Below, piece after piece: positions 1-41,897 of a stretch of DNA of 41,897 nt (position 1 is its first letter; each line of letters begins with the position of its first letter). The notes beneath the pieces were generated by a model, which was given only the letters and a program-made list of their open reading frames with translations, made no database searches and was not told the DNA's origin. The position numbers and the translations under genes are program-made. Source of the stretch: Actinomycetes bacterium (lineage in GTDB: Bacteria > Actinomycetota > Actinomycetes > Streptosporangiales > Streptosporangiaceae); contig JAJYUU010000021.1 in NCBI GenBank assembly GCA_021792405.1, positions 1 through 41,897 on the forward strand, in the 5' to 3' direction.

Positions 1-8
1 CTGATCTG

Positions 9-30
9 TCTTGTGAACCTCTTCACAAGA
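9..30. promoter_or_regulatory. Rex-type redox operator (ROP)
   Basis: A perfect inverted repeat has 9-nt arms around a 4-nt spacer (core TTGTGAA-CCTC-TTCACAA). This fits the Streptomyces Rex operator form TGTGAA-N4-TTCACA. Rex represses respiratory genes such as nuo, cyd and rex-hem until NADH/NAD+ rises. The site lies downstream of menG, so the controlled gene is probably a minus-strand gene beyond the left edge. In Streptomyces, menG lies close to the nuo operon, which makes a respiratory target plausible, but that is inference. Confidence 0.75.
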
Positions 31-122
31 GCTTTCCGCCTCGCAGTCTAGTCCCGGCGCGATGCGGCCAGTCCGCCCGCCCCACCCATCACCCCAGCCC
101 CCTCCGGCGGGCGGGCCGCTGA

Positions 123-821
123 CTACCTGGGGCGCCGCGCCTCGTGCAGCGCAACCACTCCGAGCGTAAGGTTTCGCCAGCTCACGCCGGACCAGCCGGC
201 CCCGGCGATCTTGCCAGCGAGTTCGTGTTGCGCTGGCCAGGCCTTGATCGACTCGGCCAGGTAGTCGTAGGCCGCCGCGTTGCCGGACAGCCGCCTGGCG
301 ACGGCAGGCAGCGCCGTGCTCAGGTACCGCTCGTACAGCGCGTTGAGCTTGCGCACGGGCAGGTGACTGAACTCACAGACCACCAGCCGCCCGCCGCGCC
401 TGGTCACCCGCAGCAGCTCTGCCAGCGCCTGGCCCGTGTCGGCCACGTTACGCAGCCCGAAGGAGATCGTGACCACGTCGAAGATCTCGTCGCCGAATGG
501 CAGGGCTAGTGCGTCGCCCGCTACGAAGCGAAGCCCGGTGGCGGGCTTACGCGCGCCCACCGCGAGCATCCCCAGGGAGAAGTCACAGGCAACGCACCGT
601 GCGCCAGCGGCGGTAAACGCGCGAGCCGAGGTCCCCGTGCCCGCTGCCAGATCCAGCACGAGCTGGCCGGAGCGGGCTCCGACAGCTCGCGCCACCACCC
701 GCCGCCAGCGGCGGTCCATGCCCAGCGACAGGGCATCATTGAGCAGGTCGTAGCGGTCGGCGACGTTGTCGAACATCACCGAGACGTCGGCGGGCCTCTT
801 GTCGAGCTGAGCGCGGGTCAT
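123..821 (-). CDS. menG: Demethylmenaquinone methyltransferase (MenG/UbiE)
   Basis: A class I SAM-dependent methyltransferase of 232 aa, the usual length of the family. It makes the last methylation of menaquinone, demethylmenaquinone to menaquinone, at the cytoplasmic membrane. The N-terminal [17 protein letters not shown] and GMDRRWRR blocks are typical of UbiE/MenG. The SAM-binding glycine motif [10 protein letters not shown] lies near residues 56-65, and [10 protein letters not shown] near residue 120 is the second UbiE signature. The ATG at 821 is followed directly by the conserved N-terminus. The gene sits 29 nt after the cysN stop on the same strand, so read-through from the cys genes is possible. 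A Rex operator lies about 100 nt beyond its stop, consistent with a respiratory neighbourhood. Confidence 0.93.
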
Positions 822-850
822 GTCTCAAGCCTGGCATACACCGCCGCCAG

Positions 851-2161
851 CTAATTATCGGTGACCATCGCAGCGCCGACGGTCGCGCCGGTCGCCTCAT
901 CGATCAGGATCAGACCGCCAGTCAGCCGGTTCCGCGAGTACGGATCGCAGAACAACGGCTGCGTCACGCGCAGCGTGACCCGGCCGATCTCGTTCAGGGC
1001 AAGCTGCGATGCCGACTCGTCCCGGTGCAAGGTGTTGACATCCAGGCGGTACTGCAGGTCTCGCACGATCCCCTTGACGGTGCGGGTGGTGTGCTTGACC
1101 AGCAGGCGGTTGCCGGTGGCGAGCACCCTGGCGTCGCTCATCCAGCAGACCATCGCCTCGATGTCCTGCGTCGAGTCCGGGCGGTTGTGCGGCCTGCAGA
1201 ACATGTCACCGCGGGATACGTCGAGGTCATCGGCGAGCAGCAACGTCACCGACATCGGCGCGAATGCCTCCGGTACCGGGCCGTTCGCGGTGTCAATCTG
1301 GCTGATCGTGGTGGTGAGCCCGGACGGCAAGTGCAGCACCTCGTCTCCTGGCTTGAGCACTCCGCCCGCTACCTGGCCCGCGTAGCCGCGGTAGTCGTGC
1401 AACTGCGGGTCGGTGGCCTGGTGCGGCCTGATGACGTACTGCACCGGGAACCTGACGTCGATGAGGTTGCGGTCGGAGGCGATGTGCAGGTGTTCCAGGT
1501 GGTGCAGCAGCGACGGGCCGTCGTACCACGGCATGTTGCCCGACCGCTGGACGACGTTGTCCCCGTGCAGGGCCGAGATCGGGATGAAGGTCAGGTCGCC
1601 GATATCCAGCTTGGCGGCGAACGCGGTGAATTCCTCGACTATCTGCTCGAAAACCTCGGCGCCGTAATCGACCAGGTCCATCTTGTTAACCGCCAGCACC
1701 AGGTGCGGTACCCGCAGCAAGGTGGCCAGGAACGCATGCCTGCGACTCTGCTCGGTGAGCCCGTTGCGCGCATCGACCAGGACGATCGCCAGATCCGCGG
1801 TGGATGCGCCAGTCACCATATTCCGGGTGTACTGGATATGGCCGGGGGTGTCGGCGATGATGAACTTCCGTCGCGGGGTCGCGAAGTAGCGGTAGGCGAC
1901 GTCGATCGTGATGCCCTGCTCGCGTTCGGCCCGCAGCCCGTCGGTCAGCAGCGCGAGGTTGGTATAGTCCTCGCCGCGCTCCCTGCTGGTGCGCTCCACG
2001 GCGGCTAGCTGGTCTTCGAAGATGGCCTTCGAGTCGAAGAGCAGCCGCCCGATCAGGGTGCTCTTGCCGTCGTCGACCGAGCCGGCCGTGGCAAGCCGCA
2101 AGATATCCATGTGCCGGGGCTCCTCAGCCGGCTGGCCGAACGGAGTCTGCAGCATCGTCAT
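851..2161 (-). CDS. cysN: Sulfate adenylyltransferase subunit 1 (CysN GTPase)
   Basis: The large GTP-hydrolysing subunit of ATP sulfurylase. With CysD it converts sulfate and ATP to adenosine 5'-phosphosulfate in assimilatory sulfur metabolism. From the chosen ATG the protein has 436 aa. It has the translation-factor GTPase elements: P-loop GSVDDGKS at residues 27-34, DTPGH, and NKMD, followed by the EF-Tu-like beta-barrel domains. There is no C-terminal APS kinase (CysC), so this is not the fused CysNC form. The open frame runs upstream to 2599, but that part only mirrors cysD. The ATG at 2161 shares one base with the cysD TGA (TGATG), indicating translational coupling. Confidence 0.95.
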   Translation of the reverse strand: MTMLQTPFGQPAEEPRHMDILRLATAGSVDDGKSTLIGRLLFDSKAIFEDQLAAVERTSRERGEDYTNLALLTDGLRAEREQGITIDVAYRYFATPRRKFIIADTPGHIQYTRNMVTGASTADLAIVLVDARNGLTEQSRRHAFLATLLRVPHLVLAVNKMDLVDYGAEVFEQIVEEFTAFAAKLDIGDLTFIPISALHGDNVVQRSGNMPWYDGPSLLHHLEHLHIASDRNLIDVRFPVQYVIRPHQATDPQLHDYRGYAGQVAGGVLKPGDEVLHLPSGLTTTISQIDTANGPVPEAFAPMSVTLLLADDLDVSRGDMFCRPHNRPDSTQDIEAMVCWMSDARVLATGNRLLVKHTTRTVKGIVRDLQYRLDVNTLHRDESASQLALNEIGRVTLRVTQPLFCDPYSRNRLTGGLILIDEATGATVGAAMVTDN

Positions 2162-3081
2162 CAGAAGTAACCCTCCCGCTTGCGGTCCTCCATCGCGGCC
2201 TCGCTGGCCCGGTCGTCGGCCCGCGTCTGGCCCCGCTCGGTGATCCGGGTGGCGGCGATCTCGGCGATCACCTCGGCAATGGTCGATGCCGCTGACTCGA
2301 CGGCGCCCGTACATGTCATGTCGCCGACTGTCCGGTACCTGACGCGCGCGTCGAAGAGCAGCTCGTCGTCGGACCTGGTGACGAATTCGCAGTCGGCGAG
2401 CAGGATGCCGTCGCGCTCGAAGACTTTCCTGGTGTGCGCGAAGTAGATGGACGGGATCTCCAGCTGCTCTCTGGCGATGTAGTGCCAGATGTCGAGCTCT
2501 GTCCAGTTCGACAGCGGGAAAACCCGGATGTGCTCGCCGCGCCGGATCCGGGTGTTGTAGACGTTCCAGAGCTCTGGCCGCTGATTCTTCGGATCCCATT
2601 GGCCGAATTCGTCGCGGAAGGAAAAGACCCGTTCCTTTGCGCGTGCCTTTTCCTCGTCCCGGCGGGCACCGCCGAAGACTGCGTCGAACCTGTTATCCGC
2701 AATGGCGTCCAGCAAAGTCGTGGTCTGCAACCGGTTCCGGCTCGCCCACCTGCCGGTTTCCTCCGCCACCTTGCCTGCGTCGATGGATTCCTGCACCGAC
2801 GCGACGATGAGGCGGGCACCTGCCTCGGCGACCCTGCGATCCCGGTAGCTGAGCACCTCGGCGAAGTTGTGACCGGTGTCCACGTGCATCACCGGGAACG
2901 GGATCCGGGCGGGCCAGAACGCGCGTTCGGCCAGCGCGAGCATCACGATGGAGTCCTTGCCGCCAGAGAAGAGCAGCACCGGCCGCTCGAACTCGGCAGC
3001 CACCTCGCGCATCACGTGAATCGACTCAGCTTCGAGCACGTCGAGTTGAGACAGCAAGTAGTCAGTGCGAGGTGGCGGCAT
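2161..3081 (-). CDS. cysD: Sulfate adenylyltransferase subunit 2 (CysD)
   Basis: The catalytic small subunit of ATP sulfurylase, partner of CysN. The 306-aa protein belongs to the PAPS-reductase/ATP-pyrophosphatase fold: the PP-loop SGGKDS lies at residues 39-44. Conserved CysD blocks follow, including HVDTGHNF, DAVFGGARRDEEKARAKER and FPLSNWTELDIWHYI, and the C-terminal RKREGYF. Length and both ends match the family. The ATG at 3081 begins 15 nt after the cysQ stop. Gene order cysQ-cysD-cysN on one strand suggests a single transcript for sulfate activation and for recycling of the nucleotide by-product. Confidence 0.96.
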   Translation of the reverse strand: MPPPRTDYLLSQLDVLEAESIHVMREVAAEFERPVLLFSGGKDSIVMLALAERAFWPARIPFPVMHVDTGHNFAEVLSYRDRRVAEAGARLIVASVQESIDAGKVAEETGRWASRNRLQTTTLLDAIADNRFDAVFGGARRDEEKARAKERVFSFRDEFGQWDPKNQRPELWNVYNTRIRRGEHIRVFPLSNWTELDIWHYIAREQLEIPSIYFAHTRKVFERDGILLADCEFVTRSDDELLFDARVRYRTVGDMTCTGAVESAASTIAEVIAEIAATRITERGQTRADDRASEAAMEDRKREGYF

Positions 3082-3096
3082 AAGGACGACTCCGGG

Positions 3097-3945
3097 TCAC
3101 TGGGCGATGGTTCCGCCGGGCTCGGGCAGGCCGGCTGCCGAGGCGGGCAGCGAGCGGCTGATCGCCTGCAGCAGCCTTGCCGCAAGTCCGATCGGACAAA
3201 TCAGAATATCAGGCACGGACGGATTTGCCTGGTTATACCGAAGATCCGAACCGTCGATGCGGGACGCGTGCAGGCCGGCTGCCCTGGCTACGGCGACGGG
3301 CGCCGCTGAGTCCCACTCGTACTGGCCGCCGCTGTGCAGGTAAGCGTCGGCCTCGCCGTCGATCACCGCGGCCGCTTTCGCCCCAGCCGATCCCATCGGT
3401 ACCAGCATCGCGTCCAGACTCTTAGCCAGGTCGGTGACGAACTCCGGCGGACGCGACCGGCTGACCAGCAATCGCAGCGGCGTCCCGGTCCCGCCGCTGG
3501 CCGGGTCAAAGGCACCTGCTGCCGGGCCAGTCGGCGGCCGGACCGGCGGGTTCGCGGTACTCAGCACGGTGCCCTGCGCGGGCAGGGCGACGGCGCCGGC
3601 GGCGAGATCCCCATCCGCCCAGAGCGCGACATGCACTGCCCAGTCGGTGCGTCCCGGCTCGCCGTATTCCCTGGTGCCGTCGAGCGGATCGATGATCCAT
3701 ACCCGGCTGGCCGACAGCCGGGCCAGATCGTCAGCGCCCTCTTCGGACAGCACCGCGTCGCCGGGCCTGAGCCTCGCTAGCTCGCCGGTCAGGAACTCGT
3801 GCGACGACCGGTCACCGGCGTCGCGGAGCGACTGGGCATCGCCACCCACGGCGCGCAGCGCCAGGAGCCGACGGCCCGCCTCTTGCGCCAGCACGGCGGC
3901 TAGCTGGTCGTCAGAGGCGGCTAGCTGGTCGTCAGGAATCGTCAA
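3097..3945 (-). CDS. cysQ: 3'(2'),5'-bisphosphate nucleotidase (CysQ-like, inositol monophosphatase fold)
   Basis: A member of the FIG/inositol-monophosphatase superfamily, 282 aa. Members next to cysDN hydrolyse 3'-phosphoadenosine 5'-phosphate to AMP, removing an inhibitory product of sulfate assimilation. Metal-binding motifs are visible: LSEEGADD, then WIIDPLDGTREYG near residue 100, then the C-terminal EWDSAAPVAVARAAG. The N-terminus carries a seven-residue tandem duplication (DDQLAAS then DDQLAAV) from an exact DNA repeat. Fructose-1,6-bisphosphatase or inositol phosphatase side activity cannot be excluded from sequence. The CysQ role rests on family and neighbours. Confidence 0.88.
   Translation of the reverse strand: MTIPDDQLAASDDQLAAVLAQEAGRRLLALRAVGGDAQSLRDAGDRSSHEFLTGELARLRPGDAVLSEEGADDLARLSASRVWIIDPLDGTREYGEPGRTDWAVHVALWADGDLAAGAVALPAQGTVLSTANPPVRPPTGPAAGAFDPASGGTGTPLRLLVSRSRPPEFVTDLAKSLDAMLVPMGSAGAKAAAVIDGEADAYLHSGGQYEWDSAAPVAVARAAGLHASRIDGSDLRYNQANPSVPDILICPIGLAARLLQAISRSLPASAAGLPEPGGTIAQ
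3895..3935. repeat. Exact 20-nt direct repeat inside cysQ
   Basis: Two identical 20-nt copies at 3895-3914 and 3916-3935, period 21 nt. They add seven codons in frame at the N-terminus of CysQ, which looks like a recent slippage duplication. Confidence 0.9.
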
Positions 3946-3990
3946 GGATGCTCCACAGGGTCAGCAAGCAGGCCCACCGGCCCGGGGCCA

Positions 3991-4067
3991 GCCTACGGCT
4001 TTCGCGCCCGGCGGCCAGCCTATCGAGATCCCCTGGCGGCCGGCTTACGGTTTTCGAGCCCGGCGGC
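3991..4067. repeat. Diverged 25-nt direct repeat between cysQ and pth
   Basis: Copies at 3991-4015 and 4043-4067 differ at 3 of 25 positions. The stretch 3946-4127 contains no convincing gene. Its function is unknown. Confidence 0.6.
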
Positions 4068-4127
4068 ATCGTCAGGGACAGCCGAGCCAGCCCCGTGCTG
4101 GGCCGGATCGCAACCTCTCGGGCCCCG

Positions 4128-4697
4128 CTAGTGGAACTTGTTCTGCGCCGCCGCAAGTCCCTCGGTGAGCAGGACCTCGGCGGCGTCGGCCGACCGGCCG
4201 ATGATCTCCGGCAGGTCCTCGCGCTCGGCCGGCGAGAAGTTCCCCAGCACGAAGTCGGCAGGATCCATCCGGCCAGGCGGCCTGCCGATGCCGATCCGGA
4301 GCCGGTGATAGTCCGGGCTGCCGAGCGCGGCGGTCACTGACCGCAGCCCGTTATGCCCGTTGTCGCCGCCGCCGAGCTTCAACCGGATAGATCCGTACGG
4401 CAGGTCGAGTTCGTCGTGCAGGACCAGCACTCGCTCGGTCGGCAGCTTGAAGAAGGCCCGCAGTGCCGCCACCGGGCCGCCGGATGCGTTCATGAAGCGC
4501 TGCGGCTTGGCTAGGACCACCGGGACGCCGGCGAGCCGACCGGTCGCCGTCTGCGCTCGCGAGGAGTCCCGCCGGAAGGCGGATCCGATCCGGGCGGCGA
4601 TCTCATCCGCGCACATGAAGCCGACATTGTGCCGGTTACCGGCATAGCCGGGGCCAGGGTTACCCAATCCGGCAATCAGCCAGCGGTCATCAGCCAT
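4128..4697 (-). CDS. pth: Peptidyl-tRNA hydrolase
   Basis: Releases tRNA from peptidyl-tRNAs that drop off the ribosome, an essential recycling step in the cytoplasm. From the chosen ATG the protein has 189 aa, normal for bacterial Pth. The family hallmarks are clear: LIAGLGNPGPGYAGNRHNVGFM at the N-terminus with the catalytic His in NRHNVG, RFMNASG, HDELDLPYG with the active-site Asp, and GGGDNGHNGLRS. The frame opens further upstream to 4748, but the extra 17 residues are low complexity and unlike Pth. The ATG giving MADDRWLIAGLGNPG is preferred. rplY lies upstream on the same strand, the usual ctc-pth pairing. Confidence 0.95.
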   Translation of the reverse strand: MADDRWLIAGLGNPGPGYAGNRHNVGFMCADEIAARIGSAFRRDSSRAQTATGRLAGVPVVLAKPQRFMNASGGPVAALRAFFKLPTERVLVLHDELDLPYGSIRLKLGGGDNGHNGLRSVTAALGSPDYHRLRIGIGRPPGRMDPADFVLGNFSPAEREDLPEIIGRSADAAEVLLTEGLAAAQNKFH

Positions 4698-4801
4698 CGT
4701 CGTCGTCCCTGCTGCCGGTCGTGGTGCGCCGGCAGGCCCAGCGCTCACAGTGCCCGGTGCCAGCGGTGCCCAGTGCCAGCAGGCGCTGCGGCGCCGGCAA
4801 G

Positions 4802-5464
4802 TCAGCCAGAGTCCTCCGTACGGGACTCCGCGCCACGCTCGGCGGCAGGCACCGCAGCCGGCACCGCAGCCGGCGCGGCGGCAGGCGCCTCGCCTTCGCC
4901 AATCTCGGCCTCGATCTGCGCGGCCGTCGGGGACGCGAGGACGTGCAGCACCAAGATGTCAGGCTCGACAGCCAGCGTCACGCCGGCCGGCAGCTTCAGG
5001 TCACCGGCATGCACGGCGGCGCCAACGGCCATGCCCTCGACATTGACCTCGATGCCGCGCGGGATGTTAGTAGCCTCGGCCTCGACTGAGATCTGCACCA
5101 GCTGCTGGTCGAGCAGGCCGTCCGGCGCGATGTCGCCAATCAGCGTTACCGGAATGTCGACTGTGACCTTCTCGCCGCGGCGGACCACGAGCAAGTCGAC
5201 GTGCTCGACGTAACCCTGGATCGGATCCCGCTGCACGGCCTTGGGCAATGCCAGCTGAATTCCGCCCGGCAGTCCCTCGAGCCTGATCAGGACGTTGGGG
5301 GTGCGCAGCGCGAGCAGCACCTCGTGACCAGGCAGGGTCAGGTGCTGCGGCTCCAGGCTGTGCCCGTAGAGCACGGCGGGTACCCGGCCGGCGGCCCTGG
5401 CCCGGCGGGCTGGCCCCTTGCCGAACTCCGTCCGCGGCTTCGCGTCGATACGTACCTCGGGCAC
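4802..5464 (-). CDS. rplY: 50S ribosomal protein L25 / general stress protein Ctc
   Basis: A 220-aa L25 of the long Ctc (TL5) type, which binds 5S rRNA in the large subunit. The N-terminal L25 domain (RTEFGKGPARRARAAGRVPAVLYG, roughly residues 10-33) is followed by the Ctc C-terminal beta domain (roughly residues 95-185, with VDIPVTLIGDIAPDG and VPRGI-like NIPRGIEVNVEGM). The tail is acidic and alanine-rich, with a short AAPAAVPAAVPAA repeat common in actinobacterial L25. It sits between prs and pth, its usual place. A strong stem-loop after prs may separate its expression from glmU-prs. Confidence 0.95.
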   Translation of the reverse strand: MPEVRIDAKPRTEFGKGPARRARAAGRVPAVLYGHSLEPQHLTLPGHEVLLALRTPNVLIRLEGLPGGIQLALPKAVQRDPIQGYVEHVDLLVVRRGEKVTVDIPVTLIGDIAPDGLLDQQLVQISVEAEATNIPRGIEVNVEGMAVGAAVHAGDLKLPAGVTLAVEPDILVLHVLASPTAAQIEAEIGEGEAPAAAPAAVPAAVPAAERGAESRTEDSG

Positions 5465-5528
5465 GGTGCCACTCCTCGTGATGACAGGAAATTCCCCGGC
5501 AGTCTACCGCCTGCAAGGGCCGTCCCAT

Positions 5529-5576
5529 GATCCGGGCGAGTTATCCGGCCGGCGCTATGCGTCAGTCGCCCGGATC
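5529..5576 (-). terminator. Stem-loop after prs, probable intrinsic terminator
   Basis: Perfect 11-bp arms (GATCCGGGCGA at 5529-5539, TCGCCCGGATC at 5566-5576) around a 26-nt loop, just beyond the prs stop. There is no U-run, as is usual for actinobacterial hairpin terminators. It could instead be a processing site. Confidence 0.6.
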
Positions 5577-5590
5577 GTGACAGCGGCGGG

Positions 5591-6568
5591 CTAGCTCTGA
5601 CCGTCGAACAGGCTGGTCACCGAGCCGTCGCTGAATACCTCGTTGATGGCCCTGGCGATCAGCGGGGCAATGGACAGCACAGTGAGCTTGTCGAATCGCT
5701 TCTCGTTCAGGATCGGCAGCGTGTTCGTCACGATCACCTCGCTGACCCGTGAGTTCTTGAGCATGTCGACGGCGTTGCCGGAAAGCACGCCGTGCGTCGC
5801 GGTCACGATCACCTGCGTCGCGCCCTGCTCGAACAGCGTGTCCGCGGCCTTCACGACCGTGTGGCCAGTGTCGATCATGTCGTCGACCACGATGCAGGTC
5901 CGCCCGGCTACCTGACCGACCACTTCCAGCACCCGGGCCTGGTTGGCAACCTCCGGGTCGCGGCGCTTGTGGATGATCGCCAGCGGGCAGCCGAGCCGGT
6001 CGGTCCACCGCTCGCACACCCGGACCCGGCCCGCGTCCGGCGCGACCACCGTCACCTGCGACACGTCCAGCTTGTCCTCCAGGTAGGACGCCAGGATCGG
6101 CAGCGCGAACAGGTGGTCGACCGGTCCGTCGAAGAAGCCCTGGATCTGCGCGGTATGCAGGTCGACGGCCATCAGCCGGTCGGCGCCCGCAGCCTGGAAC
6201 AGGTCGGCCATCAGCCGGGCCGAGATCGGCTCCCGGCCTCGGCTCTTCTTGTCCTGGCGGGCGTAGCCGAAGAACGGGGCGACCACGGTGATCCGCTTCG
6301 CTGACGCGCGCTTGAGCGCGTCCACCATGATCAAATGCTCCATAATCCACTGGTTGATAGGCGCCGTGTGGCTCTGCAGCACGAATGCGTCGCTGCCACG
6401 GACCGACTCAAGGAAGCGGACGAAGATCTCGCCGTTGGCGAAGTCGTATGCCGTGGTCGGGGTTGGTTCGATGCCGAGGCATCCGGCGATCTCCAGGCCG
6501 AGTTCGGGGTAGCCGCGACCGGAGAAGAGCATCATCTTCCGCTCGGGCGTGGCTGTCCTGCCGGTCAC
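5591..6568 (-). CDS. prs: Ribose-phosphate pyrophosphokinase (PRPP synthetase)
   Basis: Makes 5-phosphoribosyl 1-pyrophosphate from ribose 5-phosphate and ATP, the precursor of nucleotides, His and Trp. Family motifs are intact: FSGRGYPEL, FANGEIFVRF, ATP-site YARQDKKSRGREPISAR, DLHTAQIQGFFDGPVDHLFALP, and the PRPP loop VVVDDMIDTGHT. The frame opens at 6595 (GTG). I prefer the GTG at 6568 (325 aa), because AAGGAG lies at 6580-6585 and VTGRTATPERKMMLFSGR aligns with the MTG...EKKMMFFSGR start of Streptomyces Prs. With this start it begins 5 nt after the glmU stop, so the two are very likely co-transcribed. Confidence 0.95.
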   Translation of the reverse strand: MTGRTATPERKMMLFSGRGYPELGLEIAGCLGIEPTPTTAYDFANGEIFVRFLESVRGSDAFVLQSHTAPINQWIMEHLIMVDALKRASAKRITVVAPFFGYARQDKKSRGREPISARLMADLFQAAGADRLMAVDLHTAQIQGFFDGPVDHLFALPILASYLEDKLDVSQVTVVAPDAGRVRVCERWTDRLGCPLAIIHKRRDPEVANQARVLEVVGQVAGRTCIVVDDMIDTGHTVVKAADTLFEQGATQVIVTATHGVLSGNAVDMLKNSRVSEVIVTNTLPILNEKRFDKLTVLSIAPLIARAINEVFSDGSVTSLFDGQS

Positions 6569-6573
6569 TTGCG

Positions 6574-7707
6574 TTAACTCTCCTTGCGTTGCCACGTGCT
6601 TGCGCTTGCTGCCGACGGCGGATGTGCCGACGGGCCACGTTCACTGCCCTGCTGGCTGCTGGACCCCGGCGCCCGGCAGCCAGCCCGGAGGTGAGCGAAC
6701 GGGCCGACCATGGCGCCCGCTTCGATCACGGCTTCCTCGCACACTGCCTGCAGCACTCTCGCGCCAGCCCCGACCGTCGTGTCGCGCAGCAGGCAGCCGG
6801 GCCCGACAGTGGCGCCGGCGCCGATGACGGTTCGGCCCTCGAGTTGGGTGGCCGGGCAGATTCGCGCGCCCGGCTCGATCCGCACGTCGACGCCAATCCA
6901 CGTACTCGCCGGGTCCACGATCGTCACGCCTGCCGCCATGCAGCAGGCCAGCAGTCGCTCGTTGAGCACGCGCCGTGCCCTGGCGAGCTGAGCCTGGTCA
7001 TTGACGCCCTGGATCTCATCGAAGTCCGGGCAGAACGCGCTGCCGACAAGGTGGCCGTCGGCGCGCAGGATGGCGGGCACCTCGGTCAGGTACTCCTCAC
7101 CCGTCGCCCTGGCGGGCGGAACCCGCTTGACGGCGTCGGCGAGCAACTCACCGTCGAACGCGAACATGCCCGAGCTGATCTCGGCCAGCGCTCGCTGCTC
7201 TTCCGTCGCGTCGGCTTCCTCGACAATGCCGCTGACCTGGCCGTCCTCGTTCCGGATGATCCGGCCGTAGCCTGTCGGGTCCGGCGCCTGCGACGTCAGC
7301 ACGGTCACCGCCGCGCCCGCGGCCTCATGCTCGGCGGCAAGGCGCGCCAGCGTCGTGCTGCGCAGCATCGGCGTGTCGGAGAACAGCACGATGACGGTGC
7401 CGTGGATGACGCCGACGGACTCGACCACCATACGCACGGCGTGCCCGGTACCCCAGGAGCCGCGGCGTTCCTGCACGACCAGGTCGGCTTCCGGCCAGTG
7501 CTCGCGCGCGTACCCGGCAACCTGGCCGCGCAGGTCGCTGACCACCAGGATCAGCCGCTGCGGCCGCAGATCACTGGCGGCGGCCAGCACGTGACCCAGC
7601 ATCGGGCGGCCGCAGACCTCGTTGAGCATCTTCGGGGTGGCTGTGCGCATCCGGGTGCCCTCGCCGGCCGCCAGCACGATGACGGCGGCCGGACCGTGTG
7701 CTGTCAC
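6574..7707 (-). CDS. glmU: GlmU with intact N-terminal uridylyltransferase fold but deleted acetyltransferase domain
   Basis: GlmU normally acetylates GlcN-1-P and then makes UDP-GlcNAc for peptidoglycan. Actinobacterial GlmU is about 480-495 aa; this one has 377. The N-terminal nucleotidyltransferase domain is complete (AAGEGTRMR, TPKML, SDTPML, TGYGRI). The left-handed beta-helix starts (VGPGCLLRDTTVGAG) but stops at VGPFAHLRAG. The next residues, CRAPGSSSQQGSERG, match the extreme C-terminal tail of mycobacterial GlmU (RKRPGSPAAQASKRA). About 120-125 residues are therefore missing in frame, including all acetyltransferase catalytic residues. Several uridylyltransferase positions also differ from the usual: SGDTP reads FSDTP, the NxG motif reads SSG, YLTD reads YLTE, VNxR reads VNDQ. 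The start is GTG at 7707. Either a real degenerate copy or an assembly deletion. Confidence 0.85.
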   Translation of the reverse strand: MTAHGPAAVIVLAAGEGTRMRTATPKMLNEVCGRPMLGHVLAAASDLRPQRLILVVSDLRGQVAGYAREHWPEADLVVQERRGSWGTGHAVRMVVESVGVIHGTVIVLFSDTPMLRSTTLARLAAEHEAAGAAVTVLTSQAPDPTGYGRIIRNEDGQVSGIVEEADATEEQRALAEISSGMFAFDGELLADAVKRVPPARATGEEYLTEVPAILRADGHLVGSAFCPDFDEIQGVNDQAQLARARRVLNERLLACCMAAGVTIVDPASTWIGVDVRIEPGARICPATQLEGRTVIGAGATVGPGCLLRDTTVGAGARVLQAVCEEAVIEAGAMVGPFAHLRAGCRAPGSSSQQGSERGPSAHPPSAASASTWQRKES

Positions 7708-8099
7708 TCGGCTCGGCTCCTTCGGGTCGTCTCAGGATCAAGGCGCGTCTGGCCCGCGCGGATAGCAGTCGGACTGTCGCTCTCCGGCCTCTTGCTGTTG
7801 TGATTGTCCCCGGCACCCTCAGTACCCTCAGTATCGCTGGCCGGGACAGCCGGGCGATGAAGCTGCCACCCTCCCGACATGTGCAGGATACCGGCCTGTT
7901 ACCTACCTTCGGCCAGCCTGGGTGCCTGATCGCACCCGTTGCGGCGCTTCCTCACGATCGTGCGCCACAACCACTCTGTCAACAAACCCACTCTGTCAAC
8001 AAGCCGCCGTGCGATCTCGCCACGACGCCGCCGACAGGGAGCTGATCATCGCCCGAGCTCAGCCTGGTCCGAGTAGGCTTTCGGGGCAGGATCTGACCT
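7708..8099. other. Intergenic region between glmU and tRNA-Gln
   Basis: 392 nt without a convincing gene. It should hold the divergent promoters for glmU (leftward) and the tRNA (rightward). Visible elements are the perfect 10-nt palindrome CACGATCGTG at 7953-7962 and the tandem 15-nt repeat at 7971-8002. Confidence 0.6.
7971..8002. repeat. Tandem 15-nt repeat carrying TTGACA boxes (minus strand)
   Basis: Two exact copies at 7971-7985 and 7988-8002 with a 17-nt period. Read leftwards each contains TTGACA, the ideal -35 hexamer of a housekeeping promoter. No good -10 is obvious at 17-18 nt, so the promoter role is tentative. Confidence 0.5.
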
Positions 8100-8171
8100 T
8101 CCCGGGTCGTCTAGCCGGCAGGACGGGGTCTTTTGGTGTCCCTAACCGAGGTTCGAATCCTCGCCCGGGAG
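8100..8171 (+). tRNA. tRNA-Gln (anticodon UUG)
   Basis: A 72-nt cloverleaf. The acceptor arms TCCCGGG/CCCGGGA pair over 7 bp, discriminator G follows, and CCA is not encoded. The D stem is GTCT/GGAC, the T arm is CGAGG-TTCGAAT-CCTCG, and the variable loop is TAAC. The anticodon loop TTTTGGT reads TTG at 34-36, so it decodes CAA. The anticodon stem GGGTC/GTCCC has one T-T mismatch at 30-40. A convergent gene on the other strand ends within the 3' half of the tRNA. Confidence 0.88.
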
Positions 8172-8990
8172 CAGCAATGAGCCGGGAGTGTTGTTCGTGT
8201 CCTCCCCCGGCAGCGCCATCGCGGCGAATGCCCAGCCTTCGACCTGCCGGTACAGTTCGGCACTGCGACGCACCTTGATGATCAAGCAACCGCGGTAGCT
8301 TTCACCCGTGTTCTTTCGGATGGTCTTCGGATTGTGCCGCTTGAGGGTCGGGCGCCTGAATTGCTCTTCGGGCAGCCCGGTGACGCCCACCCAGAACTGC
8401 TGAGCGGCGTCTACGTCTGCGCTTTCGTGGATGTGCACCCGGCAGACAAGCCGTTCCGGCGCGATGCCCGCAACCGTGAGGAACCGCAGAAAGAGCCTGA
8501 TCAGCCCCGGATCGCTATTGATGAAGCCGAGCTGCTCGCTGGGACGATGCGGCTTGCTCTTGCTGCCCTCGCACCAGTAGGCGATGGCACCTGCGATCAG
8601 GATCTCGCGCTCGCTCAGCTCGCCAATCTGAGCCCCGGCACTGTCGCTGACCGCTTGCCGCCTCGCCTCGCGGATCGGCCGCTCGGCTGCCCAGTACTTG
8701 GCTACACCATCAGCGTTGCGCTTGCGGAACTCTTCGTAGCTCAGCCGCCCGCGGCGCGGCAGGTCGCGCACCCAGAGCGACACCGAGCCCTTCGAGACGC
8801 CCAGCTCGGCGGCTATCTCGTCATAGGTGCGGCCGTTGGCGCGCAACTCGCGCGCTTTCAAGCGCAGCTCGTCTTTTGCCCTCGGTCGTAACGTCCACAG
8901 CGGTGCCGGCTCGCCGCGCAGCGCGTGGTTCAGCGTGGAGTTCCCGACGCCTAAGTTCGATACTAAGTTCGGGCGATGGCCACGCATGCG
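8142..8990 (-). CDS. Helix-turn-helix protein with nuclease-like (possibly LAGLIDADG-related) C-terminal domain, tRNA-linked
   Basis: 282 aa from the ATG at 8990; the frame opens earlier at 9152, with a Thr/Val-rich stretch that mirrors the desaturase promoter and looks non-coding. Residues 52-76 (GRTYDEIAAELGVSKGSVSLW) are a clear recombinase/Hin-type HTH. The C-terminal part has ILIAGAIAYWCEGSK, LGFINSDPGLIRLFLRFL, CRVHIHESADVDAAQQFW and PTLKRHNPKTIRKNTGESYRGCL. I have seen this block in uncharacterised actinobacterial proteins. Its hydrophobic helix followed by an acidic residue and GSK recalls degenerate LAGLIDADG homing endonucleases, but that assignment is inference. The TAG stop lies inside the antisense of tRNA-Gln, so the last 10 codons are tRNA sequence. 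Convergent with the tRNA and divergent from the desaturase. Function unknown. Confidence 0.7.
   Translation of the reverse strand, partial: RMRGHRPNLVSNLGVGNSTLNHALRGEPAPLWTLRPRAKDELRLKARELRANGRTYDEIAAELGVSKGSVSLWVRDLPRRGRLSYEEFRKRNADGVAKYWAAERPIREARRQAVSDSAGAQIGELSEREILIAGAIAYWCEGSKSKPHRPSEQLGFINSDPGLIRLFLRFLTVAGIAPERLVCRVHIHESADVDAAQQFWVGVTGLPEEQFRRPTLKRHNPKTIRKNTGESYRGCLIIKVRRSAELYRQVEGWAFAAMALPGEDTNNTPGSLLLPGEDSNLG
8193..8214 (+). repeat. Degenerate copy of the tRNA-Gln 3' end
   Basis: Positions 8193-8214 match the T-arm/acceptor end of tRNA-Gln (8151-8172) at 18 of 22 positions, 42 nt downstream. It appears in the convergent protein as the pair LPGEDTN and LPGEDSN. It resembles an att-site duplication from insertion at a tRNA 3' end, but is short enough that chance is possible. 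Confidence 0.45.
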
Positions 8991-9070
8991 GCGGTCCGCT
9001 GCGGGTACGTGCCTCTTACCGTCTCCTATCCAGGACCATGCCGAAGAATTTTCGCTGGCCGTAGTGCAAC

Positions 9071-9099
9071 TTACGGTCACGTAGGTTACGGTTACGTAA
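9071..9099. promoter_or_regulatory. Tandem palindromic operator upstream of the desaturase
   Basis: Two adjacent 14-nt palindromes of the form TTACG-N4-CGTAR, at 9071-9084 and 9086-9099, with a 15-nt period. The second is perfect (TTACG-GTTA-CGTAA). They lie 84-112 nt before the desaturase ATG. Arrangement and symmetry suit a dimeric TetR-family repressor, and a TetR gene follows the desaturase, making it the prime candidate. Confidence 0.6.
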
Positions 9100-9182
9100 G
9101 CGTATTCTGCAGGAGCCCCTGCCCATGGCGATGCAGACCGGTTATCCCGCAACTGACGGCTGAGTGCCAGGCGAGGATCCAG

Positions 9183-10283
9183 ATGACTGCGATCGACTCC
9201 ACCACGGCGGACGCCGCTACGGCAGTAGCGGCGTCCGCCACCGCTATCGACACCACTGCTAACCCCACGAGCGGAACGGGCAAAGCCGCGGCGCTAGCAG
9301 CCGGCCGCAAGGCGCCGCTGAGTGATCTTCAAGATGAACCGCGAGGCACCTTCGAGAAGGTGCTGGTCGGGATCTTCGTCGCCGTCCCGATGCTGGCGCT
9401 GGTCGCGGCGATCCCGCTGGCCTGGGGCTGGGGCCTTGGCTGGCACGACGTGATCCTCGCGGTGGCCTTCTACCTCATCACCGGCCTTGGCATCTCCATG
9501 GGCTTCCACCGCTACTTCACGCATTCCTCCTTCAAGGCCAGCACCGGCCTGCGGATCGCGCTCGCCATCGCCGGATCGCTCGCGCTCGAGAAGTCGGTAC
9601 TCGAGTGGGTGGCCGACCACCGGCGGCACCACAAGTACAGTGACCGGGACGGCGACCCGCATTCGCCGTGGCGGTTCGGCGACGACTGGAAAGCGCTCAC
9701 CAAGGGCCTCGTCTACGCGCACGTCGGCTGGCTGTTCGACGACGAGCGCACCTCGCAGGAGAAGTTCTGCCCTGACCTGCTCGCCGACAAGAACATCGTG
9801 CGGATCTCGCGCTTGTTCCCCGTCCTGACCGCGGTCTCGCTGCTCGCTCCGGCGCTCATCGGCGGGCTCTGGGCCTGGTCGTGGCAGGGCGCCGTCACCG
9901 CGTTCTTCTGGGCCACGCTGGTCCGGGTGGCTTTCCTGCATCACGTGACCTGGTCCATCAACTCGATCTGCCACACCTTCGGCAAGGAAGAGTTCGAGGT
10001 CAGGGATAAGTCGCGGAACGTGAACTGGCTGGCCATCCTGTCCTTCGGCGAGTCCTGGCACAACCTGCATCACTCCGATCCCACCTGCGCCCGGCATGGC
10101 GCCCTGCGCGGCCAGATCGATATCGCGGCGCGGCTGATCTGGTTCTGCGAGAAGCTCGGCTGGGCGTACGACGTGCGCTGGCCCGACGAAGCCAGGCTGA
10201 GCGGAAAGAGGACTGGCACCAGGCGGCTCGGCTCGATGACACGCCGGGCCGCGCCCGAACCGATTGGCCGGCCCGCACCCTGA
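9183..10283 (+). CDS. Acyl-CoA (delta-9) fatty acid desaturase, membrane di-iron type
   Basis: 366 aa from the ATG at 9183, which has GAGG 7 nt upstream; the frame opens earlier at 8976, but that part is non-coding in character. The protein has the three histidine boxes of membrane di-iron desaturases: GFHRYFTH, DHRRHHKYSD and SWHNLHHSDP. Hydrophobic pairs surround them (VGIFVAVPMLALVAAIPLAW, LFPVLTAVSLLAPALI). The family introduces a cis double bond into acyl-CoA using O2 and reductase electrons, as in the mycobacterial DesA3 group. The first 45 residues are a Thr/Ala-rich tail. No dedicated oxidoreductase is adjacent. Probably controlled by the downstream TetR gene through the tandem operator at 9071-9099. 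Confidence 0.92.
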   Translation: MTAIDSTTADAATAVAASATAIDTTANPTSGTGKAAALAAGRKAPLSDLQDEPRGTFEKVLVGIFVAVPMLALVAAIPLAWGWGLGWHDVILAVAFYLITGLGISMGFHRYFTHSSFKASTGLRIALAIAGSLALEKSVLEWVADHRRHHKYSDRDGDPHSPWRFGDDWKALTKGLVYAHVGWLFDDERTSQEKFCPDLLADKNIVRISRLFPVLTAVSLLAPALIGGLWAWSWQGAVTAFFWATLVRVAFLHHVTWSINSICHTFGKEEFEVRDKSRNVNWLAILSFGESWHNLHHSDPTCARHGALRGQIDIAARLIWFCEKLGWAYDVRWPDEARLSGKRTGTRRLGSMTRRAAPEPIGRPAP

Positions 10284-10300
10284 CCCACCATGATGGAGTA

Positions 10301-10957
10301 GTGACAAATCAGACCGCTTCGAGCAACCGCAAGCGCATGACAGGCAGGGAGCGGCGCGAACAGCTCCTCGACATCGGGCGGCGGCTGTTCGCCGAGCGCG
10401 GCCTGGACGGCACTTCCATCGAGGAGATCGCCGCCCAGGCCGGCGTTTCCAAGCCGGTCGTCTACGAGCATTTCGGCGGCAAGGAAGGGCTATACGCCGT
10501 CGTCGTTGACCGGGAAGTCGAGCGCTTCCTGACCATGGCCACCAGGCTCCTTGACGGCGAGGACACCATGGCCAAGTTCGAGGTCGCCGCTGTCCACCTG
10601 CTGCGCTACATCCAGGAGAACTCCGACGGATTCCGGATCCTGGTCCGTGACTCTAACCCGACCTCAGGCTCCGGCACTTTCGCGAGCCTGATCAGCGACA
10701 TCGCCAGTCAGGTCGAGTACATACTCGGCGATGTGCTGGAATCCAGGGGCTACGACCCGAAGCTGGCGCCGGTATACGCACAGATGCTCGTCGGCATGGT
10801 GGCCTCAGCAGGGCAGTGGTGGCTGGACGCCCGCAAGCCCGACCTTGAGGAAATGGCCGCGCACCTGGTCAATCTAGCCTGGAACGGCATGCGGGAACTT
10901 GACCCCAAGCCGCAACTGTCGGCCGAGGCGATGACGCTACTACGCCAGGGCGAGTGA
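10301..10957 (+). CDS. TetR-family transcriptional regulator
   Basis: 218 aa with a GTG start at 10301 preceded by GGAG, 17 nt after the desaturase stop, so likely co-transcribed. The N-terminal HTH is typical of TetR: RREQLLDIGRRLFAERGLDGTSIEEIAAQAGVSKPVVYEHFGGKEGLYAVV (roughly residues 18-70). The C-terminal ligand domain contains FRILVRDS and MLVGMVASAGQWWLDARKP, shared by a well-conserved actinobacterial TetR subgroup. Its place behind a desaturase suggests it senses an acyl-CoA or lipid and controls membrane unsaturation. The tandem TTACG-N4-CGTAA palindromes ahead of the desaturase are its likely operator. Confidence 0.9.
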   Translation: MTNQTASSNRKRMTGRERREQLLDIGRRLFAERGLDGTSIEEIAAQAGVSKPVVYEHFGGKEGLYAVVVDREVERFLTMATRLLDGEDTMAKFEVAAVHLLRYIQENSDGFRILVRDSNPTSGSGTFASLISDIASQVEYILGDVLESRGYDPKLAPVYAQMLVGMVASAGQWWLDARKPDLEEMAAHLVNLAWNGMRELDPKPQLSAEAMTLLRQGE

Positions 10958-11031
10958 TCAGGCGGGCACGGTCCCGGCGCTGAGCCAGAACCCGCAACCA
11001 TGACCGCGCGCGGCCACCGAGGGCAGGGTGC

Positions 11032-11814
11032 TCAGGGTCGCTGCGCCACCACGAAGACGCGCCGGAACGGCAGTACGGTGCCGTACTGGGCAGCCGGGTA
11101 GTACTGCCGGACCGCCAGCGAGTACGCGGCGACGAACTCGCGGGCTTCGGCGGCGCGGAGCACAGCGAGAACCGGGCGCAGTCCGGTGCCCTTGTACCAC
11201 TCCGTCACGGGGTCGCTGCCCTGGAGCACATGCAGGTAGGTGGTCTCCCACGCGTCGACGATCAGGCCCTGGCCGGCCAGCAGGTCAAGATACTCGGCAG
11301 GTTCGCCGGCCTGGCGGTTGAGCTGGATGCCTGCCAGCCGATCCCGCCACCTGTCTGAGCCCGCTAGCTCCCGCAACACGGCATGGCTTGGCTGGTCAAA
11401 ATTGCCCGGTAGCTGGAATGCGAGCCAGCCGGCCGGGGCGAGCCACGCTGCCCAGCGCGGGAGCAGCTCTCGATGGTTCGGTACCCATTGCAGCACCGCG
11501 TTCGAGATGATCACGTCGGCCGGCCGGCCGGGCTGCCAGTCGTTGACGTCGCCCGTGACGAAGCTGAGCCGGCCACTGCGGGCGGCCTCGCCGTAGTCCG
11601 CCTGCTGCGCGGTGGCGATCATCTCCGCCGACGAGTCGACGCCCAGCACCTCCGCACGCGGCCACCTGGCGGCCAGCGAAGCGGTCAGCTGGCCGGGGCC
11701 GCAGCCGAGATCGAGCACATGGCCGGGCGCGGTCGCGCCGATCCGGGCAACCAGGTCGTAGAACGGGCGCGAGCGCTCGCCGGCGAAGTTCAGGTACTGC
11801 GCAGGATCCCACAT
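11032..11814 (-). CDS. tam: Trans-aconitate 2-methyltransferase
   Basis: A 260-aa SAM-dependent methyltransferase. Tam methylates trans-aconitate, a spontaneous isomer of the TCA intermediate cis-aconitate that inhibits aconitase. It has the family N-terminus MWDPAQYLNF, GERSRPFYDLVARI, SAM motif I VLDLGCGPGQLT (near residue 35), and VISNAVLQWVPNH. The length matches E. coli and Streptomyces Tam. It is divergent from a MarR gene, with paired palindromes between them, the arrangement known for Streptomyces tam/tamR. It ends convergently with the TetR gene. Confidence 0.93.
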   Translation of the reverse strand: MWDPAQYLNFAGERSRPFYDLVARIGATAPGHVLDLGCGPGQLTASLAARWPRAEVLGVDSSAEMIATAQQADYGEAARSGRLSFVTGDVNDWQPGRPADVIISNAVLQWVPNHRELLPRWAAWLAPAGWLAFQLPGNFDQPSHAVLRELAGSDRWRDRLAGIQLNRQAGEPAEYLDLLAGQGLIVDAWETTYLHVLQGSDPVTEWYKGTGLRPVLAVLRAAEAREFVAAYSLAVRQYYPAAQYGTVLPFRRVFVVAQRP

Positions 11815-11832
11815 GGCGGTTCATCCAATTCC

Positions 11833-11889
11833 CTTGACATCGAGATACTTCGCGGTATTTCTTACCGGACTAGAAGTCTCGACGTCAAG
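11833..11889. promoter_or_regulatory. Paired TamR-type operators between tam and tamR
   Basis: Two 12-nt sites fitting CTYGAYRTCRAG lie at 11833-11844 (CTTGACATCGAG) and 11878-11889 (CTCGACGTCAAG). Together the 13-nt arms 11833-11845 and 11877-11889 form one large inverted repeat with 12 of 13 matches. Each site is itself an imperfect palindrome, as expected for a MarR dimer. Position between divergent tam and tamR genes fits autoregulation plus control of tam. Confidence 0.68.
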
Positions 11890-11904
11890 AGATATGCTCC
11901 AGTC

Positions 11905-12444
11905 ATGGCATCCGCCAAGGACCAGGTCAGCAACCGCCTTCCGGCCACCGATGAGGTCGACGGAATCGTCGCTGGCTGGCACGCCGAGCGGCCGGACCTG
12001 GACGTAAGCCCGCTGCAGGTGCTCAGCCGGGTGTCGCGGCTGGCCCGGCACCTGGACCGGGCGAGGCGGACCGCATTCGCCACGCACGGCCTGGAGGTCT
12101 GGGAGTTCGATGTGCTCTCCGCACTCCGCCGGCAAGGTCCGCCGTACCAGCTCAGCCCTGGCGCCCTGATCCGCGCGACGCTTGTGACGTCCGGCACGAT
12201 GACCAACCGGATCGACCGCCTGGAGTCGGCGGGACTGGTCAGCCGCCGACGCGACCCGCACGACAAGCGCGGCGTGCTGGTGCAACTCACCGGCGACGGG
12301 CTCAGAGCGGTTGACGCCGCGTTCGAGGCTCTGCTGGCGCGCGAGGAGGCGCTGCTGACCGTCCTCGACGGCGACCGCCAAGATCAGCTCGCCGGGCTGC
12401 TGCGGATCCTGCTGGCTCCCTTCGATGCGGGGGAGCCGGGTTGA
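11905..12444 (+). CDS. tamR: MarR-family regulator, TamR-like
   Basis: 179 aa from the ATG at 11905; the open frame further left is the shadow of tam. It has a winged-helix MarR domain: LEVWEFDVLSALRRQGPP, SPGALIRATLVTSGTMTNRIDRLESAGLVSRR and RDPHDKRGVLVQLTGDG. Streptomyces TamR binds citrate and trans-aconitate and loses DNA binding, thereby inducing tam and aconitase during oxidative stress. Divergent placement from tam and the two palindromes between the genes support the same role here. The ligand response is inferred. Confidence 0.85.
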   Translation: MASAKDQVSNRLPATDEVDGIVAGWHAERPDLDVSPLQVLSRVSRLARHLDRARRTAFATHGLEVWEFDVLSALRRQGPPYQLSPGALIRATLVTSGTMTNRIDRLESAGLVSRRRDPHDKRGVLVQLTGDGLRAVDAAFEALLAREEALLTVLDGDRQDQLAGLLRILLAPFDAGEPG

Positions 12445-12452
12445 TGCCCACA

Positions 12453-12516
12453 CCCTAGCCGCTTCCTGGCCTTTGCCGGGTGATTCGTCCCTTATATACC
12501 CAGCGATGGGCTAGGG
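12453..12516. terminator. Possible bidirectional stem-loop between tamR and the ABC-F gene
   Basis: Perfect 8-bp arms CCCTAGCC (12453-12460) and GGCTAGGG (12509-12516) with a long 48-nt loop, between two convergent genes. Weak evidence. Confidence 0.3.
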
Positions 12517-12568
12517 AGTCGGAACCGCGCAGGATTACTGGCGGTGCAGCCGTCGCCGGGCCCGTGAG

Positions 12569-14422
12569 TCAGCCGCCGAGTTCCTCAGCCACCGTCAGCC
12601 AGCGCTCTTCCAGCGCACTGCGCTCTGCCTGGAGAGCATGCAACTGCTCGCCGAGCTCGACCAGCCTTGCGTAGTCGCTAGCATGGCCAGCCAGGTCCGC
12701 GGCCAGCCGAGCTTCGTCGTCGGTCAGCCTGGCGATCTGCCGTTCGAGCCTGGTCAGCTCTTTCTGGCCGGCTCGCTGCTGCGCCGCCGAGGGCTGGCGC
12801 GACCCGCCGGGCTGCTGCGCCGCCGAGGGCTGGCGCGATCCGCCGGCCCGCGGCGACCCGCCGGCCCGCGGCAAGCCGCCGGCCGAGGGCAAGCCGCCGG
12901 CCGAGGGCAAGCCGCCGGCGCGTACGGCCCGTTCCCGGATGGTCAGGTACTCGTCGATGCCGCCGGGCAGGAACGCAAGCTGCTCGTCCACGAGCCCGAG
13001 CACGTGATCGGTCACGCGCTCGAGGAAATACCGGTCGTGGCTGACCACCACGACCGAGCCAGGCCAGCCGTCGAGCAGATCCTCCAGCTCGGTCAGCGTC
13101 TCGATGTCCAGGTCGTTGGTCGGCTCGTCCAGCAGCAGCACGTTCGGCTCGGCGAGCAGGATCAGCAGCAACTGGAGCCGACGGCGCTCGCCGCCGGACA
13201 AATCGCCGATTCTGGCCCACTGCCGGTCGCCGCGCAGTCCGAGGCGCTCGAGCAGCTGGCTCGCCGACAGCTCGCGCCTGCCGATGACCGCCGAGCCGCG
13301 TACCCGCTCGGCGGCTTCCAGCACCCGCAGGTCCTCCTCGACGGCGGGCGGCTGCTGGGTCAGGTAACCGAGGCGCACCGTGCTCCCCCTGACCACTACT
13401 CCGGTGGTCGTGACCGGGCCTGTCTCCGCCGCCGGCAGGTCGCCGGACAGCAGCCTGAGCAGCGTGGTCTTGCCGGTGCCGTTCACGCCGACGATTCCCA
13501 CCCGGTCACCGGGGCCGAGCTGCCAGGTGACGTGGCTCAGCAGCAACTTCTCGCCCGCGCGCACGCAGACATCGTCGAGTTCGAGTACCGTCTTGCTCAG
13601 CCGCGCGGCCGCGAGGCGGGCGAGTTCCACGCCGTCCCTGGCCGGCGGCTCGTCCGCGATCAGCGCACTGGCAGCCTCGATGCGGAACTTCGGCTTGCTC
13701 GTTCGGGCCGGCGGGCCGCGGCGCAGCCAGGCGAGTTCCTTGCGCATCAGGTTGCGGCGGCGCTCATCGGCGGCGGCCGCGATCCTCGCCCGCTCTGCCT
13801 TGGCGAGCACGTACGCGGAGTAACCGCCGTCGTAGACGTGCACCTGGCCGTCGGCCAGTTCCCAGGTCAGTTCGGTTACCGCGTCCAGGAACCAGCGGTC
13901 GTGGGTGACGATCACGTAGCTGCGCGCGTACTGCCGCAGATAGCCCGCGAGCCAGCTGATCGCTTCGACGTCCAGATGGTTCGTCGGCTCATCCAGCAGC
14001 AGCAAGTCGTAGCTGCGGCGCAGCAGCGCGGCCAGCGCCGTCCGGCGCCGCTCACCGCCCGACAACTGGCCGGCGTCGGCAGTCAGGTCGATGCCGCCGA
14101 GCAGAGCCTCGACGACGGCCCGGCTGCGCGGGTCCGCTGCCCATTCGTGCTCGGCCAGGCCGCCCAGCACTATCTCGCTGACCGAGCCGGCCAGGCTCTC
14201 GGCCTGCGGCAGGTAGCCGATGGTGATATCGCGAGTCCTGGTGGCCCGGCCAGAGTCCAGCTCCTGTGTCCCGGCAAGCGCGCCGAGCAGCGTAGTCTTG
14301 CCTGTCCCGTTGCGGCCGACCACCCCGATGCGCTGCCCCGCCGCGATGCCCAGTGAGACGTGATCAAGCAGGACTCGCTCGTGGTAGGCCTTGGCCGCGA
14401 GCTCGAGGTTCACCAGGTTCAT
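12569..14422 (-). CDS. ABC-F family ATP-binding protein (translation factor type)
   Basis: 617 aa with two ABC ATPase domains and no membrane segments, the ABC-F layout. Domain 1 (residues 1-240) has Walker A GRNGTGKTT, signature LSGGERRR and Walker B LLLLDEPTNHLD. Domain 2 (roughly 280-500) has GVNGTGKTT, LSGGERRR and VLLLDEPTNDLD. Relatives act on the ribosome (EttA, Uup) or protect it from antibiotics; the sequence does not tell which. A low-complexity linker follows (near residues 500-550: GGLPSAGG and SRQPSAAQQ repeats), then a C-terminal coiled coil (LERQIARLTDDEARLAADL). It begins 13 nt after the ispE stop, continuing the metG-tatD-rsmA-ispE run. Confidence 0.93.
   Translation of the reverse strand: MNLVNLELAAKAYHERVLLDHVSLGIAAGQRIGVVGRNGTGKTTLLGALAGTQELDSGRATRTRDITIGYLPQAESLAGSVSEIVLGGLAEHEWAADPRSRAVVEALLGGIDLTADAGQLSGGERRRTALAALLRRSYDLLLLDEPTNHLDVEAISWLAGYLRQYARSYVIVTHDRWFLDAVTELTWELADGQVHVYDGGYSAYVLAKAERARIAAAADERRRNLMRKELAWLRRGPPARTSKPKFRIEAASALIADEPPARDGVELARLAAARLSKTVLELDDVCVRAGEKLLLSHVTWQLGPGDRVGIVGVNGTGKTTLLRLLSGDLPAAETGPVTTTGVVVRGSTVRLGYLTQQPPAVEEDLRVLEAAERVRGSAVIGRRELSASQLLERLGLRGDRQWARIGDLSGGERRRLQLLLILLAEPNVLLLDEPTNDLDIETLTELEDLLDGWPGSVVVVSHDRYFLERVTDHVLGLVDEQLAFLPGGIDEYLTIRERAVRAGGLPSAGGLPSAGGLPRAGGSPRAGGSRQPSAAQQPGGSRQPSAAQQRAGQKELTRLERQIARLTDDEARLAADLAGHASDYARLVELGEQLHALQAERSALEERWLTVAEELGG
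12775..12918. repeat. Two nested tandem repeat arrays in the ABC-F linker
   Basis: Two 36-nt units (12775-12810 and 12811-12846, one mismatch) are followed by four 18-nt units (12847-12918, the last two identical). Both lengths are multiples of three. They encode the flexible Gly/Pro/Ser-rich linker before the C-terminal coiled coil. Confidence 0.85.
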
Positions 14423-14435
14423 GAGCAGGTGCCAG

Positions 14436-15437
14436 TCATGACGACGACCGGCGGTCGCGGACTACGGTCGCGCCCGGTGCGGGGCCGCTGGCCCTGGCGA
14501 CAGCGCGACACACCCCGGCGCTGGTCAGCGCAACAGCGAGGTCCCGTGCGCGGTCGGCATCGCTGGACAGGAACGCGCACGTCGGTCCCGAGCCCGACAC
14601 GATCGCGCCTAGTGCGCCGTTCTGCCGCCCGGCTGTCAGCGTCTGCCGCAGGCCCGGCTCCAGCGACAGCGCGGCCGGCTGCAAGTCGTTGGACAGCAAC
14701 GGCCCGACCTGCGCCGGGTCGCCGGACCGTAGCGCCGCCATCAGCGGATGACTCAACTCAGGCTCACCCGGCCGCAGCCCGGGCCCGGGCCGGTCACCGC
14801 CAGCCGCGCCGCCAGTGGCGCCAGCCGCGGCACGCGCCGCCCTGAGCCGGTCGCAGGTCGCGTAGACCTGGGCAGTGGACAAGCCGCGGTGCCCGAACGC
14901 CAGCGCCCAGTGATAGCTGCCGGTCGCCAGGGCCGGTGTCAGCTGCTCGCCGCGGCCGCGGCCGACCGCGGTGCCGCCCAGGAGCCCGAATGGGACATCG
15001 CTGCCGAGGCCGGCGGCCAACTCGATGAGGTCGCGCTGGGACAGGCCGGTCTGCCACAGCTCGTTACAGGCCAGCAGGGTGGCCGCGGCATCCGCGCTGC
15101 CGCCCGCCAGGCCGGCCGCGACCGGGATCCGCTTCGTGATGCGGATCTGCACGCGGAAGCCGCGCAGCCCGGCCGCGCGGGCCAGCGCGGCCGCTGCCTT
15201 CCAGGCAAGGTTCGACCGATCCAGGGGAACGGCGGCCGCGTCTTCGCCGCTGACCGACAGTGCGGTCTTCTCCGCTGGCAGCACCGTAACCTCGTCGAAC
15301 AGCGAGACCGCGTGGAACACCGTGACGAGCGGGTGATAGCCGTCAGCGCGGGGCGGCCCAACGGCGAGTTGCAGGTTGACTTTCGCCGGCGCCCGGACAG
15401 TGACTGCCGCCTGAGCCGGCCTGTTTGCTGAGGTCAC
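14436..15437 (-). CDS. ispE: 4-diphosphocytidyl-2-C-methyl-D-erythritol kinase
   Basis: A GHMP kinase of the non-mevalonate (MEP) isoprenoid pathway that phosphorylates CDP-ME. 333 aa from the GTG at 15437; the longer open frame mirrors rsmA. It has the N-terminal [28 protein letters not shown], the GHMP glycine loop [38 protein letters not shown] and the C-terminal [14 protein letters not shown]. The start overlaps the rsmA stop as GTGA, giving translational coupling. An insertion of about 20 Ala/Gly-rich residues lies in the C-terminal half. The rsmA-ispE pairing is widespread in bacteria. Confidence 0.94.
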
Positions 15438-16348
15438 GATCTGCCGATCGTATCCGGATCGGGCGCGCGCCCGGCGGCATCGGCTATCCGGGCGAAGTCG
15501 GCGATGCCCAGCGCCTCGCCGCGCAGCGCCGGGTCCACACCCGCCGCGCGCAGCACGGCCTCGGCGGCCGCCGGCGAGCCGGCCCAGGCCGCCAGCGCCG
15601 CCCGGAGGGTCTTCCTGCGCTGCGCGAACGCGGCGTCGATCACGGCGAAGGTGTCCTCGCGCCGGGCGGCGCCGCGCACCGCGGCTGCATCGGCCGAGGT
15701 TCGCCGCGTGAACGAGACCAGCCCGGAGTCGACCCGCGGAACCGGCCAGAACACTGCCCGGCCGACCGAGCCAGACCGGCGGACGGTCGCAAACCAGGCG
15801 ATCTTGGCCGATGGCACGCCATAGGTTCGGCTGCCCGGCGGTGCGCACATCCGGTCGGCGACTTCCGCCTGCACCATCACCACGCCGCGGGCCAGCGACG
15901 GCACGGTCGTGAGCAAATGCAGGACCACCGGCACGGAGGCGTTGTACGGCAGGTTCGCGACCAGTACCGTCGGCGGTTCGCCGGGCAGCTCACCGACTCT
16001 GGCGGCGTCCGCCGTCACGACCGAGAGCCGGCCGGCTAGCTGCGGCGCCCTGGCGGCTATGGTCGACGGCAGTTCCGCTGCCAGGGCGGCGTCCAACTCG
16101 ATCGCCGTGACGTGGCGGGCGGCGGCCAGCAGCGGCAGGGTGAGCGATCCGAAGCCGGGTCCGACCTCCAGCACGACATCCTCCGGGCGCAGATCCGCCT
16201 GTGCGGCGATCCGGCTGACAGTGCCCGCGTCGACGACGAAGTTCTGGCCGAGCCGCCGGGACGGCTGAATGCCGAGCCGCGCGGCTAGTTCCCTGATCTC
16301 GGTCGGCCCGAGTAGCCGGGCAGCCGGCAGCGGAGTCAGGCCGGCCAA
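15434..16348 (-). CDS. rsmA: 16S rRNA (adenine1518/1519-N6)-dimethyltransferase RsmA/KsgA
   Basis: Dimethylates two adenosines in the 3'-terminal hairpin of 16S rRNA during 30S assembly; its loss gives kasugamycin resistance. Core motifs are present: [13 protein letters not shown] motif [23 protein letters not shown] (motif IV), VQAEVADRM and [13 protein letters not shown] near the C-terminus. No ATG or GTG lies at a sensible position. A TTG at 16348 gives 304 aa, beginning shortly before [15 protein letters not shown] where homologues start, and overlaps the tatD end by 13 nt. The frame is open up to 16651, but that is tatD shadow. The exact start is uncertain. Confidence 0.92.
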
Positions 16349-17202
16349 GGCCCGAAGACCCGCTCGCCGTTGGCCTCCATGACAGCGCAGAGCTTGGCGA
16401 CGTCCAGCTGCTTGACCGCGGCGAGCGCGCGCACCGTATGCGCGACCTGAGCCGGCGTGTTCGACTTTCCCCGGTTCGGCGATGGCGTCAGGAACGGCGC
16501 GTCGGTCTCGGCCAGGATCAGCTCGGCCGGCGTGACCGCTGCGGCCTCGCGCAGGCCGGCCGCGTTCCCGAACGTGATGGTCCCGGCGAAGCTCAGCAGG
16601 TAGCCAGCGTGCGCGCAGCGCTGCGCTAGCTCCGCGTCGCCGGAAAAGCAATGGAAGATCACCTGCTCGGGAGCGCCGTCCGCGGCGAGGATGGCCAGCA
16701 CATCCTCGTGGGCGTCCCGGTCATGGATCATCAGCGGCTTGCCTGCTTGCTTGGCGATGTCGAGATGCGCCCGGAACCAGTCCCGCTGCACCTGCGGCGC
16801 GGCGCTGTCGCGGTAATAGTCCAGCCCGGTCTCGCCGACGGCGCGAACTTCCGGCAGGCTGGCCAGCCGGGCGATCTCCGTTAGCACCGTATCCCGCTCC
16901 GCGGCCGTGGTGGCGGCTGCCGCCGTCTCGTTCGGGTGGATCGCCACCGCCGCATACACCGCAGGGAACGCGGCTGCACAGTCAGCCGCCCAGCGCGAGG
17001 ACGCGGTATCGACGCCAACGGTGATGACCCGGCTGATACCCGCTGATGCGGCCTGTGCGAGCGTGTCGGCGACGGCCAGATCGATCATGTCGAGGTGGCA
17101 ATGGCCGTCGAACGCCGGATACGGCAGCGGCTCAGGCGGCGGCGCCTGCGGCCGGCCGACGCCCTCCCCCGGTCCGAACCGCTCGTCCGCGGGCTGTGTC
17201 AC
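16336..17202 (-). CDS. tatD: TatD-family metal-dependent hydrolase (DNase)
   Basis: 288 aa from the GTG at 17202, which overlaps the metG stop as GTGA. It is a TIM-barrel amidohydrolase-type nuclease. Metal ligands are visible in FDGHCHLD (near residue 28), [30 protein letters not shown] and [10 protein letters not shown]. TatD proteins have DNA exonuclease or proofreading activities, and the in vivo role is not settled. In Streptomyces and mycobacteria a resuscitation-promoting-factor gene often follows tatD; here tatD runs directly into rsmA with a 13-nt overlap. Confidence 0.92.
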
Positions 17203-18989
17203 TTGGCCTCGAGCCTGGCTAGCTCCTCGGTGACCACCGAGGCGTCCAGCTTGGCGAACAGCGGGGCCGGCACGCCGAGCGGCGTGCCCGGCTTGACCGG
17301 CATCGACTCCCAGCGGGCCGCGGTCCGGTAGTCGCCGGTGATCACCGGGTACGGCTGACCGCCGTCCTCGGTGACCTCCTCTATCCGCGGCATGCCCGAC
17401 CACTCGCCGGTCCCGCCGAGCATCTCGAATACCTTCTGCGACGAGCGCGGCAGGAACGGGGTGAGCAGCGTCTTGCCGTCGTCCACGAGCTGCAGCGCGA
17501 CATGCAGGATGGTGCGCATCCGGTCCGGATCGGACTCGCGCAGCTTCCACGGTGCCTGGTCGGACAGGTACTTGTTGGCCTCGGCCAGCGTGCGCATCGC
17601 CTCGGTGCTGGCCAGCTTGAACCGGCAGCGCCGGAGGGCGTCGCCGACCGTGCCGAACGCCGCCTTCGACCGGTCGAGCAGCGCCCGGTCGGTCTCGGTG
17701 AGCTCGCCGGGGGCCGGGATCTGGCCGATGTTGCGCGCGGCGAAGGAGACCGAGCGGTTCACCAGGTTCCCCCAGTTCGCCACCAGTTCGTCATTGTTGC
17801 GGCGGACGAACTCGCTCCAGGTGAAGTCGGTGTCCTGGCTCTCCGGGCCGGCCACCGCGACGTAGTAGCGGAGCGCGTCCACGTCGTAGCGGGCCAGGAA
17901 GTCACGGACGTAGATGACGACCGATCGCGACGAGGAGAACTTCTTGCCTTCCATCGTCAGGAACTCGCTGGACACCACCTCCGCGGGGAGGTTCAGCGCG
18001 CCGAGCGAGCCGGGCGTGCCGTCCTTCGCGCCCTTGCCGTTGTAGCCGAGCAGCATCGCGGGCCAGATCTCGGCGTGGAAGACGATGTTGTCCTTGCCCA
18101 TGAAGTAGTAGGCATCGGAGTCCGGCGACTGCCACCAGGCCCGCCACGCATCCGGGTCGCCGCTGCGCCTGGCCCATTCGATCGAGGCGGACAGGTAGCC
18201 GATCACCGCGTCGAACCAGACGTAGATCCGCTTGTCCGGCTTGTCCCGCCAGCCGTCAAGCGGAATCGGCACGCCCCAGTCCAGGTCCCTGGTGATAGCC
18301 CGCGGCTGCAGGTCACCGAGCAGGTTCAGGGCGAACTTCAGCACATTCGGGCGCCACTGGCCGCTCTTGCCCTGCAGCCAGCCGCCCAGCACGTCGGCGA
18401 ACGCCGGCAGGTCGAGGAAGAACTGCTCGGTCTCGACGAAGACCGGCGTCTCGCCGTTGATCTTCGAGCGCGGGTTGATCAGGTCGGCCGGGTCGAGCTG
18501 GTTGCCGCAATTGTCGCACTGATCGCCGCGAGCGCCGTCGTATCCGCAGATCGGGCAGGTGCCTTCGATGTAGCGGTCCGGCAGGGTCCGGCCGGTGGAC
18601 GGCGACACCGCGCCCAGTGCCGTGCGCGGGAAGATGTAGCCATTGCGGTACAGCCCGATGAAGATCTCCTGGGCGATCGCGTAATGGTTGCGGGTCGTGG
18701 TCCGGGTGAACAGGTCGTAGGACATGTCCAGCCCGGCCAGGTCCTCGGCGATCACGCGGTTGTACCGGTCGGCGAGTTCCCGCGCGGTCAGTCCCTCGGC
18801 ATCGGCCTGGACCTGGATCGGCGTGCCGTGCTCGTCGGTACCGCTGACCATCAGCACCGGGTTGCCGCACATTCGCTGGTAGCGCGAGAACATGTCGCAG
18901 GGCAGGCCGAAACCGGAGACGTGCCCGATATGTCGCGGGCCGTTCGCGTACGGCCACGCCGGAGCGCTCAGAATGTGACGGCTGCTCAT
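17199..18989 (-). CDS. metG: Methionyl-tRNA synthetase
   Basis: Charges tRNA-Met and initiator tRNA. 596 aa with an ATG start at 18989. The class I signature appears as [15 protein letters not shown] at the N-terminus. The zinc-binding knuckle is [18 protein letters not shown] (about residues 140-157), and the KMSKS-like loop reads GKKFSSSR. The anticodon-binding helical domain carries [15 protein letters not shown]. There is no C-terminal tRNA-binding (Trbp111) extension, normal for the short actinobacterial form. It is the first gene of the metG-tatD-rsmA-ispE-ABC-F run. Confidence 0.96.
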
Positions 18990-19028
18990 GACGCTCCAGC
19001 CTAGTGGCCAGCAGCGGCCTGCTTCCCC

Positions 19029-19142
19029 TCAGCCAGCAGCCGTGCCCAGCGGCGACCGGTCACCGACCAGCCACAGGTGGCCGAACGGGTCGATGAAGCC
19101 GCCTTGCCGGTGGACGCCCAGGCGTGGTGCCAGGACGGCCAC
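19029..19142 (-). pseudogene. Remnant of a VOC/glyoxalase-family gene (C-terminal end only)
   Basis: On the minus strand a 37-codon open stretch starts at a GTG directly behind an in-frame TAG (19143-19145) and ends with TGA at 19029-19031. The peptide contains HRQGGFIDPFGHLWLVGDR, the characteristic C-terminal metal-ligand strand of PhnB/glyoxalase (VOC) proteins, where DPFGHxW is near invariant. A full VOC protein is about 130-150 aa, so the rest has been lost. It lies between metG and rsmI, beginning 11 nt after the rsmI stop. Confidence 0.65.
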
Positions 19143-19153
19143 CTAACTCACAT

Positions 19154-20068
19154 TCACTGGTGATCATCGTGCCGCTGACCGCTGGCTGCGACTACCGCGG
19201 CGTAGAGCTCGCGTTTGCGCAGGCCGAGTTCGGCGGCGACGGTCGCGATCGCGTCCTTGCGGCTGAGCCCCGCGCGCACCCGCTGCTCGACCTCGGCGAT
19301 CACGTCGGCGGTGATCGCATCGGCCGCCGCGGCCGGCCCGGCCTGGTCGGGGGCGCCGGCCACGACCAGCGTGATCTCGCCGAGCACGCCGTCGCTGAGT
19401 TGCCCGGCAAGCTCGCCCAGCGTGCCGCGGAGCACTTCCTCATGGGTCTTGGTCAGTTCCCGGCACACCGCGGCCTGCCGGTCCGCGCCGAATGCGGCCG
19501 CAAGCTCTGCCAGCGTCGCGGCTACCCGGCGGGGCGACTCGAAGAACACCAGCGTCCGGGACTCGGTGGCCAGCCCGGCGAACCGGCGAGCCCGATCACC
19601 GGCCCGGCGCGGCGGGAAGCCCTCGAAGGCGAACCGGTCGGACGGCAGGCCGGAGACGACCAGCGCGGTGGTGACCGCTGACGGGCCGGGCAGAACCGTT
19701 ACCCGTATCCCAGCGTGCGCGGCGGCCGCGATCAGGCGGTAGCCGGGATCGCTGACCCCCGGCAGGCCGGCGTCGGTGATCAGCAGGACATCCTGGCCGG
19801 CGATGAGCTCGGCAAGCAGGGCCGGTACCCGGCGCGCTTCCACGTCGTCGTAGTAAGAGACGAGCCGGCCAGCCAGCCGGACGCCCAGGGAAGTCGCCAG
19901 CCTGCGCAGCCGCCTGGTGTCCTCGGCGGCGATCAAACTGGCGGCACCGAGTGCCGCGACGAGCCGGGGCGAGGCATCGGCGGGCTGGCCGATCGGCGCG
20001 GCCGCTACCGTGAGCACGCCTGGCCGCTGGCCGCCCGCCGCCTCGCCGATCCCGCTGGCTGCTTGCAT
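19154..20068 (-). CDS. rsmI: 16S rRNA (cytidine1402-2'-O)-methyltransferase RsmI
   Basis: 304 aa. RsmI methylates the ribose of C1402 in the ribosomal decoding centre. The tetrapyrrole-methylase fold is shown by TVAAAPIGQPADAS, AAEDTRRLRRL, LITDAGLPGVSDPGYRL, VLPGPSAVTTALVVSGLPSDRFAFEGFPPR and FESPRRVAATLAEL; CRELTKTHEEVLRGTLGEL is specific to the RsmI group. The C-terminal part has GLSRKDAIATVAAELGLRKRELY. A GTG at 20017, just before LTVAAAPIG, is an alternative start. It is divergent from pmt with only 34 nt between the two starts, as in Streptomyces. Confidence 0.94.
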   Translation of the reverse strand: MQAASGIGEAAGGQRPGVLTVAAAPIGQPADASPRLVAALGAASLIAAEDTRRLRRLATSLGVRLAGRLVSYYDDVEARRVPALLAELIAGQDVLLITDAGLPGVSDPGYRLIAAAAHAGIRVTVLPGPSAVTTALVVSGLPSDRFAFEGFPPRRAGDRARRFAGLATESRTLVFFESPRRVAATLAELAAAFGADRQAAVCRELTKTHEEVLRGTLGELAGQLSDGVLGEITLVVAGAPDQAGPAAAADAITADVIAEVEQRVRAGLSRKDAIATVAAELGLRKRELYAAVVAASGQRHDDHQ

Positions 20069-20102
20069 CTCGCCGCCCAGGCTAGCCGCTGCGGCCTTTA
20101 CG

Positions 20103-21749
20103 ATGGCTGCGATGAACGTCTACCAGACGATGCGTGCCGCCGACGCCGAGGAAGGCTCGCTGCTGGCTCGCGCCAGTAGTCGCGGTCGTGCGCTCGTGCT
20201 TGGCAGCACGTTCTGGGGCTGGGCCGGGCCGGCCCTCATCATGATCTTCGGCGGCTTCCTGCGCTTCTACCGGCTGAGCCAGCCCGGCGCCGTGGTCTTC
20301 GACGAGACCTACTACGTGCCCGACTCCTACTCGATCCTGCGCCACGGCGTCGAGCTTCAGCACTACAGCTACGTCAACAGCCTGCTGGCCCGCAGCGACC
20401 CGAACATCCTGCTGAAGGTCCACGGACAGCTGCAGGGCGAGATCGTCGCTCATCCGCCGCTGGGCAAGATGATGATGGCGGTAGGCCAGTGGGCGTTCGG
20501 CCTGAACCCGTTCGGCTGGCGGTTCTCGGTCGCCCTGGCCGGCACCCTGGCGATCCTGATGACCGCCAGGATTGCGCGGCGGATGACCCGCTCCACCATG
20601 CTCGGCTGCGTGGCCGGCCTGCTGGTCGCGCTTGACGGCCTGGAACTGGTGCTCAGCCGCACCGCGATCCTGGACATCTTCGTGATGTTCTGGGTGCTGG
20701 CGGCCTTCGGCCTGCTGCTGATCGACCGCGATCAGACGATAGCCAGGTTGCAGGACGCGGCCGACGCGGACGGGGCGCGCGACCTCGCCGGGCCGCAACT
20801 GGGCATCCGGTGGCTGCGGGTGGCGGCCGGGCTCTGCCTCGGGGCGGCCTGCGCGAGCAAGTGGACCGGCTTCCTGTTCCTGTTCGCCTTCGCCGGGCTT
20901 GCGGTCGCCTGGGACATGGGCGCCCGGCGCGCGGCCGGTTACCCGAACTGGCTCGCGGGCGGCCTGCGCAGCGACGTCAAATGGGTGCCCGCCTGGTTCG
21001 CCGCGATACCGGCGCTGGTCTACACCGCGTCCTGGAGCGGCTGGTTCGCCACTAGCGACGGCTATGACCGGAACTGGGCCGCGCTGCACGGCAACCACAC
21101 GCCGATCTGGTCCACCATCGACTCCTGGTACCAGTACAACCACTGGATGCTGCAGTTCGGGCTGGGGCTGAGCGCATCCCAGTCGTACCGGTCGAACCCG
21201 CTCGGCTGGCTGGTGCTGCAGCGGCCGATCTCGTTTTACTGGTGCGCTCCCGGAACCAACCTCGCCCCCGGCTGTCACCCGCCGCCGGGGAGTGCCGCCG
21301 AGGTGCTGGCCATCGGCACTCCGCTGCTGTGGTGGGGCGGCACGCTCGCGCTGGCGTTCTGCCTGTTCTGGTGGCTCAGCGGGCTGATCGGCGATCTCGT
21401 CTTCGGTCGGCTGCCGCGACGCGACTGGCGGGCCGGCGCGGTCCTGCTCGGCGTGGCGGCTGGCTGGCTGCCGTGGATCTGGTTCTACTACCACGACAAC
21501 CGGACCGAGTTCTTCTACTACGCGATCGCCTTCGAGCCGTTCGTGGTGATCGCGGTCACCTTGTGCCTCGGCCTGATCATCGGGCCGGCCAGGGCGGCGC
21601 CCGGCAGGCGCGCCCTCGGTGCCGTCGGAGCGGGCGGCTACCTGCTCGCCGTCCTGCTCAACCTCGCCTATATCTACCCGATCCTGACAGCCGAGGCCAT
21701 CCCCTATTCGGCCTGGTTGTCCCGGATGTGGTTCCACAGCTGGATCTGA
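20103..21749 (+). CDS. pmt: Polyprenol-phosphate-mannose: protein O-mannosyltransferase (Pmt, GT39)
   Basis: 548 aa from the ATG at 20103 (a second ATG at 20112 is equally possible); the frame left of this is rsmI shadow. A multi-pass membrane GT-C glycosyltransferase that moves mannose from polyprenyl-phosphate-mannose to Ser/Thr of secreted proteins during Sec export. Seen: GGFLRFYRLSQPGAVVFDETYYVPDSYS with the catalytic acidic DE pair in the first extracytoplasmic loop, HPPLGKMMMAVG, LVLSRTAILDIFVMFWVLAAFGLLL, GLCLGAACASKWTGFLFLF, and a hydrophobic C-terminal half with GWLPWIWFYYHDNRTEFFYYAIAFEPF. Together with the PIG-V and GT87 genes at 37.5-41.7 kb it points to envelope mannosylation. 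Confidence 0.94.
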   Translation: MAAMNVYQTMRAADAEEGSLLARASSRGRALVLGSTFWGWAGPALIMIFGGFLRFYRLSQPGAVVFDETYYVPDSYSILRHGVELQHYSYVNSLLARSDPNILLKVHGQLQGEIVAHPPLGKMMMAVGQWAFGLNPFGWRFSVALAGTLAILMTARIARRMTRSTMLGCVAGLLVALDGLELVLSRTAILDIFVMFWVLAAFGLLLIDRDQTIARLQDAADADGARDLAGPQLGIRWLRVAAGLCLGAACASKWTGFLFLFAFAGLAVAWDMGARRAAGYPNWLAGGLRSDVKWVPAWFAAIPALVYTASWSGWFATSDGYDRNWAALHGNHTPIWSTIDSWYQYNHWMLQFGLGLSASQSYRSNPLGWLVLQRPISFYWCAPGTNLAPGCHPPPGSAAEVLAIGTPLLWWGGTLALAFCLFWWLSGLIGDLVFGRLPRRDWRAGAVLLGVAAGWLPWIWFYYHDNRTEFFYYAIAFEPFVVIAVTLCLGLIIGPARAAPGRRALGAVGAGGYLLAVLLNLAYIYPILTAEAIPYSAWLSRMWFHSWI

Positions 21750-21750
21750 C

Positions 21751-21768
21751 CGGGCCCTGACGAGCCCG
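21751..21768 (+). terminator. Short GC hairpin after pmt
   Basis: 5-bp arms CGGGC (21751-21755) and GCCCG (21764-21768) right after the pmt stop. A weak terminator candidate. Confidence 0.3.
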
Positions 21769-21916
21769 TTCCCGCAGGTTTGAGATAACCCGATCCGGCA
21801 GCCCCCGTCCGGGTCTCTAACTCTGCGTAGTTTCTTTGTTACCCAGATCACGCATCGGGCGGGCCGCGTGATGCGTCATAGGAGTGTCGGTTGACCGAGG
21901 GAAACGGGGGCGGATA

Positions 21917-22519
21917 GTGGCTCAGGCTGACGATCTCCAGCGGGTACTGCCTGATCGCGATGCGCGATTCGAGCGTGACGTGATTCCATGCATGGGTCAG
22001 CTTTACCCGGCCGCCCTCCGCATGACCAGGAACCCCAGTGACGCCGAAGACCTGGTACAGGAGACGGTCGCCAAGGCGTATGCGGCCTTCCATCAGTTCA
22101 CGCCCGGCACCAACCTGCGAGCCTGGCTGCAGCGGATCCTGTCGAACACCTTCATCAACGGCTACCGGAAGAAGCGCCGCGAGCCGATCCAGGACCTTGG
22201 CGCCGAGTTCCAGGAGGACTGGCAGACCGGCCGCGACCCGTTGATGCCGCCTAGCCGGTCCGCTGAGGCAGTGGCCATCGAGCGGCTGGCCAGCTCTGAG
22301 ATCCTGCTGGCCCTGCGCGAGTTGCCGGCCGAGTTCCGGGTTGCCATCTACCTCGCTGACATCGAGGGTTACGCGTACCGGGAAATTGCCGAGATGATGG
22401 ACACCCCGATCGGGACCGTGATGTCCAGGCTGCATCGCGGCCGGGCCAAACTCCGGCAACGGCTACTTAATTACGCCCCGCGCGATAACGCCCTGCATCA
22501 GCTTGCCGAGGCCTCCTGA
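21917..22519 (+). CDS. ECF RNA polymerase sigma factor, SigR/SigH-like (ECF12 type)
   Basis: 200 aa from the GTG at 21917, which has a GGGGG Shine-Dalgarno run 6 nt upstream. Another GTG at 21884 would add 11 residues but has its AGGAG directly adjacent. Region 2: [29 protein letters not shown] and [27 protein letters not shown]. Region 4: [51 protein letters not shown]. Both closely resemble Streptomyces SigR and mycobacterial SigH, which run the thiol-oxidative stress response under the zinc anti-sigma RsrA/RshA. No HxxxCxxC anti-sigma gene follows; the next gene is convergent. I see no GGAAT-N18-GTT autoregulated promoter upstream. Confidence 0.9.
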
Positions 22520-22597
22520 TCCAGCCATGAAGCCTGCCAGTCTCGCCTCGCTAGGCGAACCGTCCAGCTGCGCTCCCGTCTGGCAGCGCAGCACCCC

Positions 22598-22642
22598 GCG
22601 ATGCCCCGTGGCCGCCTCCCCCCAGCGGTCGCGGGGCATCGC
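22598..22642. terminator. Stem-loop between convergent sigma-factor and enoyl-CoA hydratase genes
   Basis: Perfect 11-bp arms GCGATGCCCCG (22598-22608) and CGGGGCATCGC (22632-22642) with a 23-nt loop. Its place between convergent genes fits a bidirectional terminator. Confidence 0.65.
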
Positions 22643-22647
22643 CATGC

Positions 22648-23412
22648 TCACTCGCCCTGCCACACCGGCTGCCGCTTTTCCGCGAACGCCAGCGCGCCTT
22701 CCCTGGCGTCCGCCGAGGTGAATACCGGGCCGATGATCTCGCCCTGCCGCCGGAATGCCTCGGCGGCTGGCCAGTCAGCCGACTCGGCAATCACGCGCTT
22801 GCTGGCGGTCAGCGCGAGCGGACCGCCGAGCGCGACCCTGACCGCGAACTCTCTGGCCGCGGTGAGCGCCTGGCCGGCCGGCGCCAGCAGGTTGACCAGG
22901 CCGGCCTGGTGCAGCCTGGCTGCCGGAAAGTGCTCGCCGGTAAGGGCAATCTCCATGGCCAGGTGATAAGGGATGCGCTTGGGCAGCCGGAGCAGGCCGC
23001 CGGCCCCCGCGACCAGCCCGCGCCTGACCTCGGGCAGGCCGAACTTAGCGTCCTCGCTCGCCACTATCAGGTCGCAGGCCAGGGTGAGCTCGAACCCGCC
23101 GGCCAGCGCGTAGCCCTCGACCGCCGCGATGAGCGGCTTGGCCGGCGGGCGCTCTACGATCCCGCCGAACCCGCGGTCCTCAAAGCTCGGAAAGTCGCCC
23201 GTCAGGAACCCCTTGAGGTCCATGCCGGCGCTGAACGTGCCGCCCGCCCCGGTCAAGATCAGCACCTGGACGTCTTTGCTCGCGTCGAACTCGTCCACAG
23301 CCGTGGCGATGCCGCGGGCCACCGCGCCATTGACGGCGTTCCTGGCCGCCGGCCGGTTGATGGTGATGACGGCGACGCCGTCGCTGACTTCGGTCAGGAC
23401 TTCTTCCGGCAT
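22648..23412 (-). CDS. Enoyl-CoA hydratase/isomerase (crotonase) family protein
   Basis: 254 aa, the size of a monofunctional crotonase. It has the CoA-binding and oxyanion-hole elements: ITINRPAARNAVNGAV, LTGAGGTFSAGMDLKGFL (oxyanion hole 1) and AAVEGYALAGGFELTLACDLIVAS (oxyanion hole 2). FGLPEVRRGLVAGAGG follows, where the catalytic Glu of EchA-type hydratases usually lies. Such enzymes hydrate 2-enoyl-CoA in beta-oxidation or related acyl-CoA breakdown; the substrate cannot be read from sequence. The neighbour upstream is a short-chain dehydrogenase on the same strand, so the two may catalyse successive steps. Confidence 0.88.
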   Translation of the reverse strand: MPEEVLTEVSDGVAVITINRPAARNAVNGAVARGIATAVDEFDASKDVQVLILTGAGGTFSAGMDLKGFLTGDFPSFEDRGFGGIVERPPAKPLIAAVEGYALAGGFELTLACDLIVASEDAKFGLPEVRRGLVAGAGGLLRLPKRIPYHLAMEIALTGEHFPAARLHQAGLVNLLAPAGQALTAAREFAVRVALGGPLALTASKRVIAESADWPAAEAFRRQGEIIGPVFTSADAREGALAFAEKRQPVWQGE

Positions 23413-23446
23413 GGTTTCCCTTACTTCTGGGCTGGCCCGGGTGCTG

Positions 23447-24220
23447 TCACTTCGGCTGGAAGCGGATGCCGCCGTCGAAGCGGATGACGTCGGCGTTCAT
23501 GTAGTCGTTCTCGATCAGCATGCGGACCAGGTGGGCGAATTCGGCCGCGGTGCCCATCCGCTTGGGGAAGACCACCGGCGCCGCAAGCTTCGCCTTGAAC
23601 TCCTCGCTGGCCGGGCCACTGCCGTAGATCGGCGTGTCGATGATGCCAGGGCAGATGGTGTTCACCCGCATGCCGATGGCGGCCAGGTCCCTGGCGGCGG
23701 GCACCGTCATCCCGATGATGCCGCCCTTGGATGCCGAGTAGGCCAGCTGCCCGGTCTGACCTTCCAGGCCGGCGATCGACGCCGTGTTGATCACCACACC
23801 GCGGGCGCCGTCGGCATTGGCCGGCTCAGTCTTGGCCACCGCCGCCGCGCCGATGCTCATCAGGTTGAAGGTCCCGATGAGGTTGACGTCGATGACCTTT
23901 CCGAAAGCTGCCCGGTCGTGCGGTTCGCCGTCGCGGCCGACGGTCCGCTGGGCCCACCCGATGCCCGCGCAGCTGATGACGAATCTCAGCGGAGCGCCCG
24001 CCGAGGCCGCAACCGCGACCGCCGCCCTGACAGACTCGGCGTCGCTGACGTCGGTCTGCACGAACATCCCGCCGACTTCGCTGGCCAGCGCTGTGCCGCG
24101 GTCTGAATTGAGGTCGGCGACGACGACCTTGCTGCCGGACGCGGCGAGCTCACGGACTGTCGCTTCGCCGAGGCCGCTGGCCCCCCCGGACACGATTGCT
24201 GCGGTGCCGTTAAGTTCCAT
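23447..24220 (-). CDS. Short-chain dehydrogenase/reductase, HSD10-like (3-hydroxyacyl-CoA dehydrogenase type)
   Basis: 257 aa. Classical SDR: the cofactor loop reads SGGASGLGEATVRELAASG at the N-terminus, with VVADLNSD indicating NAD preference from the Asp after beta-2. Then come CAGIG, NLIGTFNLM, catalytic Ser in INTASIAGLEGQ, YSASKGGI (Tyr-Lys), and NTICPGIIDTPIYG. The pattern resembles type 2 3-hydroxyacyl-CoA dehydrogenase (17beta-HSD10). It lies 34 nt upstream of the enoyl-CoA hydratase on the same strand, giving a hydratase/dehydrogenase pair of the beta-oxidation kind. Divergent from the exporter gene. Confidence 0.88.
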   Translation of the reverse strand: MELNGTAAIVSGGASGLGEATVRELAASGSKVVVADLNSDRGTALASEVGGMFVQTDVSDAESVRAAVAVAASAGAPLRFVISCAGIGWAQRTVGRDGEPHDRAAFGKVIDVNLIGTFNLMSIGAAAVAKTEPANADGARGVVINTASIAGLEGQTGQLAYSASKGGIIGMTVPAARDLAAIGMRVNTICPGIIDTPIYGSGPASEEFKAKLAAPVVFPKRMGTAAEFAHLVRMLIENDYMNADVIRFDGGIRFQPK

Positions 24221-24434
24221 GGCCGGAGCATACTTTGGCGGACTCTGACCCGCCGAACGGGGTTCGGTCTGTTGACCGGCTAGCTCCCGGCTGCTGCTGA
24301 GCGCCAGATGACCGAATGTCAGTGCAGTGCCGTAGCGTGTGTGCGGCAGGCAGGAAGCGGCGGGTAGTACTTCAGGGCTGGCAGGTCCGTGCGACCTTCG
24401 GCCTGGCCGTGCCCGCTTTCAGGGGAGGACAGCA

Positions 24435-26042
24435 GTGACGGCAGTGGCAACGGACTCCAAGCACCACAGGAACCCCTGGGCCATCCTGCTGGTGGTCTCG
24501 CTCGGGTTCTTCATGACCCTGCTCGACCTGACGATCGTCAACATCGCGATCCCGAACATGATCTCGAAGCTGCACGCCTCGCTCGACGACATCCTGTGGG
24601 TCATTAACGCCTACGCCCTGGTGCTGGCGGTACTGCTCATCACCTGCGGGCGCCTGGGCGACCTGATCGGGCAGCGCAAGCTGTTCTTTGCCGGGATTGC
24701 CGTGTTCACGCTTGCCTCAGCAGCGTGCGGCTTTGCTCCGTCGCCCGGCTTCCTCATCGGGTTCCGCGCAGTTCAGGGCCTGGGCGCCGCCATGCTGATG
24801 CCGCAGACGCTGGCTATCTTGACCATGGTCTTCCCGCCCGAGCGCCGGGGTGCTGCGTTCGGAGTCTGGGGCGCGGTCGCGGGAGTGGCAACGATTGCGG
24901 GCCCGACCCTGGGTGGCCTGCTGGTCACGGCGTTCGACTGGCGCTACATCTTCTTCATCAACGTGCCGATCGGCGCGATCGTGCTAGTGCTCACCATGGT
25001 CCTCATCCCGGATCTGCGCACCGGTCGCCGGCACAGCTTCGATATCACCGGCGTGACGCTGGCAAGCCTGTCCTTGCTCGCGATCTGCTACGCGCTTGTC
25101 GAAGGGCAGAAATACAACTGGGGCACGATTACCTCGTTCATCTCCATCCCGCTGCTGCTGGGAGTCGGCTTCGTGCTGCTCGGCCTGTTCCTGTATCTCC
25201 AGGCCAGGAGCCAGGACGGAGAGCCGCTGGTGCCGTTCTCCCTGTTCAGGGACCGGAACTACGCGCTGATGAATATGGTGTCCGGCTTCATCGCGATCGG
25301 CATGCTGGGAATCTTCCTGCCGTTCTCGATCTACCTGCAGTCCGTCCTCGGCTTCTCGGCGCTGAAGGCGGGACTCACAATGGCGCCCGCATCCGTGGTC
25401 TCGATGTTCGTGGCACCGGTGGCTGGCCGGATGTCCGACCGGATTGGCGGCAAGTACATCCTGGTAACCGGGCTCCTGCTGTTCGCCGGGGGCATGGGCG
25501 CGATCGCGTTCATCGCGCAGACTAACTCGGCCTGGTATGACTTCCTCGCACCGCAGTTCGTTGCGGGCATCGGAATCGGCTGCACGTTCGCGCCGTTGAC
25601 CACGATCGCGATGCGGAACGTTAACCCGATGATGGCCGGTGCCGCCTCGGGCGTCTTCAACACCACCCGCCAGATAGGTACCGTGATCGGCACCGCTGGC
25701 GTCGGCGCACTGCTGCAGAACCGCCTGATCGCCGGCTTCACGGCACAAGTGCAGCAGCGCGCCGCAGACCTGCCCGCGGCGGCCCGCGACAAGCTCGTAA
25801 CCGGATTCCAGTCCGCGGCCAAGGGCGGCCTCGAGGTGGGGTCGGGAGCGCGCACCTCAGGACTGGGGGGCGAGATCTTCACGCACGGGTTCGTCGAGGC
25901 CATGAGGCCGACGATCCTGGTGCCGATCATGTTTCTCGTCGCCGCGGCACTGAGCTGCCTGCTGGTCAGGCGGCAGCCCACCGTCGGCAGCAGCGGCCAG
26001 GTGTCCGGAGCGTCCGAGCCGGCTGCAACCGCGGCCGGGTAA
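24435..26042 (+). CDS. MFS drug exporter, DHA2/EmrB-QacA family
   Basis: 535 aa from the GTG at 24435, preceded by AGGGGAGGA 5 nt upstream; the frame opens earlier but without coding character. About 14 membrane helices are visible, as in DHA2 drug:proton antiporters. Motifs: LLDLTIVNIAIPNM in helix 1 (family motif D1), GRLGDLIGQRKLF (motif A), FRAVQGLGAAMLMPQTLAI, and the antiporter motif C-like GVWGAVAGVATIAGPTLGGLL. The C-terminal cytoplasmic tail is Ala/Ser-rich. Substrate unknown. Divergent from the SDR gene across a 213-nt gap; no regulator gene is adjacent. Confidence 0.92.
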   Translation: MTAVATDSKHHRNPWAILLVVSLGFFMTLLDLTIVNIAIPNMISKLHASLDDILWVINAYALVLAVLLITCGRLGDLIGQRKLFFAGIAVFTLASAACGFAPSPGFLIGFRAVQGLGAAMLMPQTLAILTMVFPPERRGAAFGVWGAVAGVATIAGPTLGGLLVTAFDWRYIFFINVPIGAIVLVLTMVLIPDLRTGRRHSFDITGVTLASLSLLAICYALVEGQKYNWGTITSFISIPLLLGVGFVLLGLFLYLQARSQDGEPLVPFSLFRDRNYALMNMVSGFIAIGMLGIFLPFSIYLQSVLGFSALKAGLTMAPASVVSMFVAPVAGRMSDRIGGKYILVTGLLLFAGGMGAIAFIAQTNSAWYDFLAPQFVAGIGIGCTFAPLTTIAMRNVNPMMAGAASGVFNTTRQIGTVIGTAGVGALLQNRLIAGFTAQVQQRAADLPAAARDKLVTGFQSAAKGGLEVGSGARTSGLGGEIFTHGFVEAMRPTILVPIMFLVAAALSCLLVRRQPTVGSSGQVSGASEPAATAAG

Positions 26043-26289
26043 CTGCCCAGCTGACCTTCATCGTTAGCTTCAATGCGCTGCCGTCATACGGCTCGGCCAG
26101 CTTGTCACGTTCCATGGCGCGCTGAGAGGCACCGTCTACACGAAGTACTTCGGAAAGTCGAGCCGCACTAGGCCGCTCTTGAGCTGCCTGCAAGAGTCCA
26201 GGTCTGTACAGGTCTGTACGAGTGGCGGGTTGGCCGCGTCGACCAGTGCCGCGGTTCGGCTGGGTGAACTGTCGTGGCAGTGTGCCCGA
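26043..26289. other. Intergenic region between exporter and vapC
   Basis: 247 nt between convergent genes. Short open frames on both strands look like noise. No clear hairpin or repeat seen. Confidence 0.5.
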
Positions 26290-26694
26290 TCATGACGATC
26301 CCACCTGCTCTATCGCGCAGCGAAGACCTGGCGTTCTCGCTAGCCGCGCGTCTGCGGTCAGGAGCGGAAGTGCCAGCGCAGCCGCGAGTGCGACATACAG
26401 AGCGTCATAGAAGCTCGCGTGCTGGCGCAGAGCCCATGCGGCACCAGCCAGCGCGCCAGTCATCTGATGACGATGGTCGATGAGCGGTCCGCTCAGGTGC
26501 AGGAGTGCTTCGGCGTCGGTCGCCGCGAGGTCGCCGCGCAGGACATGCCGACGCAGTACGTTCCCTACCTCAGCATCGATGAGGTGCGGCGCGTGGCACA
26601 CCTCGGAAGAAAGGCGCCGCCGCAGGTCCACGGCCTTGGCCGACGTCCCGAGGAGGGCGAGGACCATGGCGGAGGTGTCAATGACCAGAGCCAC
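26290..26694 (-). CDS. vapC: PIN-domain ribonuclease toxin (VapC family)
   Basis: 134 aa, GTG start at 26694. The PIN fold acidic residues are in place: Asp6 in VIDTSAMV, Glu42 in DAEVGNVL, Asp97 in FYDALYVALA and Asp115 in LTADARLAR. VapC toxins are Mg-dependent RNases that cut tRNA or rRNA and stop translation when unpaired from the antitoxin. The start is 11 nt behind the end of the antitoxin gene, in the usual antitoxin-first order. All four catalytic acids are kept, so it is probably active. Confidence 0.92.
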   Translation of the reverse strand: MALVIDTSAMVLALLGTSAKAVDLRRRLSSEVCHAPHLIDAEVGNVLRRHVLRGDLAATDAEALLHLSGPLIDHRHQMTGALAGAAWALRQHASFYDALYVALAAALALPLLTADARLARTPGLRCAIEQVGSS

Positions 26695-26705
26695 GAGACG
26701 GCGCG

Positions 26706-26942
26706 TCAGCGGCGCTCAGCGGCCAGGTCGGCGACGACGGAGGCGGCCTCCGGCTCAGGCGTACTGGCCTTCCTCAGGACTGCCTCGATCTGCTCGACCG
26801 CTTCTTCCTTGGTGGGTCGCTTGGCGAGGTTCATGATCTGATCGTGCATGTATGCCTGCATCGACTGCCCTTTCCGCCGTGCCCGTCGGCGGAGTACCTC
26901 GTAGAGGTCTTCCGGGATCTCCCGGACCTGAATCGTCGCCAT
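26706..26942 (-). CDS. vapB: Ribbon-helix-helix antitoxin (FitA/VapB type)
   Basis: 78 aa. The N-terminus MATIQVREIPEDLYEVLRRRARRKGQSMQAYMHDQIMNLA is a FitA-like ribbon-helix-helix DNA-binding motif; the acidic and Ala-rich C-terminal half would wrap the toxin. It lies immediately before vapC. There is no Shine-Dalgarno before the ATG: the preceding bases are a TAAAAT -10-like box and an AGCGCT repeat. The mRNA is therefore probably leaderless, and the antitoxin-toxin complex likely represses through the AGCGCT boxes. Confidence 0.92.
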   Translation of the reverse strand: MATIQVREIPEDLYEVLRRRARRKGQSMQAYMHDQIMNLAKRPTKEEAVEQIEAVLRKASTPEPEAASVVADLAAERR

Positions 26943-26968
26943 AGCGCTATTTTAGCGCTGTAGCGCTA
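26942..26968 (-). promoter_or_regulatory. vapBC promoter/operator with three AGCGCT boxes
   Basis: Three copies of the palindrome AGCGCT at 26943-26948, 26954-26959 and 26962-26967; the outer two extend to TAGCGCTA. On the minus strand a TAAAAT box (26949-26954) ends 6 nt before the vapB ATG, which would place transcription start at or beside the start codon. The array overlaps this box, fitting autorepression. Confidence 0.65.
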
Positions 26969-27085
26969 GTAATGCTACGCGGTCGAGCTTCGGAACCGCC
27001 AAGGCTGGCACGTCCAGCAGACCCGACCGGGACTCTTCCGCTGGACAACCCCGGCAGGCCGCACCTGCCAGACCGAACCCGACAC

Positions 27086-28516
27086 CTACCCAGCCTGAGC
27101 AACCCCGGCACGGTTGACAGCGACCAGTTCAGAATCCCAGTCGCTACCCGGCCCGGATGCAACCGGCACGGATGCAACCGGCACGGATGCAACCGGCACG
27201 GCCTCGAACGGGAACCGGTCAGCGAACGCCGGGCGCAGGTCCGTGAGCCAGACCGCATCGGGATCGTAATCGGCGAAGAACGGGCGCCTGACGAGGGAGG
27301 GATCCCGCGACTGGATCATGTGCAGCACGAAGACCTTCCGACCGGCGATCTCCGCTACGCCGTCGACGCATACCTTTCCCGGGGTGGCCGACATCGACGG
27401 GCCCCGGACCGTCCGGCACAGGCCGGAGACCGTGCTGTAAGCATCCCGGAAGATCTCGACAGCGCGCGCCAGCGGTACGGCGAAGTAGCCCTGCGGTCCG
27501 GTATCGCGCTCGACGAACATGTAGTAAGGCACCATGCCGAGCCGTAGCTGCGCGCGCCACATTCGCGACCAGCACTCGGCATCGTCGTTGATGCTCCTGA
27601 TCAGCGGCGCCTGAGTACGGATTATGGCACCAGCCGAGCGGATCCGGCGGACGGCGGCACCGACAAGAACCGGCTCAAGCTCGCGCGGATGGGAGAAATG
27701 CGTCATCAGAGCCAGGGTCTTCCCGGCGGCACTGACGTCCTCGAACAGCCGGAGAGTGTCGTCGGCATCTGGGTCAGTCACGAAGCGCTGCGGCCAGTAG
27801 GAGAGCGACTTGGTGCCGATCCGGATTGATTCGAGGTGCTCAAGGCCAGGCCCGAGCAGGGGCTCTAGATACCTTCGCAGCACCGCGGCGCCCATAATCA
27901 TCGGGTCGCCGCCGGTCACGAGAACGCTGGTGACCTGCTTATGTGATCGCAGGTATGCGGTGACCCTGGCCATATCGTCGGTCGCGATCTTCAGGTCAGG
28001 CTCCCCGACGAACTGCGCCCAGCGGAAACAGTACGTGCAGTATGCGTGGCATGTCTGACCCTGTTTGGGGAAGACGAGGACAGTCTCGGGGTACTTGTGC
28101 TGCACACCCGGCAGCGGGTCGTCAGCCAGAGCCGGCGTGTTCAGGGCAAGCTGGCCGGCCGGGTGCGGATTCAGGCGCATTCGGACGGCATGCGCCGCAC
28201 CCTGAATCTCTTCGTCAGGCGCGCCGCGTGACAGCATCGCCGCGATCGGACCCACGTCTTCCGCCGGCAGCATGTCAGCTTGCGGGAAGACGAGACGGTA
28301 AATCGGATCTTCAGGCGCAGCTGACCAGTCGATCAGCGAGTCAAGCACGTAGTCATTAGTGCGGAACGGCAATACGGTCGCCACCGCCCTGACGGCCAGC
28401 CGCTCGGCATCGCTGAGCCCGGCCCTGGACGTCAGCTGGTCGAGGTGCTTGGCACTGTATGCACGGAATCTGCGGCCCTGAGCGGGCACAACTGGCAAAA
28501 GCTGCTGAACGCTCAT
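27086..28516 (-). CDS. KamA-family radical SAM protein (lysine 2,3-aminomutase-like)
   Basis: 476 aa from the ATG at 28516, which has a strong GGAGGGAG 4 nt upstream. The radical SAM cluster motif CHAYCTYC (Cys156, Cys160, Cys163) sits in VFPKQGQTCHAYCTYCFRW, as in lysine 2,3-aminomutases. Further KamA-like blocks are VTSVLVTGGDPMIM, ALMTHFSHPRELEP and IRTQAPLIRSINDD. Known members move the alpha-amino group of lysine (or glutamate) to the beta position using PLP; the E. coli relative EpmB acts on lysine for EF-P modification. Substrate here is not known, and no beta-lysine acetyltransferase, ligase or EF-P gene is adjacent. The C-terminus has three VPVAS repeats. The leader upstream may fold into a structured RNA. 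Confidence 0.85.
   Translation of the reverse strand: MSVQQLLPVVPAQGRRFRAYSAKHLDQLTSRAGLSDAERLAVRAVATVLPFRTNDYVLDSLIDWSAAPEDPIYRLVFPQADMLPAEDVGPIAAMLSRGAPDEEIQGAAHAVRMRLNPHPAGQLALNTPALADDPLPGVQHKYPETVLVFPKQGQTCHAYCTYCFRWAQFVGEPDLKIATDDMARVTAYLRSHKQVTSVLVTGGDPMIMGAAVLRRYLEPLLGPGLEHLESIRIGTKSLSYWPQRFVTDPDADDTLRLFEDVSAAGKTLALMTHFSHPRELEPVLVGAAVRRIRSAGAIIRTQAPLIRSINDDAECWSRMWRAQLRLGMVPYYMFVERDTGPQGYFAVPLARAVEIFRDAYSTVSGLCRTVRGPSMSATPGKVCVDGVAEIAGRKVFVLHMIQSRDPSLVRRPFFADYDPDAVWLTDLRPAFADRFPFEAVPVASVPVASVPVASGPGSDWDSELVAVNRAGVAQAG
27154..27198. repeat. Three exact 15-nt tandem repeats in the 3' part of the KamA-like gene
   Basis: Units at 27154-27168, 27169-27183 and 27184-27198 encode VPVAS repeats near the protein C-terminus. 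A likely slippage tract outside the catalytic core. Confidence 0.9.
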
Positions 28517-28560
28517 GCAACTCCCTCCGGCCGCCCGCGACCGCGGCAGCCTGGCTGTTC

Positions 28561-28582
28561 GCATGATCTCCCCGTGTCATGC
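28561..28582 (-). promoter_or_regulatory. Small hairpin in the leader of the KamA-like gene
   Basis: Perfect 6-bp arms GCATGA (28561-28566) and TCATGC (28577-28582) around a 10-nt loop, about 45 nt before the start codon. Confidence 0.4.
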
Positions 28583-28603
28583 CACCCGTATGGCGTACTG
28601 CTA

Positions 28604-28679
28604 ACTTCTCTGTGCCCGGTCCCGCCGTCTGAGACGCGATCCGGGGCTGTGGCGTTACCGCCATGCCGGCTAAAGAAGT
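28604..28679 (-). ncRNA. Candidate structured leader RNA of the KamA-like gene
   Basis: On the minus strand, a closing stem ACTTCT/AGAAGT (28674-28679 with 28604-28609) encloses two hairpins. One is TGGCG-GTAA-CGCCA (28650-28663) with a GNRA-type tetraloop, flanked by CCGG boxes that can extend it. The other is CGTC-TCA-GACG (28626-28636). The structure ends 88 nt before the start codon. No known riboswitch class fits convincingly. Confidence 0.35.
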
Positions 28680-29091
28680 AACGATTAAGAAACGCTTAGC
28701 AGCCGCCAAGGGTTGCGTGACAGACCGCTCAACTTCCCAATCGCCCCTTCTTCCCCGCGGGTCCCACGCCGGGATGCCGGTCTACCCGCTGACATTAGCC
28801 CGAAACGCACCATCTGGCCCCAGCAGTCGGAGCAATCCAGCCTGACCTGCTCTTGTGCGCGGCGTCTGCCCAGATGGGCCTGCGCAGTGAGAAGCTAGGC
28901 GGCATGCAGGACACCGGGGGGGTGGCGCGCTGAACCGGCCGGCGGAGTTTTCTGCCAACGGCACGCAACCAAACGGCGGCGGGCAACTGGCCGACCGCGA
29001 CCATGCTGGCGGGGAGCAGGCCGCCCGGCAGCAGGTTGCCGCCCGCCAGCAGACCGCCGCCGGAGAACCGGCCTCCGCTCATGGCGAACTC
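28680..29091. other. Intergenic region before plsX-like gene
   Basis: About 410 nt between divergent genes. A TTGGCG-N16-TAATCG stretch pointing left (about 28683-28710) could be the promoter of the KamA-like gene. The frame of the plsX-like gene is open back to 28891 without ATG or GTG; only a CTG at 28930 could start an extension. No other gene seen. Confidence 0.4.
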
Positions 29092-30132
29092 GTGGCCCGG
29101 CCCCTGACGATCGCCATCGATGCCATGGGAGGCGACCACGCGCCGGAGGAGATCGTGGCCGGAGCCGTCGCGGCGAGCCGGGACCTCGGTATCCGCATCG
29201 CCCTAGCCGGGCGGCCAAATCTGATCAGGCCGCTGCTTGCCAAGGCGGGCCCGGCGCCGAACGTCTACATCGAGGCGGCTGAGGAATCCATCGCAATGGG
29301 CGAAGGCGCGCTGGCGAGCTGGCGCCGGCCCCGGTCGAGCATCGCCGTCGCATGTCAGCTGGTCCGGCGGGGTCAGGCGGACGCCGTCATCTCAGCCGGC
29401 TCTACGGCAGCCATTGTGGCCACCGCCCAGATACGGCTACGGCCGCTGCCTGGTGTCGGCCGGCCCGCGCTGGCAGTCGCATTGCCGACCCGGCCGCACC
29501 CGACGGTGCTGATCGACGCTGGGGCGATTGCCGATCCCAAGCCAGAGATGCTCGTCCAGTTTGCCCAACTCGGCGTGGCCTATGCCGAGGTCGCCCACGG
29601 CATCGCCAAACCGCGGGTCGGCTTGCTGACCATCGGCGCCGAACCCGGTAAGGGCAACAAGCTCGCCAGGCGCGGTCATGAGCTGCTGAACAGCGACCCG
29701 CCGCACGGCGGTATGCCGATCAGCTTCGCCGGCAACGTGGAAGGCAACGATCTGCTAGCGGGCCGAGTCGACGTGATAGTCACCGACGGCTTCACCGGCA
29801 ACGTCGCGCTCAAGACCCTGGAGGGTACGGCAAGCTACTCTGCTGCGCAGTTCAGGGCGGCCATCACCAGTTCCGCTGTCGCCCGGTTCGGTGCCATCCT
29901 CCAGCGCCGCGCGCTGCACCAGATGTCTGAGAGATTCGATTCCGAGACCTACGGCGGCGCCGCGCTGCTGGGCCTTGAGGCGACGATCGTGATCGCGCAC
30001 GGCGCGGTAACAGCCCGCGGTGCTGCGGCAGCATGCAAACTAGCCGCGGAGCTGACCGAGCGGCGCATAACCGAGCGCATCAGGGAGAGACTCGGTCCGA
30101 GCCGGGCCGGCCACTTCTTGCGCCGCCCGTGA
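29092..30132 (+). CDS. plsX: PlsX-like phosphate acyltransferase, divergent copy
   Basis: 346 aa from a GTG at 29092. PlsX makes acyl-phosphate from acyl-ACP and phosphate for phosphatidic acid synthesis at the membrane. The N-terminus LTIAIDAMGGDHAPEEIVAGAV and FAGNVEGNDLL/DVIVTDGFTGNVALKTLEG are clearly PlsX. Other conserved blocks are changed: SAGNTGA reads SAGSTAA, GANVDCKPE reads GAIADPKPE, and the GEEEGKGN loop reads GAEPGKGN. Standard plsX genes lie with rpmF, acpP and rnc; none of these is here. It may be a second, specialised copy. No good Shine-Dalgarno precedes the GTG, so the start is tentative. argS follows 63 nt downstream. Confidence 0.82.
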   Translation: MARPLTIAIDAMGGDHAPEEIVAGAVAASRDLGIRIALAGRPNLIRPLLAKAGPAPNVYIEAAEESIAMGEGALASWRRPRSSIAVACQLVRRGQADAVISAGSTAAIVATAQIRLRPLPGVGRPALAVALPTRPHPTVLIDAGAIADPKPEMLVQFAQLGVAYAEVAHGIAKPRVGLLTIGAEPGKGNKLARRGHELLNSDPPHGGMPISFAGNVEGNDLLAGRVDVIVTDGFTGNVALKTLEGTASYSAAQFRAAITSSAVARFGAILQRRALHQMSERFDSETYGGAALLGLEATIVIAHGAVTARGAAAACKLAAELTERRITERIRERLGPSRAGHFLRRP

Positions 30133-30195
30133 TGGCGGCCGCCGGCACAGTCCGGCTGCCCAGATAACCGCTGGACGGGCCGGTAGACTACTCAG

Positions 30196-31971
30196 ATGAC
30201 AGACCCGGAGGCAGCGCTCGGCTCGCTAGTGCAGAAGGCGCTGGCTGCTGAGTTTGGCGCCGGGTACGCGAGCACCGACCCGCTCATCCGGCCGTCCGGG
30301 TTCGCGGACTTCCAGGCCAACGTCGCCATGTCGTTGTCGAAACCGCTTCGCCGCAGCCCGCGGGACATCGCCGGGGACATAGCGGACCGGCTGACCAGCG
30401 CGTCGGCGGTGGCAGCGGCGGGAGCCGTGGCGGTGGGGGCGGGGGCGGCGAAGGCGGTGGCGAAGGCCGAGGTCAGCGGCCCGGGCTTCATCAACATCAC
30501 ACTGGCCGACGACTGGATAGCCGCGCAGTCCGCACAGCAACTCGCCGACCCGAGGCTGGGCGTCGCGCCGGCCGAGCACCGACAGCGGGTCGTGGTCGAC
30601 TACTCGGGCCCGAACGTGGCCAAGGAACTGCACGCCGGGCACCTGCGGGCCACGTCGGTCGGCGATGCGATCGCGCGCGTGCTGGAGTACCTCGGCCACG
30701 AGGTCATCCGGGCCGCTCACCTGGGCGACTGGGGAACCCAGTTCGGCATGCTGATCGAGCACGCCCTGGAGATCGGCGAGCGGGCCACCTACGACCAGTT
30801 GGCATCGGGTGAGTTCACCGCGTTCTACCAGGCGGCGCGAGCCAAGTTCGACAGCGATCCGGCCTTCGCTGACCAGGCCCGTAAGCGGGTCGTCCAACTG
30901 CAGGCCGGCGAGCCGGACACGATCCGGCTCTGGCAGCTTCTCGTCGACGACTCGATGGAATACCTGCGGAAGATATACGCCCGGCTGAACATCACGCTGA
31001 CCGACGCGGACATGGCCCCGGAAAGCTTCTACAACTCGATGCTCGGCGACGTCTGTGACGAACTGGAGCGCCGCGGCATCGCGGTCATGAGCGACGGGGC
31101 GCTGTGCGCGTTCCCGCCGGGCTTCACCGGCCGGGACGGGAAGCCGGTTCCCCTCATGCTGCGCAAGAGCGACGGCGGCTACGGCTACGACAGCACCGAC
31201 GCGGCCGCGATCAGGTACCGGCTGACCGAGATCGGCGTCACCCGGATCATCTATGTGGTCGGGGCCGAGCAGAGCCAGCACCTGCAGATGATCTTCGAGC
31301 TCGCCAGGCAGGCTGGCTGGCTGGTGCCGCCCGCCACCGCCGAGCACGCCGTGATCGGACTGATGACCGGGCCCGGCGGCCAGCGGCTGCGGACCAGGTC
31401 AGGCGAGCAGGTCAAGCTGGCAGACCTGATGGACGAGGCGGTCGACCGGGCAGCCACCGTCATCGCGGACCGGTATTCCGACCCGCTGCAGCGCAGCCAG
31501 ATCGCTGAAGCCGTCGGGATCGGCGCGCTCAAGTACGGAGATCTGTCGGTCGCGAGAGCTTCCGGTTACGTGCTTGACTTCGACCGGCTGCTGGCGCTGA
31601 CCGGCAACACCGGGCCTTACCTGCAGTACGCGACCGCACGGATCCGGTCCATTTTCGCCAGGGCGGGGCTGGACCCAGCCGATGCGGCCGGCCCGATCGC
31701 GCTGGGCGAGGTAGCGGAGCGAGCACTCGCGCTGCGGCTGCTCGGGTTCGGCCGAGCCGTCACCGACGTGGCCGCCACGGCCGAGCCGCACAAGCTCGCC
31801 GGGTATCTGTTCGAGCTTGCGAGCACGTTCACCGTGTTCTACGAGCAGTGCCCGGTGCTGTCGGCCGCCGACGAGACCCGTAGCAGTAGGCTCGCGCTCT
31901 GCGCGCTCACGCTTAACGTGCTCATGACGGGCCTTCACCTGCTGGGGATTCCGGTACCTGACCGGATGTAG
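30196..31971 (+). CDS. argS: Arginyl-tRNA synthetase
   Basis: 591 aa, class Ia aminoacyl-tRNA synthetase. The N-terminal Add-1 domain (residues 1-110) contains DFQANVAMSLSKPLRRSPRDIA and ends in GPGFINITLAD. The HIGH motif is LHAGHLRATSVGDAI within VVVDYSGPNVAKELHAGHLR, followed by HLGDWGTQFGML. As in many ArgS proteins there is no canonical KMSKS; the equivalent stretch is RLRTRSGEQVKLADLMDEA. The C-terminal DALR anticodon domain ends in LLGIPVPDRM. A run of Ala/Val/Gly near residues 70-90 is a low-complexity patch. An ATG start at 30196 fits the family N-terminus. Confidence 0.95.
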   Translation: MTDPEAALGSLVQKALAAEFGAGYASTDPLIRPSGFADFQANVAMSLSKPLRRSPRDIAGDIADRLTSASAVAAAGAVAVGAGAAKAVAKAEVSGPGFINITLADDWIAAQSAQQLADPRLGVAPAEHRQRVVVDYSGPNVAKELHAGHLRATSVGDAIARVLEYLGHEVIRAAHLGDWGTQFGMLIEHALEIGERATYDQLASGEFTAFYQAARAKFDSDPAFADQARKRVVQLQAGEPDTIRLWQLLVDDSMEYLRKIYARLNITLTDADMAPESFYNSMLGDVCDELERRGIAVMSDGALCAFPPGFTGRDGKPVPLMLRKSDGGYGYDSTDAAAIRYRLTEIGVTRIIYVVGAEQSQHLQMIFELARQAGWLVPPATAEHAVIGLMTGPGGQRLRTRSGEQVKLADLMDEAVDRAATVIADRYSDPLQRSQIAEAVGIGALKYGDLSVARASGYVLDFDRLLALTGNTGPYLQYATARIRSIFARAGLDPADAAGPIALGEVAERALALRLLGFGRAVTDVAATAEPHKLAGYLFELASTFTVFYEQCPVLSAADETRSSRLALCALTLNVLMTGLHLLGIPVPDRM

Positions 31972-32075
31972 ACGGCGCGTTCCCCGGTCTGATGGGACAT
32001 CCCTTGGGATAGTTCCCGGGAAGCTCTCAGGCACCGACCCCCGATTCCCCATGATCCGTCGGCAGACTGACTGGC

Positions 32076-32687
32076 ATGAGAAAGCCATTTTCCGCACGAG
32101 CCGACCTGGGCGATGGCCTGTCGCTCCGGTCCGGCCGCACCAAGCGAATCCTGGCATCGGCAGCTGCAAGCGCTGTCCTGCTCGGCGGCGGCACTGCCCT
32201 CGGCGTGGCCATGACCGGCGGGGCAGCTGCCGCGACCAGCGGTACCCCGGCTAGTACCAGCGCTGCGGTGCGGTCTGCCACGTCCGCGCCGCCCGACACG
32301 CGGTGCGGGAAGATCGCCGTCCGGCTCCGCCAGGCTGGGCACGGCACTGCGGCCCGCCGCCTGTCGCTGCTGTGTCACAGTCCGCTGCTCCGGCTGGCGC
32401 TGGTCGGGGGCGAATACGGCACTGTGACATTCAAGGCCAAGTCGGGGACCAGGACGCTGGCCTTCGAGCGCGGCACGCTGGAAGCGGTGTCCGGTTCCGA
32501 GGTGACCGTAATGGCTGCCGACGGCACCACCTGGACCTGGCATCTGACCTCTGCCACCGTAATCCGCAGCCAGCGGCAGAAGGTCAGCTCAGCTCGGCTC
32601 AGCAAGGGCGAGCATGTGCTTGTCGCTGGCCCGATCGTGAACGGCGCGAGTGACGCCCGGGTGATCAGGATCCGCCCGGCGAGCTAG
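32076..32687 (+). CDS. Secreted or membrane-anchored protein of unknown function (DUF5666-like)
   Basis: 203 aa. A basic N-terminus (to about residue 24) leads into a hydrophobic helix ILASAAASAVLLGGGTALGVAMTGGAAAATSG, a signal peptide or anchor with an Ala-rich possible cleavage site. A Ser/Thr/Ala linker follows. The C-terminal 100 residues form a small beta-rich domain (YGTVTFKAKSGTRTLAFERGTLEAVSGSEVTVMAADGTTWTWHLTSATVIR), with repeated turns like DUF5666 domains. Two cysteines (in DTRCGK and SLLCHS) may pair. It ends at a strong terminator just before a two-component system, so it may be its target or sensor partner. Function not known. Confidence 0.75.
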   Translation: MRKPFSARADLGDGLSLRSGRTKRILASAAASAVLLGGGTALGVAMTGGAAAATSGTPASTSAAVRSATSAPPDTRCGKIAVRLRQAGHGTAARRLSLLCHSPLLRLALVGGEYGTVTFKAKSGTRTLAFERGTLEAVSGSEVTVMAADGTTWTWHLTSATVIRSQRQKVSSARLSKGEHVLVAGPIVNGASDARVIRIRPAS

Positions 32688-32709
32688 TCGAGCTAGCGCA
32701 CGAACGCAT

Positions 32710-32744
32710 CCGGCTCCGGCAGGCCCTGTTCCTGCCGGAGCCGG
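32710..32744 (+). terminator. Strong stem-loop terminator
   Basis: Perfect 14-bp arms (32710-32723 and 32731-32744; CCGGCTCCGGCAGG paired with CCTGCCGGAGCCGG) and a 7-nt loop, 23 nt after the stop of the secreted-protein gene. No U-run, typical for high-GC actinobacteria. Confidence 0.85.
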
Positions 32745-32822
32745 TGCGGTGTGAATAGCCGGTCACCCGCCCGGTACTTCCGTTAGCCTCAGACCACGCC
32801 GAACCAGCACGTCCAGGACTTC

Positions 32823-33551
32823 ATGACTGACTCCGACCGGATTCCCCAGGTACTCGTCGTCGATGACGAGCCGAACATCCGCGAGCTCGTCCAGGTCGCG
32901 CTGAAGTTCCATGGCTGCGCGGTCACCACCGCGGTGAGCGGCCGGGACGCTCTGCGCCAGGCCGAGACGGCCAGGCCCGACCTGATCGTGCTCGACGTGA
33001 TGATGCCGGACATGGACGGCTTCGAGGTGTGCCGCCGTCTGCGCGCGGCCGGAAACGAGGTGCCCGTCATCTTCCTGACCGCCAGGGATACCTCGTCCGA
33101 CACTGTGACCGGCCTCGCGCTCGGCGGTGATGACTACGTGACCAAGCCATTCTCGGTGGAGTCGCTGGTCGCGAGGGTTCGTGCGGTGCTCAGGCGAGCA
33201 TCCAGGGCCGGCGGCAGTTCCGGCGCAGGACCGCTGCGAGCGGCGGACCTGGAACTCGACGAGGATCGCTGGACCGTCCACCGCGGCGGCACGCCGGTGG
33301 AGTTGTCGCCCACGGAGTTCCGGCTGCTCGCCTACCTGATGCGGCATCAGGGCCGGGTACTGACCAGGGCACAGATCCTGGAGAACGTCTGGGGCTGGGA
33401 CTACGCCGGTGAATCCCAGATCGTTGAGACGTACGTCAGCTATCTGCGCCGCAAGCTCGATCCGCTCGGACCGCCGCTCATCCACACCCAGCGCGGCGTT
33501 GGGTACAGCCTGCGGCCAGGGCGGCAGGACCAGGCAGACGGCCCGGTCTAG
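32823..33551 (+). CDS. OmpR-family response regulator
   Basis: 242 aa. The receiver domain (residues 9-122) has acidic pocket Asp14-Asp15, phospho-acceptor Asp58 in LIVLDVMMPDMDGF, the conserved Thr in FLTARD and Lys in VTKPFS. The C-terminal winged helix (about 140-232) has VELSPTEFRLLAYLMRHQGRVLTRAQILENVWGWDY and VETYVSYLRRKLD, ending RGVGYSLRP. It resembles mycobacterial TrcR/TcrA types. The stop overlaps the kinase start by one base (TAGTG), so the pair is translated together. Target genes unknown; the secreted-protein gene upstream is a candidate. Confidence 0.95.
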   Translation: MTDSDRIPQVLVVDDEPNIRELVQVALKFHGCAVTTAVSGRDALRQAETARPDLIVLDVMMPDMDGFEVCRRLRAAGNEVPVIFLTARDTSSDTVTGLALGGDDYVTKPFSVESLVARVRAVLRRASRAGGSSGAGPLRAADLELDEDRWTVHRGGTPVELSPTEFRLLAYLMRHQGRVLTRAQILENVWGWDYAGESQIVETYVSYLRRKLDPLGPPLIHTQRGVGYSLRPGRQDQADGPV

Positions 33552-35239
33552 TGACCGAGGACGAGCGGCCGACGCTGAGCTATCCGCAGCTGCCGCCTGC
33601 CGGGCAACAACCGCCCCCGCCCACCGGGCGACAACCGCCCCCGCCTGCCGGGCCGCTGCCGACGGCCAGGCGTCCGCGGCCGGCGGGCCGACGGCTCTCG
33701 CTGCGAGCGCGCCTGCTGATCGTGCTGCTCAGCGTCACCGCGGTGCTGCTGGTCATCATGGGCGTGGTCAGCATCTTCCTGCTCGGGCGCCGGGTGAACC
33801 AGCAGGTCCTCGCCGCGGACCGGCGGCTCGTCGCGCTTACCACGGCGCTGGCGGCCGACCCCCAGGCGGCCCTGAACGCATCCGTGACCGACTACGCGGT
33901 GGTGCTGATCCCGGTCCGGGCGCAGCTCACCGTCGAGCCGCTGACCAGGGGCGCACTGACCAATCAGCTCACGCAGGCCACCCGAGCCCAGCTGAAGAAC
34001 CCGGCTCTGGCCCAGGTAGCGACACTCGCCGAGCGCGGCGAGTTCGGCCGGGCCAGGCTCGTCCTGGCGAGCATGGACTGCCAGCAGTTTCCCGCGCTGG
34101 GTTGCAAGCCGTTCCCGATATCGGCCGGGCTCATCGCCGCGACCAGGTGGGTTGGCCGGAACGCGCCAGGAATCAGCAGCGCTTACCGTGGCGCCATCCT
34201 GGTGGTGTCCGAGCCTGCCAGCACCCAGCATGGCGAGCTGCGCGGCTTCGTCCTTGCCGAGCTGGTCACCGGCGTCGCGCTGCTGTCGCTCGTCGGCCTG
34301 GCCGGTGAATGGCTCATCGGCCGCGGCCTTATCCCGCTCGACGAGATGACCAGGACCGCTAACGACATCACCGCCCGCGGAGATCTCACCACCAGGATGG
34401 ACGCCGACGCGCAGACCGAGATCGGCCGCCTGGGCTCGGCGATCAACATGATGCTGGACCGGATCCAGCAGGCTTTCACCTCGCGGCTGCGCTCGGAGCA
34501 GAAGGTGCGCGAGTTCGCCGCCGACGCATCACATGAGCTGCGCACTCCTCTGACCACCATCAGGGGTTATGCCGAGCTGTACCGGCAGGGCGCACTAGGG
34601 CCAGACCAGCTTCCCAGCGCCATGCGCCGGATCGAGCAGGAATCCGAACGGATGAGCATGCTCGTCGCCGAACTGCTGGAGCTGGCCCGGCTCGACCGCA
34701 CCTCGTCGCTGGACCTGACCGAGACCGATCTGGCCGAGGTGGTACGCGATGCGGTCGCCGACGCCGTGGCGGTCGAGCCGCAGCGGCCGGTCCGGGCCGA
34801 TGTCCCGCAGCGGCTGATTGCCCTGGTCGACGAGGCGCGGATCCGCCAGGTACTGGCCAACCTGCTGGGCAATGCCCGCGCGCATACGCCGGTGAGCACC
34901 CCGGTGACGGTCCGGCTGGCCAGCCTGGACGGCGGAGTGCTGCTCGAAGTTGCCGACGCCGGCCCTGGCATGCGGCCCGATGATGCCGCCCGCGCCTTCG
35001 ACCGGTTCCACCGGGCCGGCGAGCGCGCGGAGAACCTGAATAATGCCGGGAACGCCCGATCCGGGGCAGCTCCATTGGCCAGCGACTCGGTCCCGGCTGA
35101 CACCAGCAGCGGCAGCGGTCTCGGCCTGTCCATCGTGCAGGCCATCGCAACGGCGCATGGCGGGCGCGCAACGCTGGACTCGGCGCCCGGCAGGGGAACC
35201 AGGGTGCAGCTCTGGCTCCCCGTCAGGTCCTTCGGCTAG
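33551..35239 (+). CDS. Sensor histidine kinase, HAMP-containing
   Basis: 562 aa, GTG start sharing one base with the response regulator stop. A Pro-rich N-terminal cytoplasmic tail (GQQPPPPTGRQPPPPAGP) precedes TM1 (about residues 56-80, LLIVLLSVTAVLLVIMGVVSIFLL). An extracytoplasmic sensor of about 150 residues and TM2 (about 232-255) follow. Then come HAMP (LIPLDEMTRTANDIT), HisKA with His328 in ASHELRTPLTTIRGYAELYRQ, and the HATPase N box LANLLGNARAHTP, G1 DAGPGMRPDDAA and G2 GSGLGLSIVQAI. A short Asn/Ala insertion (NLNNAGNARSG) lies between the F and G2 boxes. The signal is unknown. Convergent with the Fe-S gene, 6 nt apart. Confidence 0.95.
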   Translation: MTEDERPTLSYPQLPPAGQQPPPPTGRQPPPPAGPLPTARRPRPAGRRLSLRARLLIVLLSVTAVLLVIMGVVSIFLLGRRVNQQVLAADRRLVALTTALAADPQAALNASVTDYAVVLIPVRAQLTVEPLTRGALTNQLTQATRAQLKNPALAQVATLAERGEFGRARLVLASMDCQQFPALGCKPFPISAGLIAATRWVGRNAPGISSAYRGAILVVSEPASTQHGELRGFVLAELVTGVALLSLVGLAGEWLIGRGLIPLDEMTRTANDITARGDLTTRMDADAQTEIGRLGSAINMMLDRIQQAFTSRLRSEQKVREFAADASHELRTPLTTIRGYAELYRQGALGPDQLPSAMRRIEQESERMSMLVAELLELARLDRTSSLDLTETDLAEVVRDAVADAVAVEPQRPVRADVPQRLIALVDEARIRQVLANLLGNARAHTPVSTPVTVRLASLDGGVLLEVADAGPGMRPDDAARAFDRFHRAGERAENLNNAGNARSGAAPLASDSVPADTSSGSGLGLSIVQAIATAHGGRATLDSAPGRGTRVQLWLPVRSFG

Positions 35240-35245
35240 CTCCGC

Positions 35246-37411
35246 TCAGGCCTGGTCGCTGTCCGGGCTGGCCTCGGCAGGCTCGGCGGGTGCGCCGACC
35301 ATGGCCGACTGCTGGACCGAGCGGATCAGCAGCTGAGCGACATCCACGACCTCGAGCGACTCCTTCGCCTCCCCGGCGGCCTTCTTGGCGGCGACCGCGT
35401 CACCGAGCATTACCAGGCAATACGGGCAGCCCGTGGAGATCGTGTCCGGATCCGTCCCGAGCGCCTCGTCGATCCGCTCGGTGTTGATCCGCTTGCCGAT
35501 TCGCTCTTCCATCCACATCCGGGCGCCGCCGGCCCCGCAGCAGAATCCGCGTTCCTTGCACCGGTGCATTTCCTGCGCGCGAACGCCGGGCACCTGCTCC
35601 ATGATCTCCCGAGGCGGGGTGAACACCCGGTTGTGCCGGCCGAGGAAGCACGGGTCGTGGTAGGTGACCTTCTCGTCGATCGCAGTGACCGGCTTGATCT
35701 TCCCGTCGGCGACGAGCCGGGCCAGCAGCTGGGTGTGATGGATGACCTCGTAGTTGCCGCCGAGCTGCGGGTACTCGCGCGCGATCGTGTTGAAGCAGTG
35801 CGGGCAGCTGGCCACGATCTTGCGGGCGCCGGCCTCGTTCAGCGTCTCGATGTTCTGCTGAGCCAGCATGCTGAAGACGAACTCGTTGCCGATCCGCCGC
35901 GCCGGGTCGCCCGTGCAGGTCTCCGCTGGGCCGAGCACGGCAAAGCTCACCCCGGCGGCATGCAGCAACTGCGCGATCGCCTTGGTGGTCTTCTTCGCCC
36001 GGTCCTCCAGCGCGCCGGCACAGCCGACCCAGAACAGGTACTCCACGTCGGCACCGATCGGGCCGTCGACGACCGGCACCTCGAAGTCGAGCTCGCCGAT
36101 CCAGTCGGTCCGCTTGTTCCCTCCCATGCCCCACGGGTCGCCCTTGTTCTCAAGGTTGCGCAGCATCGTGCCTGCTTCAACCGGGAACGCGGATTCGACC
36201 AGCACCTGATGCCGGCGCATCCCGGTGATGTGGTCGAGGTGCTCGATGTCGACCGGGCACTCTTCGACGCACGCGCCGCAGTTGGTGCAGGACCAGAGCT
36301 CATCGGGGTGGATGACGCCGCGGGACTCCTCGTCGCCGACGATCGGCCGGGCGGCTTCGGCCTTGACCGCCTCCGGCAGCGCCTCGCGGGCCTCGTCGGA
36401 GCCGGCCAGCAGGTACGGCGCCTTGGCGAAGGCGTGGTCGCGCAGCTCCAGGATGATCATCTTCGGTGAGAGCGGCTTGCCGGTCGCCCAGGCCGGGCAC
36501 TGCGACTGGCAGCGGCCGCACTCGGTACAGGTGGCCAGGTCGAGCATGGCCTTCCAGCTGAGATCCTCGACCTTGCCGATGCCGAAGACGTCCTCGTCCG
36601 GATCAGCCTCCTCGAAGTCCAGCACCTTGCCGCCCGACCGCATCGGCTGCAACGGGCCGAGGCCGTTCGGCCGCCGCGAGAACAGCACGTTGACCGGCGC
36701 TATCGCGATGTGCAGGTGCTTGGAGTAGGTGACGAACACGCCGAAGGCCAGGATGACCGCGAGTTGCAGCAGGATGAAGGTGGTCTCGATGCCCTTGTTG
36801 GCGGCGCCCAGCGGGTGCAGCCAGTGCCCGACTATCTCGGAGGCGAATGCACCCTGCGGGTACGGGAAGTCACCGGTGTTGATCTGCGCCCCCCGGTAGA
36901 TCAGCAAGGTGGCGACGACCAGGAAGATGCCGAGTAGCACTAGCCAGGCGGCGCCGGTATGTGACCCGGCGAAGCGGGACTTGCGCCCTGCCTTTTTAGG
37001 GTCGGACATCAGCCGGATCACGGTGAAGGTGATGATTCCGGCGAGCACCGCGACGGCGAACAGGTCTTCGAGGAAGCCCACGAAGGCCCAGGTGCCGATC
37101 CCCGCGATCGCGAAGTGCTTGCTGAACAGCGCTCCGTAGGCCTCGATGATCGTGAGCAGCAGCACGATGAAGCCCCAGAAAGTAAACGCGTGCGCCAGCC
37201 CTGGCACCGACCACTTGAGCAGCTTCCGCTGCCCTATCACCTCGGTCACCTGCGTCTGCGCGCCCCGGCCCGGGTGCTCGCGCAACGCCACCACCCGCTC
37301 GGGGGCCGGCTGCCCGGTGCGGCCGAGGCGATACAGCCAGAACATGCGGCGACCGGCTATCGCGCCCGCGACGACCGTCAGGGCCAGTCCGACGATGATC
37401 CGCAGAACCAA
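35246..37411 (-). CDS. Membrane-anchored (Fe-S)-binding oxidoreductase with heterodisulfide-reductase-like CCG domains
   Basis: About 721 aa from a TTG at 37411. This start has a perfect GGAGGT 4 nt upstream; an ATG at 37480 would add 23 residues. The N-terminal third has five or six membrane helices resembling NarI/HdrE-type cytochrome subunits (VLRIIVGLALTVVAG, AFTFWGFIVLLLTIIEAYG, FAVAVLAGIITFTVI, AAWLVLLGIFLVVATLLIY, LAVILAFGVFVTYSKHLHIA). Two [4Fe-4S] motifs follow, CTECGRCQSQCP and CTNCGACVEECPVD. Two cysteine-rich CCG domains contain SCPHCFNTIAREYPQL, DPCFLGRHN, CCGAGG and GCPYCLVMLGDAV. It probably moves electrons between the quinone pool and an unknown partner; orthologues are conserved across actinobacteria (Rv0338c type). 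Confidence 0.9.
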   Translation of the reverse strand: MVLRIIVGLALTVVAGAIAGRRMFWLYRLGRTGQPAPERVVALREHPGRGAQTQVTEVIGQRKLLKWSVPGLAHAFTFWGFIVLLLTIIEAYGALFSKHFAIAGIGTWAFVGFLEDLFAVAVLAGIITFTVIRLMSDPKKAGRKSRFAGSHTGAAWLVLLGIFLVVATLLIYRGAQINTGDFPYPQGAFASEIVGHWLHPLGAANKGIETTFILLQLAVILAFGVFVTYSKHLHIAIAPVNVLFSRRPNGLGPLQPMRSGGKVLDFEEADPDEDVFGIGKVEDLSWKAMLDLATCTECGRCQSQCPAWATGKPLSPKMIILELRDHAFAKAPYLLAGSDEAREALPEAVKAEAARPIVGDEESRGVIHPDELWSCTNCGACVEECPVDIEHLDHITGMRRHQVLVESAFPVEAGTMLRNLENKGDPWGMGGNKRTDWIGELDFEVPVVDGPIGADVEYLFWVGCAGALEDRAKKTTKAIAQLLHAAGVSFAVLGPAETCTGDPARRIGNEFVFSMLAQQNIETLNEAGARKIVASCPHCFNTIAREYPQLGGNYEVIHHTQLLARLVADGKIKPVTAIDEKVTYHDPCFLGRHNRVFTPPREIMEQVPGVRAQEMHRCKERGFCCGAGGARMWMEERIGKRINTERIDEALGTDPDTISTGCPYCLVMLGDAVAAKKAAGEAKESLEVVDVAQLLIRSVQQSAMVGAPAEPAEASPDSDQA

Positions 37412-37415
37412 AGCG

Positions 37416-37421
37416 ACCTCC
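37416..37421 (-). promoter_or_regulatory. Shine-Dalgarno GGAGGT favouring the TTG start of the Fe-S gene
   Basis: An exact anti-SD complement 4 nt before the TTG at 37411. The upstream ATGs at 37480 and 37456 lack properly spaced sites. Confidence 0.55.
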
Positions 37422-37567
37422 AGGTATGCAATGGGTGACAGCGTACGCGGAACCATCCTCGGCGCCGCCGCCCGCCGCATTCCGGGCCGGGCTCGACGTC
37501 CGGTACGGGTTGCTGCCTACGTCTCACTAGGGTATTCAGAACGCTGAAACCTCGACCTAGGAGATCA

Positions 37568-38827
37568 GTGAGCGCTGCGGTCGCCGCCAAGCACGGCACG
37601 GATCGTCCCGCCTGGCGGCAGGCCCGGCTGCACAGCCTGCGCGAGTGGCTGCCGGCGCTGCGCTACTGCGCCGTTGTCTACCTGGCCGTGCGGATTGCCC
37701 TGTTCCTGCTCGCGGCCGCCGCCTGGGGCCTGACCAGGGAACAGCAGTCGTCCATGCCGAACGGGCAGCCGCTGCCGCTGACCAACGGCTGGCACAACGT
37801 CTTCACTGACTGGGACAAGCTGGACGCCAACTGGTTCCTGTATATCGCCAAGACCGGATACAGCAGCCACAACGCCACGGCCGCCTTCTACCCTGGCTAC
37901 CCAATGCTGGTGCGGCTCGTCGGCTATCTGTGCTTCGGCCACCTGCTGCTCGCCGCCTACCTGGTGTCTAATGTGGCGCTGCTGGCCGCCCTGATCCTGC
38001 TGTACCGGCTGACCGAGCACGAGTATGACCAGGCGACAGCCCGCCGCGCGGTGCTCTACCTCGCCATCTTCCCGACAGCCGCGTTCCTGTTCGGCCTCTA
38101 TTCCGAGTCGCTGTTCCTGCTGGCCGCGGTGGGCGCCTTCTACCTCGCCAGGCGCGGGCACTGGTGGTGGGCCGGCTTGGTCGGCATCGGAGCCACGCTG
38201 GACCGCAGCATCGGCGTCGTAGTAGCGCTGGCGCTGGCCGTCGAGGCCGTCCACCAGACCATCGAGGACCGCCACCGCGGGGCGCCAGGAGCCGCTGCGC
38301 GTGGCCGCTTCGCGGTCACGCTCGCGGCCAGGCTCGCCGCCAGCGCCGTCCCGCTCGCCGGAACCGTCGGCTATCTGCTGTTCTGGCAGTTGCGCTACCA
38401 CGACTGGGCCCGCTCGATTACCCTCCAGAAGACGCATTGGCACCGCGTGTTCAGCCTGCCGTGGCTGACGCTCTGGCACGGTCTCACCTTGGCTGCGTCG
38501 CACGCTGTGGTGGGCGATAACGCACGGTGGACCTTCGACTTCGTCTTCCTCGCGGCCGGACTAGCGCTGGCCATCTGGGTCGCCGTCCGGACCCGCCCCG
38601 CCTACGCCGTCTACACCTGGGGCAGCATCGCGCTCTTCATGTCTGAGGCTGTGCCGGGTCGGCCGCTGGAGAGCGATCCCCGGTTCCTTGTGACCGTATT
38701 CCCGCTGGTCTGGGCGCTGGCCCGGCTGGGCCGGCGGCCGGGCTGGCACGAGGGCGTGGTCGCGGTCTGCGCCGCGTCGATGGCGATCGTGTCCTGGCTG
38801 TTCCTCACCACGCAGCTAGTCTTCTGA
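37568..38827 (+). CDS. PIG-V-like multi-pass membrane mannosyltransferase, copy 1
   Basis: 419 aa, GTG start with AGGAG upstream. Eight or more membrane helices. The first luminal loop contains the PIG-V-type motif DKLDANWFLYIAKTGY and AFYPGYPMLVRLVGYL. Later helices include YLAIFPTAAFLFGLYSESLFLLAAVGAFYLARR, where the FPTAFF...YSE pattern is typical of GPI-mannosyltransferase II-like GT-C enzymes. Prokaryotic members use polyprenol-phosphate-mannose to extend lipoglycans or glycolipids outside the membrane. The acceptor is not predictable. It is clearly homologous along its whole length to the gene at 40445. The residue before the Asp of the WD motif is Leu here but Trp in copy 2. Confidence 0.82.
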   Translation: MSAAVAAKHGTDRPAWRQARLHSLREWLPALRYCAVVYLAVRIALFLLAAAAWGLTREQQSSMPNGQPLPLTNGWHNVFTDWDKLDANWFLYIAKTGYSSHNATAAFYPGYPMLVRLVGYLCFGHLLLAAYLVSNVALLAALILLYRLTEHEYDQATARRAVLYLAIFPTAAFLFGLYSESLFLLAAVGAFYLARRGHWWWAGLVGIGATLDRSIGVVVALALAVEAVHQTIEDRHRGAPGAAARGRFAVTLAARLAASAVPLAGTVGYLLFWQLRYHDWARSITLQKTHWHRVFSLPWLTLWHGLTLAASHAVVGDNARWTFDFVFLAAGLALAIWVAVRTRPAYAVYTWGSIALFMSEAVPGRPLESDPRFLVTVFPLVWALARLGRRPGWHEGVVAVCAASMAIVSWLFLTTQLVF

Positions 38828-38828
38828 T

Positions 38829-38856
38829 TAGGCTCTTTTGACTAGGCTCTTTCGAC
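38829..38856. repeat. Two 14-nt tandem repeats after copy 1
   Basis: Units at 38829-38842 and 38843-38856 (TAGGCTCTTTTGAC and TAGGCTCTTTCGAC), one mismatch, directly after the stop codon. Confidence 0.8.
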
Positions 38857-38909
38857 TGGGCGGGCCGTCACCAACTGGGTAACGACGGGCAATCGCGGAG
38901 CGAGCGGAG

Positions 38910-40313
38910 ATGATGGGCGAGCAGGCCTGGCGGGGAGGAGCGGCGGAGCCGACGTCCGCGCAGTCCCGTCCGCGCGGGTCCGGTGCTGCGATCGGCCGCT
39001 GGGCGGCGCTCGGCGGCTCAGCCATCGTCCTCGTGCTCGCCAGCCTGCTGGCGGCGGGCCTGGCGGTCGGGGCGAAGCAGGCCTGCCGGACCGGTGCATG
39101 GAACTTCGGTGTCGCGCAGTACCAGGCGCACTGCTACACCGACATCTATCCGCTGTACTTCGACGAAGGCCTGAGCGCGGGCAAGATTCCATACCTCGAC
39201 CATCACGTCGAGTACCCGGTGCTCATCGGCGCCGTCATGCAGGGGGCCGCCTGGGTCGTCCGGTCCATCAGCAACCCCTACGTCAGGGGCCTGCAATTCT
39301 TCGACGTCACCGTGGCCGTGCTCGCCCTCTTCCTGGTCGCCGGCGTCCTCGCGACGGCGTACTGCGCAGGCCCGGCCCGGCGGTGGACAGCCCTGCTGGT
39401 GGCACTGTCCCCGGCACTGATCCTGGCTGCCTTCATCAACTGGGACCTGATCGCGATGGGCCTGATGATGATGGCCCTCGCCGCCTGGGCGGCGCGCCGT
39501 CCGGTCCTCGCCGGGGTGCTGCTCGGCCTGGCGGTAGCCACCAAGTTCTACCCGGTCCTGGTGCTGTGGCCGCTGCTCCTGCTCTGCTTGCGGGCCGGCC
39601 GGATGCGGGCGTTCTGGCAGACCACTGGCTCCGCAGCGCTGGCCTGGCTGGCTGTGAACCTGCCGGTGGCCATCATCGCCCCGAGCGGGTGGGCGACGTT
39701 CTACGTCTATAGCAGCAAGCGGGGCGCCGACTGGGGCTGCATCTACTTCTTCTTCCAGCACATGCACTGGCCGGGCGTCGATACGTACTCGGTCCCGGCG
39801 CTCAACCTCATGTCGGGCGCCGCGTTCGCGGTGGCGTGCGGCGCGATCGGGCTGCTGGCCCTGGCCGCGCCGCGGCGGCCGCGGCTGGCGCAGCTGATCT
39901 TTCTTACTACCGCCGCGTTCCTGCTGACGAACAAGGTCTGGTCGCCGCAGTACGTCGTCTGGCTCGTTCCGCTGGTCGTGCTCGCCCGGCCGAAGATCGG
40001 CGGCTACCTGGTCTGGCAGGCTGCCGAGGTTGGCTACTTCTACGCCATCTGGGGCTACCTCATCACCGTGATCGAAGGCGACCGGTACCCGGGCGCGATC
40101 AGCAGCGCCCTGTATTTCACCTCGGTTCTGGCCCGCTTCGGCACCGTCGCGCTGCTGTCCGGCCTGGTGGTGTCCGAGGTGCTACGGCCCGGCCGGGACG
40201 TGGTCAGGTCCGCGGGCGTCGATGACCCGGCCGGGGGCGTGCTATCTGGCGCGGCGGACGTATTGCTGCTGCGGGGCGGGCTGCGGCGGCGCCGCCCGCT
40301 CACCGCTGCCTAA
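38910..40313 (+). CDS. GT87-like (DUF2029) membrane mannosyltransferase
   Basis: 467 aa, ATG at 38910 (a second ATG follows at once). About ten membrane helices. The first extracytoplasmic loop has CYTDIYPLYFDEGLSAGKIPYLDHHVEYPVLIG: an Asp pair ahead of a YxxHxxEYP segment, as in GT87 mannosyltransferases such as PimE and its relatives. Later come LILAAFINWDLIAMGLMMMALAAWAARRPVLAGVLLGLAVATKFYPVLVLWPL and NKVWSPQYVVWLVPLVVLARP, both typical of DUF2029 proteins. The donor is presumably polyprenol-phosphate-mannose. Lying between two PIG-V-like paralogues, it probably works in the same glycan pathway. The exact product is unknown. Confidence 0.85.
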   Translation: MMGEQAWRGGAAEPTSAQSRPRGSGAAIGRWAALGGSAIVLVLASLLAAGLAVGAKQACRTGAWNFGVAQYQAHCYTDIYPLYFDEGLSAGKIPYLDHHVEYPVLIGAVMQGAAWVVRSISNPYVRGLQFFDVTVAVLALFLVAGVLATAYCAGPARRWTALLVALSPALILAAFINWDLIAMGLMMMALAAWAARRPVLAGVLLGLAVATKFYPVLVLWPLLLLCLRAGRMRAFWQTTGSAALAWLAVNLPVAIIAPSGWATFYVYSSKRGADWGCIYFFFQHMHWPGVDTYSVPALNLMSGAAFAVACGAIGLLALAAPRRPRLAQLIFLTTAAFLLTNKVWSPQYVVWLVPLVVLARPKIGGYLVWQAAEVGYFYAIWGYLITVIEGDRYPGAISSALYFTSVLARFGTVALLSGLVVSEVLRPGRDVVRSAGVDDPAGGVLSGAADVLLLRGGLRRRRPLTAA

Positions 40314-40444
40314 CCGCTGGGTGGCCTCGCCTGGCGGCGAGCGGCCTGCCGCGCCGGCCGGCCGTTTCGGATCGGCTCCTGTGCTGGTCGGCTTTGCGTA
40401 CTGTGTGAGGGCGTCATGTGCTCCGCAGTGAGGAGAGGCAAGCC

Positions 40445-41710
40445 GTGAGCGCCAGTGTGAGCGCGAAGGTCCGCGCGCCGCGTGCCGTCCGCCGACCAGC
40501 CTGGGTGCCGCGCCTCCCGATGGCCTGGCGGCCCGCCGTCGGGTATTGCGCCGCTGTCTATCTAGCCGTGCGCCTCGGGCTGTTCTTGCTGAGTGCCGCA
40601 GCCTGGGGGCTGACCAGCGAAAAGGCCTCGATCAAACCGAACGGCAAGTTCGTCACCCTGACCAATGGGTGGCACAACGCGATTACCGGCTGGAACAAAT
40701 GGGACTCGCTGTGGTTCCTGCATATCGCCCAGCACGGTTACAGCCCTGCCGATGCAAGCGCGGCGTTCTTCCCGGCATACCCACTGCTTATCCGTCTCGT
40801 CGGCTACCTGTGCTTCGGGCATCTGCTCGTTGCCGCCTACCTAGTCTCCAACGGCGCGCTGCTCGCTGCGCTCATCGTGCTCTACCGGCTGACCGAGCGT
40901 GAGCACGACACTGGCACCGCGCGGCGCGCCGTCCTGTACCTGTCCTTGTTCCCGACGGCGTTCTTCCTGTTCGACACCTACTCCGAGGCGCTCTTCCTGC
41001 TGGCGTGCGTTGCCAGCTTCGCGCTTGCGCGGCAGCGCCGGTGGGGCTGGGCCGCGGTTGCCGGGATCGGCGCAACCCTGACCCGCAGCGCCGGGGTGGC
41101 CGTCGTTCTCGCGCTGGCTGCCGAGGCCGTGCATCAGGTGATCGAAGATCGCAGGGCCGGGGTGCTGCCCACCTCAGCCGCATCAGGCCCGCTGCTCGGC
41201 GTCCTCGTGCGCAGGCTCACCGCCAGCGTGGTTCCATTGGCCGGCATCGGCGGCTATCTGCTCTTCTGGCAGGTGCGGTTCGGTGACTGGTACCGGCCGA
41301 TCGCCGTGCAGAAGATCTACTGGGACCACGTGTTCAGCCCGCCGTGGCGCACGCTCTGGGATGGCATGACGCTGGCGTTCCGGTACGCGCCAGACGGCGG
41401 GGTGGGCTGGCTGATGCTGGACTTCGTGCTCGTGGCGGTCGGATTGCTGCTCGCCGTCTGGGTGACGGTCCGCGCCCGCCCGGTCTATGCCGTCTACACC
41501 TGGGCCAGCATTCTCTTCTTCCTGAGTGTGGCGTGGGCGGGCAGGCCGCTGATGAGCGACCCCCGTTACCTGGTGCCCATCTTCCCGCTGGTCTGGCCGC
41601 TGGCCCGATTCGGCGACACATCCGGCCGCCACGAAGCCATCGTGGCCGTTTCTGCGGCGTCCGTGGCAATCGTCGGCTGGCTCTTCGTGTCTTCGACGCT
41701 GATCTTCTGA
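40445..41710 (+). CDS. PIG-V-like multi-pass membrane mannosyltransferase, copy 2
   Basis: 421 aa from the GTG at 40445, which has GAGGAGAGG 6 nt upstream and aligns with the start of copy 1; an ATG-like start at 40418 lacks this support. Key segment: NKWDSLWFLHIAQHGYSPADASAAFFPAYPLLIRLVGYLCFGH, with the intact WD motif of PIG-V enzymes. Helices YLSLFPTAFFLFDTYSEALFLLACVASFAL and the C-terminal half match copy 1 closely; long identical stretches such as LVGYLCFGHLL are shared. This indicates duplication around the GT87 gene. Likely transfers mannose from polyprenol-phosphate-mannose to an envelope glycolipid. It is the last gene before dnaK. Confidence 0.84.
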   Translation: MSASVSAKVRAPRAVRRPAWVPRLPMAWRPAVGYCAAVYLAVRLGLFLLSAAAWGLTSEKASIKPNGKFVTLTNGWHNAITGWNKWDSLWFLHIAQHGYSPADASAAFFPAYPLLIRLVGYLCFGHLLVAAYLVSNGALLAALIVLYRLTEREHDTGTARRAVLYLSLFPTAFFLFDTYSEALFLLACVASFALARQRRWGWAAVAGIGATLTRSAGVAVVLALAAEAVHQVIEDRRAGVLPTSAASGPLLGVLVRRLTASVVPLAGIGGYLLFWQVRFGDWYRPIAVQKIYWDHVFSPPWRTLWDGMTLAFRYAPDGGVGWLMLDFVLVAVGLLLAVWVTVRARPVYAVYTWASILFFLSVAWAGRPLMSDPRYLVPIFPLVWPLARFGDTSGRHEAIVAVSAASVAIVGWLFVSSTLIF

Positions 41711-41754
41711 TCCAGTGCTGCTGACCGGCGGCTCCTCGTCGTGCCGGAAATAAA

Positions 41755-41777
41755 AGTTGAGCCTCTTACGCTCAACT
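41755..41777. promoter_or_regulatory. HAIR-like operator 1 upstream of dnaK
   Basis: Perfect 8-nt arms AGTTGAGC and GCTCAACT separated by 7 nt, close to the HAIR consensus CTTGAGT-N7-ACTCAAG bound by HspR. It lies just upstream of the likely -35 box. Confidence 0.75.
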
Positions 41778-41780
41778 GAT

Positions 41781-41809
41781 TTGCCAACCTCTCGGTCGGC
41801 TGGCAGACT
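41781..41809 (+). promoter_or_regulatory. Probable dnaK promoter
   Basis: TTGCCA (41781-41786), 17-nt spacer, CAGACT (41804-41809), similar to the actinobacterial housekeeping TTGACN-N17-TAGRNT. It sits between the two HAIR elements; the second would cover the transcription start. Confidence 0.5.
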
Positions 41810-41828
41810 TGAGTGGTCAGGACTCAAT
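41808..41828. promoter_or_regulatory. HAIR operator 2 (HspR binding site) upstream of dnaK
   Basis: CTTGAGT-GGTCAGG-ACTCAAT matches CTTGAGT-N7-ACTCAAG except the last base. In Streptomyces and mycobacteria HspR with DnaK as co-repressor binds such sites to autoregulate the dnaK-grpE-dnaJ-hspR operon. Confidence 0.85.
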
Positions 41829-41862
41829 CTTTCAGTACGAGACGAAACCAAGGACAGAACAC

Positions 41863-41897
41863 ATGGCACGTGCGGTAGGCATCGACCTGGGGACGAC
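41863..41897 (+). CDS. dnaK: Molecular chaperone DnaK (Hsp70), N-terminal start only
   Basis: The window ends after 35 nt of this gene. The reading MARAVGIDLGT is the invariant start of actinobacterial DnaK, including the first phosphate-binding loop of the ATPase. AAGGA lies 8 nt before the ATG. Two HAIR sites upstream confirm the assignment; grpE, dnaJ and hspR are expected to follow outside the window. Confidence 0.93.
   Translation, partial: MARAVGIDLGT

Follow-up and report, generated by a model that had tools for sequence, protein, structure and literature searches.

A truncated GlmU in an uncultured actinobacterial clade and a GNA1-like candidate for the lost acetyl transfer

Introduction

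In bacteria, the acetyltransferase half of GlmU is considered essential, and it is being explored as a target for drugs. A 2001 study by Pompeo reportedly dealt, to judge by its title, with autonomously functional GlmU domains. In a passage of PMC5615194, the rickettsial GlmU is described as lacking its entire C-terminal acetyltransferase domain, and the passage adds that these bacteria are thought to use host GlcNAc-1-P; according to an excerpt of PMC5814848, none of the Rickettsiaceae examined there has GlmS or GlmM. On the uridylyltransferase side, a section of PMC10128056 presents GlmR/YvcK of Listeria as an accessory uridyltransferase for UDP-GlcNAc with no acetyltransferase activity. In searches of the open-licence literature we came across no actinobacterial GlmU described as lacking its acetyltransferase domain; Rickettsia was the one natural precedent that we met. 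Here we describe such a GlmU in a window of 41,897 nucleotides, the whole stretch of DNA that was analysed (contig JAJYUU010000021.1 of assembly GCA_021792405.1), which belongs to a 5.4 Mb genome of the Streptosporangiaceae (G000). We also describe a candidate enzyme for the missing step.

Results

A GlmU that ends inside the beta-helix

Residues 3-345 of the window protein match GlmU, both as a family (NCBIfam PRK14352, E 1.2e-122) and in the structures of the Mycobacterium tuberculosis enzyme (E 5e-78 against PDB sequences), and neither kind of search found a GlmU match beyond about residue 349. The protein ends inside the beta-helix, and the C-terminal beta-helix acetyltransferase domain that belongs to a bifunctional GlmU is absent, as the first-pass annotation, made from the letters alone, had read in describing an acetyltransferase part that is gone in a frame that continues. 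Because this second half is absent, the protein scores 410 bits against PRK14352, below the cut-off of 611. The annotation also placed prs in its usual position, and sequence and Pfam Pribosyltran_N confirm this: the GTG of prs lies 5 nt past the glmU stop. On the other flank of glmU there is a tRNA-Gln (anticodon ttg) at 8100-8172 on the plus strand, whose end is overlapped by a minus-strand ORF (8142-9152) with a weak helix-turn-helix match (Pfam HTH_23). The features are collected in Table 1.

Table 1. Features of the truncated glmU locus and of the candidate acetyltransferase gene
Feature	Position	Strand	Details and basis
Truncated glmU ORF	6574-7707	-	377 aa, GTG start
GlmU uridylyltransferase domain and first beta-helix coils, residues 1-343	6679..7707	-	Retained, constrained; families, structures, alignment, dN/dS
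Non-homologous C-terminal tail, 34 residues and stop, replacing the acetyltransferase domain	6574..6678	-	Stops read, alignment, shuffle test
Codon of Ser179 (Asn in intact GlmUs)	7171..7173	-	Row comparison
prs (ribose-phosphate pyrophosphokinase), next gene, start codon inferred	5591..6568	-	Sequence, Pfam Pribosyltran_N
147-aa GNAT	G000 contig 88, 12919-13359, outside the window		GNAT comparison of G000 with G019

The uridylyltransferase domain keeps the UTP/Mg residues K26, Q79, D111, E163 and N236, which are invariant, together with G86 and T87, across 14 aligned rows. Residues named as essential or pocket-forming in passages on Haemophilus influenzae GlmU (K25, Q76 and D105; PMC10128056) and on M. 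tuberculosis GlmU (Asp114, Glu166 and Asn239; PMC9105790) have their equivalents kept in the same 14 rows. In five pairs, the kept domain has dN/dS values of 0.137, 0.097, 0.22, 0.20 and 0.254, and it is under purifying selection. An AlphaFold model of the short protein was too poor for use (mean pLDDT 55). On this pattern of kept residues and constraint, the short GlmU is very probably a surviving monofunctional uridylyltransferase, with an activity predicted from its sequence.

The truncation is shared by nine genera

Our survey of the family covered 341 genomes and used a profile of the GlmU C-terminal half. The truncated pattern occurs in 20 of them, from 9 genera (E 1e-37 to 1e-49). A GlmU match is present in 316 others, 314 of which score at or below 7.4e-101, while the remaining two (G153 and G182) match in two pieces and were counted as not truncated on the profile match alone; five genomes have no GlmU match (G005, G025, G069, G084 and G302). 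Several of the GlmU matches among 60 relatives share the end point of the window gene. We read the DNA to the stop in all 20 truncated genomes, the window and nine relatives and then ten more, and each protein stops shortly past a VGPF-type motif with a short tail of its own, followed by prs. When the truncated profile was used to collect 80 named loci, two of these proved to be truncated, one in a Streptosporangiaceae MAG (L116) and one in a Centralia MAG (L134), whose row is identical to that of G086.

A tree of GlmU residues 1-345 plus Prs was built from 56 rows and 673 columns, without the partial genes of G001 and G085 and with the Centralia MAG counted as a row in spite of its identity to G086 (profile A1 left out L025). 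The 19 truncated rows fall together in a single clade (99/94), next to which stands a group of 13 rows with intact GlmU, and no independent loss of the acetyltransferase domain was found among the 56 rows. Since the truncated clade is single, any association with the truncation counts as one event, and we give no significance over genomes. The loss of the domain is almost certainly real and old. An assembly artefact, one of three options left by the first-pass annotation, or a decaying pseudogene might be suspected from the fact that all truncated genomes seen are drafts and that five family genomes lack a GlmU match; this explanation is hardly credible against an identical end point before prs in separate assemblies of 20 genomes and 9 genera, a dN/dS well under 1, and a full-length GlmU match in none of the 20.

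A drifting tail and two altered sites

The annotation had taken the gene for a clean in-frame deletion that kept the original GlmU C-terminus, and this part did not survive comparison. We compared the tail with the C-terminal 45 residues of 17 intact GlmUs, and over 300 shuffles, 3% to 90% of the shuffled versions scored as well, with one GlmU below 5% and one more at 5%, so that the tail is barely better than shuffled sequence. Further, the tail varies in length and sequence among truncated relatives, and its dN/dS, computable in two of the five pairs, is 0.77 and 0.49. These results together indicate a truncation with a drifting tail, and the resemblance to the mycobacterial C-terminus is probably due to chance.

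Drift had also been noted at four motifs of the uridylyltransferase domain. This is borne out for SSG and YLTE, whereas the changes in SDTP and VNDQ are minor, the Ser of the former and the Gln of the latter each being found in one of 37 intact rows at that position, and the key residues named above are not affected. At the SSG site, residue 179 is Asn in 37/37 intact rows and in the 11 other truncated rows, and each of the 8 rows of genera g1 and g20 has Ser. At the YLTE site, residue 209 is Asp in 37/37 intact rows, but 8 of the 19 truncated rows have Glu or Ala there, seven of them among the eight rows of g1 and g20. Residues that are otherwise near-invariant were altered at these sites only after the domain was lost, and the changes may alter the sugar pocket. 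The gene is, as the annotation favoured, real and diverging; it is the only one that the clade has, not an extra copy.

The pathway genes are kept without the usual acetyltransferase

We found no other GlmU acetyltransferase domain in the window's genome, either by genome search or with the C-terminal-half profile. A second intact glmU had been another option, but the genome gives just one further match, at 29% identity, to part of an 847-aa frame (contig 154) whose other half fits the GlmM profile. Besides the short gene, the C-terminal profile returns from this genome only that frame and one match at E 0.00998. The same profile finds the short gene in 11 of 12 clade genomes (the gene of G005 runs off a contig), and G003, G006, G007 and G008 also show weak, partial beta-helix matches, which differ between genomes and reach E 4e-13 at best. 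In all, reading of stops and the genome and family profile searches did not support an artefact, a second glmU, or a split or shifted acetyltransferase domain.

The genes on either side of the missing step are present. With G025 counted as a clade member, glmS is above the cut-off in 12 of 13 clade genomes (the miss is G002), glmM in 11 of 13 (G002 and G003), and murA is matched in 15 of 16, in 14 of them above the cut-off, the miss being G027, which is 88% complete. Since glmS, glmM and murA are kept in the absence of the usual acetyltransferase, it is probable that UDP-GlcNAc is required in the clade and that GlcN-6-P is made there. Six loci around glmM or glmS (L102-L106 and L110, of 15 fetched) show no neighbouring acetyltransferase gene except one GNAT, which, from its place in a tsaB-tsaD cluster, we take to be RimI-like. 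The active-site loops of GlmM show no change in 10 truncated-clade rows and G025 relative to 4 intact rows, and so do not tell one order of acetylation and isomerisation from the other.

A 147-aa GNAT co-occurs with the truncation

We compared the GNATs of two genomes that lie far apart in the clade, G000 (46 matches) and G019 (82 matches), after fetching them in large part. Among the GNATs conserved between the two, a 147-aa protein was chosen by eye for its WIEDVVV stretch, which resembles that of GNA1, the eukaryotic glucosamine-6-phosphate acetyltransferase, and its distribution was tested afterwards. Orthologs with at least 61% identity are present in all nine g1 genomes, G019, G025, G027 and G036, followed by G013 (55%) and G055 (48%). 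Within the family, the GNAT is present in 19 of 20 truncated genomes as against 11 of the 316 other GlmU-bearing genomes, and in three of the five without a GlmU match; it was not detected in the truncated genome G227, which is 74% complete. Across the class it occurs in 14 of 394 genomes, two of these from the family. Since the GNAT family is also found in those 11 GlmU-bearing genomes and in some others, its presence need not mean loss of GlmU.

In a tree of 43 GNAT rows, built without the partial matches of G178 and G574, the GNATs of 20 clade genomes, here including G005, and of G025 form one clade (99/95), while those of genomes with a longer GlmU and of G084 fall outside it. This position suggests that G025 probably belongs to the clade, with its glmU in an assembly gap. 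Contig 434 of G025 (L328) and contig 21 of G084 (L389) both carry the GNAT in genomes with no GlmU match. The GNAT of G084 groups with GNATs from another family, although G083, a member of the same genus, carries a full-length GlmU and gives no match to the GNAT. Outside the clade the GNAT family is patchy in actinobacteria (L331, L398-L406 and L376-L388), with other neighbourhoods where these were examined (G013).

The GNAT gene is not adjacent to hexosamine genes. Often found around it are a class-V aminotransferase and genes for ABC transporters, the transporters being named by eye. In several clade genomes the class-V aminotransferase-like gene is next to the GNAT or close by, at 3670-4908 of L326 and at equivalent places in L327-L330, a link that is perhaps only a shared neighbourhood.

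As a control we took 39 ORFs for the 46 matches of G000, 63 loci for the 82 of G019 and 29 loci for the 38 of G022. With this crude two-genome filter, four other G000 GNAT ORFs are also common to G019 (with identities of at least 45% for three of them and 44.9% for the fourth) and unmatched in the 29 G022 loci.

The candidate resembles eukaryotic GNA1

A profile of the GNAT family, compared with a PDB set of 68 sequences that includes many other GNATs, matches the GNA1 of Trypanosoma brucei (E 1.2e-10), Caenorhabditis elegans (4.1e-9), Arabidopsis (2.3e-6) and human (4.5e-5 and 8.8e-5), behind a best match, 1z4e, whose function is not known. The predicted fold is good (pLDDT 90.1), and a Foldseek search with it places 2dxq, also of function not known, first and TbGNA1 third, at 29-30% identity in this search (structure 3i3g is identified as TbGNA1 in a passage of PMC4964394).

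The active site of CeGNA1 is described in an excerpt of PMC3413214: Glu104 and Asp105 bind the hydroxyls of the sugar, while the acetyl group is held by the backbone of Asp105-Val106; Tyr149 has been proposed to act in catalysis, and the phosphate is bound by Lys136 and Arg164; the same excerpt reports that the active-site Cys was found not essential. All 43 GNAT family members have Glu-Asp-Val, aligned with Glu104-Asp105-Val106, and Tyr129, aligned with Tyr149 and with the Tyr of TbGNA1. The position of Cys141 (118 in the GNAT) is Ser or Thr in 43/43, and TbGNA1 likewise has Ser there. On the phosphate side, Thr or Ser takes the place of Lys136, which is not conserved, and Arg143, present in 43/43, is one residue off Arg164 by ungapped count from the Tyr. 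The loop before the Tyr is three residues longer than that of TbGNA1 and contains Arg119-Pro120-x-Arg122. Trp79 and Arg140 are each found in 21/21 clade GNATs, against 5 and 0 of the 22 others, and their fixation may mark a change of role.

These comparisons bear on what the enzyme would acetylate. A simple swap of enzymes, with the same short GlmU and with this GNAT acting on GlcN-1-P once GlmM has formed it, would keep the bacterial order; such a swap would suit the usual type of the clade GlmM loops and the lack of a conserved phosphate-binding Lys; it is unlikely, as the nearest characterised matches of the GNAT are GlcN-6-P enzymes. They also bear on the choice of gene. The association between GNAT and truncation being a single event, one could suppose that another acetyltransferase, a different GNAT or an unrelated fold, does the lost step and that the contig-88 gene is an unconnected gene of the clade; the four ORFs that pass the same filter and the weak partial beta-helix matches in several clade genomes would speak for this as well. 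We consider this improbable, since those beta-helix matches vary from genome to genome and the contig-88 GNAT alone has the GNA1-type motif among the ORFs scanned: Glu-Asp-Val was found once among 232 ORFs of the G000 loci and once among 407 of those of G019, in the same gene both times.

Discussion

Our main reading, to which we give a probability of about one half, is that this GlmU is monofunctional, that its acetyltransferase half was lost once, and that the amino sugar is acetylated by the 147-aa GNAT, most likely in the manner of GNA1. Of the three options raised by the first-pass annotation, supply of GlcNAc-1-P by another enzyme is the one that survives, now with a specific candidate. 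The acetyltransferase half would have been lost in the ancestor of at least nine uncultured actinobacterial genera, a loss tolerated thanks to the GNAT coded elsewhere. GlmS would make GlcN-6-P, the GNAT would convert it to GlcNAc-6-P, GlmM would handle this acetylated sugar and isomerise it to GlcNAc-1-P, and the short GlmU would turn the latter into UDP-GlcNAc for MurA. That the GNAT replaces the lost step in one order or the other is likely, its substrate being predicted from the GNA1-type residues. The broader picture is more tentative, and somewhat doubtful as a whole: a walled, large-genome clade that would make UDP-GlcNAc in the eukaryotic style, with a GNA1-like GNAT, GlmM and a naturally monofunctional GlmU, and that would have dispensed with the GlcN-1-P acetyltransferase domain of bacteria.

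That the domain was shed while glmS, glmM and murA were kept points to an acetyl step that some other protein is able to perform. The clade makes the GNA1 order of UDP-GlcNAc synthesis testable in bacteria, and it offers predicted natural stand-alone uridylyltransferases for enzyme work.

The closest natural parallel is Rickettsia, which shares with the clade the loss of the whole acetyltransferase domain, as described in that passage of PMC5615194. This likeness would speak for a clade living by salvage only, with imported or recycled GlcNAc phosphorylated to GlcNAc-6-P and passed to GlmM, and with no de novo acetylation, as proposed for Rickettsia with host GlcNAc-1-P. Such a way of life is very unlikely here: the clade keeps glmS and glmM, unlike the Rickettsiaceae in the excerpt of PMC5814848, and the window's genome is as large as 5.4 Mb. 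On our preferred reading, the clade would further differ in having a substitute enzyme.

Compared with bifunctional GlmU (PRK14352; the M. tuberculosis enzyme, PDB 3d8v and others), the window protein has in common the uridylyltransferase domain, the UTP/Mg residues and the place before prs, and it differs in the lack of the acetyltransferase domain. GlmR/YvcK, as presented in that section of PMC10128056, belongs to another protein family and works beside an intact GlmU, unlike the short GlmU. The eukaryotic GNA1 enzymes (TbGNA1, 3i3g; CeGNA1, 4ag7; hGNA1, 3cxp) are, like the candidate, small stand-alone GNATs with Glu-Asp-Val and Tyr; the candidate, compared with them by sequence and predicted fold, is bacterial and does not have Lys136 or Cys141. 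Apicomplexan enzymes have been used to complement a yeast strain with a temperature-sensitive gna1, according to the abstract of PMC5838249. Finally, an engineered truncation of E. coli GlmU (residues 1-331, PDB 1fwy) ends at nearly the same place of the beta-helix; that truncation is man-made, whereas the one in the clade is natural and fixed.
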